Below, in pieces: positions 1 through 64,000 of a stretch of 64,000 nucleotides of DNA (position 1 is the first letter of the stretch; every line of letters starts with the position of its first letter). Origin of the DNA: Spirochaetota bacterium (lineage in GTDB: Bacteria; Spirochaetota; Spirochaetia; Treponematales; UBA12059); the NCBI GenBank assembly GCA_029547205.1, contig JAKPPT010000119.1, forward strand, positions 1-64,000, read 5' to 3'. A model generated the notes under the pieces. That model ran no database searches. It saw only the letters and a list, made by a program, of their open reading frames with translations, and was not told where the DNA came from. Both the position numbers and the translations under genes were made by a program.

Positions 1-159
1 AATTCCAAGCCTTTCGCCTTCAGACACTGTAAACGAGAGCTCATCGAGAACATGTCTTATTGTGTACCGCGGACGTATGAGATCAAGGCCGATGCCGCGC
101 CACCCTTCGCGCCTCTCCTGAATCCTGAAAGAGCGCGATACATCTTTGATTTCTAGCAT
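1..159 (-). CDS. ABC transporter ATP-binding protein, N-terminal 53 residues only
   Basis: The gene runs off the left edge, so only the start of the nucleotide-binding domain is present, ending just before the expected Walker A motif. The visible part has the beginning of an ABC fold (MLEIKDVSRSF) and an insertion rich in basic and aromatic residues before the VLDELSF strand. That insertion is typical of ATPases paired with ABC-2 type exporters, so export is inferred, not shown. There is no Shine-Dalgarno sequence. The ATG at 159 sits 7 nt after a TATAAA -10 element (167-172), suggesting a leaderless transcript. It is transcribed in the same direction as the sugar-type ATPase upstream, with about 140 bases between them. 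Confidence 0.75.
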   Translation of the reverse strand, partial: MLEIKDVSRSFRIQERREGWRGIGLDLIRPRYTIRHVLDELSFTVSEGERLGI

Positions 160-166
160 AGGGATA

Positions 167-195
167 TTTATATTGACCTTTGTACAGAATGTACA
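167..195 (-). promoter_or_regulatory. Putative promoter and TGTACA repeat operator of the ABC ATPase gene
   Basis: On the minus strand, TGTACA (190-195), 17 bases and TATAAA (167-172) resemble -35 and -10 elements, and the start codon follows 7 nt later. TGTACA is repeated at 181-186. Each copy is itself a palindrome, so the pair forms a symmetric TGTACA-GAA-TGTACA site overlapping the -35 and spacer, a likely repressor target. Confidence 0.4.
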
Positions 196-302
196 GATAT
201 CATTCGCGCGCGATGAGCGTGTGCATCTTTGCGGAGGCAATAAACCCCCGGAGGCGTCAGGGCAGCAACGATTCTCAGCATGAGACATAGCAGGACTATC
301 GC

Positions 303-1409
303 TCAAAGCGCAAGCTCACCTTCTGCTGAACAATCAAAGAAGTGTAGCTTAGTAAGGTCAAAACGTACAGGACGCTTCGTTTCACCAGGCTTTGCAGTTG
401 TTGAGGATCTGAATTTCCCCATGAACTTAGCCGACCCTGCGGTAAAATGCACATAGGTCTCTGCACCGAGTGGTTCAATAATATTAACGTCAGCCATGAC
501 GACCTGACTGTTCTTATCATTATTAGTATCGTCATGTAAGTCTTCTGGACGGATGCCAAGCGTAAGGCACTTACCCGCGAAGGGTTTTACCTTTGTTGCA
601 ATATCACCGGCAAGCTCAAGCTCAAAGCCGTCGCATACTGCCAACACTTTTTTGCCATCTACCTTAATAGCTGTATCAATAAAGTTCATGGGCGGGCTAC
701 CGATAAATCCCGCAACAAATTTGTTAACAGGATGATCATAGAGCTCGATCGGGGAGCCTATCTGCTGGATAAACCCATCCTTCATGACAACGATCCTGTC
801 GCCCATGGTCATAGCTTCTACCTGGTCATGGGTGACATAGACCATGGTGGCCTCGAGCCTTCGGTGCAGTGCGATAATCTCTGCGCGCATCTGCACTCTG
901 AGCTTCGCGTCGAGGTTGGACAGAGGTTCATCAAAGAGGAATACCTTAGGATGTCGGACAATCGCACGTCCCACCGCAACACGCTGGCGCTGTCCGCCCG
1001 AGAGCGCTTTTGGCTTTCGTTCAAGGTACTGTTCAATATCGAGAATGCGCGCTGCTTCCCGGACACGTTTGTCAATTTCGTCCTTGGGCAGTTTTCGTAT
1101 TTTTAAGCCAAATGCCATGTTTTCATACACCGACATGTGCGGATAAAGAGCATAGTTCTGGAAAACCATGGCAATATTTCGATCCTTGGGAGCAATATCG
1201 TTGACAATCTGGTTGTCAATTAAGAGCTCGCCTTTGGAGATGCTCTCCAGACCGGCAATCATTCGCAAGGTTGTTGATTTTCCGCAACCTGATGGCCCCA
1301 CCAGAACCACAAATTCTTTATCGTGAACGATGAAATTAGCATTGCTCACTGCTGGTTTATCTGTATTTTCATAATATTTATAGATGTTTCTCAGTTCTAC
1401 CGTTGCCAT
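303..1409 (-). CDS. ugpC: Sugar-type ABC transporter ATPase (UgpC/MsmX/MalK family)
   Basis: 368 residues, normal for this family. Walker A GPSGCGKST is at 38-46, the signature LSGGQ at 136-140 and Walker B FLFDEP at 157-162. A C-terminal regulatory OB-fold/TOBE region follows from about residue 235. Family members energise carbohydrate importers from the cytoplasmic face and are often encoded alone, serving several permeases. No permease or binding protein is visible here, in keeping with that. An upstream in-frame extension exists, but the ATG at 1409 is chosen because a strong GGGAGG ribosome site precedes it by about 7 nt. The MsmX/UgpC label rests on overall sequence character; the transported sugar cannot be read. 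Confidence 0.9.
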   Translation of the reverse strand: MATVELRNIYKYYENTDKPAVSNANFIVHDKEFVVLVGPSGCGKSTTLRMIAGLESISKGELLIDNQIVNDIAPKDRNIAMVFQNYALYPHMSVYENMAFGLKIRKLPKDEIDKRVREAARILDIEQYLERKPKALSGGQRQRVAVGRAIVRHPKVFLFDEPLSNLDAKLRVQMRAEIIALHRRLEATMVYVTHDQVEAMTMGDRIVVMKDGFIQQIGSPIELYDHPVNKFVAGFIGSPPMNFIDTAIKVDGKKVLAVCDGFELELAGDIATKVKPFAGKCLTLGIRPEDLHDDTNNDKNSQVVMADVNIIEPLGAETYVHFTAGSAKFMGKFRSSTTAKPGETKRPVRFDLTKLHFFDCSAEGELAL

Positions 1410-1529
1410 AATGGCCTCCCTGCATACGTTCTTGCGATAATTGTATGCTACTATTTTGAATTGCGCAATATTTTTTACTGAAAGCAATTTTCAGGAATTT
1501 ATCATCCTAATATACTTCACAATTTATTA

Positions 1530-1557
1530 TTGCAGATTTTCCTTTACAGGATATACT
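1530..1557 (+). promoter_or_regulatory. Putative leaderless promoter of the NadD-like gene
   Basis: TTGCAG (1530-1535), 16 bases and TATACT (1552-1557) are followed by only 6 nt before the ATG at 1564. The expected +1 coincides with the start codon. Confidence 0.45.
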
Positions 1558-1563
1558 TTGAGT

Positions 1564-2517
1564 ATGGAATATACAATAAAGGACTGTTTTGTCGAATTTA
1601 AGCCAAAAACAAAATTGATACAAACTATTAGCAGTAAAGTACACCGCTGTTTTCAAAGTCTCGAAGATATAGCGTATTTAACACCAATTGACCGAAACGA
1701 TTTCTACTGGTTTCGTTGTATATACCAGCATGCACTCGAACATATTGATAACAGAATAAAAACAGGCTCTCTTACGCCACTCGATTTATATAATTTTCCT
1801 AAAAAATGCTGTTTCCCCTACAGCACCTGCACAGCAGCGATATTTACCGGTTCTTTTGACCCGTTTCAAATGACACACCTTGCATTTATTCTTAAATTTC
1901 TTGCTTATGATGAATCTGACACAGGAACTGTTTTTGTTATACCCGAAGGCGCCCATAACCCATTAAAACCGCACCGATCAAATTATGACTATCGGTATAA
2001 GCTCATGTCCTTGCAGTTAAAAAATATTTTCTATCCGCTCATTTATCCGCTTGATATCGGGAAGGATGCCGACACAATAACAATCTGGAAACGTTTTATC
2101 GAAATGATTCCGTGCAACACATTTAAACTAACGCATCTTTTGGGGACAGACGTGCTTCCGTATGCGATAAAAATGCTCCCCGAAGATCTTGCTGTATGGA
2201 ATGAAGAAGCAGAAAAAAAACACGCAACGTTTACCTATCGGGCATATGTGCTGCAGCGAAACGAATCCTATGAGGATATCAGACCACTCCTTAAGCAGTT
2301 AGAAGCAATGAACATTGAATATCAATATGATGATAAACCCCTCAAGAGTCCATCCAGCACCGATTTTCGTTCAAATAACGTATTCTCGATTGTATTTCCA
2401 ACAAGGGAAATGCTTTCGCACATGGAAATTGTATTCCGCTATGGACTGCATCGGTCCTGGACAGAACAGAAATATCCGCTCTTTCTGCCAGACATCATTT
2501 CAGAGCATCGGGATTAA
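1564..2517 (+). CDS. NadD-like cytidylyltransferase-fold protein with N-terminal extension
   Basis: 317 residues. The core begins near residue 92 with GSFDPFQMTHL (96-106), the nucleotidyltransferase phosphate-binding motif, and the paired SSTDFR motif is at 264-269, as in nicotinate-nucleotide adenylyltransferases (NAD synthesis). Two features are unusual: about 90 extra N-terminal residues, and replacement of the first His of the HxGH motif by Gln and its Gly by Thr. Activity on NaMN is therefore uncertain; a related nucleotidyl transfer, or loss of activity, is possible. ATG 1564 is chosen over an upstream in-frame start because the extension is uncharacteristic and a -10 element lies 6 nt before it. 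The 3' end overlaps the convergent M29 gene by 23 bp. Confidence 0.7.
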   Translation: MEYTIKDCFVEFKPKTKLIQTISSKVHRCFQSLEDIAYLTPIDRNDFYWFRCIYQHALEHIDNRIKTGSLTPLDLYNFPKKCCFPYSTCTAAIFTGSFDPFQMTHLAFILKFLAYDESDTGTVFVIPEGAHNPLKPHRSNYDYRYKLMSLQLKNIFYPLIYPLDIGKDADTITIWKRFIEMIPCNTFKLTHLLGTDVLPYAIKMLPEDLAVWNEEAEKKHATFTYRAYVLQRNESYEDIRPLLKQLEAMNIEYQYDDKPLKSPSSTDFRSNNVFSIVFPTREMLSHMEIVFRYGLHRSWTEQKYPLFLPDIISEHRD

Positions 2518-3607
2518 GGCTCTTGAGATCGTTAACTACAAAGAGACCATCTTTTCGCACCAGTTCGTTATCAAACCAGATTTCTCCACCGCCATATTCG
2601 GGTGTTTGTATTAACACAAGATCCCAGTGAATTGCAGACTTATTTCCATTAAAGCAATCATCATAGCTGTTACCAGGTGTAAAGTGTATACTACCGGCGA
2701 TTTTTTCATCAAAGAGCGTTTCCTTCATTGGCTTTGTAATATACGGATTCACACCGATAGCAAATTCACCAACGTACCGTGCACCTTCATCGGTATCGAG
2801 AAGACGGTTAATACGATCGCTGTCATTTGCAGATGCTTTTACGATTTTGCCGTCCTTAAACTCAAACCGTACCCCTTCATACGTAAATCCCTGATACTCA
2901 CTTGGTGTATTATAAGAAATTACTCCATTTACCGAATTCTTTACCGGTGCAGTATATACTTCGCCATCAGGAATATTAATTGTTCCATCACATTTTACTG
3001 GAGGAAGCCCTTTTATTGAGAACTCAAGGTCTGTCCCCGGACCTTTTATGCGTACTTTGTCGGTTTGTTTGAGCCTTTCTACAAGCGCATCCATTGCTTT
3101 TGACATTTTTCCGTAATCCATAGTGCAGACATCATAAAAGAAATTTTCAAAAGCTTCTTCGCTCATGCCTGCCATCTGAGCCATTGCAGGCGAAGGATAC
3201 CGAAGAACAACCCAGCGTGTATGCGGCACACGCTGTTCGATATGGACTTTTTTCCAGACATGAATATTATATAAGTTTAACTTATCTTCCGGGATATCAG
3301 ACCATGCTGACATGTTTCTCCATGAATTGAAACCAATAAAGCATTGCATTTTTTTCATGCGCTCAAGTTCAAACTCTGCCTGGAGGGCTATCTGAGCTTC
3401 GGGAGCATCGAGTAACAGAGCCCTATCAATTGTCTTGTCGCGTAGTGTCACAAAAGCTCTGCCTCCAGCCTTATGCACTGCCCGTATTAACGCTCTATCA
3501 AATTCAGGCTCAATACCGGTATCCTGTATAAGGACATTTTCGCCTGGTTGAACTTTGACTGAATAGTTAACAAGAATATCAGCAAGTTTTTCGATACGTG
3601 AATCCAT
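2495..3607 (-). CDS. M29-family aminopeptidase (AmpS/PepS/aminopeptidase T type)
   Basis: 370 residues, the usual length of M29 metallo-aminopeptidases, cytoplasmic dimers that remove N-terminal residues from peptides. The N-terminus (KLADILVNYSVKVQPGENV) and the C-terminal stretch with a His/Asp cluster (H308, H327, D329 in an IHWD motif) are family-like. The start at ATG 3607 is supported by AAGGAG about 8 nt upstream. The U32 gene's stop lies one base before it, so the two are probably co-transcribed. It fits with the Opp importer and other peptidases of this window in peptide use. The 3' end overlaps the convergent NadD-like gene by 23 bp. Confidence 0.85.
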   Translation of the reverse strand: MDSRIEKLADILVNYSVKVQPGENVLIQDTGIEPEFDRALIRAVHKAGGRAFVTLRDKTIDRALLLDAPEAQIALQAEFELERMKKMQCFIGFNSWRNMSAWSDIPEDKLNLYNIHVWKKVHIEQRVPHTRWVVLRYPSPAMAQMAGMSEEAFENFFYDVCTMDYGKMSKAMDALVERLKQTDKVRIKGPGTDLEFSIKGLPPVKCDGTINIPDGEVYTAPVKNSVNGVISYNTPSEYQGFTYEGVRFEFKDGKIVKASANDSDRINRLLDTDEGARYVGEFAIGVNPYITKPMKETLFDEKIAGSIHFTPGNSYDDCFNGNKSAIHWDLVLIQTPEYGGGEIWFDNELVRKDGLFVVNDLKSLNPDALK

Positions 3608-3608
3608 G

Positions 3609-5747
3609 CTAGTTACTCCTTTTTCTGGTTCGTGTTGATGTATGCCGCACTGGCGATTTCGTATTTTCATGTGGCTTTATTTTAGTATCTTCAGCCTGCC
3701 AGAAACCGTCTTTCCAATTAAACCGTCCTGTCTCTGGAAGCACGGTTCCTTGTAAAACAGCCTGTATGATTCTTTTATACAATGGCTTTTTTGTTGCAGT
3801 GAGGGACAGATCTATTAAAAATCGTGTAAAACCATCCTTCTTAAAAAATTGTGTTCGATCGGTAAGTGAAAATGGTTTTGCTGGTATTACAAATGATCGA
3901 TCCTGCTCAGCATAAATTTCATAAGTTTGGTCATCTCTATCCAGAATGATATCAGATGAGAGCCGTTCAAGTACGTTGCCGCGGATAGTAAAGAGTGGAG
4001 GAAAGGAAAACAGTATTGGCATAAGTCTTCCCGCTGGAACAGTTTCAAGAATTCTATTCATATTTTGCTTTGCAATTTCATACGGCAACATGATACATGC
4101 AGCGCCAGCATCAAGCAAAAGCTTTGCAGCATACGAGTTAAACATATATAACCAGGGGCCAGCTATAATAATTTCAGCTCCTGCCTTTTTCAAAAGAGGA
4201 ATATGACCGGGGTTATTTGCAATAAACAATTTCTGCCCCTGCTTTATTCTGTACAGCACCGTTTCCTCGAGCCAGACACTATCTTCTTCCGGGAAGAACG
4301 GATCAAGCCAAAGTGCCAGCTCAGCCCCACGGAACGGGAGTGTTTTTTCATGTTTTATAAGCTGCTCTGCATTTTTTCTTGTCAGTCTGATACAGCACAC
4401 TGCAGGGCGCTCGCTCTGGACAATATGCGTGTCCGCCACAGAACCAGCTAGCACCCAGATCCCTTCCGGAATGCTCTTAGCCAACGTTTTTGTATTACCA
4501 TAAGCTGTAACATCGGATTTAGGCGCCTTATCAAAACTGGGGAACTTATGATAGCGGCTCAACGAGTTAGGCAGCACCTCACGGTAGCGCCGTGTCATCG
4601 ACTTTGTCTGAATAATGTACACTTCATCACCTATGTCGTATGGTGCTTCTATCTGAATAAGTGTTCCTTCAACACTATCACGGACATCTACAATTTTAGC
4701 TGTAAATCTGTCCATATCAGCATGACGATGAATCCGCAGTGAATCACCAGAAGCAAGACCGCTATATGAATCGATAACCATCCAGCGTGTATCTTTTATA
4801 ACTTTTACCGATTTTACTTTACCGAGCGGTATGCCAGTACCGCCTGCCTGATCGTGCTCGATATACGATGGATCAAGCGTACCCGTAAACCAGTACGTTG
4901 TTTTTTTCCGGGCAAAATCCGACTGCAGAATGCTCCGTGCTTTTGCTAATGCGCGTTCCCTGTCGAACCGCCAGTTATCGAGCATGTACCGATATGCAGC
5001 TACTACCGTGCCGACATATTCAGCGCTCTTCATTCTTCCCTCAATTTTTAATGCATTGACTCCTGCTTCCGCAAGATCAGGAATATATTCGATTAACTCA
5101 AAATCCTTTGGGCTAAAGAGGAATCCATCAGTACCATTTTCCAGCTCATAAAACCGCCTGCATGCCTGCGTGCAGGTTCCTCGATTTGCAGAACGTCCAC
5201 CCAGGTAACTTGAGAACAGGCATAACCCTGACACGCTTACACAGAGCGCACCATGAACAAAGGTTTCAAGCTCGATGTTGGTATTTGCGCGTACAGCTTT
5301 TATTTCTTCGAGCTTTAATTCACGGGCTAGCACCACCCGTTTGATGCCGTATTTTGAAACGAAATTTGCCCCCTGTGCCGAGGCAATGTTCATCTGTGTT
5401 GATGCATGAACTTTTAAACCAGGGAAATAAGTCCTTACCAGTTCAAGCACACCCAGATCCTGCACGATGATAGCATCAGGACCGACACGCTCAAGATACT
5501 GGAGCAATTGATACATCCTGTCTGCTTCTCGTTCTTCAAAAATCGTGTTCACGGTAACATAAATTTTCTTACGCTGAGCATGAAGCACATCAATTGCAGC
5601 TTCTAACTGATTATATGCAAAATTAGACGAGCGTAATCGTGCATTAAAATTTTTTAACCCCATATATACAGCATCAGCACCTTCTGCTATAGCAGCATTG
5701 AGTGCCTCCGGTGTACCTGCTGGGGCAAGAAGTTCAGGAGTAATCAT
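3609..5747 (-). CDS. U32 family protein (collagenase-like / RlhA-TrhP type)
   Basis: 712 residues. The N-terminal half is a classic U32 TIM-barrel-like domain (ELLAPAGTPEAL at the start, with GADAVYMG). The signature lies at about 163-198: ETFVHGALCVSVSGLC, then CTQAC, giving Cys169, Cys176, Cys192 and Cys196 as probable metal-cluster or catalytic cysteines. U32 proteins were named peptidases, but several characterised members are RNA hydroxylases (TrhP on tRNA, RlhA on 23S rRNA). The long C-terminal half recalls RlhA-like proteins, so RNA modification is at least as likely as proteolysis. ATG 5747 is preceded by GAGGA about 8 nt upstream. The gene is followed at once by the M29 aminopeptidase. 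Confidence 0.82.
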   Translation of the reverse strand: MITPELLAPAGTPEALNAAIAEGADAVYMGLKNFNARLRSSNFAYNQLEAAIDVLHAQRKKIYVTVNTIFEEREADRMYQLLQYLERVGPDAIIVQDLGVLELVRTYFPGLKVHASTQMNIASAQGANFVSKYGIKRVVLARELKLEEIKAVRANTNIELETFVHGALCVSVSGLCLFSSYLGGRSANRGTCTQACRRFYELENGTDGFLFSPKDFELIEYIPDLAEAGVNALKIEGRMKSAEYVGTVVAAYRYMLDNWRFDRERALAKARSILQSDFARKKTTYWFTGTLDPSYIEHDQAGGTGIPLGKVKSVKVIKDTRWMVIDSYSGLASGDSLRIHRHADMDRFTAKIVDVRDSVEGTLIQIEAPYDIGDEVYIIQTKSMTRRYREVLPNSLSRYHKFPSFDKAPKSDVTAYGNTKTLAKSIPEGIWVLAGSVADTHIVQSERPAVCCIRLTRKNAEQLIKHEKTLPFRGAELALWLDPFFPEEDSVWLEETVLYRIKQGQKLFIANNPGHIPLLKKAGAEIIIAGPWLYMFNSYAAKLLLDAGAACIMLPYEIAKQNMNRILETVPAGRLMPILFSFPPLFTIRGNVLERLSSDIILDRDDQTYEIYAEQDRSFVIPAKPFSLTDRTQFFKKDGFTRFLIDLSLTATKKPLYKRIIQAVLQGTVLPETGRFNWKDGFWQAEDTKIKPHENTKSPVRHTSTRTRKRSN

Positions 5748-5832
5748 GTAACATCCTCAAAATTAATAAAAATAGTCAAACCAGCAGTTTAGTGTACCAT
5801 AAAAACAAAACAGGAATCCAGTAACAGCTTTC

Positions 5833-7041
5833 CTATCGGGTCCATTCCTCCACCGCTTGTTTAAGGACAGGGGACACACCTTCGATAACCCGCTCAGGCA
5901 CACAGTAACTAAAACGCACATACCCCGGGTAACCAAAACCTGTCCCCGGCACAGCAAGAATATTGTGATCTTTCAGAAAAAGAGAAAATGTTATATCGGC
6001 AGACTCTCCATCTTTGCAGTGAGCACTTTCCGGGACCTTACAAAAGAGATAGAAAGCACCTTCTGGCTTTGCATACGAGAGTCCTGCTTCCTGCATCGCT
6101 TGAACGAGCATGTCACGCCTTTTTCTATATCGGTCAATATCAGGCCGCGAGCGCCAGCTTTTGCTCACCGCATACTGCATCAATGCAGGAGCGTTCACAA
6201 ACCCCAAAATTCTATTTGCCATAGCAAAACCTTCAACAAGCAATTTTTTATCACTAATTGCAGGGTTTACTCCGATATACCCAAACCGTTCTCCCGGTAT
6301 AGAGAGCGTTTTACTAAAACTTGATACAACAATCGATTCTCTATAACTGTTCAAAACTGGGGGCACGGTGATGCCATCGTATACAATATCTCGATATGGT
6401 TCATCAACAATCAAATATGGATAGCGACCAGTTTGTTGTCCAAACTCGTTGAGCATATCTGCAATTGCATGGATTATATGTTCTGGATACACGCGTCCGC
6501 TCGGATTATTCGGAGTATTGATGAGCACTGCAGCTGTTTTATCATTGAGCGCTCGTTTCATAGCAGAAACGTCTGGCAAAAAGTCAGCATCAGTCTCAAC
6601 GACCCTCAGTGTACCCCTGTGGTTATTCACATAAAAGAAGTATTCAGCAAAATACGGAGCAAGCACCATTACCTCATCCTGAGGGTTGATAATAGTTTTA
6701 AGAATAACATTGAGCGCACCTGCTGCGCCTACCGTTAAAACAACATCCTGTTCTGTTAAGGTTACTCCATGCTCCAGACTGATTTTCTGTGCCATCTCAC
6801 TTCGTGCAAAATTGTGACCAGCATTAGGCATGTATGCATGTTTGCCCGGTGTTGAGCTTGCTACTGCCTCTTTAAGTGCAGTTTTAAACTCTTCAGGGGG
6901 TTCAACATCCGGATTACCGAGTGAAAAATCAAATACATTTTCAGCACCAAACTGCTGTTTGAGCTTTAGTCCTTCCTCAAACATGCGTCTAATCCACGAG
7001 CTCCGCTCAAGATTATCAAGAATCGCTCTGGCAACTGGCAT
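5833..7041 (-). CDS. Pyridoxal-phosphate aminotransferase, fold type I (class I/II)
   Basis: 402 residues. PLP-binding landmarks are NTPNNPSGR (175-183), the Asp of VDEPYRD (D213) and the Schiff-base lysine K244 in SSFSKTLSIPGERFGY. These enzymes move amino groups between amino acids and 2-oxo acids in the cytoplasm. The substrate cannot be told from motifs; aspartate-, alanine- and aromatic-type members look alike at this level. Start ATG 7041 has AGGGGG about 6 nt upstream. The U32 and M29 genes lie downstream on the same strand after an 85-base gap and may form one transcription unit. Confidence 0.9.
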   Translation of the reverse strand: MPVARAILDNLERSSWIRRMFEEGLKLKQQFGAENVFDFSLGNPDVEPPEEFKTALKEAVASSTPGKHAYMPNAGHNFARSEMAQKISLEHGVTLTEQDVVLTVGAAGALNVILKTIINPQDEVMVLAPYFAEYFFYVNNHRGTLRVVETDADFLPDVSAMKRALNDKTAAVLINTPNNPSGRVYPEHIIHAIADMLNEFGQQTGRYPYLIVDEPYRDIVYDGITVPPVLNSYRESIVVSSFSKTLSIPGERFGYIGVNPAISDKKLLVEGFAMANRILGFVNAPALMQYAVSKSWRSRPDIDRYRKRRDMLVQAMQEAGLSYAKPEGAFYLFCKVPESAHCKDGESADITFSLFLKDHNILAVPGTGFGYPGYVRFSYCVPERVIEGVSPVLKQAVEEWTR

Positions 7042-7513
7042 TACTGTCCCCCTTTTTTGGATTTTCAGTTTTCTAAGTTACTACACAGTATGTTTCATTT
7101 ATCAAAACCATATTTCATTTTTTCAATTGCACTATACCATACGAGTAAAGTAAAATAAAGTAGTTTGCTAACCTCGATCCGAGTAGACTGTCTAGTGTCC
7201 CGAACCTTGTAAGTAATTGAACTTGTGGAAAACCTGTGAGTTATTTTGTATAAAAATTTGGCAGTGTTTACAAAATGATACGGGCACACACCCTCGCTGG
7301 TATTTATTTCAAGTAGACAAAATACAGGTGTAATAATTTATTATAAGAAAATGAATTATTCCTATTACCATTTATTTCACCACTAAACAGTTATACTAAT
7401 GTATACAAAAAAGGATTTCCTATATAGGAAATCCTGTAATACTACCTGTGGAAAACTTGTTGAAAAATTGCAAAATTTTGTAGAAAACTCTGCTAAGTGC
7501 TTAAACCATCATG
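7042..7513. other. AT-rich intergenic region with DnaA-box-like motifs and one terminator
   Basis: No convincing open frame. It holds the perfect palindromic terminator at 7412-7435 and four TGTnGAAAA motifs (7224-7232, 7447-7455, 7458-7466, 7479-7487). The first two, TGTGGAAAA, are the complement of the DnaA-box variant TTTTCCACA. A 20-base sequence at 7193-7212 recurs with two mismatches at 63943-63962. Both flanking genes are on the minus strand. Confidence 0.5.
7405..7435 (-). terminator. Intrinsic terminator after the DUF6320-like gene
   Basis: A perfect 24-base palindrome (7412-7435) is followed on the minus strand by a run of six T. It lies about 80 bases past the stop of the leftward-transcribed membrane protein gene. 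Confidence 0.8.
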
Positions 7514-8206
7514 CTATAAATGAAACAACTTGCGCAGGGTAACCGATTTAGCAATGCGGTAGTGGATATAAAATAAAAACAACGCTACTGGAATCAATGA
7601 GCTTGCTACAATAGATGACCAGAATAGCTTGAATGGACTATTTGTATACATCAAAATTGAGGCTTCAATTGCTATACAGAACTCTGCAATTGCGAGCAAA
7701 ATCCACCCAATAATATTGAGTCCTTTTCGCTTTGCAAGTGTATACGCCAATAAAACCACCGCAATTGCCACAAGCAAGCCGATCATCATTGGAAGTGCCA
7801 GTCTAAAAAACCAGACAACAGGACCAGTTAGCACATCGAGTGCATATAAAAACCCCGATAATCCTATTATATCAATGAGTGCAACGAGCCATGGCTTTTT
7901 AGGAAGAATAACAGATGTCGTGGACAGTGTCCATATCAGTATCAGTGAAAATAATGGATACCATGCCCACGATAATTTACCTTCAATAACAACATTCACA
8001 ATGCTCACTGCAGCTGCTGCAATTAAAATTGAAACGCTGATAACTTCAAATATTTGAAGACGTCTTTCATTTGACAATGGTACCTGCTTTTGTTTTGGTT
8101 CAACTTCATGATGCTCCGATGCTTCGCTGCTGTTGACTGGTTTATGGCAGAGCGGGCAGATTGCTGCGTCTCCAATATCAACACCACATGTTTTACAAAG
8201 CGCCAT
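7514..8206 (-). CDS. Zinc-ribbon membrane protein (DUF6320-like)
   Basis: 230 residues. The N-terminus is a short zinc ribbon with two CxxC pairs (C4/C7 and C17/C20). It is followed by a hydrophilic linker and about six hydrophobic membrane segments from residue 50 to the C-terminus, the last ending in a basic tail. The layout matches the DUF6320 family, which I know to be commonly encoded next to condensation-type acyltransferases. The start overlaps the stop of that acyltransferase by one base (TAATG), so translation is probably coupled. A role as membrane partner of the acyltransferase is inference from this pairing; no biochemical function is known to me. A strong terminator follows the gene. 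Confidence 0.75.
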   Translation of the reverse strand: MALCKTCGVDIGDAAICPLCHKPVNSSEASEHHEVEPKQKQVPLSNERRLQIFEVISVSILIAAAAVSIVNVVIEGKLSWAWYPLFSLILIWTLSTTSVILPKKPWLVALIDIIGLSGFLYALDVLTGPVVWFFRLALPMMIGLLVAIAVVLLAYTLAKRKGLNIIGWILLAIAEFCIAIEASILMYTNSPFKLFWSSIVASSLIPVALFLFYIHYRIAKSVTLRKLFHL

Positions 8207-9543
8207 TATCCTACCTCCGTATGTAAATCGATATAAACTGGAATATTCAGAGAAGCAATTCTCGAAAAGAAATGCTGTTCAATTTCTGTGCTTTCTACAC
8301 GGCTTCCAAAACTGATATAAAACGTATCCTGCCAGGAAAGGCATGAAGCATTAGTTTTAGTATCTGCACTGGGTGCTGGAATAAAATCAAATCGCCCCAC
8401 ATGCTTTGCAATTTCCTCTGGCAGCGTTACTGCACCGAGGTTTGATATAAAAGTAGTGATAAGTGACTGCCCCAATGTACTAAAAAAGAGCCGGGCAAAA
8501 AAATCTTTAATGATAAGTGGCACGAGACGTACAATGATATTCCTACCGCCTCCGGCGTTTCGTGCTATCTGTCGAGCTATCATGCGCTCGTCGTTCTCTA
8601 TCCGCATGACATTATGGACATACTCAACGAGCTCTTCGAACGTCCAGTTTCCAAGCCGCGGATCGAGGCACACCATCACGTAGAGGCTAAAGTTTTTCAG
8701 CGTTTTTGTTGGATAAAACTTGCGCATATTGACGGGCACTTCAACAGCTATATTGTTTCCATCACGCTTTTTGGGCGGAGTCCGTTTCCATGCTTCAATG
8801 TACGCTTCCATTAGTGCAGCTACAAGCACCTCTGTCACACTCGCCTTATGCTGACGGGCATAGTCAAGCAGTGGCTGTAACGGAATATGTGCATAGGTTA
8901 CCCGATATGTATGCTTATCGAGCAATTTCGAGTTGAGATGGTATGCCTTTGGCAGAGGTAATGGTCCCGGGATATCAGCTTTGTAATGTTTATGGTAGGC
9001 ATCTTCAAATTCCTCTTCTGAAATAGGCTGCCCGGGCAAGAGAACATCACCTGTGTTCTGTACCTCTATACCACATTCCTTAAAATACAGCACGAGGAGT
9101 GTTTTTAAAAAATTAATCGCACCCGTACCATCGGTAAGCGTATGGTTAAATTCAACTGCAACACGATGCGCTTTAATCCGCACGCGAAAGAGCAGATTGC
9201 CTCGCCTATGAATCGAATACCCCATGCTGGGCGATCCCTCATCAGCCTCAAGTACAGGAAGCGTTTTACTGGGTTCAAAATAGTACCAGAAAAACCCGCG
9301 CCGGAGTTCCACACGATAATACGGATACCGTTCGATTGCTTTTGCAAGCGCCTTTTGCATTGCATCGTATCGAATAGGGTGGTCAAGGGTCGCCGACATA
9401 CGAAAAATACCGGTTTCGACATCATTGTTGATTGCCGGCATTATTATCGCCGCATTATCGAGTGTATACCATGCGCCAGTTTCATCAATCACCTGCGTTT
9501 TAGCATGTTTCCTGTTTCTAAAACTGACATCTTTTAGCTTCAT
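8206..9543 (-). CDS. Condensation-domain-like (alcohol/O-) acyltransferase
   Basis: 445 residues. The active-site motif HxxxDG of the chloramphenicol-acetyltransferase/condensation superfamily is present as HTLTDG (H134, D138, G139), with a DFxPxPxAD-like stretch near the C-terminus. Such proteins transfer acyl groups from CoA or carrier proteins to an alcohol or amine. The substrate is unknown, and no carrier protein or NRPS module is nearby. A TTG start five codons upstream is possible. I prefer ATG 9543 because TATAGT ends 6 nt before it and no Shine-Dalgarno is present. It forms a two-gene unit with the DUF6320-like membrane protein and diverges from pyrG. Confidence 0.8.
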   Translation of the reverse strand: MKLKDVSFRNRKHAKTQVIDETGAWYTLDNAAIIMPAINNDVETGIFRMSATLDHPIRYDAMQKALAKAIERYPYYRVELRRGFFWYYFEPSKTLPVLEADEGSPSMGYSIHRRGNLLFRVRIKAHRVAVEFNHTLTDGTGAINFLKTLLVLYFKECGIEVQNTGDVLLPGQPISEEEFEDAYHKHYKADIPGPLPLPKAYHLNSKLLDKHTYRVTYAHIPLQPLLDYARQHKASVTEVLVAALMEAYIEAWKRTPPKKRDGNNIAVEVPVNMRKFYPTKTLKNFSLYVMVCLDPRLGNWTFEELVEYVHNVMRIENDERMIARQIARNAGGGRNIIVRLVPLIIKDFFARLFFSTLGQSLITTFISNLGAVTLPEEIAKHVGRFDFIPAPSADTKTNASCLSWQDTFYISFGSRVESTEIEQHFFSRIASLNIPVYIDLHTEVG

Positions 9544-9549
9544 ACTATT

Positions 9550-9578
9550 ACTATACAATAAATAGGATTAAACGTGAA
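9550..9578 (-). promoter_or_regulatory. Putative leaderless promoter of the acyltransferase operon
   Basis: On the minus strand, TTCACG (9573-9578), 17 bases, TATAGT (9550-9555) and 6 nt lead to ATG 9543. No ribosome-binding site is seen. Confidence 0.45.
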
Positions 9579-9596
9579 CATCTCAAAATACTTGTC

Positions 9597-9625
9597 ACAC
9601 TATTTTCTTCACTATTCACACTATT
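9597..9625. promoter_or_regulatory. Three CACTATT direct repeats between divergent genes
   Basis: CACTATT occurs at 9598, 9610 and 9619 in the region between the acyltransferase and pyrG. It could be an activator or repressor site for pyrG. The spacing (12 and 9 bp) is irregular, so support is weak. Confidence 0.25.
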
Positions 9626-9675
9626 CAACGCACGCACTTGACCAGATATAGCAAAAAAAAGGATAATAGAATCCC

Positions 9676-11466
9676 ATGAAAAAGCTTATTTTTGTTACTG
9701 GCGGGGTATGTTCCTCGCTCGGGAAAGGTATTTCTGCTTCTTCAATTGGCTGTCTACTTGAATCACGCGGACTCAATATCCGCATGATCAAAATTGATCC
9801 GTACCTCAATGTAGATGCAGGAACCATGAGCCCCTACCAGCATGGGGAAGTATATGTTACCGATGATGGCGCAGAGACTGATCTTGATTTAGGGAACTAT
9901 GCGCGATTCACGAATGCGCCCATCAGCAGGGCAAACTCAATAACCACAGGACAAATCTATCGAGATGTTATCAACAAAGAACGTGAGGGACGTTTTTTAG
10001 GAAGAACGGTACAGGTCGTACCGCACATCACCGATGAAATAAAAAACCGGATTCTCGCGATAGCTAAGGATCCTGATGTTGATGTCACGATTGTAGAAAT
10101 TGGTGGCACGGTTGGTGATATAGAAAGTATTCCTTTTTTAGAGGCAGCTCGTCAGCTCATTCATGAGTACGGTAGAACCAATGCTGTTTCTGTGCATGTA
10201 ACACTCATTCCGGAAGTAGCCGGCGGAGAGATGAAAACTAAACCGACACAGCATGCAGTAAAGGAACTTCAGGAAGTGGGAATCCAACCCGATGTGCTTG
10301 TCTGCCGTTCATCAAAGCAGCTCGATGAAAACCTGAGACGTAAACTCGCTATGTTCACCAATATCGAATTTGACGGTGTTATCTCTGCATACGACGTCGA
10401 TTCTATTTATGAGATACCGCTTATTTTTCATGCTCAGGGGCTCGACCGGTTTATTCTGCAAAAAATGAACGTCGAAAGCCGTCATGCTAATCTGAACACG
10501 TGGCGGGAAATCGTAGGGAAAATTCGCAATCCTAAACATGAAGTTAAAATTGGCGTCGTCGGTAAATACATGGAACTCGTTGATGCCTATAAATCAGTAT
10601 GGGAAGCCTTGAACCATGCTGGAATTGCAAACGATGCAAGGGTCACCATAATACGAATTGATTCGAGCAAGCTCGAACGTCCGGCAAGGCACGAAGAAGG
10701 ATCAGCACCCAAAATTTCGACACCTGGTACACAGGTAATTACACCTGATGCACAGGCAGTTGCTGGTTCTCCAGCAGCAACAAGCCCAATGGCAAACGAT
10801 GATGCCACTCAGCACTCAAAAACAAGAACTGGCGAACAACCAATGGCTCAAACACATGAAACGGACGCTCATCCGGACAATGATCTTGAGTCGGTTGATG
10901 GTATTCTCGTGCCAGGCGGCTTTGGCGAACGTGGCATCAACGGCATGGTCTATGCAGCACAATTCGCACGCGAGCATAATCTCCCTTATTTCGGTATCTG
11001 CCTTGGCATGCAGATTATGGCTATCGAATGGGCACGCAATGTGCTTGGCTGGAAAGATGCTGATTCGACAGAATTTAATCAGGACACACCGCATCCTGTT
11101 GTCAGCCTCCTTGAGGATCAGGTAAATATCAAACATTTCGGCGGTACCATGCGGCTCGGAAGCAACGATACAATCTTTAAACCAAAAACTAAACCAGCGC
11201 TCGCATACGGGAAAACCAGAATATCGGAACGGCACAGACATCGATACGAATTTTCTAATAGTTACAGATCGGATTTTGAACGTACCGGTCTCATTATTGC
11301 TGGTACAACAGAAGATGAAGAGCTTGTCGAGTGCCTTGAATGGCCCAATCACATCTGGGGCGTAGGCGTACAGTATCACCCTGAGTTTAAGTCGAGCCCC
11401 ACAGCACCGCACCCACTCTTTGTCCATTTTGTTAAAGCAAGCCTCGAAAGGAAACTGAAGCAGTGA
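9676..11466 (+). CDS. pyrG: CTP synthase with unusual interdomain insert
   Basis: 596 residues, against about 535-550 in most bacteria. It makes CTP from UTP, ATP and glutamine. The N-terminal synthetase domain is typical (VTGGVCSSLGKG at 8-19, EIGGTVGDIES at 141-151). The C-terminal glutaminase has PGGFGERG, nucleophile C442 in GICLGMQ and the YHPEF histidine. Between them, at about 336-402, lies a low-complexity stretch rich in Thr, Ala, Pro, Gln and Ser that does not look like part of either fold. AAAGGA about 12 nt upstream supports ATG 9676. It is the first gene of a four-gene unit: its stop overlaps the GTG start of lptC. Confidence 0.97.
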   Translation: MKKLIFVTGGVCSSLGKGISASSIGCLLESRGLNIRMIKIDPYLNVDAGTMSPYQHGEVYVTDDGAETDLDLGNYARFTNAPISRANSITTGQIYRDVINKEREGRFLGRTVQVVPHITDEIKNRILAIAKDPDVDVTIVEIGGTVGDIESIPFLEAARQLIHEYGRTNAVSVHVTLIPEVAGGEMKTKPTQHAVKELQEVGIQPDVLVCRSSKQLDENLRRKLAMFTNIEFDGVISAYDVDSIYEIPLIFHAQGLDRFILQKMNVESRHANLNTWREIVGKIRNPKHEVKIGVVGKYMELVDAYKSVWEALNHAGIANDARVTIIRIDSSKLERPARHEEGSAPKISTPGTQVITPDAQAVAGSPAATSPMANDDATQHSKTRTGEQPMAQTHETDAHPDNDLESVDGILVPGGFGERGINGMVYAAQFAREHNLPYFGICLGMQIMAIEWARNVLGWKDADSTEFNQDTPHPVVSLLEDQVNIKHFGGTMRLGSNDTIFKPKTKPALAYGKTRISERHRHRYEFSNSYRSDFERTGLIIAGTTEDEELVECLEWPNHIWGVGVQYHPEFKSSPTAPHPLFVHFVKASLERKLKQ

Positions 11467-12137
11467 TTCGTGGGATACTGGAGCGAATACTGGTACCAGG
11501 TATACTCCTCTTACTCATTGCTTCATGTACGCTCGATCTTGGAGAAGAAGCAGGCAAGGATTTAGCCGATTCCATACCTGACACTGTTATCTACAATTTT
11601 TCTCGAACAGTGTATGAAAAAGGAATGAAGCGCTTTGAATTTTCAGCACAAAAGGGTGAAAATTTTGAAAAGCTACAGGCAATCCGTCTCACTGCAATTA
11701 CCTTTTATGAATATGAATCTGGCACGGAGAAACTCATTGCAAAAGGTTCTGCAGATTTTGGAATTTTTTACCTCAATACCGAAAGCGCTGAATTGAGCGG
11801 CAATGTTCGATACAGCAACAGCAAAGAAGACATATCAGTCGAAACTGGATATCTCTATTGGGACGGACAAGAACGAACGCTGCAGAGCAGACTCGATATT
11901 CTGACAACGCTTCGCCAAAAAAAATCCACACTTGCTGGTGCTGGCTTCCATGCCGATGCTAAAACTCGATCGTTCTGGTTCGACGACTACGTGAGTGGCT
12001 CATATACAGGAGACAGCACCGAAAGCACGGAACCCCAGGGTTCACCTGCCACCACAGGCGCGACACCTGATACCGCGATCATACAGCCAGCCACAGGCGC
12101 GACACCTGATACCGAAGTGACGGAGAATCAGCCATGA
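11463..12137 (+). CDS. lptC: LptC-like lipoprotein of the LPS-transport bridge
   Basis: 224 residues. A short signal peptide ends in the lipobox IASC, predicting lipidation at Cys22. The body (about 45-175) has the beta-strand pattern of LptC/YrbK (RFEFSAQKGE, LSGNVRYSNSK, VETGYLYWDG). LptC links the LptBFG ATPase/permease to LptA and passes lipid across the periplasm. Identity rests strongly on context, since lptA-like and lptB genes follow. The GTG start at 11463 overlaps the pyrG stop by 4 nt. The last 35 residues are a Thr/Pro/Ala-rich tail carrying a 24-base direct repeat (12052-12075 and 12091-12114). LptC is poorly conserved, so the name is inference with good contextual support. Confidence 0.75.
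   Translation: MIRGILERILVPGILLLLIASCTLDLGEEAGKDLADSIPDTVIYNFSRTVYEKGMKRFEFSAQKGENFEKLQAIRLTAITFYEYESGTEKLIAKGSADFGIFYLNTESAELSGNVRYSNSKEDISVETGYLYWDGQERTLQSRLDILTTLRQKKSTLAGAGFHADAKTRSFWFDDYVSGSYTGDSTESTEPQGSPATTGATPDTAIIQPATGATPDTEVTENQP
12052..12114 (+). repeat. 24-bp direct repeat inside the lptC tail
   Basis: Two identical 24-base copies start at 12052 and 12091 (39-base, 13-codon period). They encode repeated GATPDT units in the C-terminal tail. The reading frame is preserved, as expected from in-frame slippage or duplication. Confidence 0.85.
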
Positions 12138-13117
12138 AACTGCGTTTATTTTTTTGTGCAGCCATATGCATCGCAATAGCCATGTCGGCTCTGCATGCTG
12201 ATACGTTTACCTTCTCCGGCGCATCGATGAGTGGCAGCATGGCAAAGGGGAAAGAACGCACCGTGCTCCAGGGAAATGCCCGGGTAGTTTCTGGTTCCGT
12301 TACCATCACTGCACAAAAAATCGAACTCTATGGCACCGATTTCCGCTATGCAAACTGTACCGGAAGTGTAGTAATCATCGATACTGAAAAAGGTATAAAG
12401 CTTACAACCGAGAATCTTTTTTATGACAGAATCGATAAGTTTGCCCGCCTTACCGGTCCTTCTGTAATGGAAGATTCAACAAACAATGTTATCGTCAAAG
12501 GCAACTATATCGAAAACGATGATAAAAACCAAATAGTCATTATTAAAATAAACGCGCGTATCCTGCGAAAAGATTTAGCCTGCCGGGCACAATTTGTACT
12601 TTATAACCGTGCAACAAAATACCTTGAGCTTACCGGGTCTCCGGTTGTTGTTCGCAAGGGTGATGAATATCGAGCCGATAAAATCTCGGTAAACCTTGAC
12701 ACAGAAGATATTATTCTGGAAGGCTATGTTCAGGGCGTTATCAAGCAAACAACAATTCCCGGGGATAAGACATCGACACAATCTCCTGAAGAGTCCTCTG
12801 ACCAATCACAACCTCCAGCGCAACAGCAGCAATCTGAGCAGCCGCAGCCACCCGCTTCTGATACAAGCAGCGCTGTTCCGCCAGAGCAAAATACATTCAG
12901 CATGACCGCACCAGGTACCGCTCTATGTTCGCTTTGTAGCACCTACCGCTTTACAGATGCTGGTAACGAGCGGGCGCCAATTACGCTTACACGAACAGAG
13001 CGCGCACCAGCTAAGTCTGCACTAACAAATCGAGCACCAATCGAGCCTACACAAACCAAACGTGCACAGACCGAGCCAGCAATTTCATACTGTAAGGAAA
13101 CGAGCTTTACTATATGA
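12134..13117 (+). CDS. lptA: LptA/OstA-like periplasmic protein with repeat tail
   Basis: 327 residues. The signal peptide (1-22, ending ALHA) is followed by an OstA/LptA beta-jellyroll region to about 205: KERTVLQGNARVVSG and ITAQKIELYG, then further strand repeats of the LptA type. LptA polymers form the periplasmic bridge carrying lipid to the outer membrane. After the domain comes a Gln/Pro/Ser-rich linker (about 206-260) and then four tandem ten-residue units beginning RAP/RAQ (280-319, bases 12971-13090). This tail is not part of usual LptA and is strongly basic. The start overlaps the lptC stop (ATGA) and the end overlaps lptB in the same way. Confidence 0.8.
   Translation: MKLRLFFCAAICIAIAMSALHADTFTFSGASMSGSMAKGKERTVLQGNARVVSGSVTITAQKIELYGTDFRYANCTGSVVIIDTEKGIKLTTENLFYDRIDKFARLTGPSVMEDSTNNVIVKGNYIENDDKNQIVIIKINARILRKDLACRAQFVLYNRATKYLELTGSPVVVRKGDEYRADKISVNLDTEDIILEGYVQGVIKQTTIPGDKTSTQSPEESSDQSQPPAQQQQSEQPQPPASDTSSAVPPEQNTFSMTAPGTALCSLCSTYRFTDAGNERAPITLTRTERAPAKSALTNRAPIEPTQTKRAQTEPAISYCKETSFTI
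12971..13090 (+). repeat. Four 30-bp degenerate tandem repeats in the lptA 3' end
   Basis: Exactly four 30-base units (12971, 13001, 13031, 13061) encode decapeptides starting RAPI, RAPA, RAPI and RAQT. The protein period is exact while the DNA is diverged, which suggests an old expansion. Confidence 0.75.
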
Positions 13118-14007
13118 ATGATAAATTCCTGAATTTTTTTTCAAAAGTTAAAAAAATTATATCTCATACTGATGGAGATGGTCAAAATATCAATTACAAC
13201 GAGGTTTTGACAGACCCCCAGAATGCCAGGAATGATGAACAATATGATACTCATCCTCCTCACGCATTAACAGATAACGAAGAACATGTTCTCGAATGCA
13301 GAAATCTGGTAAAACGATTTGGTCGCAAAGTTGCTGTTCGCGGTGTAAACATTGCGATGAAAACCAGCCAGATCACAGGACTCTTAGGACCTAATGGCGC
13401 TGGTAAGACAACTATTTTTTACATGATAGTTGGATTTATCCAGCCAAATGGTGGCGGGGTTTATCTCGATCATCACCTCTTATCTGAACTCCCCATGCAC
13501 AAACGCGCACTGCTCGGCATTGCCTATCTCCCGCAGGAGCCATCGGTATTCCGCAAGCTCACCGTGGAGCAAAATATCTGGGCTATCCTCGAGACCCGTG
13601 GTGATCTTACAACAGCACAGAAAAAGCAGGAACTCGAGAGCCTCATTCAGGAATTTGGTATTCACAAAATACGCAAACAGTTTGCGTATACACTGTCAGG
13701 CGGAGAACGCCGAAGAACCGAAATTGCACGCGCTCTCGCAATCAAGCCCAAGTTTTTACTGCTCGACGAACCATTTGCCGGAATCGATCCAATAGCTGTC
13801 CATGAAATTAAAGAAATTGTTAAGCAGCTTAAGAAAAAAGGGATTGGAGTCCTCATAACCGATCACAACGTTCGCGACACACTGGAAATTACCGATGAGG
13901 CACATATCATTCATCAGGGAGAAGTACTCATATCCGGACCTCGCGAGAAAATTCTCGAGAGCGATCTAGCTCGCGAAATTTACCTTGGAGAAAATTTCCG
14001 GTTATAG
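13114..14007 (+). CDS. lptB: LPS-transport ATPase LptB
   Basis: 297 residues, about 55 longer than usual because of a polar N-terminal extension before the ABC domain begins near VLECRNLVKRFG. Walker A GPNGAGKTT is at 92-100, the signature LSGGE near 195 and Walker B LLLDEPFAGIDP near 215. The family-specific stretch AYLPQEPSVFRKLTVEQN, typical of LptB, is present. LptB drives lipid extraction from the inner membrane by the LptFG permease, which is not in this window. The 4-nt overlap with lptA indicates coupled translation. The extension carries no motif I recognise; a later internal start is not obviously available. Confidence 0.93.
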   Translation: MNDKFLNFFSKVKKIISHTDGDGQNINYNEVLTDPQNARNDEQYDTHPPHALTDNEEHVLECRNLVKRFGRKVAVRGVNIAMKTSQITGLLGPNGAGKTTIFYMIVGFIQPNGGGVYLDHHLLSELPMHKRALLGIAYLPQEPSVFRKLTVEQNIWAILETRGDLTTAQKKQELESLIQEFGIHKIRKQFAYTLSGGERRRTEIARALAIKPKFLLLDEPFAGIDPIAVHEIKEIVKQLKKKGIGVLITDHNVRDTLEITDEAHIIHQGEVLISGPREKILESDLAREIYLGENFRL

Positions 14008-14023
14008 CATTGGTGCTAAACAA

Positions 14024-14053
14024 TTGACAATCAAAGCCATCGGTTGTTATTAT
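14024..14053 (+). promoter_or_regulatory. Promoter of tRNA-Val
   Basis: A consensus TTGACA (14024-14029), an 18-base spacer and TATTAT (14048-14053) lie 22 bases before the tRNA. Confidence 0.7.
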
Positions 14054-14074
14054 GAATCCGGGTATCACCATTTT

Positions 14075-14146
14075 GGGCGATTAACTCAGCGGGAGAGTGC
14101 TACCTTCACACGGTAGAAGTCACTGGTTCAATCCCAGTATCGCCCA
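14075..14146 (+). tRNA. tRNA-Val (anticodon CAC)
   Basis: All four stems fold perfectly. The acceptor GGGCGAT pairs with ATCGCCC; the D stem is ACTC/GAGT; the anticodon stem CTACC/GGTAG carries loop TTCACAC (anticodon CAC, reading GUG valine codons); the T stem is ACTGG/CCAGT with loop TTCAATC. The discriminator is A and CCA is not encoded. Length is 72 nt. Confidence 0.97.
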
Positions 14147-14305
14147 CAATTAGCTCCCACATTAGAATTTGTATGGTGCATCATGTATCTATTTATTGAC
14201 CAGTACTGCATTGTGGTATACCATACGAATATGGGTTCTGGTAATTGATACACTATCGGTTTGTGCCGATACTGGGTATACAAAGCCAGTCAGCCAGATA
14301 ATTTG

Positions 14306-14317
14306 CTCTGGCCAGAG
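14306..14317 (+). promoter_or_regulatory. Palindrome overlapping the ribosome site of the Cys-rich gene
   Basis: CTCTGGCCAGAG is a perfect 12-base palindrome whose right half is part of the AGAGGAG ribosome site (14314-14320). Another hairpin (TATCGG/CCGATA, 14254-14271) lies about 35 bases upstream. Together they could form a regulated leader; this is inference. Confidence 0.35.
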
Positions 14318-14325
14318 GAGTTTTT

Positions 14326-14628
14326 ATGAAAAAAAGCACAGCTACACAAACAAAAATCTACTGTGCTAACTGCGTACACTGTAAACTCGTTCCCAAGCCA
14401 GCAGGTGAGGGTTCGTATATGCTCAGAGTGCGCTGTTCTGCTGGAAAATGGAAAAAGTCGTCAGGAGAAGAAAAGCTCTATAAATATTGTACAGTTGCCC
14501 AACGGAGCATTGAGTATTGCGAAGCTTATGACCCAATGGGTGACGTTAATGAATTTATCCATGACTTACAGGCTACATTGCCTGCTGTTGATGAAATCTA
14601 TCAAATTGCCAAAGGTGAACATCAATGA
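14326..14628 (+). CDS. Small Cys-rich protein of unknown function
   Basis: 100 residues with no signal peptide. An N-terminal CANCVHCK motif is followed by further cysteines (RCSAGKW, KYCTVAQ, EYCEAY), suggesting a zinc or iron-sulfur site built from CxxC plus later cysteines. I do not recognise a named family. AGAGGAG 5 nt upstream of the ATG makes the start firm. The next gene starts inside its stop codon (ATGA overlap), so it heads a four-gene unit with a lipoprotein, the HD-domain protein and the M20 amidohydrolase. Its leader carries two potential hairpins. Confidence 0.75.
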   Translation: MKKSTATQTKIYCANCVHCKLVPKPAGEGSYMLRVRCSAGKWKKSSGEEKLYKYCTVAQRSIEYCEAYDPMGDVNEFIHDLQATLPAVDEIYQIAKGEHQ

Positions 14629-15026
14629 AGAAACTGCTTCCTGTTTTTGCACTTATTACTGTACTGCTTGTTCTTGCTAGCTGCACATCGGCACCGCTTC
14701 CACCCGACATCGACACAATGGATGCGTCGGTAATCATTCAGCGCGCACAGGAGCGAGCTGATAAAAACGATTGGAAAGGCGCAGAACAGCTTTACGCTTA
14801 CTGTCAGAATAAATTTGCAGATGATATTTATGTAGTAACTGTTTGTAAGTACGAAGTTGCTTTTTGTGCTTATAAAATGGGGCAATATGATAAAGCCAGA
14901 AACCTGATAACCGCGCTCATTGCTGATTATGAAAGTAATCCTGGTTCTGGAATGCCTCCGCACATTCTCAAGCTCGCAAAATTGCTGTTAGAAACTCTGG
15001 ACAAAAAGACCGGAAAGGCTAAGTAA
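14625..15026 (+). CDS. Small TPR-like lipoprotein
   Basis: 133 residues. A signal peptide ends in the lipobox LASC (lipid-modified Cys near residue 20). The mature part is helical, with a tetratricopeptide-like arrangement (DWKGAEQLYAYCQNKF, then VAFCAYKMGQYDKARNLI), faintly recalling BamD/YfgL-associated lipoproteins but much shorter. Function is unknown; a scaffold role in the envelope is a guess from the fold. It overlaps the preceding gene by 4 nt and the following frame opens right after its stop. Confidence 0.75.
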   Translation: MKKLLPVFALITVLLVLASCTSAPLPPDIDTMDASVIIQRAQERADKNDWKGAEQLYAYCQNKFADDIYVVTVCKYEVAFCAYKMGQYDKARNLITALIADYESNPGSGMPPHILKLAKLLLETLDKKTGKAK

Positions 15027-15169
15027 TACCAACGGACAACGACACGCTAATAAGTATCTCTGCACTGGATCAGTATTTTCATGAAAATCCTGCAGAAGTA
15101 GTATTTATATCGTATCCTCATGACATTATACAAATCAGTAAAACATACAACTCGGTACAATTTCCTGCC

Positions 15170-16159
15170 TTGCCATATGCCGATGCAGTAGTTGAAAACG
15201 ACCAGGAGCGCATTCGATTTATTACAGCGGACTCAGACACAAAACCAGCTCATCAGCAAAGCGCATTAACATATGACCAGAATAAAAAAACCTTTTATGC
15301 ACCTAATACAATCTATAGCGCGCTCCATGATACAGCACTGCATCCCACTTCTGACAATGCTGATGCACTCCTCTTTGAAGCAGCGATTCTGACTTCACGA
15401 TATGGCTATGACACAAGGGAAACAGAACAGCGCCTTCGCGACTTTTCCCGACAAATCCGCGTACCTCTTAACCACGCTCCGCTCCATACCTGTGTTTCCC
15501 CAGAACTCCCGCCTCTCTATTACCGCGATCTCCTTGTGCTCATGCTTACGGGAGCCTTCCCAGAAAAAGGTTTCGCATTCCTCAAACGCTGTGGCTTCAT
15601 TGCACAGCATTGGCCTGAGCTCGATGCAATCACCGAAACAACACACGCTAAAGATTTCCATCCCGAAGGAGATCTCTGGCAGCACACTATGGAAACATTT
15701 TTCCACCGCAAATCACGCGATTTTTCACTTTCATTAGCACTCTTACTGCATGATATCGGGAAACCTCGGGCTGACTCCCATGGGGGAAACAGATTCTATG
15801 CACATGCTGAAATTGGAAGCTCGATAGCAGAAAATTTTCTCACGCGGCTTGGATTTGATCAGAAGCTCATTGAAAAAGTTGTTTTTCTTATTCGCTACCA
15901 CATGCTTCCTTACGGGCTCCCCAGTCTGCCATTTTCTCGCATAGAGGAACAGTTATCCTCTCCCTACTTTCCTTACCTGCTCGAACTTTTCCGTTGTGAT
16001 GAGCTCTCGACATTTAAGGGACCGGAGTTGTACTATGAAGCCTGTGCGCGATACAAAGAATGGTGCCGTTTAAGCAAAAACCCTTACCGCACCATCGATA
16101 ATCGTAAATTCGACGGTCGAAGAAAACAGAAAAGCATGCAGAAAGGACATCAATCATGA
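15170..16159 (+). CDS. HD-domain protein related to CCA-adding enzymes, catalytic head missing
   Basis: 329 residues from a TTG start, but the frame is open without a stop from 15023 and the extra 49 codons look protein-like. The only standard start codon in that frame is TTG 15170, which has no ribosome site, whereas GGAAAGG precedes an ATA at 15026. The true start is therefore unclear. The middle resembles the RNA-binding neck of tRNA nucleotidyltransferases (SALTYDQ, then DALLFEAAILTSRYGYD). The C-terminal HD domain is intact (DLWQHTME, LLLHDIGKP, AHAEIGSS). The GGxxRD/DxD polymerase head of true CCA enzymes is not present, so it is probably an HD phosphohydrolase-like relative and not a CCA transferase. 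Its stop overlaps the next start (ATGA). Confidence 0.7.
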   Translation: MPYADAVVENDQERIRFITADSDTKPAHQQSALTYDQNKKTFYAPNTIYSALHDTALHPTSDNADALLFEAAILTSRYGYDTRETEQRLRDFSRQIRVPLNHAPLHTCVSPELPPLYYRDLLVLMLTGAFPEKGFAFLKRCGFIAQHWPELDAITETTHAKDFHPEGDLWQHTMETFFHRKSRDFSLSLALLLHDIGKPRADSHGGNRFYAHAEIGSSIAENFLTRLGFDQKLIEKVVFLIRYHMLPYGLPSLPFSRIEEQLSSPYFPYLLELFRCDELSTFKGPELYYEACARYKEWCRLSKNPYRTIDNRKFDGRRKQKSMQKGHQS

Positions 16160-17334
16160 AACACTCATTACATACATACATCACTGAGTTTAGTGAACGA
16201 GCACGTGAGCATCGCAGGAATTTGCACCGTATACCAGAATGCGGCCTGGAGCTACCCAAAACAAATGCATATATCAGCAGTGTACTTACATCGTGCGGAT
16301 TAACTCCACAACCATGTGGTAAAGGCATTATCGCCGATGTTGGCACTTCAGGACCGCTCATCGCAATCAGAGCAGATACCGATGCCCTCCCAATTGTGGA
16401 AGAAACAGGGCTTACATTTTCCAGTACCCATCAAGGCGCAATGCATGCCTGTGGCCATGATGCGCATGCTGGTGTTCTCCTTGCACTTGCTGAGCTCATG
16501 GCAACACACCAACCAAAAGGAATGCGTGTCCGGTTCCTTTTCCAGCCCGGAGAAGAAGGGTATTTCGGAGCATGCACCATGATAGAAAGTGGCTGCCTTG
16601 AGGGAGTATCGGCAATTACAGGACTCCACGTGGGAGATTTATCCGAAGAGCTTAAACCCGGACAGGCAGGACTCATGCCCGGTGCAATGATGGCACTGAG
16701 CGATAACTTTGAAGGCATCTTTACCGGAAAGGGCGGCCATGGTTCTGCTCCACATCACACATTGGATCCAATTCCCGTGCTTGCAGAATACATACAGGCA
16801 GCGTATGCATGGAGAAGCAGAGCTCTCGATCAGCGCATGCCTTGCACGCTAAGTTTTTGTTCTGTGCATGCCGGAACTGCTCATAACATTATTCCCGGCC
16901 AGGCTGAATTCCGTGGCACATTCCGTACACTCTCGAAAACAGTTAAAGCCAAAGGTAAAAAAGAACTAACGTTGCTTGCAGAGCATATTGCACAGGCACA
17001 TGGTCTGTCTGTTAAGTTTTCCTGGATTGATGGCTATCCACCGCTCTACAATGATCCTGCAGCATCACAGCTTGCACTCACTTCCGCACAGGAAGCATTA
17101 GGAAATGATATCATAGTGCCTCTTTCCATACCCTGTATGGGAGGAGAGGATTTTGCGTATTACCTGGAGAAGGTACCGGGCTGTTTCTGGTTTATCAATA
17201 CTCAAAACCCAGAAAACGGCATAACAGCACCCAATCATAACAGTGCATTCACAGTTGATGAATCTCTCCTCTCCCGGGCGATGAGCCTCCTCATCATCAC
17301 AGCCGAAGCCTTTGCTGAACGCTATCAACATTAG
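16156..17334 (+). CDS. M20D-family amidohydrolase (N-acyl amino acid / hippurate hydrolase type)
   Basis: 392 residues, typical of the family. Metal-binding and catalytic signatures are HRRNLHRIPE near the N-terminus, IRADTDALP, HACGHDAHAG near 97-106 and QPGEEGYFGA near 133. A dimerisation insert (GKGGHGSAPH) and a C-terminal GGEDFAYYL motif follow. These zinc/manganese enzymes hydrolyse N-acylated or amide-linked amino acids in the cytoplasm; the exact substrate is not readable. The start overlaps the HD-gene stop and AAAGGA lies about 10 nt upstream. It is last in its unit and convergent with the EEP-fold gene, only 8 bases away. Confidence 0.9.
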   Translation: MKHSLHTYITEFSERAREHRRNLHRIPECGLELPKTNAYISSVLTSCGLTPQPCGKGIIADVGTSGPLIAIRADTDALPIVEETGLTFSSTHQGAMHACGHDAHAGVLLALAELMATHQPKGMRVRFLFQPGEEGYFGACTMIESGCLEGVSAITGLHVGDLSEELKPGQAGLMPGAMMALSDNFEGIFTGKGGHGSAPHHTLDPIPVLAEYIQAAYAWRSRALDQRMPCTLSFCSVHAGTAHNIIPGQAEFRGTFRTLSKTVKAKGKKELTLLAEHIAQAHGLSVKFSWIDGYPPLYNDPAASQLALTSAQEALGNDIIVPLSIPCMGGEDFAYYLEKVPGCFWFINTQNPENGITAPNHNSAFTVDESLLSRAMSLLIITAEAFAERYQH

Positions 17335-17342
17335 CACTCGCA

Positions 17343-18506
17343 CTACCGGCGAGCACCTGGTCTCATCTGGAGGGTGAGCACTATCGGTAAATGATCTGAA
17401 TAACCCTCACGTGTTTCGTTATACCATCCCAGAGGGATACCCGACTCATTCAGTAAAAACAGAGGAGGTTCTGCGGTAAATCCGCTGTATGCAATAAGTG
17501 ATCCTTCCGCAAAAAAATCACGCGTTAATAGAAAATTATCAATTCGCTCACTGCTGCTATTGAACCAATAGCTAAAACCTCCTGCGGAAAACCACGGAGA
17601 ATACAGCACGAGCGGATTATCGTTGACTGCATCTGCAAGTCCCGTTACTTCAAGACAGTGTTCCATACCAGCTCCCTGAGGCATGAGTGCAGTACAGTAT
17701 GCACCGCCAATTCGCTCATATTCATCAGGGTTACAGTTGAGATCTCCCGCTAGTATAATGCCAATGTTTGGGTTTTCTTTTTTTCGCTCGTTTATGATCC
17801 GCTTGACAAGCTCAGCAGCAAGACGGCGTTCAGGCTCGGTAATTTCAGCTCCTTCTTTTTTACTCTTCCAGTGAGCATTGAGCACAACAAGTGGAATGCC
17901 ACGAATATCCAGCTGTGCTTCAAGGAGTAACCGAACACTAGGTTTTATAGTTGCCGATGTTTGATACTGATGAGTCTTTACAGTGGTAATTGGATACTTG
18001 CTCATTATCCCTACAGTTATAGCGCCACCGTTTCGCGGAGCTGCAATAGCATATGCATAACCTCCGAGCGATTCCGATAGGTCTTTTAGCACCCGATCAT
18101 TTTCTATTTCCTGTACAAACAGAATATCGGGTTTCTGAGGACACTCTGCAAGTATTGCAGCAGTAATATTGGCAAGCCGTATTTTGTAACGTGCATCATC
18201 CCAGGTTCCTCTCGCAACGGAATATTCTCTATATTCATTACCATTATCAACAGGATCAAATAATGCCTCAACATTGTAGCTCATGAGCGTGAGCGTTTCT
18301 GTCTTAGTTTCAAAATGCGTACAAGCTGCAAAAAATGACAGCTGTACCATGACAAGTAAAACAATTGCAAGTGGTCGCCTCAAAGAATGCGATGCAACTT
18401 TTCGTTTTCTTATACAGTGGTTACCGCTTTGGCAGCGAGTTTCTGTACTGTTAGTCTCAGCCGGTGCGCTCCCCTTTTGATTGTTTTGCAGGATGTTTGT
18501 TTTCAT
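17343..18506 (-). CDS. Exported endonuclease/exonuclease/phosphatase-fold lipoprotein
   Basis: 387 residues. About 35 basic, polar residues precede a hydrophobic segment ending FFAAC, a probable lipobox near residue 62; this long n-region is unusual. The EEP fold is evident from MSYNVEALFDP (metal-binding Asn), DILFVQEIEND (catalytic Glu), LNAHWKSK, ILAGDLNCNPDE and the final YSDHLPIVLTL with the catalytic Asp-His. Members cleave DNA, RNA or phosphoesters; an extracellular nuclease or sphingomyelinase-like role is possible. GGAGG about 8 nt before ATG 18506 supports the long start. That start lies 50 bp inside the 3' end of purC on the same strand. Confidence 0.85.
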   Translation of the reverse strand: MKTNILQNNQKGSAPAETNSTETRCQSGNHCIRKRKVASHSLRRPLAIVLLVMVQLSFFAACTHFETKTETLTLMSYNVEALFDPVDNGNEYREYSVARGTWDDARYKIRLANITAAILAECPQKPDILFVQEIENDRVLKDLSESLGGYAYAIAAPRNGGAITVGIMSKYPITTVKTHQYQTSATIKPSVRLLLEAQLDIRGIPLVVLNAHWKSKKEGAEITEPERRLAAELVKRIINERKKENPNIGIILAGDLNCNPDEYERIGGAYCTALMPQGAGMEHCLEVTGLADAVNDNPLVLYSPWFSAGGFSYWFNSSSERIDNFLLTRDFFAEGSLIAYSGFTAEPPLFLLNESGIPLGWYNETREGYSDHLPIVLTLQMRPGARR

Positions 18507-19494
18507 TGAATGCCTCCGCTATAATTAACGTGCAGGCATCATGTATTGCATGCGGATCCTCTAAAATTGGGGCAAACTGTTCACCGGTAATAGTTTCAAA
18601 GGCAGTAATGTATTGCTGTGCTGTCGCGATACGGATTTCATCGGTTATCACGGGAGGCTCACCATCCCCGCTGAACCCATTGCTCATGAGCCAGCGTCGG
18701 AAGGTTTCTTTATCTAACTCTTTCTGATGACTCCCGTTTTTAAAGAGCTCTTCATACGATTCGCTGTACCAGTAGCGGCTTGAATCTGGTGTGTGAATTT
18801 CATCAGCGAGCACAAGCTCGCCATTGAGTATTCCAAATTCATATTTGGTGTCCACAAGAATTAAACCGCGCTCTTGAGCGAGCGCCTGCCCTCGTTTAAA
18901 TACCGCGAGTGCTTTGCGTTCCACCTCAGCCCATACATCTTTGTCCACAAGACCGCTCGTTACAATTTCTTCACAGCTGATAGGCTTATCATGACCACTT
19001 TCAGCCTTTGTGGAAGGCGTTAGTATTGGCTCTGGAAATTGTTGACAGTATCGAAGTCCTCCGGGAAGTTTTATACCAGAAACCGGTTTGCCTTCCTGAT
19101 AATCACGCCAGGCTGATCCTGTCAAATAACCGCGAACTACTACCTCGACTGGAAGCATGGAACAGCGGCGTCCGATCATGCAGCGACCTGTTTCGAGCAC
19201 TGCATCATGTCCTCCGAGCTCATCGGGAGATACTAAATGATTTTTTATAATGTCCTCTGTGTGTTTAAACCACCAATAGGCAATTCGTGTGAGAATTTCG
19301 CCTTTATATGGCACTGTGGAAAGTACACGGTCGAACGCAGAAATTCTATCGCTTGCAACAAGCGCAATCGTATCATCACGAGTTATTACATCCCGCACCT
19401 TACCGCGATAGAGCTTACACCCATGGGGTACTGTCTGCTCACTCAATTCATGAAATGTCTTTGAAAGCGCTTGTGCGATATTAGTACTTGTCAT
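18457..19494 (-). CDS. purC: Phosphoribosylaminoimidazole-succinocarboxamide synthase (SAICAR synthetase)
   Basis: 345 residues, the long form resembling yeast Ade1 more than the about 240-residue E. coli type. It joins CAIR and aspartate using ATP in purine synthesis. Recognisable motifs are LYRGKVRDV near the N-terminus, ASDRISAFD, VEVVVRGYLTGSAW, LVDTKYEFG and LADEIHTPDSSRYW. It lies 8 bases after clpP on the same strand, with a partial AAGG ribosome site. Its end overlaps the start of the EEP lipoprotein by 50 bp, an unusually long same-strand overlap. No other pur gene is visible here. Confidence 0.97.
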   Translation of the reverse strand: MTSTNIAQALSKTFHELSEQTVPHGCKLYRGKVRDVITRDDTIALVASDRISAFDRVLSTVPYKGEILTRIAYWWFKHTEDIIKNHLVSPDELGGHDAVLETGRCMIGRRCSMLPVEVVVRGYLTGSAWRDYQEGKPVSGIKLPGGLRYCQQFPEPILTPSTKAESGHDKPISCEEIVTSGLVDKDVWAEVERKALAVFKRGQALAQERGLILVDTKYEFGILNGELVLADEIHTPDSSRYWYSESYEELFKNGSHQKELDKETFRRWLMSNGFSGDGEPPVITDEIRIATAQQYITAFETITGEQFAPILEDPHAIHDACTLIIAEAFNENKHPAKQSKGERTG

Positions 19495-19502
19495 AGTGTG
19501 CC

Positions 19503-20120
19503 TTATACACCAAGTTCGTCACGAGTTCGCACAACACGCGATATGAGGCCATACTGTAATGCTTCATCGCTGTTCATCCAGTAATCACGGTCTGTATCTT
19601 TCATGACCCGTTCAATGCTCTGGCCTGTTTCTTCTGCAATAATTTTGTTGATACGATCCTTTGTTTTTTCGATTTCTTTTGCATGGATTTCGATTTCGGT
19701 AGCAACACCGCGCAGTCCAGAAAGCGGTTGATGAATAAGATAGTGTGAATTGGGAAGCCCTATCCTCCGTTCTTTTGGTGCACTCAGCAAAATCAGCGCT
19801 CCAGCACTTGCAACAAGTCCCATACCGATCATCCAAACTGGTGCTTTAATAAATCGAGCCATATCAAAAATAGCAAAACCTGCATCAACATCCCCACCAG
19901 GAGAATCGATCATCACCTTGATGGGATCGGAGCCACGCTGTTCAAGAATGAGTAATTGTCGAATCACTCGTTCAGCTAATTCTTTATCAACAGTACCAGA
20001 GAGAAGAATTGTACGTGTTTCTAAAAATTTTTCCACAAGAGCATCAGATGCATGCTTTTGCTTCTCTTCCTCTTCTTCCTGATTATATACAAAATGCGAT
20101 ATCGTTCGACTGTTGTGCAT
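19503..20120 (-). CDS. clpP: ATP-dependent Clp protease proteolytic subunit
   Basis: 205 residues. The catalytic serine is S105 in GLVASAGAL, the histidine H130 in SHYLIHQP, and the aspartate lies in the KDTDRDYWM region near 175-180. IDSPGGDVDAG forms the oxyanion strand. The VASAGA serine context, instead of the common AASMGA, marks a divergent ClpP paralogue such as those accompanying a second ClpP in spirochaetes and actinobacteria. ClpP chambers degrade substrates delivered by ClpA/ClpX/ClpC. The start is ATG 20120 (AGAGG about 7 nt upstream), not the longer frame. purC follows after 8 bases. The acidic N-terminus (a run of five Glu) is unusual. Confidence 0.93.
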   Translation of the reverse strand: MHNSRTISHFVYNQEEEEEKQKHASDALVEKFLETRTILLSGTVDKELAERVIRQLLILEQRGSDPIKVMIDSPGGDVDAGFAIFDMARFIKAPVWMIGMGLVASAGALILLSAPKERRIGLPNSHYLIHQPLSGLRGVATEIEIHAKEIEKTKDRINKIIAEETGQSIERVMKDTDRDYWMNSDEALQYGLISRVVRTRDELGV

Positions 20121-20199
20121 ACATGCCTCTTTTTTCAAAAATTTGCGGTTATTACGCCAGATCTGTGCTAATAATAACAAAAATTACTAAAAAAAGCTA

Positions 20200-20226
20200 T
20201 TGTAAAACTATTTTTTTCGATACAAT
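20200..20226 (+). promoter_or_regulatory. Putative leaderless promoter of the TtcA-like gene
   Basis: TACAAT (20221-20226) lies 7 nt before ATG 20234. The best -35 match is TTGTAA (20200-20205), with a short 15-base spacer. Confidence 0.4.
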
Positions 20227-20233
20227 TCTCAAC

Positions 20234-21004
20234 ATGAAAGCCATTCAAAAATCGATGCTCAAAGCTATTACTCAATTTAATATGCTTCCAAAAGGTGCAA
20301 AAGTGCTTGTAGCTGTATCGGGCGGTAAAGATTCTGCAGCGCTGCTCTGGCACCTTGCGGAAATTGCAAACTGGAACAGCTATCTGCTCACACTCATTCC
20401 TGCTGTAACGAGCCCACTCTACCCAGACCCAGCGTGGGAAAAACGCCTTACATTTCTTAACGCATTGTGTGCATCGCTTGGGCTTACGCTAAAAGTACTA
20501 TCACTCGATTCTGAAGATTGTCCCGAACCTGTCTGTAAGACAGGCTTAGAACGCTGCACGTTAAAAACAGAAGCAAGTGAATCTTGTTTTATCTGTTCAC
20601 AGCTGCGGCGCAAAATTCTTTTTAGAGAAACATACATAGAGGGCTGTGATTGTATTGCGTTTGGCCACCACCTCGATGATATTCTCACAACAGCACTCAT
20701 GAATATACTGCAACATGGCTCTTGCGAGGGTATGGAGCCGATACGCACATATCCACAAGCAGGTTTCAAATTGATACGGCCACTCGTATACGTACCCGAA
20801 GCTACTATCATAAAGTTTAGATCGATGATAGGATGGGACTCATACACGTGTTCATGCAGTATTGGCGCTGAAGGAACACGAAACGAATATAGAATACGGC
20901 TCGAAAAACTTACTGAGGGTTCTATCCAGCAAAAGCGCAATCTGCTTAGAGGATTATACTCGAATCACCTCGTTAATAAGTTTTCCGAGGAGACCGTCCT
21001 CTGA
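20234..21004 (+). CDS. TtcA-like PP-loop tRNA thiolation protein
   Basis: 256 residues. The ATP pyrophosphatase loop SGGKDS is at 29-34, CFIC (C118, C121) provides the cysteine pair that holds an iron-sulfur cluster in TtcA, and GHHLDDILTT completes the signature. TtcA adds sulfur to cytidine 32 of tRNAs; other members of this group act on different positions, so the gene symbol is withheld. There is no Shine-Dalgarno: TACAAT (20221-20226) ends 7 nt before ATG 20234, suggesting a leaderless mRNA. Two further Cys (TCSCS) near the C-terminus may be the third cluster ligand. The 3' end overlaps the convergent flgF-like gene by 51 bp. Confidence 0.85.
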   Translation: MKAIQKSMLKAITQFNMLPKGAKVLVAVSGGKDSAALLWHLAEIANWNSYLLTLIPAVTSPLYPDPAWEKRLTFLNALCASLGLTLKVLSLDSEDCPEPVCKTGLERCTLKTEASESCFICSQLRRKILFRETYIEGCDCIAFGHHLDDILTTALMNILQHGSCEGMEPIRTYPQAGFKLIRPLVYVPEATIIKFRSMIGWDSYTCSCSIGAEGTRNEYRIRLEKLTEGSIQQKRNLLRGLYSNHLVNKFSEETVL

Positions 21005-21802
21005 TTGAATAGTCTTTTGATTTGCATCATACGCACGGTTTACTTCAATCATACGGACCATTTCGGTTACCGGGTTTACATTTGCAGCTTCCACAAAACC
21101 CTGTATAACAGTTGGTCTTTCTTCTCCCTGTACAATTTGCGCTGGTCCTGACTCTTCGGTTGCCATCCACAAGCTCGATCCCTGTTTGGCAATATACCGT
21201 ACGGTTTCAAAGTTAATAATTTTTAGCGTGTCAAGCAAAACTGGTTCTTCCCAGGCGTTCTCTTCGCGACCAATGAGTCGGTCTGGGTTTTCCGGATACT
21301 TAGCGTTGATCCATACACGGCCTTCTTTATCAATAAGGAAATTATTTTCCTGTACGCGTATGGGACCATGTTCACCCATAACGGGATACCCTTCTTTGGT
21401 TTCCAGGTATCCTTCCTTACCTAAAATAAACGCTCCATTTCTCGTATAACGTTCACCATTGGGAGTCATTACACACAAAAATCCTTTGCCATCGAGCGCA
21501 ATATCAAAATCGCTCTCGGTTGCTTTGAGTGCCCCCTGTTCAAACTCGGTAAAAAGTTCATTCGTTTCTACACCTGTCCCTACTTTGCCTACTATCGGAG
21601 CCATATCGCCAGAACCAAGCGGATGCAGATAGAGCCCATCGTCATTCATACGGCGCAGTAAAAGTTCAGCGAACGCTTTATGGACAGCAACATCGCGCTT
21701 GTATCCATTAGTGTCAACATTTGCTAGATTATTTGAAATTGCATCGAGCCGCACTTGCTGTGCAGCCATACCGCTCGCACCTGTGTACCAGCCACGTATC
21801 AT
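20954..21802 (-). CDS. flgF: Flagellar basal-body rod / hook protein, FlgF-FlgG family
   Basis: 282 residues. The N-terminal flagellar rod motif (MAAQQVRLDAISNNLANVDT, then NGYKRD) and the C-terminal heptad region (VNPVTEMVRMIEVNRAYDAN) are both intact, with a central domain of FlgF/FlgG type. The product assembles the rod of the periplasmic flagellum. FlgF and FlgG are hard to separate by eye; FlgF is preferred on the divergent centre. No other flagellar gene is adjacent, whereas flgF usually sits beside flgG. GAGGAG is 7 nt before the ATG. A TATAAT promoter and an 8-bp stem palindrome lie in the leader. The 3' end overlaps the TtcA-like gene by 51 bp. Confidence 0.85.
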   Translation of the reverse strand: MIRGWYTGASGMAAQQVRLDAISNNLANVDTNGYKRDVAVHKAFAELLLRRMNDDGLYLHPLGSGDMAPIVGKVGTGVETNELFTEFEQGALKATESDFDIALDGKGFLCVMTPNGERYTRNGAFILGKEGYLETKEGYPVMGEHGPIRVQENNFLIDKEGRVWINAKYPENPDRLIGREENAWEEPVLLDTLKIINFETVRYIAKQGSSLWMATEESGPAQIVQGEERPTVIQGFVEAANVNPVTEMVRMIEVNRAYDANQKTIQSEDGLLGKLINEVIRV

Positions 21803-21813
21803 ACAAGCTCCTC

Positions 21814-21859
21814 ATATTCCATTCTGGAATATTATAAACAGTGTATACCGATATTGTCG
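21814..21859 (-). promoter_or_regulatory. Promoter and leader palindrome of the flgF-like gene
   Basis: TATAAT (21831-21836, minus strand) has CCGACA about 18 bases upstream. An inverted repeat ATATTCCA/TGGAATAT (21814-21832) lies between the promoter and the GAGGAG ribosome site, touching both. It could act as an operator or an mRNA hairpin. Confidence 0.4.
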
Positions 21860-21949
21860 GCTAAACTGAGAAAAAAATGAGCGGGAAACCTGTTACCGGG
21901 TTCAAACACTCTGTGATTAGCTGTACGTTGTGGCATATGCAGCATGGCA

Positions 21950-22396
21950 CTAAAGCGAGATTACTTTTTCAGCATCAATCTCTTTAAGGTATATCTTTTC
22001 ATATCTTCCGGAATTGGGATAAGCTGGAACATCAGGGGCATACGTTGCCATAAAGAAAAAGATGATGTCGGTCATATCATCCTGTGATTCTATACAAGAA
22101 TAGCGGAAAAATATTTTATCTTCATGTAAAAGTAAAATAGTTCGGCGACGCTCATCTTTTTCAAGTTCTGGATCTGTTGCAGAGCGGAGCGTTGCTCTAA
22201 GCCCGCCGTAATAGGAACGCACAATCGCATACAAATTCATTTTTCCTCTCGTATCCTGAAAGTACAGCTCCACTATGCCTGCAACCGCTGGAACCTGAGT
22301 ATTGATAATGTGTTTATCTGCCTTGATGAGCGGTGACCAGCGTACAGTGAAATAGACATCGTTTCCGTGCTCTTGCCGGGTTATTTCATAGTTCAC
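21950..22396 (-). CDS. Conserved-looking hypothetical protein
   Basis: 148 residues, cytoplasmic, with no recognised domain. It is rich in aromatic and charged residues (VYFTVRWSPLIKADKHI, KIYLKEIDAEKVI), compatible with a small alpha/beta or beta-sandwich protein. The start is GTG 22396. It lacks a Shine-Dalgarno but has TATACT (22403-22408) ending 6 nt upstream, so it also fits the leaderless pattern. It stands alone between the flgF-like gene and the NYN-domain gene. I cannot suggest a function. Confidence 0.65.
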   Translation of the reverse strand: MNYEITRQEHGNDVYFTVRWSPLIKADKHIINTQVPAVAGIVELYFQDTRGKMNLYAIVRSYYGGLRATLRSATDPELEKDERRRTILLLHEDKIFFRYSCIESQDDMTDIIFFFMATYAPDVPAYPNSGRYEKIYLKEIDAEKVISL

Positions 22397-22402
22397 ATAT
22401 TC

Positions 22403-22431
22403 AGTATAACCCGAATATGGAATATTGAAAA
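22403..22431 (-). promoter_or_regulatory. Putative leaderless promoter of the 148-residue protein
   Basis: On the minus strand, TTTTCA (22426-22431), 17 bases, TATACT (22403-22408) and 6 nt precede the GTG start codon. Confidence 0.4.
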
Positions 22432-22541
22432 GTTCAGGGCTGGATTCACGGTATTGAGTTTATGCATGACCATATTTACTGATACAGCATTGTTTATTAT
22501 GATTACAGCAGTAAATATAGTAAACATTGAAAGGAAACAGT

Positions 22542-23303
22542 ATGACTGGTATTTCAAAAAACGAACAGAGCAATCAACTCAAGCTCGCACTTTTAATCGA
22601 TGCTGACAATACACAGCCTTCGATTATCGAGGGCCTGCTTGCTGAAGTTGCAAAATACGGTATCGCAAGCGTCAAACGAATTTATGGCGATTGGACAGCA
22701 CCTAACCTCAAACAATGGAAGGAAAGCCTTCTCCTCTATGCAATTCAACCCATCCAGCAATTCTCGTATACGAGCGGCAAAAATGCAACAGACAGTGCGC
22801 TCATCATTGATGCAATGGACCTGTTATATACCGAGAAACTCGATGGTTTTTGCATAGTATCGAGTGATTCTGATTTTACCCGACTTGCTGCGCGGCTCCG
22901 TGAAGCAGGAAAACTTGTGCTTGGTTTTGGAGAAAGGAAAACCCCAAAACCATTCGTTGCAGCATGTGATAAATTTATTTTTACTGAAATTCTCCGTAAA
23001 ACAGAAGATGAAGCTCCTCAGAACCGTTCTGAACAGAGTAAGAAAACACCAGATTACAGGCTCGATAAAAAACTGCAGCAGTTGCTTATAGCTGCGTTTG
23101 AAGATTCTGCTGATGATTCAGGTTGGGCATACCTTGGATCAGTGGGCCAATACATTGCAAACCGCCAGCCCGAATTTGATCCTCGTAATTTTGGTTTTAG
23201 AAAACTTGCAGATCTTATAAAAGCAAGCGCATGGTTTGATGTTGAAGAACGATCAAGTCCTGTGGATCAAGGTAAACTTATCTATATCCGCATAAAAAAA
23301 TAA
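22542..23303 (+). CDS. NYN-domain (LabA/PIN-like) protein with C-terminal OST-HTH/LOTUS domain
   Basis: 253 residues. The NYN nuclease-like domain spans about 10-160: LALLIDADNTQ with the first Asp cluster, GDWTAPNLKQW, GKNATDSALIIDAMDLL and CIVSSDSDFTRLA with the second acidic pair. Residues about 180-250 form an OST-HTH (LOTUS) fold ending GKLIYIRIKK. NYN proteins are predicted PIN-like ribonucleases and LOTUS domains bind RNA, so an RNA-processing role is inferred. AAAGGA is 7 nt before ATG 22542, preferred over a TTG five codons earlier. It is followed by the HU gene. Confidence 0.85.
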   Translation: MTGISKNEQSNQLKLALLIDADNTQPSIIEGLLAEVAKYGIASVKRIYGDWTAPNLKQWKESLLLYAIQPIQQFSYTSGKNATDSALIIDAMDLLYTEKLDGFCIVSSDSDFTRLAARLREAGKLVLGFGERKTPKPFVAACDKFIFTEILRKTEDEAPQNRSEQSKKTPDYRLDKKLQQLLIAAFEDSADDSGWAYLGSVGQYIANRQPEFDPRNFGFRKLADLIKASAWFDVEERSSPVDQGKLIYIRIKK

Positions 23304-23330
23304 GCTATTTCATGCTCTTGCACAAAAATA

Positions 23331-23360
23331 CTTGCAGTTTGCAAGAATTCATATTATGAT
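23331..23360 (+). promoter_or_regulatory. Promoter of the HU gene with overlapping inverted repeat
   Basis: TTGCAG (23332-23337), 17 bases and TATGAT (23355-23360) leave a leader of about 26 nt containing a GGAGATG ribosome site. CTTGCA-GTT-TGCAAG (23331-23345) overlaps the -35 as a potential operator. Confidence 0.55.
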
Positions 23361-23392
23361 AAAGTATCTTTATATTTTTGGAGATGTACAAT

Positions 23393-23821
23393 ATGGCCCA
23401 ATCAACTAAAACAGCCAAAAAACCGGCAAAAACTGCTGCAAAAACTGCAGTAAAAAAACCTGTATCCGTAAAAGAAAAAAAGGTAGAAAAGAAAGCTGTG
23501 CTGCCTGAAAAATTTACATTAACAACTATGTCAGCATATCTTGCTGACAGCAGAGGCATCAGCCGTAAAGAAGCCCGTGAAATTCTCGATACAGTTTTTT
23601 CAATGATCGAAGCAGGAGTAATTCAGGGTGCACGTGTTCCCGTGGGTAATCTTGGTAAAGTGTTTGCAAAAATTAAACCTGCAACCAAAGCACGTATGGG
23701 ACGCAATCCTCGCACTGGTGAAACTATGAAAATTCCTGCAAAAAAAGAAACAAAAGTTCCACGTTTTTCTTTTACTAAAGCATTCAAAGAAGCTGTTCTT
23801 AAAGCAAAAATTTCTAAATAA
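23393..23821 (+). CDS. HU-family DNA-binding protein with lysine/alanine-rich N-terminal arm
   Basis: 142 residues against about 90 for plain HU. Residues 1-45 are Lys, Ala, Thr and Val rich (repeated AKTAA/KKP units), resembling histone H1 tails. The HU/IHF fold follows: RGISRKEAREILDTVF, VPVGNLGKVFAKI, then the beta-arm sequence KARMGRNPRTGE. HU bends and packages DNA; such tails add nonspecific binding. GGAGATG about 7 nt upstream supports ATG 23393. It has its own promoter and a strong terminator, so it is a monocistronic, probably highly expressed gene. Confidence 0.93.
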   Translation: MAQSTKTAKKPAKTAAKTAVKKPVSVKEKKVEKKAVLPEKFTLTTMSAYLADSRGISRKEAREILDTVFSMIEAGVIQGARVPVGNLGKVFAKIKPATKARMGRNPRTGETMKIPAKKETKVPRFSFTKAFKEAVLKAKISK

Positions 23822-23854
23822 TTCCTGGGAATACATCAATTATCTATACACTAT

Positions 23855-23888
23855 AAAAAAAGCTCCGTTCACTACGGAGCTTTTTTTG
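23855..23888 (+). terminator. Intrinsic terminator of the HU gene
   Basis: Stem AGCTCCGT/ACGGAGCT (23861-23868, 23874-23881) with a 5-nt loop is followed by seven T. An A-run on the left side means it could also work on the minus strand for the ECF gene. Confidence 0.9.
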
Positions 23889-24005
23889 GTTGATTATTTT
23901 TTCTAAGAAGTGACATTGCAGCCTCGTACTATTAATTTCGTGCATTCCTCAGGAGCGCTTCTCAACAGCCTAAAAGCGCTCCCTTTAGCTGCAAAACAGG
24001 TAGAA

Positions 24006-24566
24006 CTATGAATTGATGGTATTCGTTCTGTTTGTATCAGCTAATAATTTGCTGAGCAGGTATGTCCCTGCAGGCAGAACAACCAACATGATAAGTGCAG
24101 AAACAAGCCCCGGAACAAAGCTTTTTTCCCAAAATTTTAGTACTGATCCAGCAGCTTTCACAGCGTTTAGCATTGCAAGAGTATAAACAAGTCTTCCTGC
24201 AATCATTGCTAACAACGTGCTTACAATAGTATCAAGCTTAAATTTTCTAAACAATCCCGCAAACATGCCATACGCAGCAAGCTCAAGCGTCATGGGAAGC
24301 AGTATGGGAAGCTTGGGTAGCCCGGAAAGCATAAAGCTTATCATCGGACTGGATGCCCCTGCAATGAAACCTCCAACAGGGCCAAAAACAAGCCCGCAGA
24401 GCAAAACAGTCCAGTGCATAGGAAGCAACACTGCACCATTAAGACCAAGCGTATGCACCAGTGCAGGAAGCACAACAGTTACAGCAATAAGTAACCCTGT
24501 TACAATAACTCGTACTGGATTATTTATCCGAACCAGTGGCGGATTGAGTAAAGCTATATATTCCAT
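24006..24566 (-). CDS. ECF transporter substrate-binding (S) component
   Basis: 186 residues with about six hydrophobic segments. The central stretch (MHWTVLLCGLVFGPVGGFIAG, then PMTLELAAYGMFAGLF) is typical of ECF S-components, which capture vitamins or related micronutrients and share an energising EcfAAT module encoded elsewhere. The ligand is not readable, and no riboswitch is seen upstream that would name it. There is no ribosome site: TATAGT (24574-24579) ends 7 nt before the ATG and TTGACC lies 17 bases further, so the mRNA is probably leaderless. It diverges from the EamA transporter. Confidence 0.82.
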   Translation of the reverse strand: MEYIALLNPPLVRINNPVRVIVTGLLIAVTVVLPALVHTLGLNGAVLLPMHWTVLLCGLVFGPVGGFIAGASSPMISFMLSGLPKLPILLPMTLELAAYGMFAGLFRKFKLDTIVSTLLAMIAGRLVYTLAMLNAVKAAGSVLKFWEKSFVPGLVSALIMLVVLPAGTYLLSKLLADTNRTNTINS

Positions 24567-24573
24567 AGTCTTG

Positions 24574-24602
24574 ACTATAAAACATAACTATATTGTGGTC
24601 AA
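24574..24602 (-). promoter_or_regulatory. Leaderless promoter of the ECF S-component gene
   Basis: On the minus strand, TTGACC (24597-24602), 17 bases and TATAGT (24574-24579) end 7 nt before ATG 24566. Confidence 0.6.
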
Positions 24603-24613
24603 GCTTAATATTC

Positions 24614-24642
24614 TGGACATTTATCAAACGATTAGTTATTGT
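24614..24642 (+). promoter_or_regulatory. Near-leaderless promoter of the EamA transporter gene
   Basis: TGGACA (24614-24619), 17 bases and TATTGT (24637-24642) end 9 nt before ATG 24652. The expected leader is 0-3 nt. Confidence 0.45.
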
Positions 24643-24651
24643 ATCCTAACT

Positions 24652-25581
24652 ATGAATAAGACTGCACTTAAAGCTGATCTTTTACTGCTCATTACATCTG
24701 CAATATGGGGTTTTGCATTTGTAGCACAACGAGTTGGCATGGAACACATTGGGCCTTTTACCTATAATGGCATACGGTTTGCACTTGGCAGTATTTCCCT
24801 CCTCCCACTCATAGCGTTTCGCAGTAAAAAAAATCACACTAAAACCTTACAGGTAGCTGATCAAACGCTTTCCAACACCAAAAAACCTGCTGAATTCTTT
24901 CTCAGCACACTATTAGCAGGTACAGTGCTCTTTATAGGTTCTTCATTTCAACAGGTAGGCATTCAATTTACAACTGCGGGCAAAGCTGGATTTTTAACTG
25001 GAATTTATGTAGTGCTGGTACCACTCGTAGGCATTGTCATTGGTCATAAAACAAAATTGCCAACATGGGTTGGAGCACTATTTGCTTTTGCTGGCCTGTA
25101 TTTTTTAAGTTCACCTGAACGAAACAGCAACATCAATCCCGGTGATATTTTAGTAATAGTCAGTGCTCTGTTCTGGAGTTTCCATGTACTCATTATTGAT
25201 AGGCTAGCAAAAAAAATTGATGCAATAAAACTTGCTTCTGCTCAGTTTGCATGGTGCTCGTTGTTTTCATTGATAACTGCTTTGCTCTTTGAAACTTTCA
25301 CATATGCCACTATCATGAAAGCACTTGTGCCAATTCTTTATGGAGGTCTTTGCTCTGTAGGAATTGCATACACACTTCAAGTTATTGCACAGAAAGATGC
25401 TCCGCCTGCTCATGCATCAATTTTGCTCTGCCTTGAAGGAGTCTTTGCATTCCTGGGAGGAACCATTATACTATCAGAACCTATCACCACAAAAAATATT
25501 ACAGGTTCTTTACTCATGCTTATCGGAATGCTTGCGACTCAGTGGGATGTAATCTTCAGTCGTCCTTCAAAAAATCAATAG
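24652..25581 (+). CDS. EamA/DMT-family membrane transporter
   Basis: 309 residues with ten predicted membrane helices in two EamA repeats. The first repeat opens with LLLLITSAIWGFAFVAQR and contains GKAGFLTGIYVVLVP; the second begins near GDILVIVSALFWSFHVLI and ends with an SEPITTKNITG loop. DMT proteins export or exchange metabolites such as amino acids or nucleobases; the substrate is unknown. The long upstream frame is antisense to the ECF gene and is rejected in favour of ATG 24652, which lacks a ribosome site and lies 9 nt after a -10 element. It ends 8 bases from the convergent alcohol dehydrogenase gene. Confidence 0.88.
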   Translation: MNKTALKADLLLLITSAIWGFAFVAQRVGMEHIGPFTYNGIRFALGSISLLPLIAFRSKKNHTKTLQVADQTLSNTKKPAEFFLSTLLAGTVLFIGSSFQQVGIQFTTAGKAGFLTGIYVVLVPLVGIVIGHKTKLPTWVGALFAFAGLYFLSSPERNSNINPGDILVIVSALFWSFHVLIIDRLAKKIDAIKLASAQFAWCSLFSLITALLFETFTYATIMKALVPILYGGLCSVGIAYTLQVIAQKDAPPAHASILLCLEGVFAFLGGTIILSEPITTKNITGSLLMLIGMLATQWDVIFSRPSKNQ

Positions 25582-25589
25582 AAATCTGA

Positions 25590-26771
25590 TCAAAATGCTT
25601 TATCCAAAAGCATGAGTACATCATTAAAATCTGCTTCTACAGGATTGTATGTAAGTGATGCATCATTTATCGTCTTATGCGCTATCTCATCAAACTGCGA
25701 CCGAGATACCTTCCCCGTTTGACTTAACGTGTATGGAAGATTTGCTAATTCATAGAGCTGTTTCTGCAATCCCCGTATAACAGCTATAGCTTTTAGAGCA
25801 CGGTCACTTTCTGGAGTGGCATATGTTACTTCCGGACCTGAAAGTGGTAAGAGCAGTTCTGCTATATAATTATTTACCATTAACATGTTATACTCGAGAA
25901 CATGAGGTAAAAAAATATTCATTGCTACACCATGGGGTATATGACACACTGCTCCTGTCGCATGGCCTAGCGAATGCACCAGCCCTACCATTGAGTTTGA
26001 AAAAGCTATTCCAGCCATTGTTGCTGCATTAGCAAGCGCTAATCTTCCTTGCTCATAATGCGGATTCTTGATTACTGCAATAAGATTTTCAGTAATGAGC
26101 CGTATCGCATTGTATGCATAGGCATCACTCATAGGATTTTTCCCGATGCAGGTGTAAGCTTCAATTGCATGAGTCATTGCATCCATAGCTGTTGCTGCAG
26201 TAATTGCTGGTGGCAGGGTGAGTGTCATGCGTGGATCGAGCACTGCAATGTTCGGTAAAAGAAACGGAGAAACGAATAATAGTTTTTTTTCAAGCTCCTC
26301 ATCTTTTATGACTGCTACAAGTGTTACCTCAGAGCCAGTACCCGCTGTCGTCGGTATGATTATAAGCGGATTGAGATGCTTTTTGAGTGCTCCGGCCCCT
26401 GCATAAGCTGAAAGGTCTGTCCCTCCCATTGATACAAGAATATTAACACCTTTTGCTGTATCGATAACAGAGCCACCACCGACAGCAATCAGTGCATCGC
26501 ACTGTTTAGCTCGGTATACTTCTGCTGCTGCAGATACAGTCTTTTTACCCGAATCTGGAGGCACATCAGTCCACACTGCTCCGATTACCATGTTTGAATC
26601 AGCAAAAGCATCCAGCACTGTTTTAAGTAAACCTGCACTTTCAACACCTTTATCTGTAATAATCATTGGTCTGTGCGAATCGAGAGCATCAAGCTCACTC
26701 GGTATGTTTTCCAGGGCACCAACCCCAGAACAAATCTTAACTGGGCAAAAGAATTCATAATATGTACTCAT
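25590..26771 (-). CDS. Iron-containing alcohol dehydrogenase
   Basis: 393 residues, a family III alcohol dehydrogenase using NAD(P)H. The nucleotide site GGGSVIDTAKG and IPTTAGTGSE are present. The metal ligands lie in DAMTHAIEAY and HSLGHATGAVCHIPHG. Substrate could be ethanol, butanol, 1,2-propanediol or a related alcohol/aldehyde. AGGAG is 6 nt before the ATG. It follows the small 177-residue gene after 8 bases on the same strand, so the two form an operon, unusual company for this enzyme. Confidence 0.93.
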   Translation of the reverse strand: MSTYYEFFCPVKICSGVGALENIPSELDALDSHRPMIITDKGVESAGLLKTVLDAFADSNMVIGAVWTDVPPDSGKKTVSAAAEVYRAKQCDALIAVGGGSVIDTAKGVNILVSMGGTDLSAYAGAGALKKHLNPLIIIPTTAGTGSEVTLVAVIKDEELEKKLLFVSPFLLPNIAVLDPRMTLTLPPAITAATAMDAMTHAIEAYTCIGKNPMSDAYAYNAIRLITENLIAVIKNPHYEQGRLALANAATMAGIAFSNSMVGLVHSLGHATGAVCHIPHGVAMNIFLPHVLEYNMLMVNNYIAELLLPLSGPEVTYATPESDRALKAIAVIRGLQKQLYELANLPYTLSQTGKVSRSQFDEIAHKTINDASLTYNPVEADFNDVLMLLDKAF

Positions 26772-26779
26772 ATCTGCTC

Positions 26780-27313
26780 CTACATACCAAATATAATACT
26801 AATATAGAGAATGAAACGCTTTAACAATTTACTCAGCCATGGTGTCTTAGGTTTTCGTTTTAGAATTTTTTTTGTTATAAAACCTGGTAAAAGATAATCT
26901 TCTACCAGATTGAGACAACGCATAATACCCATTGTCGCAGCTAAATCACCAGATACCGATATTCCATTTTGCGCATACGCTTTGTACGAACTAATCTGAA
27001 ATGTAAAAACCCTCATAGCAGATGCAATGTTTCTAAACCGTATCATAACATCTGCTTCATCATTCAGTTTACCTTTGTACCGGAGCTTTCCTTGTGCATC
27101 CTTCTGGAGAAAAACTCCAGGTCCATCTGGTAAGATCGTAATTGCAAAAGAAAATTTTTTCGGAAGCATATTAAATTCCTGCTGTATGTTTTTATCGAGC
27201 TTCCATAACGATTGAAACGCTCTACCGACAAAAAACAGCATCACTCTTAGATACCAATGTTTACCGGTGTGCTTTTTCGGAAGTATATCTGGATACTCTG
27301 TATAATAGTCCAT
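26780..27313 (-). CDS. Uncharacterised SCP2-like small protein
   Basis: 177 residues. The middle (SFAITILPDGPGVFLQKDAQ through DEADVMIRFRNIASAM and ISVSGDLAATMGIMRCLN) resembles the sterol-carrier-protein-2 fold pattern, a hydrophobic cavity protein that binds lipids. The N- and C-termini carry hydrophobic, basic segments that could touch the membrane. The SCP2 assignment is tentative and made from the strand pattern. AGGGAG lies rather far (about 13 nt) from the ATG. Co-transcription with the alcohol dehydrogenase suggests a hydrophobic alcohol, aldehyde or lipid substrate; this is inference. Confidence 0.6.
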   Translation of the reverse strand: MDYYTEYPDILPKKHTGKHWYLRVMLFFVGRAFQSLWKLDKNIQQEFNMLPKKFSFAITILPDGPGVFLQKDAQGKLRYKGKLNDEADVMIRFRNIASAMRVFTFQISSYKAYAQNGISVSGDLAATMGIMRCLNLVEDYLLPGFITKKILKRKPKTPWLSKLLKRFILYISIIFGM

Positions 27314-27551
27314 ATATAATTACAAGCTCCCTCACTTTCATATAATTTACTAAGTCAGTGCCTGGTTCCCAATAATGAAATCCCTTCACAAGTAATATGT
27401 TACTTTCTAGTATAAACGCAATTCATTATTTTGCATACTGGTAATACCACAAGCCATAGCACTACAAAAAAATGATAGGTACGGCAACGCAGTATCATAA
27501 GCTTGATTTTTTTGGCAAGGACTATTATATTAGCACCATTATTATTTAAGT

Positions 27552-27570
27552 ATGCTTACTTATTAAGCAT
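27552..27570 (+). promoter_or_regulatory. Candidate MarR operator
   Basis: A perfect inverted repeat ATGCTTA-cttat-TAAGCAT (27552-27570) ends just upstream of, or overlaps, the -35 position of the MarR gene promoter. Its size and symmetry fit a MarR dimer site and imply autoregulation of the exporter operon. Confidence 0.5.
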
Positions 27571-27591
27571 GTTTATAAATTTTCTAAAGGG

Positions 27592-27597
27592 TATAAT
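27592..27597 (+). promoter_or_regulatory. Consensus -10 box of the MarR-exporter operon
   Basis: TATAAT ends 6 nt before ATG 27604. No clear -35 is seen; the putative operator occupies that position. The arrangement predicts a leaderless transcript, although an AAAGG lies further upstream. Confidence 0.5.
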
Positions 27598-27603
27598 ATT
27601 ACT

Positions 27604-28074
27604 ATGCAAACTGATCGAACTTCCTCCGATGAACTCTTTCATGAACTCCAAATGTGGAGTGAAAGCACAATGAAACTCTACTTTTCATCACTTGCATCAT
27701 TTATTAAAACACATAACCTTAATTTTCCTCGCATGATGATACTATTCAGGCTTGCGCATAAAGACCAGTGCTCTGTTTCCGACATCGGGAAACATATGGA
27801 TGTATCCTCTCCAGCAGCCAGCCAGCTGCTCGACAAGCTCGTCGAAGCCGGTTACATCAACAGAACAGAAAACCCTGATGACCGCCGAATCCGGAATATA
27901 GAAATAACAGAAAAAGGACTTGCTTTGGTACATGAAATCGAATCCAAACTCAATAATTCCATGCGTGAAATTGTACAGGCTGTTCCTGAAAAAGACCGAT
28001 CAGGAGTGGCTAAGAGCCTTAATACATTAAATACTGCGATAAGGAGTCTAAAACCTCATGACAAAACTTTTTAA
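27604..28074 (+). CDS. MarR-family transcriptional regulator
   Basis: 156 residues. The winged helix is clear: FPRMMILFRLAHK, CSVSDIGKHMDVSSPAASQLLDKL as the recognition region, AGYINRTENPDDRRI as the wing, and a C-terminal dimerisation helix. MarR proteins usually repress adjacent efflux genes and release DNA on binding small aromatic or toxic compounds. The gene overlaps the first exporter subunit by 17 bp, so the three form one operon. A 19-base inverted repeat lies upstream of its -10 box. Ligand unknown. Confidence 0.92.
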   Translation: MQTDRTSSDELFHELQMWSESTMKLYFSSLASFIKTHNLNFPRMMILFRLAHKDQCSVSDIGKHMDVSSPAASQLLDKLVEAGYINRTENPDDRRIRNIEITEKGLALVHEIESKLNNSMREIVQAVPEKDRSGVAKSLNTLNTAIRSLKPHDKTF

Positions 28075-30292
28075 GTATCTTAAGCCATACTGGGCTTATA
28101 TTCTCACCGTTATCGTTTTGCTCTTTGTTCAGGCAAATCTCGATCTTTCGCTCCCGGATTATATGTCAAAAATAGTTAACTATGGAATACAGCAAGGTGG
28201 CATTGACAACCCTGTCCCTAAAATAATAAGCGAAAAAGTTTTTAAACAAATTATCGGTATTTTACCTGATGATAAACGCAATCTGTTACTTGAATACTAT
28301 GAACCAGTCAGTCTTGAAACAATAACCACGCTGCCCCTGAAATTCAAGGACGAAACACAATCGAGAGTAAATATCACCGTGTATCAGCTTAAACAAAACA
28401 GCAATACGGATAACACTGAGTTTACTGCCCTCATCAGTAAAATAATGGCAGCTCACATGCTCATACAACAAATGCAAGCTCATGCACCTGCAATTTCACA
28501 AACTCCGAACATGGCATCAGGTATACCTCAATCCGGACTTCCACAATCGGCAACAGACGGGCCAATTGGAACTCCATTTGCCGTTTTTGAGCGCATCAAC
28601 GAGCAGCTTGATGCAATGGGAAATAAAGTCATCGAACAGATGGCTATAGCACAAATTCGCCTTGAATATGAAAGCCTATCGGTAAATCTTGAACAACTGC
28701 AAATGAACTACATTATACATTTTGGTGTCATAATGATTCTTGTCACACTTGGCTCTATGCTGTGTATCATACTGGTAGGTTTTCTGGCATCAAGAACCGC
28801 TGCAGGTGCAGCAAAACAGCTCCGCAATGATGTATATGCAAAAGTAATTAACTTTACCAATGCTGAATATGATAATTTTTCTACCGCATCGCTCATAACG
28901 AGAACAACAAATGATATCACACAGTTACAGGCTGTAACGCTTATGTCCATGCGCATGCTCCTATTTGCTCCCATTATGGGAGGCGGCGGTGTCATACGAG
29001 CACTCGATAAAGCACCTTCAATGGCATGGATTATTGGCATTGCAGTACTCGTGCTTATCGGAGTAATCAGCATTATTTTCTCGATAGCTCTGCCAAAATT
29101 CCAGCTCATGCAAAAATTGATTGACCGGCTTAACCTTGTTGCTCGAGAAAATTTAAGCGGTCTCATGGTGGTTCGTGCTTTTAACCGTGAGCCATTTGAA
29201 GAACAGCGATTCAAACAAGCTAACACCGATTTAACACGTGTCAGCTTGTTTATAAACCGAGTTATGGTTTTCCTCATGCCATTCATGATGATTCTTTTGA
29301 ACATACTCAGTATCTCTATTATCTGGGTAGGTGCACATAAAGTAGCTGATGCGAGCATACAGGTTGGTGACATGATGGCATTCATGCAGTACGCAATGCA
29401 AATTGTGTTTTCATTTATCATGCTCTCCATGATGTTTATATTCCTGCCACGAGCAGCAATTTCAGGAAAGCGCGTCGTCGAAGTGTTGGAAACCAAAGAA
29501 ACGATAAAAGATCCAGAGCACCCTGTCATGCATACGTCACACTCAAAACAGCAGGGCACAATCGAATTCCGCAATGTTTGCTTCCGCTACCCAAAAGCGG
29601 ACACCGATGTTCTCTGTAATATTTCATTTACTGCACCAGCAGGGAAAACAATTGGCATTATCGGCCCAACAGGCTCCGGTAAGACTACTCTCCTAAACCT
29701 CATTCCGAGATTTTACGATGTAACGTCGGGAGCTATTCTCATTGACGGTACTGATATTCGCACGATGCGTCAGAAAGACCTCAGAAATCTTATTGGATAT
29801 GTCCCACAACGCAGCATCCTTTTTTCTGGTACGGTTGCATACAATCTCCGCTTTGCTGATGAAGGGGCAAGTGATGAGAAACTAACAGAGAATCTTTTAA
29901 CCGCTCAGGCAGATTTTATCTTTGAAACTTCAGAAAAACTCCTTACTCCAGTATCACAGGGAGGTAATAATTTTTCTGGAGGTCAGAAGCAGAGACTTGC
30001 CATAGCACGAGCACTTACCAAGCAATGCCCAATTTATCTTTTCGATGACAGCTTCTCTGCACTCGACTTTAAAACTGATGCAGCATTGCGCAGAGCCCTT
30101 AACGAACGCACTGCATCCAGCACTCGAATAATCGTTGCACAACGTGTAGCAACCATTATGAATGCAGATCTTATTATCGTTCTCGATGATGGTCATATTG
30201 TTGGACAGGGGACACACAAGGAGCTGCTTGAATCCTGTGAAGCATATCAAGAAATTGTATCATCCCAATTTAAGGGGGTTAAAACAGCATGA
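28058..30292 (+). CDS. Heterodimeric ABC exporter, subunit with degenerate ATP site
   Basis: 744 residues, a fused permease-ATPase. TM1 spans about 12-30 and TM2 about 219-241, leaving roughly 185 extracytoplasmic residues between them, where most exporters have a short loop. Walker A GPTGSGKTT is near 535 and the signature FSGGQ near 640. Walker B near 660 reads LFDDS, with Asp in place of the catalytic Glu, as in the non-hydrolysing site of heterodimeric exporters such as BmrCD and TM287/288. It should pair with the next gene product, which keeps the Glu. Multidrug or lipid export is the likely job, given the MarR gene in front. It overlaps the next gene by 4 nt. Confidence 0.93.
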   Translation: MTKLFKYLKPYWAYILTVIVLLFVQANLDLSLPDYMSKIVNYGIQQGGIDNPVPKIISEKVFKQIIGILPDDKRNLLLEYYEPVSLETITTLPLKFKDETQSRVNITVYQLKQNSNTDNTEFTALISKIMAAHMLIQQMQAHAPAISQTPNMASGIPQSGLPQSATDGPIGTPFAVFERINEQLDAMGNKVIEQMAIAQIRLEYESLSVNLEQLQMNYIIHFGVIMILVTLGSMLCIILVGFLASRTAAGAAKQLRNDVYAKVINFTNAEYDNFSTASLITRTTNDITQLQAVTLMSMRMLLFAPIMGGGGVIRALDKAPSMAWIIGIAVLVLIGVISIIFSIALPKFQLMQKLIDRLNLVARENLSGLMVVRAFNREPFEEQRFKQANTDLTRVSLFINRVMVFLMPFMMILLNILSISIIWVGAHKVADASIQVGDMMAFMQYAMQIVFSFIMLSMMFIFLPRAAISGKRVVEVLETKETIKDPEHPVMHTSHSKQQGTIEFRNVCFRYPKADTDVLCNISFTAPAGKTIGIIGPTGSGKTTLLNLIPRFYDVTSGAILIDGTDIRTMRQKDLRNLIGYVPQRSILFSGTVAYNLRFADEGASDEKLTENLLTAQADFIFETSEKLLTPVSQGGNNFSGGQKQRLAIARALTKQCPIYLFDDSFSALDFKTDAALRRALNERTASSTRIIVAQRVATIMNADLIIVLDDGHIVGQGTHKELLESCEAYQEIVSSQFKGVKTA

Positions 30293-31098
30293 GCGATACG
30301 AATACTACCACACACACTAATACTCAAAGAAAACCAGTGCAGCCAATGGTTGGCCGCGGTGGACCAATGGCAATGATGAAAGGCGAAAAAGCCAAAAACT
30401 TTAAAGCTACATCATTACGACTACTTAAATCGCTTAAGCCGTATCGCATCAGCATTATTGTAGTGTTTATATTTGCCATAACATCAACAATTTTTAGTAT
30501 CATAGGTCCCAAGGTTATGGGAAATGCAACTACTGTTCTTCTCGATGGAGTGCTCGCTAAATTTAGAGGGACAGGTGATATCGATTTTTCTCGTATTGCA
30601 GGAATATTGCTCACCGTACTTGGCCTCTATGCTATATCCGCAGTCTGTTCATACATTATGGGCTGGATTATGGCTAGCGTCTCCACCGACTTAACCTATA
30701 AGTTCAGAGAATCTGTTCAGGCTAAAATAAACCGAATTCCATTTAAATATTTTGATAACACGACCCATGGTGAGACACTCTCACGAATTACTAATGATAT
30801 CGATGTAATCAATAATACACTCAGCCAGACTATCACGCAAATTATAACATCAATAGTAACGGTTCTCGGTGTACTCATCATGATGTTTTCGATTGATTGG
30901 CGCATGACGATTGTCGCATTGCTCATGATACCACTTTCCTTCGCACTCATCGGGCTGATCATAGGGAAAAGCCAAAAATACTTCAAACAACAGCAAGAGT
31001 ATCTTGGCCACATCAATGGTGAAGTAGAAGAAATGTATGCAGGCCATACCATTATGAAAGCATTCAATTATGGAAGAAAAGAGCCTCGCAAAGTTTAG
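30289..31098 (+). CDS. Heterodimeric ABC exporter partner subunit, N-terminal part (frameshifted)
   Basis: Encodes the transmembrane half (about 260 meaningful residues) of the partner exporter. A polar Thr-rich N-terminus is followed by helices through MMFSIDWRMTIVALLMIPL and the coupling-helix region GHINGEVEEMYAGHTIMKAFNY. At that point the reading frame runs into an extra base and ends after nine unrelated residues. The continuation EEKSLAKFRALNDTLY is in the +1 frame from 31070. Removal of one G in the TATGGAAG sequence (31070-31077) would restore one protein of about 625 residues. It is either a real disrupted gene or a sequencing error. Confidence 0.8.
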   Translation: MSDTNTTTHTNTQRKPVQPMVGRGGPMAMMKGEKAKNFKATSLRLLKSLKPYRISIIVVFIFAITSTIFSIIGPKVMGNATTVLLDGVLAKFRGTGDIDFSRIAGILLTVLGLYAISAVCSYIMGWIMASVSTDLTYKFRESVQAKINRIPFKYFDNTTHGETLSRITNDIDVINNTLSQTITQIITSIVTVLGVLIMMFSIDWRMTIVALLMIPLSFALIGLIIGKSQKYFKQQQEYLGHINGEVEEMYAGHTIMKAFNYGRKEPRKV

Positions 31099-32170
31099 AG
31101 CGCTCAATGATACGCTCTATCAATCTGCATGGAAAAGTCAATTCCTCACCGGCATTATGATGCCGCTCATGAACTTTGTAGGCAACATCGGTTACGTTGG
31201 TGTCGCTGTTTTAGGAGGATGGCTCGCAATAAAAAAAGCAATCTCGGTGGGTGACATACAGGCTTTCATTCAGTATGTTCGCAATTTTACTCAACCCATA
31301 CAGCAGATTGCAAACATCAGTAATGTATTACAGCAAACGGCTGCAGCAGCAGAGCGTGTTTTTGAATTTCTTGATGAACAGGAAGAGACCCCGGACATAT
31401 CTGACCCAGTAGCAATCGAAAAAGCAACTGGTCATATTGAGTTTAAAAATATTCACTTTGGATATTCAAAAGATAAACCTATCATTAAAAACTTTTCAGC
31501 AACTGCACATCCTGGACAAAAAATTGCAATTGTAGGACCAACAGGAGCAGGAAAGACAACACTTGTGAAATTGCTCATGCGTTTTTATGATGTTGATGCT
31601 GGTGCAATTTTGCTTGATGGGCACGATATTCGAACCATGAAACGCCATGATCTCCGCAGGCAATTTGGAATGGTCCTTCAGGATACCTGGCTCTACAACG
31701 ATACGATTATGGAAAACATTCGGTATGGACGTCTTGACGCTGCCGATGACGAAGTTATTGCAGCCGCAAAAGCGGCATACGTCGATCACTTTGTTCATAC
31801 CCTGCCTGAAGGTTATAACATGGTGCTTAACGAAGAAACATCAAATATCTCGCAGGGTCAAAAACAGCTCCTTACAATTGCGCGAGCAATTCTTGCTAAT
31901 CCGCCAATACTGATTCTCGATGAGGCTACCAGTTCGGTCGATACAAGGACCGAAGTGCTCATTCAGAAAGCTATGGACAAACTGATGCATGGACGCACCA
32001 GTTTTGTTATAGCACATCGGCTGTCTACCATACAAAACGCCGATCTCATTCTGGTTCTTCGTGATGGTGATATTGCTGAACAGGGCACTCATACTGAACT
32101 CTTAGTAAAAAATGGTTTTTATGCAGAGCTCTATAACAGCCAATTTGAGGTGCCAGCTACGATAACATAA
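31070..32170 (+). CDS. Heterodimeric ABC exporter partner subunit, C-terminal part (frameshifted)
   Basis: 366 residues: the last membrane helices (to about residue 75) and a complete nucleotide-binding domain. Walker A GPTGAGKTT is near 155, the signature ISQGQ near 262 and Walker B LILDEATSSVD near 283 with the catalytic Glu intact, as expected for the hydrolysing partner of the upstream degenerate subunit. The ATG at 31070 is probably accidental, being the spot where the frame changes, and it has no ribosome site. If the frameshift is real, a split exporter could only work if this fragment is translated and assembles; otherwise the operon is broken. Confidence 0.8.
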   Translation: MEEKSLAKFRALNDTLYQSAWKSQFLTGIMMPLMNFVGNIGYVGVAVLGGWLAIKKAISVGDIQAFIQYVRNFTQPIQQIANISNVLQQTAAAAERVFEFLDEQEETPDISDPVAIEKATGHIEFKNIHFGYSKDKPIIKNFSATAHPGQKIAIVGPTGAGKTTLVKLLMRFYDVDAGAILLDGHDIRTMKRHDLRRQFGMVLQDTWLYNDTIMENIRYGRLDAADDEVIAAAKAAYVDHFVHTLPEGYNMVLNEETSNISQGQKQLLTIARAILANPPILILDEATSSVDTRTEVLIQKAMDKLMHGRTSFVIAHRLSTIQNADLILVLRDGDIAEQGTHTELLVKNGFYAELYNSQFEVPATIT

Positions 32171-32568
32171 CATTGTTCAGACATTATATTTTTTTGATAG
32201 TGCCACCAATTTGGTATTATTATTTTTTAACAGTAAAATCTGTAGCTTTATATTTATTAACATGAAACATTTCAGTATCTGTTAGCATGAAAAGATTCTG
32301 GCGGGCAGACGAAGGCCCGCCTTTCGCCTAAACCACAAGCAATGTTCCAATGGATGTGCGAGGTGAAAATTGCAGCTTACACCCGCCTGACCCTTACACT
32401 ACTGCATAACGCGCACGTTAATTGATTTTATAAATCAAGAATTTCAGCACACGTTCGCGAGCTTCTTACACTACCGACTACACATTTTTATATTCATACC
32501 AGCCCACTCCGTATCCAGCTGTGCACCTATGTCAATTGCTCGATGCATTTCCAGTGTACCAGCTCATA
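32171..32568. other. Non-coding region between convergent operons
   Basis: About 400 bases with no convincing frame. It contains a GC-rich hairpin at 32300-32321, an AT-rich inverted repeat TTGATTT-TAT-AAATCAA at 32422-32438 and nothing else I can name. Confidence 0.5.
32300..32324. terminator. Possible bidirectional terminator
   Basis: Stem GGCGGGC/GCCCGCC (32300-32306, 32315-32321) with an 8-nt loop sits between the exporter and opp operons, which converge here. T-runs are short (TTT on plus; TTTT after four bases on minus), so efficiency is doubtful. Confidence 0.4.
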
Positions 32569-33486
32569 TCAGCGCATCCACTTATCTAGTTCCGACGCGG
32601 AAGTGAGCACATAGTGCCCAGGTTCAGCTTCTGTCCATATAGGCTGTTCTTTATCGTAGGGATGCTGTGCAGGATCATACACAATGAGTTTTTTCTGTTT
32701 CTCTATCTCAGGGTCTGGTACCGGAACCGCTGAGAGTAATGCTCTTGTATATGGGTGCAGAGGCTTTTCAAATAAGCGTTCTGATTCTGCTAATTCTACA
32801 ATTTTCCCGCGATAAATTACCGCTATTCTATCGGAAATAAATCGTACAACAGAAAGATCATGAGCAATAAACAGGTATGAAAGTCCATGGCTTTCTTTGA
32901 GTCTATTGAGGAGATTGATGACCTGAGCTCGGATGGATACGTCAAGCGCACTGATGGGCTCATCAGCTACAAGCAGCTCCGGCTCCATAACGAGCGCACG
33001 GGCAATGCCTATTCTCTGGCGCTGTCCGCCCGAAAACTCATGGGGAAATCTGCTTGCAAACTCTGGCAAAAGCCCAACCTCAAGGAGAGCTTTCATTACT
33101 TTTTCTTTACGCTCTGCCTCATTTTTAAACAACTTAAAGTTATACAAGCCTTCACTGACGATATAATCGATTTTAGCTCGTTCATTGAGCGATGCCATTG
33201 GATCCTGGAAAATCATCTGAATGCGCCTACACATATCACGTTGCTCAGAACTTGTAAGTTTCTTTGTTATGTCAGTTCCCTTAAAAGTTATCGATCCTGT
33301 CGCAACGGGATATATTCGCAATATGGCTCTTCCTACTGTCGTTTTCCCTGATCCCGATTCTCCAACTAATGACAGGGTCTCACCACGCCGAATATCAAAA
33401 CTTACATGATCTACTGCTCTAAACCGTTTTTTACCGCTGCCAAAATCGACCGATATATTTTTAACAGAAATTAAAGGCTCACTCAT
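32569..33486 (-). CDS. oppF: Oligopeptide ABC transporter ATP-binding protein OppF
   Basis: 305 residues. Walker [11 protein letters not shown]-loop FQDPMASLN, signature FSGGQRQR and Walker [13 protein letters not shown] are all in place, and the C-terminal [12 protein letters not shown] motif typical of OppD/OppF is present. With OppD it powers peptide import from the cytoplasmic side. AGGGAG precedes the ATG. It is last in the oppA-B-C-D-F order, 2 bases after oppD. Confidence 0.92.
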
Positions 33487-33488
33487 AG

Positions 33489-34586
33489 CTATCTCCCTGT
33501 CGTTTTCTTAAGATGTTCCCGCAGCTTAACGACAATTTCTGGCGGTTCAACTTTCGGAGCGTTTGCATCAAGGAGCCATGTTCTGGCTCGATGCGTCGGA
33601 CTGATTTCAAAAAGAGGAGGCTCATGATAGAAATCTACCTGTAGCGCATAAGGATTTCGCGGCGCAAATGCATCACCCTGTATTTCTTTAAAGAGTGAGG
33701 GGGGAGTACCTTTAATTGCAAACAATTCTTTCCCCTTAACACCCAGTTGCGGTAGCGATGCCAGAAGTGCCCAGGTATAAGGATGCCGCGAATCATAAAA
33801 TATTTCTTCCACCGAACCTTCTTCAACAACCTGACCTGCATACATTACCGCTATTTTATCAGCCATTTTCGCAACAACACCCAGATCGTGTGTAATAAAC
33901 AAAACACTTAAGCCCATATCCTTTTGTAATTTTTTTATAAGTTCCAAAATTTGTGCCTGTATAGTAACATCGAGTGCTGTTGTGGGCTCATCACAAATTA
34001 ATATTTCCGGATTACAAGCAATTGCTGTTGCAATTACCACTCGCTGGCGCATACCGCCAGAAAACTCATGCGGATACTGCTCATACCGTCGCTCCGGATC
34101 GGTAATTCCGACTTTTTCAAGCATTTCCAATGCTGCAGTTCGTGATGCCCTTGCATCAAGCCCACAGTGCATAACAATGACTTCACGTATCTGTTCTCCA
34201 ATTTTCTTTAACGGATTTAACGCTGTCATCGGGTCCTGAAATATCATCGCAATACGTTTACCGCGAATAGTAAGCCAATCTTCTTCCCTGCTAATTCTTG
34301 CAAGATCTACTCCCCGATAAAGTATAGAGCCATTAGTAATGGTTCCGTTTTTATCGAGCATGCCAATAAGTGTTTTGGATAGTACACTTTTGCCCGATCC
34401 GGATTCTCCAACAATTGTTAACGTTTCACCAGAACGCAAAACAAGCCCGGCACCTCTTAGCGCTTTGAGTTTTTTACCGCGCAAATTAAATATAACTTCT
34501 ACATCTTTTGCTTCAATTAGTATGTCACCATAATTCTTCGGGCTTGTATCCAATTTCATCTTAATGTTTGTATTATTTGTTTTCAT
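33489..34586 (-). CDS. oppD: Oligopeptide ABC transporter ATP-binding protein OppD
   Basis: 365 residues. Walker [28 protein letters not shown] and [11 protein letters not shown] motifs are intact; [14 protein letters not shown] and the downstream AIKGTPPSL are OppD/DppD hallmarks, with the CxxxxPC iron-sulfur cysteines replaced (AFAPRNPYA). The start overlaps the oppC stop by 4 nt and AGGAA lies 8 nt upstream, so translation is coupled. Confidence 0.92.
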
Positions 34587-35515
34587 ACATGATTCCTCGG
34601 ATCTGAAGCATCAGCAAATTTATTTCCTGCAATATAAAATGAAACGGTGACAAGAGCCAAAACTAGCGTAGGCCATGTGAGCTGATATGGATATAGCATA
34701 AAATTATTTTTGCCCATATTTACCAAATTACCTAGCGACACAGTATCCAGTGGTAACCCCAGTCCAATAAAACCCAAAAAAACCTCTGCCCCTATCGAAT
34801 ATGGAATAGTTAAAGCTGCTTCCATGATCAATATACTAACAAGATAGGGAAGTATATTTTTTGTAATAATTCTCCAGAGCGGAGTTCCGAGCGTCCTTGA
34901 AGCTATGTTGTATTCAGAATCGCGTATCATTAAGACTTTGTTTCTTACAAAGCGAGCAATACCGATCCACCCTGTTGAACAGAGTGCAATTATAATTGTC
35001 CAGAATCCTGGCCTCAGAATATAGGATAGCAGGAGCAACAGTACCGGTTGAGGAATGTTAGTAAGAATGTTATAAATCTCCGTCATGATGCGATCGAGTT
35101 TTTTAACGTAACCCCAGAGCGCACCTGCAAACATACCAATACCGACATCTAAAAGCGCAATTATAAAACCCAATAATAGACTTGTTCTCGTTCCGTACCA
35201 GGTTCGGGCCCATATGTCCCGGCCAAGCTGATCCGTTCCAAAAATACCGCCCCCCTGAGAAGGTGATAGATTCCAACGTTCAACATCTAATGCTACTTTA
35301 TTAGGGTCAGTCTTTGAAAAAACCGGATATAAAAATGAAGCCAAAGTCAGCACAATAATTATTGCAAGGAGAACGAGCGATACAGGATTTTTTAAAAAAG
35401 TTCTGAATGTTGACCGCCAGTATGAATAGTGCTCATAGCCTATCTGTTCTTCTTCACCAGCCTGTGCTTTAGCTGGCACAAACAGTTCTGGTCCAAGAAC
35501 GGGTACCTGTTTCAT
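34583..35515 (-). CDS. oppC: Oligopeptide ABC transporter permease OppC
   Basis: 310 residues with about six membrane helices. The N-terminal cytoplasmic stretch is followed by TM1, then GTDQLGRDIWARTWYGTRTS, diagnostic of OppC/DppC permeases, and the EAA coupling loop near SRTLGTPLWRIITKNILP. It forms the membrane channel with OppB. Its start overlaps the oppB stop and its stop overlaps the oppD start, each by 4 nt. Confidence 0.92.
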   Translation of the reverse strand: MKQVPVLGPELFVPAKAQAGEEEQIGYEHYSYWRSTFRTFLKNPVSLVLLAIIIVLTLASFLYPVFSKTDPNKVALDVERWNLSPSQGGGIFGTDQLGRDIWARTWYGTRTSLLLGFIIALLDVGIGMFAGALWGYVKKLDRIMTEIYNILTNIPQPVLLLLLSYILRPGFWTIIIALCSTGWIGIARFVRNKVLMIRDSEYNIASRTLGTPLWRIITKNILPYLVSILIMEAALTIPYSIGAEVFLGFIGLGLPLDTVSLGNLVNMGKNNFMLYPYQLTWPTLVLALVTVSFYIAGNKFADASDPRNHV

Positions 35516-36471
35516 GCTGTTACCTCCCGCTCAATTTTTGCACTGGTAAGTTTAATTCTCGGGTCAACTATCGCCATGAGGATATCACCAAGAAACACTC
35601 CAAACACACCCAGAATTGAATAGATACAGACAAGTGCTTGAACAAGCGTATTATCTTGCTGGCGTATAGCATACACTAATAACCCTCCCATCCCGGGAAT
35701 AGAGTAAATGCTTTCTATTATAAGCGAACCAGCAATGGTCAAAAGAATTTGCGAAGGAAGATACTGCACAAGCGGCACAAGCGCATTACGGAGCACATGC
35801 CGCTTCATAATGTAGTTTCGTGGCAAGCCTTTTGCAATAGCAAATTTTATATAATCTTTATTTTCTTCATCTACCATAAAACGTCTAAGCCAGATAGCAT
35901 ACCAGGCAATACCAGAAAGAGAAAGCGAAATTGCAGGTAAAATCCAGGAAGCAGGCTCATCTTCATAAAAGACCATGGGTAAGTTAAAAAGATGTGTGAT
36001 CCACATTTGTATGAGAAACAAATAGACAAGGCTTGGTATAGCACGTACAGCTACTACATACATAGTGCCCAATTGGTCTCCCAATTTATCCTTATTATTC
36101 GCCATGCCAATACCCATAAGAAAACCTAGTATAACGCTCAGTAAAACCGACACAAGCCCAAACCATAATGAGTAAGGTATTTTTTCTTTAAGTATTTCTG
36201 AAATAGGAGTTTTAGGGTATACAGTAATAGATCTACCAAGATCCCCCGTGACAAACCCTCTCAAAAACCTTACAAACTGCACTAATGGATTATCGAGAAC
36301 ACCTAAATTTCTCAGGTATGCAGTTCTGTCCTCTTCTGTCATGTTAATATAATCATCACGTGTAAAGTAGTTCTCTTTTGGCATAAGCCTGAGCAACATG
36401 AACATGACAAAGAGTACTATCAAAACGGTTATAATAGACTGCCAGAATCTACGCAGTATATATTTCCCCAT
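35512..36471 (-). CDS. oppB: Oligopeptide ABC transporter permease OppB
   Basis: 319 residues with about six membrane helices. The N-terminus (YILRRFWQSIITVLIVLF) and GDLGRSITVYPKTPISEIL are typical of OppB, and the EAA loop is IAKGLPRNYIMKRHVLRNAL. GGGGGAG precedes the ATG. It follows oppA after about 100 bases that contain a stem-loop likely to lower expression relative to the binding protein. Confidence 0.92.
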   Translation of the reverse strand: MGKYILRRFWQSIITVLIVLFVMFMLLRLMPKENYFTRDDYINMTEEDRTAYLRNLGVLDNPLVQFVRFLRGFVTGDLGRSITVYPKTPISEILKEKIPYSLWFGLVSVLLSVILGFLMGIGMANNKDKLGDQLGTMYVVAVRAIPSLVYLFLIQMWITHLFNLPMVFYEDEPASWILPAISLSLSGIAWYAIWLRRFMVDEENKDYIKFAIAKGLPRNYIMKRHVLRNALVPLVQYLPSQILLTIAGSLIIESIYSIPGMGGLLVYAIRQQDNTLVQALVCIYSILGVFGVFLGDILMAIVDPRIKLTSAKIEREVTA

Positions 36472-36494
36472 AAACTCCCCCAGACAATAAAGAT

Positions 36495-36537
36495 TGAGGG
36501 ACTGACCACAACCCAGAACGCTTAGTGCAGCCCCTCA
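36495..36537 (-). promoter_or_regulatory. Intercistronic stem-loop between oppA and oppB
   Basis: TGAGGG-x-CTG pairs with CAG-x-CCCTCA across a 23-nt loop. There is no proper T-run, so it is more likely an mRNA-stabilising or partial-attenuation hairpin, common behind genes for abundant binding proteins, than a full terminator. Confidence 0.45.
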
Positions 36538-36570
36538 TTCACCTTTTCACAAATCTATGCTACAAACTGA

Positions 36571-38448
36571 TTACTTCCCCTGTAATTTTTCAAGGTCGGC
36601 ATAGAACTGTCTTCGTATTTCTTCAACTCGTGAAGCAAGCAGAGGCTTACTCTCAAGCTTCATACCTTTATACTTAAATCGCGTAACACCAAAACCGCTT
36701 CGCGGATATGTATAGGGAACAACATTGCCGATAGCATATGCACTGCCGCCGCAGCGGAACGGAATAATATATACACGATCCAGTATCATGGCCTCTGCCT
36801 TCGCAAAAATAGCGTACCGATCGGAGAGTTTAATTTTTTTATCAGCCTCTGCCACAAGTGCATCAAATTCGGGGTCAGACCATCCGCCGTCATTCACAGC
36901 ACCGCCAGTTACAAGACGACCGAGCTGAGCTAAGGGATCACCATATGCAAACCGGAAACTGTCGTAAGCCATATCAAATTTTTGAGGCGCAATCACTTCA
37001 TCATACTGATCATCAACATACTGACCTAACACAACTTCAACATTCTCTGGACCAAACACATCTTTGAACATTGCCTGCATGAGGAGTGCAAATTTAGTGT
37101 CAGAAGAACTCGTTGAGTGTATGATCAGAATCTGAAGTGGGAGCTTACCATCGATGTTAAATTGTGCAACTGGTTTTAAGTCCACTGCTTGTGCAGCAAC
37201 ACCTTTTATGTTTCCTTTGCCGTCAGTGAGCTCAGCAACTGCTTTCATAAAATATTCTGTTGCAAGCTTTGGATTGTATGTGTTGCCAGCATTCTTGAAC
37301 TCTTTGAGCCCTGGGTAATCGGTATAGTCTTTTCCTTTTTCATCAAAGATGACTTCTTCAGGAATTATCGTTGTTCGCAATAGATTTTGTGGACTCAAAG
37401 GATCATCGAGTGAAAGCAATTTCACATGATCAATGCCGTAGTACAATGCTTTTCTAAAGTTAAGATTTTTTACAAAAGCTGCGAATTCGGGATTTTTTGA
37501 CTGGAAATTGAGCGCCCACCAGAAAGTCACTGATGAACGATCTGTCATATAAATATAATCTTTCCATTTTGTATTTTGAAGCCCTTTTACCTGATCGGCA
37601 TTAAGGCCTGCGCTGGAAAGCTCACCACGCTGGAACATCTGCAAAGCTATTGCAGGGTCAGACACTTTTTGCATGGTTATTTCTTTAATAAATACATTCT
37701 TTTTATCCCAGTAATTTTCATTGCGTTTAAGCACGATAAGCTTATCGCGCTGCCAATCAGAAATATAGTAACAACCGGAAAAAATGAGCTTATCTTTAGC
37801 TGTACCAAAATTTTCTGCTCCAACTTTATCCATAAAAGCTTTTTCTACTGGGAAAAAGAGATCCATGGTGAGATAGGTCAGGAACCATGGTGTTGGTTTT
37901 GCTGTTGTATACTCTATGGTGTATTTATCAATAACACGAATACCAACAGTTTTGAATGTATCGAGCACTTGCTGGCGAGTTCGATTCTTGTCTTTGCCAG
38001 AATCGACATCCTGGAGTCCTTTATAGTAATCAGCAAGTCCTACCAGGAGTGAACGAATGGAGCCAAAATTTTTAATACCATTTTTAGGGTCTGCAACATA
38101 TCGGAACCCTTCATAAAAATCATCGGCAGTCACTTCGTATTCTGTTGGTTTGCCTTTGTCATCGACCCATTTTACTCCCTTACGGAGATAAAATGTCCAC
38201 ACGGTTGCATTTTCATTGGTAGTCCACCGTTCTGCAAGAGCCGGGACAAAGCGGCCAAAACGATCATTTTCTACTAAATGATCCTGTGTGTTTGCGGCTA
38301 CACGCTGACTCGTATTATCGATGAGGTAAAAATAGTTAAGCGTCTTTGGTTCTGTTTCATAGGTAATGCGGTATCTATCGGTACCCTGCGCAACAGCAAA
38401 AACTGTTATAGACAGAGCTACCATTAAAACCAGCATGCGATGTTTCAT
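36571..38448 (-). CDS. oppA: Periplasmic oligopeptide-binding protein OppA
   Basis: 625 residues with a Sec signal peptide (about 1-20, ALSITVFAVAQG); no lipobox Cys is evident, so it appears to be a soluble periplasmic protein. The SBP family 5 pattern is clear: RITYETEPKTLNYF, LVENDRFGRFVPALAERW, VWTFYLRKGVKWVDDKG, NLNFRKALYYGIDHVKL and a C-terminal half with DMAYDSFRFAYGDP. It captures peptides for OppBCDF. At 625 residues it is longer than E. coli OppA (543). GGAGGAT is 7 nt upstream. It heads the operon. Confidence 0.92.
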   Translation of the reverse strand: MKHRMLVLMVALSITVFAVAQGTDRYRITYETEPKTLNYFYLIDNTSQRVAANTQDHLVENDRFGRFVPALAERWTTNENATVWTFYLRKGVKWVDDKGKPTEYEVTADDFYEGFRYVADPKNGIKNFGSIRSLLVGLADYYKGLQDVDSGKDKNRTRQQVLDTFKTVGIRVIDKYTIEYTTAKPTPWFLTYLTMDLFFPVEKAFMDKVGAENFGTAKDKLIFSGCYYISDWQRDKLIVLKRNENYWDKKNVFIKEITMQKVSDPAIALQMFQRGELSSAGLNADQVKGLQNTKWKDYIYMTDRSSVTFWWALNFQSKNPEFAAFVKNLNFRKALYYGIDHVKLLSLDDPLSPQNLLRTTIIPEEVIFDEKGKDYTDYPGLKEFKNAGNTYNPKLATEYFMKAVAELTDGKGNIKGVAAQAVDLKPVAQFNIDGKLPLQILIIHSTSSSDTKFALLMQAMFKDVFGPENVEVVLGQYVDDQYDEVIAPQKFDMAYDSFRFAYGDPLAQLGRLVTGGAVNDGGWSDPEFDALVAEADKKIKLSDRYAIFAKAEAMILDRVYIIPFRCGGSAYAIGNVVPYTYPRSGFGVTRFKYKGMKLESKPLLASRVEEIRRQFYADLEKLQGK

Positions 38449-38532
38449 TGCACATCCTCCTTAACTAAAAAATCTTATTTCTACTACGAGCAAAAAATGT
38501 ACCAAAATTGATTATTTTGAGCACAAATTTAT

Positions 38533-39021
38533 CTACCTGGGGATTATATCCATCCGTACGTTTTCAAATGAGACAACATCTGACCCTGCAGTGTATCCCC
38601 TCGTAGAGTTTTGATCGCGCTTACAGCGTATTTCCCACTCAATCCTTTCGCCGTTTGCATCAAACCCAATGAGGAAGCTTTTTGCATGTCGCCATTCACC
38701 CTCTGCAGGGAGCATCTTATTCATAACTGTTCTGCTCACCTGCATACGCCCGCTGTAAGACTGTGTAACTATTTCTGATTCGGCATCGTCTCTAAAAAGT
38801 GCATCCCATGCATTATCGATTAGCAGGTTGCTAATAAATTCAGCTAAACTTGCATACGGTGAAAGCACTCCGCTCGTACATGGCTGAGGAAGCTTATAGT
38901 ACTCTTTCCCGCTTTCAAGTTGCTGCTTATCTCCAAAATTGCACGCAAGTGTTGAGAGATTGAGGGTATCTCCCCGTGTCAGGTAATGCAGTGTAGCATC
39001 AGTTACCCCATACCGGTTCAT
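38533..39021 (-). CDS. Unknown protein translationally coupled to a PAS regulator
   Basis: 162 residues from ATG 39021; the frame is open further upstream but that part is antisense-free shadow of the regulator gene. No signal peptide and no family I recognise. The C-terminal half (SFLIGFDANGERIEWEIRCKRD to the end) is beta-rich, and the N-terminal half is helical. Its start lies 23 bp inside the upstream regulator gene, so translation is probably coupled. It may represent the domain that replaced the missing effector part of that regulator, possibly through an ancestral frameshift; this is speculation. Confidence 0.5.
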   Translation of the reverse strand: MNRYGVTDATLHYLTRGDTLNLSTLACNFGDKQQLESGKEYYKLPQPCTSGVLSPYASLAEFISNLLIDNAWDALFRDDAESEIVTQSYSGRMQVSRTVMNKMLPAEGEWRHAKSFLIGFDANGERIEWEIRCKRDQNSTRGYTAGSDVVSFENVRMDIIPR

Positions 39022-39865
39022 ACTTTTTTGCCAGCGTGCATCGCGAGCATTCGAGAAATTCGAGTAATTCTCTGTTGCGCACAAGCTGAGGAAGAGTGTC
39101 CCCGACTCCCTGGGTAGCACGAAGAGCAAGCAACGAACGCACTTCTTCGTTGCAAACGCTCACCCTTCCATCTTCATCGTATACCAGAATCCCGTGTGTC
39201 AGGCTATCGATAACCGATGCGAGATGTTGAGAGAGGCGTTGTGCTTCTTCACTCTTACGCGCAAGATTGCGAGCGAGGCTGACAATTTTCGCCAGATACC
39301 GCTCTGAGTACGTCGTGATATCTTCGTAAGGAATTTGCAAACGCTGTAGAATTTCCGCTATAGTACCAAAATCAAAAATACGTACATGAATATCGATAAT
39401 TTCTGTTATATGAGCAGGAACAAGCTGAGGTTCTCCTGCCACAACTGCAATCATGCAGTTATCAGGAAACACATCCAAACCAGGGTACCAGATATGCCAC
39501 TGTACATAGTTGATACCTAGCTCCAGTAATGATTGGACACAGGCTTCCGTCGTCTCCTGCGTATCATTGATAAAAACAACATTCGTCCCCGGCGGGAGCG
39601 CAACAACACTTTCCAATTTATCAGGATTAACCGTTCTCCGACCAATGATAAGCTGTTCCTGTGGAACCGTAATACCGACATCGGCAAGATTGCCAATAAT
39701 TAAAGAACTCGAAACAACGATAATATCATCTGGTTTCCAGACAGGCATGACCGAGTCTACTGATACGCCTACTACCACTGCTCGATCCTGCACACAGGAC
39801 TGAACCTGTTCAGCCAGAACCCGTGATGTCCGTTCGCTTCCACCAATTATCCAAACAGTTCTCAT
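38999..39865 (-). CDS. PAS-domain regulator lacking output domain
   Basis: 288 residues. An N-terminal sensory region (MRTVWIIGG, IIVVSSSLIIGNLADVGI) recalls the receptor modules of sigma-54-dependent activators. It is followed by a coiled segment (about 195-225, LARKSEEAQRLSQHLASVI) and the beginning of a PAS domain (THGILVYDEDGRVSVCNEEVRSLL). Activators of this type continue into an AAA+ domain and an HTH, but here the frame stops shortly after the PAS core. Either it is a stand-alone sensor or a decayed activator. ATG 39865 is preferred over a TTG two codons earlier. Two tandem 17-bp repeats lie upstream. Confidence 0.6.
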   Translation of the reverse strand: MRTVWIIGGSERTSRVLAEQVQSCVQDRAVVVGVSVDSVMPVWKPDDIIVVSSSLIIGNLADVGITVPQEQLIIGRRTVNPDKLESVVALPPGTNVVFINDTQETTEACVQSLLELGINYVQWHIWYPGLDVFPDNCMIAVVAGEPQLVPAHITEIIDIHVRIFDFGTIAEILQRLQIPYEDITTYSERYLAKIVSLARNLARKSEEAQRLSQHLASVIDSLTHGILVYDEDGRVSVCNEEVRSLLALRATQGVGDTLPQLVRNRELLEFLECSRCTLAKKYEPVWGN

Positions 39866-39941
39866 ATACAATCCACACGTATTCTCAGATTAGTGTTCTC
39901 ATATTTCAGATACAGTTAACTTTACTGTACAATGTTACACC

Positions 39942-39975
39942 AGATACCGTAACTCTCCAGGTACTGTAACCCTCC
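39942..39975. repeat. Tandem 17-bp repeats upstream of the PAS regulator
   Basis: AGATACCGTAACTCTCC and AGGTACTGTAACCCTCC abut exactly (39942-39958, 39959-39975) and differ at three positions. A more degenerate copy starts at 39908. The position suits an operator for the regulator gene, but this is inference. Confidence 0.5.
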
Positions 39976-40081
39976 GCTTTTATTGTAGTTCCAGATACAT
40001 AAAACTACAAACTAGTATTAAGCGCTCCATCAGAGCTAAACACTCATATCCCCCAAACAGCACCTGCTGCATAAAACGAAA

Positions 40082-41263
40082 CTATTCAAATGTGCCTTTT
40101 TTTAAAAGCACACCGTTTTCCACAACAATCATTCCATTTGCAATAACCGTAACAATATTGAGGTTATTATCCAACAGTACAATATCAGCATCCATACCTA
40201 CGTTGAGTCTTCCCTTACGCTGCAGCTTATAGAACATCGCTGGCGTACTGGTTACCGCCTTGAGCACAAAATCGAGTGGCAAACCAAAGTGGGAAACCGC
40301 TTCCTGAATCGCTTTAAGCAAAGCTCTATTAGTTCCAACACCTAGCCCAATGCACTCACCCTGTTCATTAAATCGGGGCAAACTGCCCTGTGCATCGCTG
40401 GTAATGCTCACACCACACTGAACAGCGCCAGACGTATCACGATTTGATCCCTTTTTTTGCACGATTGTATAACATTCTGCGAGAGCTTTTGCAGCAGAAA
40501 GCTGGTCATTTGTTTCGGTTGCGGTAAGATCGATGTAGCCTCCAGCTTTACTCCAGGCCAAGGCTTGTTGAAAAATTTCAGGAGTACGATTACAGTGCGT
40601 GGGCAATACTTGCTGACGGGGAATGCTTACAGTAGAAAAAATGCGCTCGAGCTGTTCAAATCCTCGTATGTCGTCACCGAGATGGATGTTTACAATACCA
40701 GCTTTACCAGAAAGTATACCGCCAAGGCGCGCATCTGCAATTACCCGCAAGAGTTCATCATCACGAGGCCAGTTCGATCGATGGTCGCCTATTGCGATTT
40801 CTCCTGCGCCTAATACGGGATCGATAAACATGATATCACGGGTAAGTTCGCCGGTTAGCGTTGTGAGCGGTACGTGATATGAACCTGACAGGCAATATGC
40901 AGAGAGTCCCTCTGCTCGCAGGCCATACGTCTTTGCGATTAATGTTTCCATTGAACGCGCTATTCCATCTGTCCCAAGGACACCAATTACTGTAGTTACG
41001 CCACATGCAAACGCAACACCAACCTGAAGTTCTGGAGTCCGTGTTGCAAATCCTCCTTCTCCCCCACCACCTATCGTATGGACATGTCCGTCAATAAAAC
41101 CTGGCACTGCATACAATCCTCTGGCATCAATAGTTGCAGTAACTAGATTTTCAGAAATCACAAGGTCTTTACCTATATAAACAATCTGGGTACCGGCAAT
41201 GAGTATATCCACCACACCAGCATTATCTGGCATATAGGCATGTACATTTTTTATTAATAGCAT
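40082..41263 (-). CDS. iadA: Isoaspartyl dipeptidase (beta-aspartyl-peptidase)
   Basis: 393 residues, the normal size for IadA, a binuclear zinc amidohydrolase that cleaves isoaspartyl peptide bonds from damaged proteins. Signatures are GFIDGHVHTIGGGGEGG (first metal HxH), THCNRT (substrate/metal His), SDAQGSLPRF (catalytic Asp) and the small beta-sandwich with KGRLNVGMDADIVLLD at the C-terminus. AGGAG is about 9 nt before the ATG. It stands alone downstream of the M16 cluster terminator and adds to the peptide-breakdown theme. Confidence 0.93.
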   Translation of the reverse strand: MLLIKNVHAYMPDNAGVVDILIAGTQIVYIGKDLVISENLVTATIDARGLYAVPGFIDGHVHTIGGGGEGGFATRTPELQVGVAFACGVTTVIGVLGTDGIARSMETLIAKTYGLRAEGLSAYCLSGSYHVPLTTLTGELTRDIMFIDPVLGAGEIAIGDHRSNWPRDDELLRVIADARLGGILSGKAGIVNIHLGDDIRGFEQLERIFSTVSIPRQQVLPTHCNRTPEIFQQALAWSKAGGYIDLTATETNDQLSAAKALAECYTIVQKKGSNRDTSGAVQCGVSITSDAQGSLPRFNEQGECIGLGVGTNRALLKAIQEAVSHFGLPLDFVLKAVTSTPAMFYKLQRKGRLNVGMDADIVLLDNNLNIVTVIANGMIVVENGVLLKKGTFE

Positions 41264-41404
41264 AGTATCCGCTCCTGTAAACGACGCATAAATTGTTTAT
41301 ACAATACAAAATATTACAAGCAAATTTTGTGCCACTTTTAATATTCTAAATTAAAAATGAGTTCTTTTACCTGGAATACGGTATGATATGAATTCCACTC
41401 TCAA

Positions 41405-41440
41405 TAAAACAAGAAGCCACCTCTGTTAGGTGGCTTCTTA
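41405..41440 (-). terminator. Intrinsic terminator of the M16-membrane protein operon
   Basis: An 11-bp perfect stem AAGAAGCCACC/GGTGGCTTCTT (41411-41421, 41429-41439) is followed on the minus strand by CTTGTTTTATT. It lies about 55 bases after the membrane-protein stop. Confidence 0.8.
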
Positions 41441-41495
41441 CTATTCCAAAACTACACGATAAACACTCGGATACATCGGCTGGATTGGTAGTGCA

Positions 41496-42032
41496 TTAGC
41501 TTTTACGTTTGGTATACCCCATGATAATACCGAGTGCTACGGAAAGCAATGCAGCAACGCCAATCTGATACTCCGCGGGGAGTGAAAACGTAAACGTGTG
41601 AGCAGGAAGCCAAAACCAGAGCAGCGTCCAGAAGCTCTTATCGATTCCGGCATAACCCTTAGTTCCCATAATAATATTATCAGTTGTACGGTGTAAAAAC
41701 ATGAGCAAAGGACCAAATTGAGCATTCATCACAAATGAAAGTGCAAAAGCTCTGAGCACAATGATATTAGTGTGAGGACCAACTATTGCTGGAAGCAAGT
41801 TATATTCCACTAAGCTGTTTATAAAACCGGTGTAGCCTTTAAATGCATACTTGATGAGTATACCTAAAAGCCCCCAGACTACAGCTTTGAAAAACCATTC
41901 AAACATATTGGTAGAAACTTGCTTACGGGCAATTACCATTCCCAGAATTTCACCTACTGTGCCAAGAATAAAAAACTGGATAAACGAAGAGAGAATAATA
42001 TTTTCTCTCACCCATGTTGTATACCATTCCAT
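41496..42032 (-). CDS. Four-helix membrane protein, faintly Mpv17-like
   Basis: 178 residues with about four hydrophobic segments. The order of conserved-looking motifs (FFKAVVWGLLG, NAQFGPLLMFLHRTTDN, KSFWTLLWFWLPAHTFTFSLP) and the basic C-terminus are reminiscent of Mpv17/PMP22-type proteins, but I would not name it on that basis. GAGGAA lies about 8 nt upstream. It starts 15 bases after the M16 peptidase stop, so the two form an operon ended by a strong terminator. Function unknown. Confidence 0.65.
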   Translation of the reverse strand: MEWYTTWVRENIILSSFIQFFILGTVGEILGMVIARKQVSTNMFEWFFKAVVWGLLGILIKYAFKGYTGFINSLVEYNLLPAIVGPHTNIIVLRAFALSFVMNAQFGPLLMFLHRTTDNIIMGTKGYAGIDKSFWTLLWFWLPAHTFTFSLPAEYQIGVAALLSVALGIIMGYTKRKS

Positions 42033-42047
42033 ACCTTATTCCTCAGC

Positions 42048-44972
42048 TTACTCGTTTTTAGCAGCCACTGCTGGTGGCTGTAACACAAACACGTAATGGT
42101 ATTCGGTATTGAATACCTTCTCAGCCATCATCTGAATGTTTTCTTTAGTTGCTAACGTTGAACGTAACAACCATTGTTGAGAAAATGAAAAATCATTCGT
42201 ACCATACAGAAGTGTCAAACCAGTGTTCCAAAGCCAAAAATCATTGGTATATATGTATCCGGAACTTCGATTAAGTTGAGAAGCTATCTGCTTGACATAC
42301 TTATCATCAAAAACCCCGGTTATATACGCATCAATCTCACGACGGACTGCAGCGATAAGATCGTCAACCCGTGCCGGATCGGTGCTGAATTGAATAATAA
42401 AGCTATACTGCTCTTTTGGGAGTACATCTAATGAACCATCACAGCTGATTACATACGTACCGCTCAATTCTTCACGTATTCTATCTAACAGCCGGTTATT
42501 GAGTGAAGTCTTGAGTATTTCAAATATTGCTTCTGATTCCCAGGTATATTTCATGGACCCAGTAAAATAGAGCACAACATCGGCTTTATTTTCTTTTGCA
42601 TAAGTAAACACATACTTTTCTTGCGTTGGTTTTTGAGGTTTTAGATCTTTCCATACAACTTTACTCGTATCAGATTTCCCTGGTAACGATGCAATATGTT
42701 TTTCGAGCAAGGGCTTTAATGTATTCAACGTTACATCACCCACAATGACATAGGTAAATTTAGCAGCATTACCAAAAAGTCTTTTCATTAAGTCTGCGCA
42801 TTGAGCATAGGTAATTGCATCAAACTTATTTACAGAAAAACCTTTAATATACTCAGAATCGCCATAGAGCACCTTTTGCCAATCGTTTCTAAAGCGATAC
42901 TCAGGGTCTTCATCAAGGCTCTCGATTTCATTTAAGATACTTTGTTTAGCACGATTAAAATTTGCAACATCTTGACCTGGACCCGTTTGCAACAACGAAA
43001 TAAGGCGGAGAAGCGGTTCAATATCATTGGTTTTCGTTTCTCCAATAAGATACTGGCTTGTGCTGTCAACGTTCCATTTCAAGCTTACACGATAGGGAGC
43101 CAGCAATTCATTAATTTTATCCGAAGATATATCACTATAACCAGCAGCATTCATAAGATAGCTCAACAACCGTGCGGGCATAACATCTTGCTCGGGTAAC
43201 GCTGAGTATCCCCCCTGTGCAAATGCAAAAATTTTTACTGCATCTTTATCATAGGACGTGGGTTTTACGTATACCACAGCACCATTGGATAGTACTAATT
43301 TGGTAAAATCGTTATAGAATGTTTCTTCTGCTGCAATTTTGCCAGGAGGAAGTAAATTATCGTATAATCCTACATCTTTCTCGGTTGAAACAAACGGCTC
43401 ATATTTTTTGCTGATCGCTTCTTTTATGAGCTTTGCAAAATTTTCTTGCTTAAGCGATGCATACTGAGGCTTAGTGCGCACATAAATAAACCCTTTAGTA
43501 AAATCCTTGAGCATCTCGCGCATGTAAGCATTGAGCATATCGAGCGTCAGCGTATTAAGGACATTAGTAATGTATACTCGTTCATTGGTAACACCCGGCA
43601 CAGGTTCATCATACATAAAGTTGCGGGTATATTCCTCTGCAAAGTCATCGCTCTTAAGATCCATGTCTTCAACATCGAGCGTCTTTACCCATGCTCGATG
43701 GCTCGCAAGAGCACGGTTAAACTCGCTCACAGTAAATCCATACTGTTTAAGCCGTTCAATCTCTTCAATGAGGCTTTTGAAAGATTCCAATTCTTTACCA
43801 GCTTTTGTCCGCATAACGAGATCGAGGGAACGTGTCTGGCCAAAGAAATAGTCAGTACCAAAATAAGCGTCTTCCCAATTGGCTTTTCCGCTATTTATTA
43901 GTGCGTTGAGCCGGAAATTGATTGCCTGTTCTGTAAGATTACGAATAACAAAATTATTATAATCACGGAGTGTTTTTTCTGGTTTAAGCGGTGTAATCTG
44001 TTCATAACCAACAGTTGCCATACCAAAATCATCATCGGTACTCAGTGAGAATTTGAGATCAGGGATACTGTCTATTTTATATGCAAAATCGGTTAAAGCC
44101 TGCGGTTGTGACGGAAGCTTTTCAAATACTTCTTTAACGGAACGGACGAGGTAAGCAGGTGTTTGATCGGCAACAACAATAATTGCCATTCTATTGAGCG
44201 TATAATGCTTTAAATAAAACGCTTTGAGTTTCTCGGCAGTAGCATTTTTTATAGAAGCTTCTGTTCCTATAGGGCTTCGATTTGAGTAGGGAGTGCCTCC
44301 AAGCATGGCTTCCAACTCCCTATTGCTCGCACGTTCGCGGCTGCCTTTATCGAGCCGCATTTCTTCGAGAATAACACCTTTCTCTTTTTCTACCTCAACA
44401 GGGTCGAATGTAATGTCAAGCGCAAACTCTTTGAGAATCTGTAAGCCTTTTTGATAAAATGTGAGCTTGTCGAGTGGCATCTTTATCATGTAGACGGTTC
44501 GATCAAACGAGGTATACGCATTTACTTCTGCACCAAATTCCATACCAATAGACCTGAAGTAATCGACAAGCTGATTCTCTGGAAATGATTTTGTTCCATT
44601 AAATGCCATGTGCTCAACAAAATGCGCATAGCCACGCTCTTCATCTGTTTCATGCACTGAACCAGCTTTAACTACTAAGTACATAACAGCTCGTTTGGCA
44701 GGATTGCCATTCTTTCGGACATAGTAGGTGAGACCATTATCAAAAACGCCTTTTGTGAGTTCAGGAGCAAGCGGCAGTAAATCATCTGGTTGTGCCTTGT
44801 ATGGATCATATTTTTGCTGTACTTCTGCAACCGCTATTGGCGTTTGCTGTGATTCATCAACCTGAACCTGTGCTGCTTCACTACCTTTTGTCTGTGTGCC
44901 AACACAGCTTAAAAGACCAAGCACAACAAACCCAACAATAATGAATACGTTGAGCAATTTAGTTTTTTTCAT
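42048..44972 (-). CDS. M16-family zinc peptidase lipoprotein (PqqL-like)
   Basis: 974 residues with two M16 halves. A signal peptide ends in LLSC (lipid Cys23). The inverted zinc motif HxxEH is H117-F-V-E120-H121 in AHFVEHMAFNG, with the third Glu about 75 residues on in VEVEKEKGVILEEMR. The second half, beginning near NLLPPGKIAAEETFY, lacks the zinc motif, as in inactive partner domains. It probably degrades peptides on the periplasmic or outer surface. AAAGGAAG precedes the ATG. The leader has a consensus TATAAT and a perfect 7-bp hairpin (45002-45022). It is co-transcribed with the small membrane protein. Confidence 0.93.
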   Translation of the reverse strand: MKKTKLLNVFIIVGFVVLGLLSCVGTQTKGSEAAQVQVDESQQTPIAVAEVQQKYDPYKAQPDDLLPLAPELTKGVFDNGLTYYVRKNGNPAKRAVMYLVVKAGSVHETDEERGYAHFVEHMAFNGTKSFPENQLVDYFRSIGMEFGAEVNAYTSFDRTVYMIKMPLDKLTFYQKGLQILKEFALDITFDPVEVEKEKGVILEEMRLDKGSRERASNRELEAMLGGTPYSNRSPIGTEASIKNATAEKLKAFYLKHYTLNRMAIIVVADQTPAYLVRSVKEVFEKLPSQPQALTDFAYKIDSIPDLKFSLSTDDDFGMATVGYEQITPLKPEKTLRDYNNFVIRNLTEQAINFRLNALINSGKANWEDAYFGTDYFFGQTRSLDLVMRTKAGKELESFKSLIEEIERLKQYGFTVSEFNRALASHRAWVKTLDVEDMDLKSDDFAEEYTRNFMYDEPVPGVTNERVYITNVLNTLTLDMLNAYMREMLKDFTKGFIYVRTKPQYASLKQENFAKLIKEAISKKYEPFVSTEKDVGLYDNLLPPGKIAAEETFYNDFTKLVLSNGAVVYVKPTSYDKDAVKIFAFAQGGYSALPEQDVMPARLLSYLMNAAGYSDISSDKINELLAPYRVSLKWNVDSTSQYLIGETKTNDIEPLLRLISLLQTGPGQDVANFNRAKQSILNEIESLDEDPEYRFRNDWQKVLYGDSEYIKGFSVNKFDAITYAQCADLMKRLFGNAAKFTYVIVGDVTLNTLKPLLEKHIASLPGKSDTSKVVWKDLKPQKPTQEKYVFTYAKENKADVVLYFTGSMKYTWESEAIFEILKTSLNNRLLDRIREELSGTYVISCDGSLDVLPKEQYSFIIQFSTDPARVDDLIAAVRREIDAYITGVFDDKYVKQIASQLNRSSGYIYTNDFWLWNTGLTLLYGTNDFSFSQQWLLRSTLATKENIQMMAEKVFNTEYHYVFVLQPPAVAAKNE

Positions 44973-45001
44973 TGGTACTTCCTTTCGGTTTTATTTGTGT
45001 A

Positions 45002-45022
45002 CTGAGCAAGAAATCTGCTCAG
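45002..45022 (-). promoter_or_regulatory. Leader hairpin upstream of the M16 peptidase
   Basis: CTGAGCA/TGCTCAG with a 7-nt loop and no T-run lies between a TATAAT box and the ribosome site of the M16 gene. It is a possible mRNA control element. Confidence 0.35.
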
Positions 45023-45108
45023 CAGAGTAAGAATTTACATTTATTATTTTCAAACCCTTATTATAACATAACTCAATTTAGAGAACGTTACAAAAAAAAT
45101 AGTAAATT

Positions 45109-45948
45109 TTACTGCTTTTTTTGTGCAATGAACCGTTCGATAACCGTGCGATACTGCGGGCTATCCCACGCATACGTCAAAATAGCTTCAAGGTAACCTG
45201 CTGGCTCACCCGTATCAAGGCGGATCCCCTCTATTGCTTTCCATGCAACCTTACCCTGAGCAATTAGCTTATTGAGCGCAAAGAGATGGTAATACTCGCC
45301 GCCAGTGTGTTTATTCCAGCCTTCTTCAAGGTAGTCAAAAAACTCCGGTGTGTATAGGTAACGGCCAATGGAAACCTCATGACTGGGTTCACTGCCAGGT
45401 GCTGGTTTTTCTACAAAGCCACTCACATGTACACCATCAGCAGCTGGAGCAACAACGCCATATCGGCTCACATCACCGGGTTCATGGACTGTGGCAAGCA
45501 CTGAACAACCTGTTCGCTCATACATCTCTATCAGCTGGCCGGCTAATGGCGGTGCTCCGATATGAATATCATCAGGATATGCTACAACACAGGGTTCGTT
45601 GCCAATAAGTGGCTTTACCAGTAGGAGTGCATGTCCCGTTCCGCGCATAGCCTGCTGACGCACAAAACTCACCTGTACCTGAGGTGGCTCGACAAGCTTG
45701 AGCTTTTTTGTATTACCTTCGCGCTCAAATACACTATCAAGTTCAGCTTCATGATCAAAATAATCATCAAGCGCTTTTTTGCGCCTGCTTGTAATGATAA
45801 TTACCTCATGAATTCCTGCGTTTACAAACTCTTCGATGATAAAATCGATTGAAGGCCGCGTAATGAGCGGGAGCATTTCTTTGGGGACAGTCTTTGTAAC
45901 CGGTAAAAACCTCGTCCCGTATCCAGCAGCAACAATAACACCTTTCAT
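45109..45948 (-). CDS. galU: UTP-glucose-1-phosphate uridylyltransferase
   Basis: 279 residues. The nucleotide-binding signature VIVAAGYGTRFLPVTKTVPK is at the N-terminus, with YPDDIH near 125, the sugar-site GFVEKP and a C-terminal WKAIEGIRLDTGEPAGYL, all typical of GalU. It makes UDP-glucose for envelope sugars. The start ATG 45948 replaces a TTG twelve codons upstream because of family length; TATGAT ends 6 nt before it and there is no ribosome site. A palindrome lies next to the -35 in the region shared with the divergent glmS-like gene. Confidence 0.95.
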   Translation of the reverse strand: MKGVIVAAGYGTRFLPVTKTVPKEMLPLITRPSIDFIIEEFVNAGIHEVIIITSRRKKALDDYFDHEAELDSVFEREGNTKKLKLVEPPQVQVSFVRQQAMRGTGHALLLVKPLIGNEPCVVAYPDDIHIGAPPLAGQLIEMYERTGCSVLATVHEPGDVSRYGVVAPAADGVHVSGFVEKPAPGSEPSHEVSIGRYLYTPEFFDYLEEGWNKHTGGEYYHLFALNKLIAQGKVAWKAIEGIRLDTGEPAGYLEAILTYAWDSPQYRTVIERFIAQKKQ

Positions 45949-45954
45949 GGCGCT

Positions 45955-45984
45955 ATCATAATATGGAATTACTCGATTACTCAA
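45955..45984 (-). promoter_or_regulatory. Leaderless promoter of galU
   Basis: On the minus strand, TTGAGT (45979-45984), 18 bases, TATGAT (45955-45960) and 6 nt lead to ATG 45948. Confidence 0.55.
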
Positions 45985-46010
45985 GGATGGTTACCAATTA
46001 TAACCATCCT
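45984..46010. promoter_or_regulatory. Palindromic operator candidate between galU and glmS-like gene
   Basis: A perfect 10-bp inverted repeat AGGATGGTTA/TAACCATCCT with a 7-nt spacer touches the -35 of galU and lies about 80 bases before the divergent gene. It could coordinate UDP-sugar and amino-sugar synthesis. Confidence 0.5.
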
Positions 46011-46088
46011 GCATTGTAAATGGTAAAACATTCATCCAGTTGCTATTTTCCCAATTTCATTGCATAGTGTTGCATAAAGGAGCATAGT

Positions 46089-48503
46089 ATGTGCGGCGTT
46101 GTATCACTGGTTTATGACAGAGACACGGAATCACTCGGGAAAGAGGCATCAGAACTCCTCAAACGGCTGGAATATCGAGGCTACGATTCTACTGGAGCAT
46201 CATTTATCACAACTGATAAAACAATAACACTCGTAAAAAGGGTCGGTGCACCTAGCAAAGTCACACGTGAGCTCAATATCCCTCAGTATGGTGGTCAACG
46301 CTTTATTGGACAAGTGCGTTGGGCGACATATGGCGCTGTCACCGATATCAACAGCCAGCCGCACCATGTTCTCTGCAAAAAGGAACTCGTTGGTGCTCAT
46401 AACGGTAACATTTCCAACACCGATGCACTCAAAAAACGGCTCATAGAATCTGGCCATAGCCCAAAATCTGACAATGACGGGGAAATGCTCGTACATCTCA
46501 TAGAAGAACACTATGCAGAAATACTAAAAAGCGACACCGAAGCAAGTAAGCACGCGCATGCATTGTATAAAAAAGCAGGCATTCGAGCTGATCTTTCAAT
46601 ACAGCACTGTGCCATGATTGAAGCAATCCGCCGTGCCGAATCAGAGGCTATTGGATCCTATGCTGCCTGCGTTGCCGATCCCGATATCGACGGAGTCTTT
46701 GCCATAAAGTCCGGATCTTCGCTCTATGCTGGCATTGGTAGCGATGCACATGGCAGTTTTGTGGTCGTTTCAAGCGATTTAAGTTCTGTGCTCTCTAAGA
46801 CTAAAATACTTATTCCGCTTCTCGAAGGTCAGGGTATCTGGTACAACCATATGTCCTATGTAGTATTCTCATTAACAGGTCCGCTCACATTCTCAGAGCC
46901 AGTGCCAATGCGGTCGAGACTTTCTGTTCAGGACACAGGGCTCCATGAACCCTATAAGTATTTTATGCACCAGGAAATTGAATCTGCCCCTGCAAACATT
47001 ACCGAGCTGGCTCGATACTACCTTCCCGATCCCAATTTTTCCTGGTTGACAAAACTTGCGCAAACACATCAAGCTAGAGCAGCGCTCGAGTATATCGAAA
47101 CTATCGCTCAACAGTCCAACACGGACACACTGCAGATAGCAGCAAAAACATTCTTTGCCTCACCACAGTGGAATGCTTTTGCAAAGCGAGCAAAGCAGAG
47201 CGGATTCAGTACAATAAACACTCCTGCTACATTTGTTTCTGAACTCGCGTTTATTCTTGATGAACTTTCACGCCTTTTACCTGACAACAGAGAAGCACTT
47301 GCACTCCTTGATGCACTTGCTATAGAGCGAAAACGTCAGGAAATCCGAGCATCATACAAGCGCTGTGTTAAAACCATGCAGAAAACCAATAAACACAAAG
47401 GTACCATTTATATACTTGCATCAGGTACATCCTACCATGCAGCACTCATTGGTTCATATTTCTTTGGCGGACTTCCTGAATTGGCAGTTTTCCCCTGTAA
47501 CCCCGGTCAGTTCCGTGGCAACTATCTTTCCACGCTCAAACCAGATGATCTCATCATTGCAATATCTCAATCAGGAGAAACAAAAGATCTCGTTGATATT
47601 CTACAGGACGTAAAAACATTGCAACCTGAAATCAAACGTATTGCAATAGTAAACAATGAAAACAGCCGCATACCACAGGAGTTATCCGATTTTTATCTCC
47701 CAATACTCTGCGGCCCCGAGATTGCCGTTGCTGCAACAAAATCATTTATTAACCAGTTAGTTGTACTCTACCTGCTTGCTGGCGCTTGGGTAAAAGGAGA
47801 CTCTGAGCTTGCACGAGATCTCAACGCTATACAAAAATTGCTTACGGATACCATTAGCACAACGTTCCCTTCAATCGATGCAATTGCTGAAAAACTCTAC
47901 CTTGTTCCTTCCATTCATCTGCTTGGAACCGGTCTTATCGGACTTGCCCGTGAAGGTGCACTTAAAATCCGCGAAGTTGTTCTCAATCATGCAGAAGGGT
48001 ACGACGCTGCTGAGTTTAAGCATGGCCCCAATACTATTTTAGGAAAAAACACCGTGTTCTCGCTCGATCAGCTTGAAGCATTGTGTGCTGCTGGTAACAA
48101 AAACATAACTGGTGATGCAATTGAATCACTTTTTAAGAATTATCCGCTTGTGTTTATCTGCCCGCCAGACGAACACGACAGGCACATTACAATCAGCCAG
48201 ATTCATACTCACAAAATTCGAGGCGCCGATATTTTTCTTATCGCAGAGCCAGACCATGATCTTGAACTTGCTGTTACCGGTGTGCCTTCAGGTTATGAAA
48301 ACCGCTATACATCTAGTTTTATTCACATGCCCACAACTGGCAATAAGTATTACTTCGTTTTTGGCAGTGCGATTGTACTCCAGTATCTCGCGTTCAAAAT
48401 GTCAGTGCTTAAAAAAGCTAAACTCGATGCACTCCATATCGAAGATCACGGAGTGCACCCTGATGCCCCCAAAAACGTAAGCAAATCAATAACGGTGGAT
48501 TGA
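46089..48503 (+). CDS. glmS: GlmS-like glutamine amidotransferase / double SIS protein, enlarged
   Basis: 804 residues against about 610 for usual glucosamine-6-phosphate synthase. Cys2 (MCGVVS), RWATYG, HNGNIS and the Asp of KSDNDGE form the glutaminase. YFMHQEIESAP (291-301) is the hinge. SIS domains carry ASGTSYH (444-450), ISQSGETKD and KHGPN, and the C-terminus PKNVSKSITVD keeps the catalytic Lys. About 130 extra residues (305-435) separate hinge and SIS, and about 35 more sit inside the glutaminase. Synthesis of glucosamine-6-phosphate from fructose-6-phosphate is most likely; a related amino-sugar enzyme cannot be excluded. AAAGGAG is 7 nt upstream. Confidence 0.88.
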   Translation: MCGVVSLVYDRDTESLGKEASELLKRLEYRGYDSTGASFITTDKTITLVKRVGAPSKVTRELNIPQYGGQRFIGQVRWATYGAVTDINSQPHHVLCKKELVGAHNGNISNTDALKKRLIESGHSPKSDNDGEMLVHLIEEHYAEILKSDTEASKHAHALYKKAGIRADLSIQHCAMIEAIRRAESEAIGSYAACVADPDIDGVFAIKSGSSLYAGIGSDAHGSFVVVSSDLSSVLSKTKILIPLLEGQGIWYNHMSYVVFSLTGPLTFSEPVPMRSRLSVQDTGLHEPYKYFMHQEIESAPANITELARYYLPDPNFSWLTKLAQTHQARAALEYIETIAQQSNTDTLQIAAKTFFASPQWNAFAKRAKQSGFSTINTPATFVSELAFILDELSRLLPDNREALALLDALAIERKRQEIRASYKRCVKTMQKTNKHKGTIYILASGTSYHAALIGSYFFGGLPELAVFPCNPGQFRGNYLSTLKPDDLIIAISQSGETKDLVDILQDVKTLQPEIKRIAIVNNENSRIPQELSDFYLPILCGPEIAVAATKSFINQLVVLYLLAGAWVKGDSELARDLNAIQKLLTDTISTTFPSIDAIAEKLYLVPSIHLLGTGLIGLAREGALKIREVVLNHAEGYDAAEFKHGPNTILGKNTVFSLDQLEALCAAGNKNITGDAIESLFKNYPLVFICPPDEHDRHITISQIHTHKIRGADIFLIAEPDHDLELAVTGVPSGYENRYTSSFIHMPTTGNKYYFVFGSAIVLQYLAFKMSVLKKAKLDALHIEDHGVHPDAPKNVSKSITVD

Positions 48504-48546
48504 AGCTCTATTTTTCACAAAGCCAATCTGACAGTTCGCACGTGCA

Positions 48547-49665
48547 TTACAAAAACACAATCCTTGAATGTGTCAGTACTTCATGCCCCGTTTCTGTGAT
48601 GAGTACATCATTTTCCAGGCGAACGCCTCCAGCTTCAGGATCGTAGAGCCCGGGCTCAATGGTGATGATCTGTCCCGGTTTCAGCTCCCAGGTATTGTCC
48701 TCTCTGCTTCGCATAATGGGCATCTCATGCGCTTCAAGACCAACCCCATGCCCAAGGCTGTGTGGCATGGTAAATCCTGCTTGCTTGAATAAGGCATCCA
48801 CATGCTTACCCGGTTCTTTTGCCTCAATGCCTGGTTTACAGAGTGCTACGGCTTCGTCGTATGCTTGCTGCACGAGAGCAAGCATTGATTTTTGTTTTTC
48901 TGATAATGCACCGCGCACAAAGGTCATCGTCACATCAGAAGTGTATCCCTTATACACCACTCCAAAATCCAATATAGAAAAACCATCTGTGCCAAATGCA
49001 GCAGCAGAATATGATGGGAATGCATGAATTCCAAAACTGCGTGAGGGACCAGCTGCGATTGTGTCAAAGCCCGTTGCCTCGCAACCAGCCTCTCGAAGTG
49101 CTCGCTCAATAAACAGCGCCACATCGGTTTCTGTTGTAAATTCGCCTGCGCGTACTCGTTTTTCAACAGCATCCATGATGTCATCGGTTATTTTAGAAAC
49201 TTTTCTGTAAATCGCTATTTCTTCTGCATCCTTTATTGCACGCATTCCAGCAACAAACTCATCCATGCCGTCATCGGTACAAGAAAAATCATAGTGTTCA
49301 CATTTTTCCATATAAGAAACGTAGAGCGGATACGGTGTAGCAGAAGGCAGTCCGATAATATCGCCCTCTTGCAGATTGAGCAACTTGCCAATACCGTTGA
49401 TTGCTTCAGGAACCGAACGGGCAAAATCGGTATACGGAAGTATTTCCTGAGCTTCTGCCATTGCATGCGCCATATTGATATCCCACGGTACCAGTATCGA
49501 TTTTCCGTTTGCGCTAACAAAAAGAAGCGCGTCGGAGGGGTGTCCCGAAAGATACCGAATAGATGGATTTCTTCTCCCTTCTGTGTCTTCAAACATACAT
49601 ACAGCAAGCTGACGTTTTGCCAGCTCTTCTGCAACTTTCTTAATCCGTTCCTGATACACACTCAT
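48547..49665 (-). CDS. M24-family metallopeptidase (Xaa-Pro aminopeptidase type)
   Basis: 372 residues. An N-terminal creatinase-like domain precedes the pita-bread domain. The five metal ligands are seen in DFGVVYKGYTSDVT (two Asp), HSLGHGVGLEAHE (His), TIEPGLY (Glu) and RLENDV (Glu). These enzymes cut after the first residue when proline follows, or act on dipeptides. AAGGGG lies about 10 nt before the ATG. It is the last gene of the ctpA-rsmE-wecG/tagA unit and converges on the glmS-like gene 43 bases away; no terminator is visible between them. Confidence 0.92.
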   Translation of the reverse strand: MSVYQERIKKVAEELAKRQLAVCMFEDTEGRRNPSIRYLSGHPSDALLFVSANGKSILVPWDINMAHAMAEAQEILPYTDFARSVPEAINGIGKLLNLQEGDIIGLPSATPYPLYVSYMEKCEHYDFSCTDDGMDEFVAGMRAIKDAEEIAIYRKVSKITDDIMDAVEKRVRAGEFTTETDVALFIERALREAGCEATGFDTIAAGPSRSFGIHAFPSYSAAAFGTDGFSILDFGVVYKGYTSDVTMTFVRGALSEKQKSMLALVQQAYDEAVALCKPGIEAKEPGKHVDALFKQAGFTMPHSLGHGVGLEAHEMPIMRSREDNTWELKPGQIITIEPGLYDPEAGGVRLENDVLITETGHEVLTHSRIVFL

Positions 49666-49697
49666 ATCGCTTGCCCCTTCTTGTGAAAAAAATATAG

Positions 49698-50450
49698 CTA
49701 TTTGCCTGTCATTCGATACAACAGCACTAGCAATTTAAACCAGATAAAAGGAAAAATCCTGAAGATTTTCCATGGTTTTTGAACCACATAAAACATCCAT
49801 TCTTTTCCTTTTTCAAACAGTGCACGATCTGGCCGCTCTCGTTTTTTTGCAAAGACCTCAAGAACATCTGACCCCCAGAGGTACATGCCCGAAGCAAAAT
49901 GATTCATAGTTCGATAAATCCACCGCTCGCCCCAGGGTATCCCCTTTCCAGTAAGCAGCAGTGTAGGTGTTGCTTTGCGGATTGCTTGAATTATGTTTGC
50001 ATGATACTGTTTTGGGAAATGCCCCTCATGCTTTCCTACAATCTTGAGATATGGAAATGTTTTCCGCAAATTTTCTACAGCTCGGTTTACAAGACGCCTT
50101 GTCCCGCCAAACACATACAGGGATTTTCCATAGTGTTCCAATATGGCTAGAACCTTAATAATAAAATCAAATGGCTCATACCGTATCGGTATTGGACGCT
50201 TTAAAAAAGCAGCAGCTTTGATAATCGATTTTGAAATAGGAATAACCAAACTTGCAGCCTGAACCATTGTTCTAAATTCTCCGCTGCGCCGTGCTTTAAG
50301 TAAATCAAATGTAGAGAGTAAAATGATTTGATGATTTTTCCCGTCTGCGTATAATTGTTTTATAACTTCTTCAAGTTTTTCTTCTGGTACTATATCAACA
50401 GGCACATTGAGAATGGTAATCCGCTGAATAGTTTCTATTTTGCCTGCCAT
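49698..50450 (-). CDS. WecG/TagA/CpsF-family glycosyltransferase
   Basis: 250 residues. The family core lies at about 10-200: ITILNVPVDIV, STFDLLKARRSGEF, YVFGGTRRLVNRAV with LRKTFPYLKIVGKHEGHF, and GKGIPWGERWI in place of the usual PxQE-W motif. Enzymes of this family transfer N-acetylmannosaminuronate or N-acetylmannosamine to lipid-linked GlcNAc in enterobacterial antigen or teichoic acid synthesis; the acceptor here is unknown. The basic, aromatic C-terminus (about 215-250) suits membrane attachment. It starts 16 bp inside the end of rsmE, so translation is coupled. Confidence 0.82.
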   Translation of the reverse strand: MAGKIETIQRITILNVPVDIVPEEKLEEVIKQLYADGKNHQIILLSTFDLLKARRSGEFRTMVQAASLVIPISKSIIKAAAFLKRPIPIRYEPFDFIIKVLAILEHYGKSLYVFGGTRRLVNRAVENLRKTFPYLKIVGKHEGHFPKQYHANIIQAIRKATPTLLLTGKGIPWGERWIYRTMNHFASGMYLWGSDVLEVFAKKRERPDRALFEKGKEWMFYVVQKPWKIFRIFPFIWFKLLVLLYRMTGK

Positions 50451-51307
50451 GATTCACGCTCCACAAGTAATAATTTTATTATAGCCATTACCGCTATTGC
50501 AGCTGTATCAGCACGCAGAATTGACGGCCCAAGCCAAGCCGGCACATAACCACGTTCCATAAATTGCATCAGTTCTGCATCGGAAAAACCGCCTTCAGGA
50601 CCAACACACAGTATATACTTTTGATAACTCTCATTTACAGCACTATGCACGGTATCAGTCCCTGTCTGTTTTTCATGAAAAATTAACCCGCAGACCGTTT
50701 CCTGTATCGGATAATCTTCTAAAAATTTTTGAACCGAGCAGGGTGCGCATACTTTTGTAATAACTGCAGAACCAGACTGCCCTAGCGCTTCTTTTACTAT
50801 CCGTTCGTAACGTATCAGTTTACCGGAGCTCGTTTCCCGCGGTACGCTCCGTTCTGTTTCAATGAGCTGAATCGTATTAAAACCAAGCTCTGCTCCTGCT
50901 CTTACAACATCATCTAGTTTTTGTCCCTTGAGTATTCCTACTGCAAGTATAAGCTCAGGGGCAGAACTCCTGCTCTGTGCCTGCATGTCATGTCCGATCT
51001 CAAGACCAGGAGTAGCTGCACTATGTGCTCCGTCTGCTTTTTTGGAACCGTACTTGCTACGCCTGATATCGATGTACTGCTGAGTACTTACAGAGGCAAC
51101 AGATTTTTCAGGTTCTACTCTGAGCGCTACTGTTCCTTCTTCGATTTTTTCTATCATGCACGTATACTGCCTTCCCTGCACATCGAGTGCAGGGAACGTA
51201 TCACCGGGCATAAGCCTTAAAACTTTGATTAGCCGTCTGGCTTCCTTACCAGAGAGCAGCACATGTCCTGAACCATCATACTGTTCAGGAAGTATCAATC
51301 GGCGCAT
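50435..51307 (-). CDS. rsmE: 16S rRNA (uracil-1498-N3)-methyltransferase
   Basis: 290 residues, about 45 more than usual. The N-terminal PUA-like domain (HVLLSGKEARRLIKVLRL) and the SPOUT knot (LAVGILKGQKLDDVVRAGAELG, LCVGPEGGFSDAE, GPSILRADTAAIAVMA) are clear. RsmE methylates U1498 of 16S rRNA in the small subunit. The extra residues form a low-complexity insert at about 66-116 between the two domains. It follows ctpA after 3 bases without its own ribosome site and overlaps the glycosyltransferase gene by 16 bp. Confidence 0.93.
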   Translation of the reverse strand: MRRLILPEQYDGSGHVLLSGKEARRLIKVLRLMPGDTFPALDVQGRQYTCMIEKIEEGTVALRVEPEKSVASVSTQQYIDIRRSKYGSKKADGAHSAATPGLEIGHDMQAQSRSSAPELILAVGILKGQKLDDVVRAGAELGFNTIQLIETERSVPRETSSGKLIRYERIVKEALGQSGSAVITKVCAPCSVQKFLEDYPIQETVCGLIFHEKQTGTDTVHSAVNESYQKYILCVGPEGGFSDAELMQFMERGYVPAWLGPSILRADTAAIAVMAIIKLLLVERESWQAK

Positions 51308-51310
51308 GTG

Positions 51311-52795
51311 CTATTTAGTCTGTGACCTTTGCTGCAATTCGAGAACAGACAGCGTCTGGTTTACCAGCATAGAATACTGACCGCTCTTGAGTACTTTAAG
51401 CGCTTCTTGAAGCTGCAGATCATACTCAAGATCAAACACAGGACTCATCTTTGTCCGATCAAGTTCATTTCGTACCATTTTTCGGAGTATCCGTTCAGAA
51501 ACAGTAATACCACTGCTCTTAAGCCCTTGAACAAACGCATTTATTTCTTTATCAGATGCATCAGGATTTTTTTCTGCAAAATTTCCAAAAGCGTTCTGCT
51601 CTATCAACCTGGTTAAATCTTTTTCTTCCTGCTCTGTAAGTTCCGGCTCTTTCACGATGAGATCCGGTATGATGCCCAGTTTATCAATATTTGCATCACT
51701 CGGTGTGTAGTAGCGTGACATCGTCAATTTAAAACCTGTCTTCCCTACCGGTGCAATGACCTGTTGTACAGAGCCTTTACCGTATGTGGTTTCTCCAACA
51801 AGGTATGCTCGCTTATTATCTTTGAGCGCTCCTGCAAGAATTTCCGCAGCACTCGCAGAACCTTTGTTGATAAGCACCACGATTGGCATATCCTTGCTTA
51901 CTGCAATAGAACTCTTTGCTTTGTAGACATTATTATCATATTTATTGCGAGACTTTGTAGAAACGATCACACCACTATCGATAAACATATCAGCAACTTG
52001 TACCACTGAGGAAAGCAAGCCGCCAGGATTATTGCGCAGATCGAGTATCAGAGATATGGCACCATTCTGCCTAAGCCAATCGAGCGCTTCTTTTACCCGC
52101 TGAGCGGTTTGCGGAGTAAATTCGATAATACGCAAGTAGCCGATAGTTTTATCCACCATGGCTTTTTTTACTGTAGGTATTTCGATGATCGCTCTCGTAA
52201 TGGTTTCGTTAAAACGAATATTTGCACCGCGCTGGATCGTAATTGTAACTTTTGTATTAGGTTCTCCGCGCAGCTTGCTTAAGACCTGTTCCATGGTCAT
52301 TTCTTCAGTTGATTCCCCATCAATATGGGTAATATAGTCACCAGGCTGAATACCAGCTTTCCATCCAGGCGTATCTTCAATAGGTGATACTACTTCCACC
52401 CATGCTTTTTTCCCTGCTGGCAGATTTGCAGGAAGCGGTTTTGAAATATATAAACCAATACCACCAAATTTCCCCGATGTTGTATCGTTGAGGTCATTCA
52501 ACATCTGTTCATCGAGGAACACAGAGTATGGATCATTCAAGGCTTCAAAAAGACCTTTCATAGCGCCTTCATAGAGCACCTGCGGATCAACTTCATCGAC
52601 ATAGTTCTGGAGCACATACAGATAGACACTCTGGAGTAATGAAAGGTACTCCTGAACATTCTGATCCTGAGCATTCACAGGAGGAATTGCTACCAGCGTG
52701 AATGTCAACACGAGAGCCAGTACCATAAATGAACCAATAAATGGAACAAGAGCTTTCTTTTTAAAGAGCTCTGCTTTGGATTCTAGTTTATTCAT
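51311..52795 (-). CDS. ctpA: Carboxy-terminal processing protease (S41, CtpA type)
   Basis: 494 residues. A membrane anchor or signal segment (about 17-40) ends near VNA, followed by an S41 N-terminal region, a PDZ domain (about 105-190) and the protease core. The catalytic Ser lies in GSASAAE (312-318) and the Lys is K340 in TYGKGS; LDLRNNPGGLL is typical. It trims or degrades periplasmic proteins. The start is placed at ATG 52795, not a TTG twelve codons upstream; TTGACA and TCAAAT are spaced 17 bases with the latter ending 7 nt before that ATG. It heads a unit with rsmE, the glycosyltransferase and M24. Confidence 0.93.
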   Translation of the reverse strand: MNKLESKAELFKKKALVPFIGSFMVLALVLTFTLVAIPPVNAQDQNVQEYLSLLQSVYLYVLQNYVDEVDPQVLYEGAMKGLFEALNDPYSVFLDEQMLNDLNDTTSGKFGGIGLYISKPLPANLPAGKKAWVEVVSPIEDTPGWKAGIQPGDYITHIDGESTEEMTMEQVLSKLRGEPNTKVTITIQRGANIRFNETITRAIIEIPTVKKAMVDKTIGYLRIIEFTPQTAQRVKEALDWLRQNGAISLILDLRNNPGGLLSSVVQVADMFIDSGVIVSTKSRNKYDNNVYKAKSSIAVSKDMPIVVLINKGSASAAEILAGALKDNKRAYLVGETTYGKGSVQQVIAPVGKTGFKLTMSRYYTPSDANIDKLGIIPDLIVKEPELTEQEEKDLTRLIEQNAFGNFAEKNPDASDKEINAFVQGLKSSGITVSERILRKMVRNELDRTKMSPVFDLEYDLQLQEALKVLKSGQYSMLVNQTLSVLELQQRSQTK

Positions 52796-52802
52796 GTCTA
52801 CT

Positions 52803-52831
52803 ATTTGAGCATGCAAAGCCTTTTGTGTCAA
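52803..52831 (-). promoter_or_regulatory. Putative leaderless promoter of ctpA
   Basis: On the minus strand, a consensus TTGACA (52826-52831), 17 bases, TCAAAT (52803-52808) and 7 nt precede ATG 52795. The -10 is weak. Confidence 0.4.
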
Positions 52832-52868
52832 TTCTATATAGCTCTGTGTTAAATCATATTAAACCACA

Positions 52869-53780
52869 TTATAGCAATAATCCTTCGTCGAGCGTTATAA
52901 CACTACCAGAAAAGAGCAGAACAGATGGCGAACACACAATGTCACAAACAGCACGAGCAAATTGTTCTGGCTGTGTAAATGCTTCCTGCGGCATAAGTTT
53001 TTTCCAGATGCGCTTTTGCTCTTCCGTCACGTATTCTGTTTCCACAATGCCGGGACAGATCATGATCACCGCCACACCTTTGCCCGCATATTCTCGTGCT
53101 AGTGATTTTGCAAAGACAGCGAGCCCTGTTTTTGCGCTTGCGTATACCGCATTGGTCTTATACGCATGAATGGTATCGGTTTTGGTTCCCCCAAAGAGCA
53201 CAATCACACCGGGCATTGCCTTGCCACTAGGCTGTTTTGACTCCCAGCGCTCTGCCATATATCGGGCTGCGCGTTCTGCACAGAGCGCTGGCAGTTTGAG
53301 GTTATAGAACAGCATAGCATTCCAATCCTCCAGTGTGGATGCAGCAAGTGGTTTTTGTAAAAAAGGCCCCAGCACATGCAGGTATATATCAGCATGTCGG
53401 AGCTCCGAATCGAGCATGTTTTCAAAAAAATGGCATAGCGCAGCATCTTCCGGGACTAATTCGTGTGCAATTGTTTTTACTGAAAGCTGCATGCCTGCAG
53501 GGTTTGATACCTGTCCCCTGCCAGGCATCCCCTCAAATCGCGCGCTATCAGTATGCCCCCTTCCAGGTTGTATCCCATCAGTTCGCAGCCATTCTGCTCG
53601 CAGTTCCTGAGCAAGCACATCGAGCTTGTGCTGGTTTCTCCCAAAGAGCGTGAGATCGGTATTCCGCAGTACAAGCTCGCGTGCCAGGGCTTTTCCAATT
53701 CCGCCGCTTGCCCCCAGAATTACTGCATTGTGCTTATGTTCTACGGATTGATTAAGCGCATCCGTGTTGTTTCCTTGCAT
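52869..53780 (-). CDS. Short-chain dehydrogenase/reductase with low-complexity insert
   Basis: 303 residues. The Rossmann motif GASGGIG is at 23-29, and the catalytic Tyr213 and Lys217 form YASAK. PGIVETEYV after strand six is also typical. A Gly/Arg/Thr-rich insert of about 36 residues (62-97) follows the second half of the dinucleotide-binding region, where SDRs are normally compact. Substrate unknown. TATAGT (53787-53792) ends 6 nt before the ATG and no ribosome site exists. Its promoter is interlocked with that of the divergent methyltransferase gene. Confidence 0.88.
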   Translation of the reverse strand: MQGNNTDALNQSVEHKHNAVILGASGGIGKALARELVLRNTDLTLFGRNQHKLDVLAQELRAEWLRTDGIQPGRGHTDSARFEGMPGRGQVSNPAGMQLSVKTIAHELVPEDAALCHFFENMLDSELRHADIYLHVLGPFLQKPLAASTLEDWNAMLFYNLKLPALCAERAARYMAERWESKQPSGKAMPGVIVLFGGTKTDTIHAYKTNAVYASAKTGLAVFAKSLAREYAGKGVAVIMICPGIVETEYVTEEQKRIWKKLMPQEAFTQPEQFARAVCDIVCSPSVLLFSGSVITLDEGLLL

Positions 53781-53803
53781 ACTCTAACTATATTCATTAT
53801 GAT
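53775..53803 (+). promoter_or_regulatory. Leaderless promoter of the TrmJ-like gene
   Basis: TTGCAT (53775-53780), 17 bases, TATGAT (53798-53803) and 6 nt lead to ATG 53810. The -35 overlaps the start codon of the SDR gene. Confidence 0.55.
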
Positions 53804-53815
53804 GATGCTATGCAA
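53787..53815 (-). promoter_or_regulatory. Leaderless promoter of the SDR gene
   Basis: On the minus strand, TTGCAT (53810-53815), 17 bases, TATAGT (53787-53792) and 6 nt lead to ATG 53780. The -35 overlaps the start codon of the TrmJ-like gene. Confidence 0.55.
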
Positions 53816-54607
53816 ACACCTGGTACACCTCTTGATGCTGGTATTTCTACAGATACTTCCAAAAGCGACCCACAATTTTCCAAAGCTGCAGTTGTCCTCT
53901 GCCGTGCCGAGCAAGGAGGTAATGTCGGAGCAGTATGCCGAGCAATGGAGAGCATGGGGTTTTCACGGTTGATACTGGTCCAATGCCCGGACTACGATAG
54001 TAATATAGTAAAAATGTATGCGCTCAAATCGTTCTGGATTTACGAACAAGCGCTTCGCGTTGACCATTTGCACGATGCTCTTGGTTCGTATGCGTATGCT
54101 GCAGGTTTTTCACGGCGTATTGGAGCACGCCGACAGACTTCACGAAATATTCTTGATTGGGCAGAAACACAAATCAATAGACAGACGAGCTTTGCATTGG
54201 TTTTTGGTAATGAACAGAACGGACTAAGCACCGAAGAACTCTCATGTTGCGATGAAAGTATTTATATTCCCACAGCCGAAGGTCAGCCAAGCCTCAACCT
54301 TGCACAGGCTGTTCAACTGGCTTTATGGGAATGCAGACGGCAGGTTCTCCTAAAATCATTTTTGAAACATACCTCTACCATTACCCGTGAAGTCCTTGAA
54401 ACGAGCATAGATACATTGCTCAACAGATTTGAGCCATTTTCTGTATACAAAAAACAAAAAAAAGAAGATATAAAAGCACTCATGCGTTCAATTTTTTCTC
54501 GTGCAAACTGTTCACAAAAAGAATTGCAGCGTCTTTTTGAATTTTTTGAGCAAGTTACTGCGCAAATATACATTAAAAAGCATCCAGATTCATACAAAAA
54601 AACTTGA
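53810..54607 (+). CDS. trmJ: TrmJ-like SPOUT tRNA/rRNA 2'-O-methyltransferase
   Basis: 265 residues. SpoU-family motifs are AEQGGNVGAVCRAMESMGF (motif 1), FALVFGNEQNGLSTEEL (motif 2) and IPTAEGQPSLNLAQAVQLALWE (motif 3), in the TrmJ/LasT variant. The C-terminal about 80 residues are a helical extension as in TrmJ. TrmJ methylates ribose 32 of tRNAs; related proteins act elsewhere, so the symbol is probable only. It has no ribosome site and a -10 box 6 nt before ATG 53810. The N-terminal 25 residues are Pro/Thr/Ser rich and unlike the family. Confidence 0.85.
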   Translation: MQTPGTPLDAGISTDTSKSDPQFSKAAVVLCRAEQGGNVGAVCRAMESMGFSRLILVQCPDYDSNIVKMYALKSFWIYEQALRVDHLHDALGSYAYAAGFSRRIGARRQTSRNILDWAETQINRQTSFALVFGNEQNGLSTEELSCCDESIYIPTAEGQPSLNLAQAVQLALWECRRQVLLKSFLKHTSTITREVLETSIDTLLNRFEPFSVYKKQKKEDIKALMRSIFSRANCSQKELQRLFEFFEQVTAQIYIKKHPDSYKKT

Positions 54608-54667
54608 AAATATCTACATCTCCATTTATTATTATAAAATAAGTAATTTTAAAAGTATGGAGCAGCC

Positions 54668-56185
54668 ATGAGCGCACCGGAACTTGTAGTTGACGTTGCA
54701 AAAATTCGCAAAGCGGTACATTCTTCAATCCCGCTCACCATTACAACGTATACGCTTCCTCACGAAGTGGAAGTGTACATGGAACAGGTAATCGATATAT
54801 TTCTCAATGAACTTGGCCAGACAAAAATTAAAGATTATGTATCCTATTGCCTCAGAGAATTAGCAGTCAATGCAAAAAAGGCTAACACCAAACGAGTGTA
54901 TTTCGACCTTCAAGGACTTAATATACATGACCCAGTTGAATATGAAGAAGGGATGAGGAGTTTTAAGGCTGATACACTTGAAAATATAAACTTTTATCTG
55001 CAAAAACAAAAAGAAAAACAGTACTACATTAAGATAATTTTTCTTGCACGCGGAACAAATATCATTATCGAAGTTCATAACAATGCGGAAATGACTAAAA
55101 CTGAGTTTATGCGTGTACAGGATAAAATTGCACGGAGTAGAAAATATACCAGCTTTGAAGAGGCAATGGCAAAAGTACTAGATTCATCAGAAGGTGCCGG
55201 ACTCGGTCTTGTTATTCTCGTTCTCATGCTTAAAAAAATTGGACTTGAAGAGGATTGTTTTGAAATAAAAGTAGAAAATGGTGAAACGATTGCGAGGCTC
55301 AATATACCCGTTAACGCTACAAAGGTAGAAACACTCTCCATGCTCACCAACGAAATTGTGAGCAAAATTACCCGGCTTCCACAGTTCCCTGAAAATATTA
55401 TTGCCATTCAGAGGCTCATCAACGATCCTAAATCCGAAATGGTTGATATTGCACGGCACATTGCAACCGATCCAGCCATGACAGCAGATTTGCTCAAACT
55501 GGTAAACTCGGCTCAGTTTATGCTTCCCAAAAAGGTCGATAACATTATCGACGCAGTAAAACTTGTAGGACTACGCGGTATCCGCAACCTGCTCTATTCC
55601 TATGGAACGCAAAAGATACTTGCACAGGAACACGCTGTCGATCAAAAAGCGCTCTGGGATCACAGCTACCGCTGTGCTTATTACTCATACAACCTCGCTA
55701 AAAACTTTAAGCCGGGAAACAGAGCGCTCCATGATGATGCCTATGTTGGCGGCATGCTGCACGATATGGGGAAAATACTGTTTTCAGCAGTTCACCCGGA
55801 TTTGCTTGAACACATTAAAAAATTTTGTGTTTCAAAAAATATTGATACAAAATTGTTTGAGGATGTTGCAGGAGGCATGAGTCATCCTGAAATTGGCGCG
55901 CGTGTTGCAGAAAAATGGAACTTCCCCGACACACTCGTTGCGGCAATCCGCTACCACCACGAACCAGAACTCATGACAACCGACTATAAAGACATTGTCT
56001 TTACGGTTTACCTTGCAAACGTGCTCTGTGAATTTGAAAGCGGTAACATGAATTATGAACAGATAAGCCCAATCGTACTCCAGGATTTCGGATTCTTGAG
56101 CGAAAAGCAGTTTGCCCGCGTTTCAGAACAGTTCAAAAATGCCTTTGCACAGGAACTTGCAGCACAAAAAGAGAAGCGCCGGTAA
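54668..56185 (+). CDS. HATPase-HDOD fusion signalling protein
   Basis: 505 residues. Residues about 40-220 form a histidine-kinase-type ATPase fold: N-box LRELAVNAKKAN with E64 and N68, and a G-box SSEGAGLGL near 172-180. No phospho-accepting His domain is present. Residues about 235-430 are an HDOD domain (LPQFPENIIAIQRLINDP, DAVKLVGLRGIRNLL), and unlike many HDODs it keeps HD-type residues (MLHDMGK, HPEIGARVAEKW, RYHHEP). Such proteins are usually regulators. GGAGC lies 5 nt before the ATG. Role unknown; cyclic-nucleotide or motility signalling is a guess. Confidence 0.85.
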   Translation: MSAPELVVDVAKIRKAVHSSIPLTITTYTLPHEVEVYMEQVIDIFLNELGQTKIKDYVSYCLRELAVNAKKANTKRVYFDLQGLNIHDPVEYEEGMRSFKADTLENINFYLQKQKEKQYYIKIIFLARGTNIIIEVHNNAEMTKTEFMRVQDKIARSRKYTSFEEAMAKVLDSSEGAGLGLVILVLMLKKIGLEEDCFEIKVENGETIARLNIPVNATKVETLSMLTNEIVSKITRLPQFPENIIAIQRLINDPKSEMVDIARHIATDPAMTADLLKLVNSAQFMLPKKVDNIIDAVKLVGLRGIRNLLYSYGTQKILAQEHAVDQKALWDHSYRCAYYSYNLAKNFKPGNRALHDDAYVGGMLHDMGKILFSAVHPDLLEHIKKFCVSKNIDTKLFEDVAGGMSHPEIGARVAEKWNFPDTLVAAIRYHHEPELMTTDYKDIVFTVYLANVLCEFESGNMNYEQISPIVLQDFGFLSEKQFARVSEQFKNAFAQELAAQKEKRR

Positions 56186-56280
56186 TCGAGCGGGTAGCCG
56201 CTTAGAATTACATGCAGCTGCTCTCGCTTGTTAAAACGCTCCGCACAGACATAAGCTTGCAGCGGCACTCTGGCGAGTCT

Positions 56281-57039
56281 TCATGCTTTAAGGTATGTAT
56301 GCAAAAACAAGAGCATAAGCTGCTGTATACCTAAAAAATACTTTTGCTCAAAAAGTGCAGCCTTCACACCAATAAATCTATAGTGCCAGCTCTCCCACGA
56401 ATAACCCGTAAGCTCTTCGAGTCCTTCAGGATAGGAAAGCGAAAAGCCATAGTTCCGTGCATTCTGTGTCAGCCATTTACCCGCTCTCGTCTTCGCAAAC
56501 TCGTTGGTTACTGAACCAAAATCAAACGCTGTTCCAAGCTGATGCTGCGAATGCCCTGGCTTAGCAGAAACACGTGATGCGGCTTCTTCGCCCATTTCCT
56601 TGACATACATCGAAAAGAGACTCTCTTGATATGCATATGAACGATAGGCAGAAGAAACCGATATCGTTATGCCCTGAGCTTGCGCAGCATGTACCATCGT
56701 ATACAGAGCTTGAGCAGCAATCCGTCTCGCTTGCATGTCCTTTTTATTTAATACTACCTGCGCAGAGTCAAGCAGTACTAGATCGTTCGGGATATAGTTT
56801 TCAGGAAGCGCATGCGCCTTATCCACGAGAACGAGCAATTCTGGCTCCGTGTTTTCAAGTACAACCGTCAGGTCTCTGTAAAAATCGGTATACTGTTTTT
56901 GGATAGATACCAACACCTGTCCCCGATATGGTTCTGGTAAAGCTTTAATACTGAGCTCTATTTTTGTTGCAGTGTCTGTAGGTGCTATCATAGCAGTACA
57001 AAACATGAAAGCAACCCACGAAAGAAATGATTTTTTCAC
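56281..57039 (-). CDS. D-alanyl-D-alanine carboxypeptidase / VanY-type M15B peptidase
   Basis: 252 residues. A Sec signal peptide (about 1-19) is followed by the M15B core: SAYRSYAYQ, the zinc site PGHSQHQLGTAFDFG (His and Asp ligands) and WESWHYR with the catalytic Glu/His. It trims terminal D-alanine from peptidoglycan stems in the periplasm. The start is GTG 57039. A consensus TTGACA with TATGAT ends 6 nt before it and no ribosome site exists. It is divergent from the PAP2 gene, another envelope enzyme. Confidence 0.9.
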   Translation of the reverse strand: MKKSFLSWVAFMFCTAMIAPTDTATKIELSIKALPEPYRGQVLVSIQKQYTDFYRDLTVVLENTEPELLVLVDKAHALPENYIPNDLVLLDSAQVVLNKKDMQARRIAAQALYTMVHAAQAQGITISVSSAYRSYAYQESLFSMYVKEMGEEAASRVSAKPGHSQHQLGTAFDFGSVTNEFAKTRAGKWLTQNARNYGFSLSYPEGLEELTGYSWESWHYRFIGVKAALFEQKYFLGIQQLMLLFLHTYLKA

Positions 57040-57045
57040 TACAGC

Positions 57046-57075
57046 ATCATAGTAAGTTCAAGAATTACGTGTCAA
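57046..57075 (-). promoter_or_regulatory. Leaderless promoter of the M15 peptidase gene
   Basis: On the minus strand, a perfect TTGACA (57070-57075), 18 bases, TATGAT (57046-57051) and 6 nt lead to the GTG start. It is one of the strongest examples in the window. Confidence 0.65.
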
Positions 57076-57150
57076 CCAGACACTTTACCTGTTTTTATTT
57101 TGGCATTACACTAAACTGTAACTATATCACCATTGTACGAGGAGCATACT

Positions 57151-58062
57151 ATGCAGCACATTCTCGCATGGGGTTTGGAAGTTGTTAAAGCAGTCCAGAC
57201 AATAGCAAGCCCCATTTTGACAGCACTCATGAAAGGTATCACCTTTTTGGGGACCGAACAAGCTTTCCTCATAATCCTCCCTATTGTATACTGGACAATT
57301 GACGGAGCTACTGGCTTTAAGCTATCCATGCTTATTTTTGTATCGAGCTATACAAACGGTCTTGCTAAGAACATACTAGCTCAGCCACGGCCATTTCAGC
57401 TCGATCCTTCCGTCAAGCTTGCAACAGAAACCACCTATGGTTTGCCATCGGGTCATGCACAGGGTACCATCACGCTTGCTGTCTATGCAGGAAGTAAGCT
57501 TAAACGGTTTGTTGCATGGATTCTCCTTGTGTTATTTGTGCTCCTTATAGGCTTTTCACGGATTTATCTGGGTGTTCATTTTCCTACCGATGTATTTGGC
57601 GGTTGGCTGCTCGGTCTGCTCATTACCGGTATCTGGCTGTTTGGTGAAAAGAAATTTGGACCCACTATTGCACGCTGGGATATACGACTCAAAATCATTC
57701 TTATTGCACTTACGAGCTTTATTATGAATGCATTCTTCATGGAAGGAATTTCGCTCAGTGCACTGTTCTTTGGAACGGGTACCGGTTATGTTACATTAAC
57801 TGAAAAATTCACTTATGATGCAAAAAATGGAGCTCTCTGGCAAAAAATTGTACGGGTACTACTTGGGATAGGTACACTCGTAGGATTCTATATTGGCTTA
57901 AAAACTGTTTTCCCAAAAGAAGGCTCATCGGTATATACGTTGTTCAAGTTTCTCAGGTACTTCCTAGTAGGTTTCTGGGTATCATTTATTAGCCCATTGT
58001 TTTTCAAAAGCCTCAAGCTTATTGAGCTCCAAAAGAAAACTCCTCATCAAGTCCATCAGTGA
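57151..58062 (+). CDS. PAP2-family membrane phosphatase
   Basis: 303 residues with about eight membrane helices. The three phosphatase motifs are KNILAQPRPF, YGLPSGHAQG (catalytic His) and GFSRIYLGVHFPTDVFGG. The family dephosphorylates lipid phosphates such as undecaprenyl pyrophosphate or phosphatidic acid. The C-terminal third has extra helices outside the catalytic domain. GAGGAG 8 nt upstream fixes ATG 57151. The 3' end overlaps the convergent apbE by 44 bp. Confidence 0.92.
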   Translation: MQHILAWGLEVVKAVQTIASPILTALMKGITFLGTEQAFLIILPIVYWTIDGATGFKLSMLIFVSSYTNGLAKNILAQPRPFQLDPSVKLATETTYGLPSGHAQGTITLAVYAGSKLKRFVAWILLVLFVLLIGFSRIYLGVHFPTDVFGGWLLGLLITGIWLFGEKKFGPTIARWDIRLKIILIALTSFIMNAFFMEGISLSALFFGTGTGYVTLTEKFTYDAKNGALWQKIVRVLLGIGTLVGFYIGLKTVFPKEGSSVYTLFKFLRYFLVGFWVSFISPLFFKSLKLIELQKKTPHQVHQ

Positions 58063-59062
58063 TGAGTAAGCGGGCACCGGGTGTAGTGTACACCCTGTGC
58101 CCTGCATCAATAAATATTGCTTCTACCCCTTCCTGTTCTGCCAGAGCAAGCCCTTTCTCAATGCCAAGTACAAATAATGTTGTTGAGAGAGCATCAGCTT
58201 GTATGCCGGAATCTGCAATAATAGTCACTGAAACAAGACCGTTATCTACTGGATAACCACTTTCTACATCCAGAATATGATGATAGCGTTTATCATTTTC
58301 TATAAAATACCGTTCATACACTCCACTCGTTATGACCGCCATAGGTTTATCGAGCGTAAGTATAGTTATAGAATTATTACGTTCACCAAAAGGATTTTGA
58401 ACACCAACTTTCCATGGTTTTTTATTAGGTTTTTGTCCCACAAGCTGGATATTCCCGCCAAGGTCGATAATTGCTGTAACATGCGCTGCCCTCAGCATTC
58501 CGGCAAGGTGCTCTGATGCCCAGCCCTTGGCGATAGCGCCAAGGTCAAGCCGCATGCCGCTCCGTTTCAGGTACACAGTACGCTCTGCGGTATTGACAAC
58601 TACATCACGCCAATTAATCAGCGCGCATGCGGCTTGGAGTTCCTGCGGAGCAGGAACTCGCTGGGCATCAGTGCCGATTCCCCATAGCTTAACAAGCGGG
58701 CCAACTGTAGGATCGAATGCTCCATTGGAACGCTCTGCATACTGTAGAGCCGCTGCAATGAGCTCGAGCACTTCCTCTGGCACCTGTATCGCTTCTCGCC
58801 CTGCGCTCTTGTTAATTGCATCAATGTAGGTGCCCTCTTTGTTTGCACTCACAGCATCATCGAGCTGCCGCAAGTACACAAAACACTCATCGAGCAGTTT
58901 TTGATTCCCTCCATGCAAAAACTTGATCGAGCAGACTGTCCCCAAAATAAAATCAGTTCGCGTAAGAGGTTGCGCCTGGCAGCTCATCACAGTAACACAT
59001 AATACAAAGAGGAGTACCAAACTGATAACACTATAACATATTAACCGCTCTCTATGAGTCAT
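58019..59062 (-). CDS. apbE: FAD:protein FMN transferase lipoprotein
   Basis: 347 residues. The signal peptide ends VMSC (lipid Cys28). ApbE motifs include YIDAINKSAG, GAFDPTVGPLVKLWG, DLGAIAKGWA, IDLGGNIQLVG and ITSGVYERYF, with the metal-binding Asp/Thr in DSGIQADALSTTLFVLG. The enzyme attaches FMN to threonines of exported flavoproteins such as Rnf/Nqr subunits. GAGGAAG lies 8 nt upstream. It follows the MBL gene after 18 bases. Its end overlaps the PAP2 gene in antisense. Confidence 0.95.
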   Translation of the reverse strand: MTHRERLICYSVISLVLLFVLCVTVMSCQAQPLTRTDFILGTVCSIKFLHGGNQKLLDECFVYLRQLDDAVSANKEGTYIDAINKSAGREAIQVPEEVLELIAAALQYAERSNGAFDPTVGPLVKLWGIGTDAQRVPAPQELQAACALINWRDVVVNTAERTVYLKRSGMRLDLGAIAKGWASEHLAGMLRAAHVTAIIDLGGNIQLVGQKPNKKPWKVGVQNPFGERNNSITILTLDKPMAVITSGVYERYFIENDKRYHHILDVESGYPVDNGLVSVTIIADSGIQADALSTTLFVLGIEKGLALAEQEGVEAIFIDAGHRVYTTPGARLLITDGLDEEFSFGAQ

Positions 59063-59080
59063 ATCGATCTTCCTCTCATG

Positions 59081-59740
59081 CTATACAGTATAGTAGCGCT
59101 TTTCATGCTGGAGCACTGTTTCATCACCATGACCCGGAAAAGCGCGTGTATCTCCAGGCAATGAAAACAGTACCTGGGTAATCGATTCCAGAAGTAAAAT
59201 CTCATCGGAATCATAATTATCGGTACGACCTCGCCCATCTAAAAACAAGGTATCCCCGGTTAAAACCGTATGCTCATCGGGTATATAAAAGCTGCAGCTC
59301 CCCTGAGTATGCCCCGGCGTGTGCAGAATCTGAATGGACGTTTCAGGAAGCAGTTCACTGTGCTCAAAATAAAAATCTGGTTCCGGCATTTCCGTAAAAA
59401 ATTTTCTAAAATATCCCAGTGCATTGATTCCACGGAAAATGCGTTCATTTATTTCTCGAGCTGTTTTTCCAAGATACTGTGCATCAAGCCGATGTATGCC
59501 AACGCGCACTGTCGCGCCTTCGGCTTCCAGCATGGCTTTGAGTTCTGGAAGTGCTCCTGTATGATCCAGGTGCCCATGCGTAAGCACAATGAGCACGAGT
59601 CCCTGCTGTTGTAGTTCAAGTGCTCGTTTTGCAATACTCCTTGCTTCTGCACCAGGATCTACAATCACAAGCGGTGCAGACTGCTGTTTTACAAAGTAAC
59701 AGTTAAGACCGATAGGTCCGACTCGAATTTTATCAATCAT
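59081..59740 (-). CDS. Metallo-beta-lactamase-fold hydrolase (glyoxalase II-like)
   Basis: 219 residues. The metal motif THGHLDH is at 54-60, with PGHTQGS, TGDTLF and a final PGHGDET providing the other ligands, as in glyoxalase II-type thioester hydrolases. The exact substrate is unknown; hydroxyacylglutathione is unlikely to be abundant in such bacteria. There is no ribosome site: TAGTAT (59747-59752) ends 6 nt before the ATG. Co-transcribed with apbE. Confidence 0.9.
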   Translation of the reverse strand: MIDKIRVGPIGLNCYFVKQQSAPLVIVDPGAEARSIAKRALELQQQGLVLIVLTHGHLDHTGALPELKAMLEAEGATVRVGIHRLDAQYLGKTAREINERIFRGINALGYFRKFFTEMPEPDFYFEHSELLPETSIQILHTPGHTQGSCSFYIPDEHTVLTGDTLFLDGRGRTDNYDSDEILLLESITQVLFSLPGDTRAFPGHGDETVLQHEKRYYTV

Positions 59741-59746
59741 GCTGAT

Positions 59747-59776
59747 ATACTACAAAGAGAAGCGCACCTGGTACAA
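59747..59776 (-). promoter_or_regulatory. Putative leaderless promoter of the MBL-apbE unit
   Basis: On the minus strand, TTGTAC (59771-59776), 18 bases, TAGTAT (59747-59752) and 6 nt precede ATG 59740. Both elements are imperfect. Confidence 0.35.
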
Positions 59777-59795
59777 GTAGCAAAAAGGGACATCC

Positions 59796-60731
59796 ATGTT
59801 TTTTTTACCATTACTTACCGCACTATCCGCTCTTTTCTTTTTTGTGCTCCTTCCCATTACAGGAGCCCTCTTCGTACGCTCACAATGGCACTTGTTTAGA
59901 GAAAGGCTCATTACAGCAGAAACGCTGCCTGTACTTACTAAAAAAGAGATTTTGACTCCTCTACAATCATCCTTTACCTGCCGAGCTTATGGCGTCATTG
60001 ATGCCATAGGCATCGATGAATCAATCTGGGTTACTGTCGATGGAGCCAGTATCAAAGTTTGCTTAAAAGATACGCCCATCTATATACTATCAGGTTCTTT
60101 GAGATATGGACGCATCAGAAACCGTGATCAGGAATACATTGTCGAGCGCTGTACCTGGAATACACTGCCATCCATCCCTGTTGGAAGCTCAATTTTTATT
60201 ACAGGGACACTCCTCTATACCAACGGAATCCCTGTTTTTTGTACATCTGATGTTAAACCGCTCATTCTCATTCATGATGTCTCGGAAAATCATGTCATCT
60301 ATCTTGGTGTTTTTGCAGGAAGGCCTGTTAATGAATACTGGAATCCATTTTCTAAAATTGCCCTAGCGGCAGGTATCTTTGCAATGACAGGAATAGTCGT
60401 GAGCGTTATATCAATAAAATTCATTTCGCTCATAGCTGCAATTAGCCTTACACTGGCTTTTTCTCCGATACTCCCTTTTCTTCCTCCAGGTGTTGCAGGT
60501 TTTGCACTCTATCGCAGGTTCTGGCGCCGCGCTCGCTACTTTAGAGCCAGACGAGATGTCACACTGCTACGAACTGCTGCAACCGGGCAGTATCCCTATG
60601 CTTCAAAAAAAAATATTGCTTACTGGAAACAGCTTGCCCTCATAAATTTTCTCTTAAGCGGCTTCTTTTTTGCAGCAGGATATGTAGTAAATGCAGTAAT
60701 TGTATTTTTCATACTGCGAACACTTATATAA
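59796..60731 (+). CDS. Membrane protein of unknown function
   Basis: 311 residues. One N-terminal helix (about 5-28) is followed by roughly 150 soluble residues with a beta-rich pattern, including FTCRAYGVIDAIG and GSSIFITGTLLYTNGIPVF, which recalls an OB-like or E3-ligase-like extramembrane domain. Two or three central helices (about 187-235), an arginine-rich loop RRFWRRARYFRARR and a last pair of helices follow. I do not recognise the family. AAAGGGAC before the ATG fixes the start. A terminator for the facing gene lies directly behind its stop. Confidence 0.7.
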   Translation: MFFLPLLTALSALFFFVLLPITGALFVRSQWHLFRERLITAETLPVLTKKEILTPLQSSFTCRAYGVIDAIGIDESIWVTVDGASIKVCLKDTPIYILSGSLRYGRIRNRDQEYIVERCTWNTLPSIPVGSSIFITGTLLYTNGIPVFCTSDVKPLILIHDVSENHVIYLGVFAGRPVNEYWNPFSKIALAAGIFAMTGIVVSVISIKFISLIAAISLTLAFSPILPFLPPGVAGFALYRRFWRRARYFRARRDVTLLRTAATGQYPYASKKNIAYWKQLALINFLLSGFFFAAGYVVNAVIVFFILRTLI

Positions 60732-60772
60732 AAAAAGACCTCCGATTATCACCATAGTTATAACCGGAAGTC
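60730..60772 (-). terminator. Intrinsic terminator of the DbpA-like RNA-binding protein gene
   Basis: A 13-bp stem with two G-U pairs (60737-60749 with 60760-60772) and a 10-nt loop is followed on the minus strand by seven T (60730-60736). It probably also stops the rightward membrane-protein transcript less efficiently. Confidence 0.8.
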
Positions 60773-60800
60773 CTTCATATTTAGGGGGATTAAGTACCAC

Positions 60801-61433
60801 TTAGTCCTGAGAATCGCTCAATTCATCAGAGTAATCGGTACTCATGTCGTCATCGAGTGTATCATCCTGCATTTCAGCCTGTACAGCATCAGTTTCTAAC
60901 TCATCTTTTTTGCGCGCATGATTTACTGTAAGCGGTCTTCCTTTATACATCTTTCCATTTAATCCAGCAATGACCGCTTCTGCGCACGATGGCTCTACTA
61001 TTACAAAGCTGTAATTATCCATAATACGGATATTTCCTATTTTGGAAGGATCCATACCGGGTATTGATGTAATCATTTTAATAATAATTCTCGGGAACAT
61101 ACGCTGTCTTCTTCCAGCACTAATAAAAATAGTTGTTCCCTCACCAGTAAAGCGTGGCATCATCTGCTTTACATCAGTATCATTTCGGTCACTCCCTGTT
61201 ACACCATAGTGCACTTTTTTTCGGTTTCCTTTCGCATAGCCATAATTGCCAGAGAGCATCAGTGCCATGACAGCAGCGGTATACGCACGGCTAAATAACG
61301 GTACTTTCTTTCTAAATCGATTCCTGCATTCATGAATTATTTCGATATCATTGGTAGATTGAACGGCGGCTAATGCCTCATCGATTACTGCATCGACGGC
61401 TTCCCAGTTCATTGTTTGCTCTTTTCGCTTCAC
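60801..61433 (-). CDS. Stand-alone DbpA-type RNA-binding domain protein
   Basis: 210 residues. The C-terminal region about 105-185 (GTTIFISAGRRQRMFPRIIIK, IGNIRIMDNYSFVIV, GLNGKMYKGRPLTVNHA) matches the DbpA/CsdA RNA-binding module that normally follows a DEAD-box helicase. Here no helicase is present. The N-terminal helical part (to about 75) is unfamiliar and the C-terminal 25 residues are highly acidic. The start is taken as GTG 61433 because AGAGGAG lies 6 nt upstream; ATG 61412 is the alternative. An RNA chaperone or ribosome-assembly adaptor is a reasonable guess. Confidence 0.8.
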   Translation of the reverse strand: MKRKEQTMNWEAVDAVIDEALAAVQSTNDIEIIHECRNRFRKKVPLFSRAYTAAVMALMLSGNYGYAKGNRKKVHYGVTGSDRNDTDVKQMMPRFTGEGTTIFISAGRRQRMFPRIIIKMITSIPGMDPSKIGNIRIMDNYSFVIVEPSCAEAVIAGLNGKMYKGRPLTVNHARKKDELETDAVQAEMQDDTLDDDMSTDYSDELSDSQD

Positions 61434-61685
61434 TACAAACTCCTCTAAAAAAATACTCACACTCAATAAAGTACAACCAGATACACTCTCACATTAAAAA
61501 CAGCCAGTGCTCCCCCTTTAGCATAAGCTGTCCAGCGGTATGCCTGAGTTTTCTGTTTGTACCAGTATGTAAGCAAATATACTAAATTTTCTCAAGCAAG
61601 CATATTAGCAAGCACTATGAATTTATATCGATACCGATATATAATGCAGAACACCAACTCCAATTACTCTAATTCAGGATATTGT

Positions 61686-63926
61686 ATGAAACGATTGTCA
61701 CAACAAGTCTGGATCATTGCAGTAGTTAGTTTGATTGCATCGATGATGTCTGCTCAAGAACTGCTCATAGGTACAACCAGGGGTATTTTTACTGTTAGTG
61801 ATGGTAAACCAGTATTGCTCACTGAATTCCCATCTGATATTGAATGTCGAAAAATACTCAAAACCGATCGTGGCTGGTATTTTTTAACCAATATGGGCAT
61901 TCTATATTCCAGAGACTTGCAAACATACGAAATGCGAAATAACAAACTGCCAGTAAAAATCATTAAACAGATACATAACGGACAAAAGAAGCTTGTAGAA
62001 ATAATCCACGAACTCAAAGACCTGGAGTATGATCCATATAACCATGAGATTTTAGTGACCTGTACAAAAGATGCAGCATACATCAGCTATGATGGAGGCA
62101 AAAATTGGACCAGCCTCGGTAATCCATCTGATTCAAACGGCATTAAGGCTGTGGCAGTACTCAGTTCACCACAACTGACAGTCCTGCTCTCAAGCGCTGT
62201 GAGAGGTCTCTTTATGCGCGAACTCCCAAAAGGCTCCTGGAAAAGGGCAAAAGGCAATTTTGCCCAAAGCTGCCCGACAACGAGCCCCGATGAAATTGCC
62301 GACATACAGGTCGCAAAGGGAGAACAAGGTCCTGTAATTTGGGCTGTAAACAGCTTTCTTCCAGTCATATACCGTGCAACGGGGACAGACTATACGTTTG
62401 AACGTGTTTTTTCCGCACAAACTGATTTTTTTAGTATGGATTCACTCTCACTTACACAAACAGGATTCTTTGCTGTTTCCAACCATCAGCTCTTGCGGTA
62501 CACAGCAGCCACCGGACTAACACAAGCAGTTCAGGAACAAACACTGCTCCTTAAACTCAAAACGCTTGTACCGGAACGGATCCTTTCACTGTATTGTTCT
62601 GGTCATCAATCCAACGAAAGCAAAACTGTTGCAACTGCCGCAGTAAAATCTGATTTTAGTGCCCTGCCTGCACTATCGCTTTCTGAACTCTGGTTTTTTG
62701 CAGAAAGAGAACTCAACCCCTACACCGCACGAGCGGCTAACAAGAATGGGATTTACCTGCAGACTGGCTACATTATCAATGAGCAGACAAGAAAAAAATA
62801 TATCGAACTCATGAAACGCAATAATATCAACATGCTCACAATCGATCTTAAAGATGACTATGGAAGACTCAGGTATATTTCCAATGACCCGCTCGTTAAG
62901 TCCATGTACAAACCTGGTTCCACCATCGACATTGATGCATTTACAAAAGAAATGAAAGCCGCAGGAATTTATCTCGTTGCACGCATTGTAGTGTTTAAGG
63001 ACCAGCACATGTATCAGTACGGAAACGGGAAATATGCGGTTTACGATGCAAAAAACAAAACTCCATGGCGGGGCTACCGGTGGGCGAGCACCGGTACAGC
63101 TTCCGCTTCACAGGCAAGTACAACCACTGCTGCGCCTGCAAACCCAAATACTGCCACCCAAACAGCAGGAAATAATTCAAATAGTGCTGCTGTACCAGTA
63201 ACCACTCAACCTGCGGCTTCCAACACACAACCAGCACAGGAAAAAATTTACTACGGTGAATACTGGGTTGACCCATACTGCGAATACATCTGGGAATACA
63301 ATGTTGCCATTGCTCGCGAAGTGCTTGCTCGCGGTTTTGATGAAGTACAGTTTGATTATATTCGTTTCCCAACTGATGGTGTTAATATTGGAGATGCATC
63401 CTATCGCTGGAAAGATGCAGGAATGGACAAAGAAAGCGCGCTCTTGTCTTTTCTCAAGTACGCTCGCGAACAGATTCCTGGTCCAATCAGCATTGATATT
63501 TATGGAGTCAATGGCTGGTACCGATCCGGCGTGCGTACCGGCCAGGATGTTGAGCTGCTCTCCCGCTATGTTGATGTGATCTGCCCGATGTTTTATCCAT
63601 CCCACTTTGAACAGAACTTTTTAGCCTTTGCTCCAGCAGAGATGCGTCCCTATCGAATTTACAAGCTTGGCAGTTTGCGGACATGGACAATCGGTAAAAA
63701 ACGTATTGTTGTCCGTCCCTATGTCCAGGCATTCTATATGAATGTGTCATACGACAGGCTCTACTATTCCCCTGCATATGTTGCAAAAGAAGTAGAAGGA
63801 ATCTACCAGGCACTCAATCAGGGGATGACATTCTGGAATAATGTCGGACGCTATGATGATATACCAATTTTGCAAGCACCTGATCCTGGCTATGCAACTG
63901 AAATAAAGCAGAATGTCCTCGACTAA
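61686..63926 (+). CDS. Exported propeller-DUF4015 putative glycoside hydrolase
   Basis: 746 residues. A signal peptide (about 1-22, ASMMSAQ) leads to a region with beta-propeller-like blades (ELLIGTTRGIFTVSDG, VTCTKDAAYISYDGGKNWTSLG) to about 330. The DUF4015 TIM-barrel follows from NKNGIYLQTGYI, with INMLTIDLKDDYGRL, FDEVQFDYIRFPTDG, ISIDIYGVNGW and CPMFYPSHF, a family regarded as putative glycosidases. A Thr/Ala/Asn/Gln-rich linker of about 50 residues (471-519) interrupts the barrel. AGGAT about 7 nt before ATG 61686 supports this start. It probably acts on envelope or external polysaccharide. Confidence 0.85.
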   Translation: MKRLSQQVWIIAVVSLIASMMSAQELLIGTTRGIFTVSDGKPVLLTEFPSDIECRKILKTDRGWYFLTNMGILYSRDLQTYEMRNNKLPVKIIKQIHNGQKKLVEIIHELKDLEYDPYNHEILVTCTKDAAYISYDGGKNWTSLGNPSDSNGIKAVAVLSSPQLTVLLSSAVRGLFMRELPKGSWKRAKGNFAQSCPTTSPDEIADIQVAKGEQGPVIWAVNSFLPVIYRATGTDYTFERVFSAQTDFFSMDSLSLTQTGFFAVSNHQLLRYTAATGLTQAVQEQTLLLKLKTLVPERILSLYCSGHQSNESKTVATAAVKSDFSALPALSLSELWFFAERELNPYTARAANKNGIYLQTGYIINEQTRKKYIELMKRNNINMLTIDLKDDYGRLRYISNDPLVKSMYKPGSTIDIDAFTKEMKAAGIYLVARIVVFKDQHMYQYGNGKYAVYDAKNKTPWRGYRWASTGTASASQASTTTAAPANPNTATQTAGNNSNSAAVPVTTQPAASNTQPAQEKIYYGEYWVDPYCEYIWEYNVAIAREVLARGFDEVQFDYIRFPTDGVNIGDASYRWKDAGMDKESALLSFLKYAREQIPGPISIDIYGVNGWYRSGVRTGQDVELLSRYVDVICPMFYPSHFEQNFLAFAPAEMRPYRIYKLGSLRTWTIGKKRIVVRPYVQAFYMNVSYDRLYYSPAYVAKEVEGIYQALNQGMTFWNNVGRYDDIPILQAPDPGYATEIKQNVLD

Positions 63927-64000
63927 CCTGGGCTCTTCTTGTTAGTGTCACGAAGCTTGTAAAAATTATTTATAAGTACCGTTTGATGAAAAAATCTGGA

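Follow-up and report, generated by a model that had tools for sequence, protein, structure and literature searches.

In the 64,000-nucleotide stretch of spirochaete DNA analysed here ('the window'), two genes stand head to head: a leftward gene for a short-chain dehydrogenase/reductase (SDR) and a rightward trmJ-like gene for a SpoU methyltransferase. Judged by its sequence, the right-hand product is of the SpoU/TrmJ type, though it lies below the NCBIfam cut-off (126 bits against TIGR00050 TrmJ/YjtD, where the cut-off is 167). The genes and the signals discussed below are as follows.

52869..53780, minus strand: SDR gene, starting with ATG CAA at 53780 (Pfam adh_short, E 2e-21)
53810..54607, plus strand: trmJ-like SpoU methyltransferase gene, starting with ATG CAA at 53810 (Pfam SpoU_methylase, 1.3e-24)
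53775..53780, plus strand: proposed trmJ -35, TTGCAT, the complement of the first two SDR codons
53798..53803, plus strand: proposed trmJ -10, TATGAT, N6 ahead of the ATG
53810..53815, minus strand: proposed SDR -35, TTGCAT, the complement of the first two trmJ codons
53787..53792, minus strand: proposed SDR -10, TATAGT, N6 ahead of the ATG and kept in relatives at N5-N10
53767..53772, plus strand: rival trmJ -35, TTGTTT, at spacer 16
53789..53794, plus strand: rival trmJ -10, TATATT, overlapping the SDR -10 on the opposite strand

The two ATGs are 29 bases apart. Each is the sole ATG, GTG or TTG in its own open frame ahead of the conserved domain, which leaves no start further upstream for either gene, and no Shine-Dalgarno-like site was found ahead of either in the window. 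Both genes open with ATG CAA; of the 589 genes in the genome sample that start with ATG, just 11 have CAA as the second codon. On the SDR strand, a gene for a C-terminal processing protease (S41) lies 3' of SDR and is followed by an ORF at 50435-51307, the whole run spanning 50435-53780 (minus strand). The product of this ORF, we presume, resembles an rsmE-type 16S rRNA methyltransferase; among the other loci, 10 carry a relative of it close to trmJ, and the SDR pair is present in 7 of these. Downstream of trmJ is a gene for an HDOD-domain protein (54668-56185, plus strand), relatives of which adjoin trmJ in loci L135, L136, L137 and L149.

A preliminary description of this DNA had placed TTGCAT-N17-TAT(A/G)(A/G)T-N6-ATG ahead of each gene, with starts 29 bases apart and the -35 of each promoter lying over the start codon of the other gene. 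Both points are borne out by the letters. The arrangement reads TTGCAT-N17-TATGAT-N6-ATG rightward into trmJ (53775-53812) and TTGCAT-N17-TATAGT-N6-ATG leftward into SDR (53815-53778), and read on the opposite strand each TTGCAT spells the ATG CAA of the neighbouring gene. Both -10 hexamers begin at -12 relative to their own ATG, and the two core promoters (53775-53803 and 53787-53815) share 17 bp. TTGCAT-N17-TATRRT occurs in the window exactly twice, at 53775-53803 (plus) and 53787-53815 (minus), where dinucleotide shuffles lead one to expect 0.07. As a -35, TTGCAT agrees with the consensus TTGACA at only three of six positions on either side; for SDR, the alternative TTTGCA-N18 is slightly closer (four of six).

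Whether a -10 so near the start codon means anything in this organism was examined in 804 kb of sequence, comprising the window and a further 740 kb of its genome, in which a simple ORF rule gave 652 genes. These were split by the presence or absence of a Shine-Dalgarno-like match of at least four bases, and a -10 was taken as a hexamer matching TATAAT at five or six of its six positions. Among the 157 ATG genes lacking a Shine-Dalgarno match, such hexamers begin at -12 in 16 and at -13 in 11, against a background of 2.1 per offset further upstream; among the 485 genes possessing one, the figures are 2 and 1 against a background of 7.0. The pile-up is present in both genome samples. Of the 33 leaderless-like genes that remain when SDR is left out, 10 have TTG at spacer 17 and 4 have it at spacer 18. 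Taken with the pile-up at -12 and -13, this preference for spacer 17 identifies TTGnnn-N17-TATnnT-N6-ATG as the genome's own leaderless promoter.

With matrices trained on the 33 leaderless-like genes, trmJ and SDR both being withheld, 0.06% of 29,975 ATGs exceed trmJ and 0.10% exceed SDR, and no start among 442 Shine-Dalgarno genes scores up to either. Altogether 35 of the 652 sample genes look leaderless; trmJ is outside this number, the start-picking rule having chosen an internal ATG there. One relative (G015) has a leaderless pile-up too, with a -10 hexamer at -12 in 5 of 27 genes and a background of 0.14, and in another (G014, 68% GC) none was seen at the same cut-off. Among the 94 divergent gene pairs of the sample, only one other has leaderless-like starts on both sides (G000:C130:161271-161364); its genes are 92 bp apart and are not interlocked.

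Comparison with related spirochaetes is necessarily distant. No other species of the same genus was found, and a first TrmJ search of genome contigs gave no relative; the nearest relatives belong to other genera, and their best TrmJ matches are ~40% identical over their length. A TrmJ match was obtained in 57 genomes, of which those with weak best matches were left out (G001, G007, G013, G016, G032, G036, G044 and G049), and 49 trmJ loci were examined, a fiftieth stretch (L097) being without trmJ. A second set of loci came from 579 relatives, of which 80 were retained; among the 80, L135, L136, L137, L138 and L187 were taken as repeats of earlier contigs. SDR and trmJ are head to head in 35 of the 49 loci (L014 included) and in 19 of the 80, the five repeats among them. 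As far as sequence comparison can tell, the head-to-head pair is old.

A -10 matching at least five of six positions lies N5-N10 ahead of an SDR ATG in 34 of 46 pairs, where 300 shuffles gave a mean of 1.5 and a maximum of 7. Three pairs outside the shuffle test (L014, L184 and L185) were added by hand as one hit and two misses, which brings the count to 35 of 49, the signal being absent in 14. Further off it is scarce: it lies at N11-16 in three of the 46 pairs and at N17-22 in no pair. TATAGT is the most frequent hexamer (19 of 34 entries). A -35 with at least four of six matches to TTGACA stands at spacer 17 in 10 of the 34, and no other spacer between 12 and 23 has more than two. For trmJ there are 124 loci, 114 of them having an ATG candidate; a -10 at N5-N8 is found in 41 of the 114 (shuffle mean 4.4), in 10 of the 44 loci with the pair and in 31 of the 70 without it. 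In several other genera trmJ is instead preceded by a Shine-Dalgarno site and has a longer leader, which counts against the leaderless reading, and the N10 position of the SDR -10 in genus g5 points to an mRNA with a leader of a few bases, not to a leaderless one.

A -10 at the strict cut-off stands on both sides at four loci whose gap does not exceed 45 bases, namely the window, L163, L164 and L180, of which L163 also has a possible Shine-Dalgarno match; L211 has both signals at a gap of 103. With a 4-of-6 cut-off, thirteen more loci have them on both sides, the gap ranging from 14 to 151 bases. In loci L163, L164, L180, L200 and L203 the element GCTACAAT lies at N5-N7 ahead of the SDR ATG and the two starts are separated by gaps of 44-46 bases, a second and different fixed geometry of the SDR-trmJ pair.

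These observations are best explained if SDR and trmJ are leaderless genes served by one compact divergent promoter, a reading to which we assign a probability of about 70%, the start sites and leaderless translation being predicted. Leaderless starts on both sides, as first proposed, thus find support in the genome-wide statistics and in the near-zero leaders of relatives.

The most serious competitor keeps SDR leaderless and has trmJ transcribed from TTGTTT-N16-TATATT, which would give start sites ~21 bp apart and a trmJ leader of ~9 bases. Its attraction lies in genus g5, a sister genus, in which seven pairs (L007, L008, L010, L013, L015, L017 and L019) have the same layout, with TTGnnn-N17-TATAGT/TATATT on the trmJ strand in a position that overlaps the SDR -10. 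There a single octamer, ACTATAGT or ACTATATT, serves as the -10 on both strands, much as in the published bidirectional design, described in the available text as a shared -10 with start sites 7-25 bp apart (PMC12825309, PMC10268837). TATATT and TTGTTT are retained in the window at places homologous to those in g5, and the ~21 bp falls within the published range. The proposed ~9-base leader, however, has no Shine-Dalgarno site, and TTG stands at spacer 16 in none of the 33 leaderless-like genes. The rival hexamers also score lower, at 5.1 and 3.7 against 6.8 and 4.2 for the hexamers of the TTGCAT/TATGAT promoter, in matrices that somewhat favour the main reading by being derived from leaderless-like genes. 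We regard this trmJ promoter as unlikely. In the g5 loci the trmJ-strand TTG sits in SDR codons near an Asn-Asn run, and from these sequences the promoter may fix part of the SDR N-terminus.

The mirror symmetry of the two TTGCAT motifs does not stand as a special or conserved element. TTGCAT occurs near the -35 position in one of 34 SDR promoters, that of the window itself, and it is present on both sides here because both genes start Met-Gln (ATG CAA). Genome sites with TTGCAT ahead of TATRRT number 32 at spacers 16-18 and 186 over spacers 5-35, a mild excess, and TTGCAT as a special conserved -35 is rejected in favour of its acting as one TTG-type -35 among others. In related spirochaetes the head-to-head pair and the near-zero leaders recur, but the TTGCAT mirror is not kept. 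The exact mirror is a lineage-specific coincidence atop a conserved head-to-head arrangement.

A regulatory switch, in which TTGCAT-N29-ATGCAA would be a palindromic operator and one protein would pick the direction, is very improbable. The arms are perfect inverted repeats, but they are also the start codons, TTGCAT is not retained in relatives, and the 36 TTGCAT-N14-44-ATGCAA sites of the genome (72 strand matches) show no sign of a preferred spacing; these sites and the lack of TTGCAT in relatives lead us not to favour it. Mirrored -10/ATG motifs alone are at chance level, numbering 37 in 804 kb compared with 27-40 in five Markov nulls, and their count is rejected as evidence by itself. What sets the window site apart is that both of its motifs are gene starts, for no other of the 37 is flanked on each side by an ORF of at least 80 aa; the nulls contain no genes, and their zero for two-sided ORFs is an unfair control. 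That the -10s are chance hexamers in A+T-rich DNA, with the real promoters deeper inside the neighbouring genes, would agree with this chance rate of mirrored motifs and with a generic consensus scan of 3 kb (7 sites, 5.8 expected), but the -10 enrichment is position-specific in the genome and in relatives and neither SDR nor trmJ has a Shine-Dalgarno site, so that we consider it highly unlikely.

Under the divergent leaderless promoter that we prefer, a housekeeping (sigma-70-type) RNA polymerase would bind the 41 bases in either orientation. In the rightward orientation it would use TTGCAT (53775) and TATGAT and begin transcription at the A of trmJ's ATG, and in the leftward one TTGCAT (53815) and TATAGT, beginning at the A of SDR's ATG, the two start sites being 30 bp apart. 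Each mRNA would open 5'-AUGCAA and be translated by leaderless initiation, with no Shine-Dalgarno site. Two polymerases would presumably be unable to occupy the block together because the core promoters overlap by 17 bp. By analogy with five E. coli bidirectional promoters, as described in the available part of PMC12825309, such exclusion may matter little at low firing rates. The preliminary description had gone further, requiring one regulator or polymerase to choose a direction. Nothing here points to a regulator, and at the five E. coli bidirectional promoters basal transcription was, according to the same partial account (PMC12825309), too low for competition between polymerases; a dedicated regulator is not implied by the data.

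A wider proposal is that this is a conserved spirochaete arrangement, in which one minimal promoter element would hold leaderless SDR and trmJ head to head, the first codons of each doubling as the other's -35, with N-terminal sequence tied to promoter function and a tRNA methyltransferase coupled to its partner by polymerase exclusion. In this full form we find it rather doubtful and offer it tentatively. The locus is a small case in which promoter and start codon use the same bases on both strands. If the reading is true, codon 2 of each gene would be constrained by its neighbour's -35, and annotators of Treponema-like spirochaetes should expect leaderless genes. In a literature search judged by titles and abstract openings, no description of a leaderless SDR-trmJ pair was found, and spirochaete start-site maps with leaderless mRNAs were found only for Leptospira.

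Leaderless genes themselves are well documented. In the accessible portions of two surveys, TA-led leaderless bacterial genes have a TATAAT-like signal ~12 bp ahead of the start codon and no Shine-Dalgarno site (PMC3160421, PMC5243855); Spirochaetes are listed there, with 6 of 18 genomes and a mean of 3.9% of genes (PMC3160421), and leaderless mRNAs are abundant in Leptospira interrogans (PMC5243855). SDR and trmJ, with their -10s at -12 and no Shine-Dalgarno site, resemble this class, their start sites being predicted. These surveys, in the portions available, treat single genes, whereas SDR and trmJ interlock head to head. A divergent pair with both genes leaderless is provided by prpD/Rv1129c of Mycobacterium tuberculosis, in an account that, in its available part, calls closely juxtaposed divergent promoters common (PMC3898074); the phylum and the genes differ, and the starts are mapped there and predicted here. 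Overlapping divergent core promoters that admit one polymerase at a time are described for the EcoRV restriction-modification system, but as far as the available text goes the C transcript there is not leaderless and is regulated by the C protein (PMC5333194), unlike our reading of SDR-trmJ.

The bidirectional promoters of Warman and Grainger are short pseudo-symmetrical stretches that engage RNA polymerase in two orientations; in the available text they share a -10 and have start sites 7-25 bp apart, and leaderless mRNAs are no part of their definition there (PMC12825309, PMC10268837). The two -10s of the main reading (53787-53792 and 53798-53803) are 5 bp apart and do not overlap, and the block is therefore not classed with them; a shared or overlapping -10 is obtained only with the rival trmJ TATATT. 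Of the predicted start-site spacings, the 30 bp of the main reading lies outside their range and the ~21 bp of the rival inside it. The SDR-trmJ block may still work like such a promoter. Neither leaderless genes nor overlapping divergent promoters are new, and SDR-trmJ looks like a compact combination of the two.
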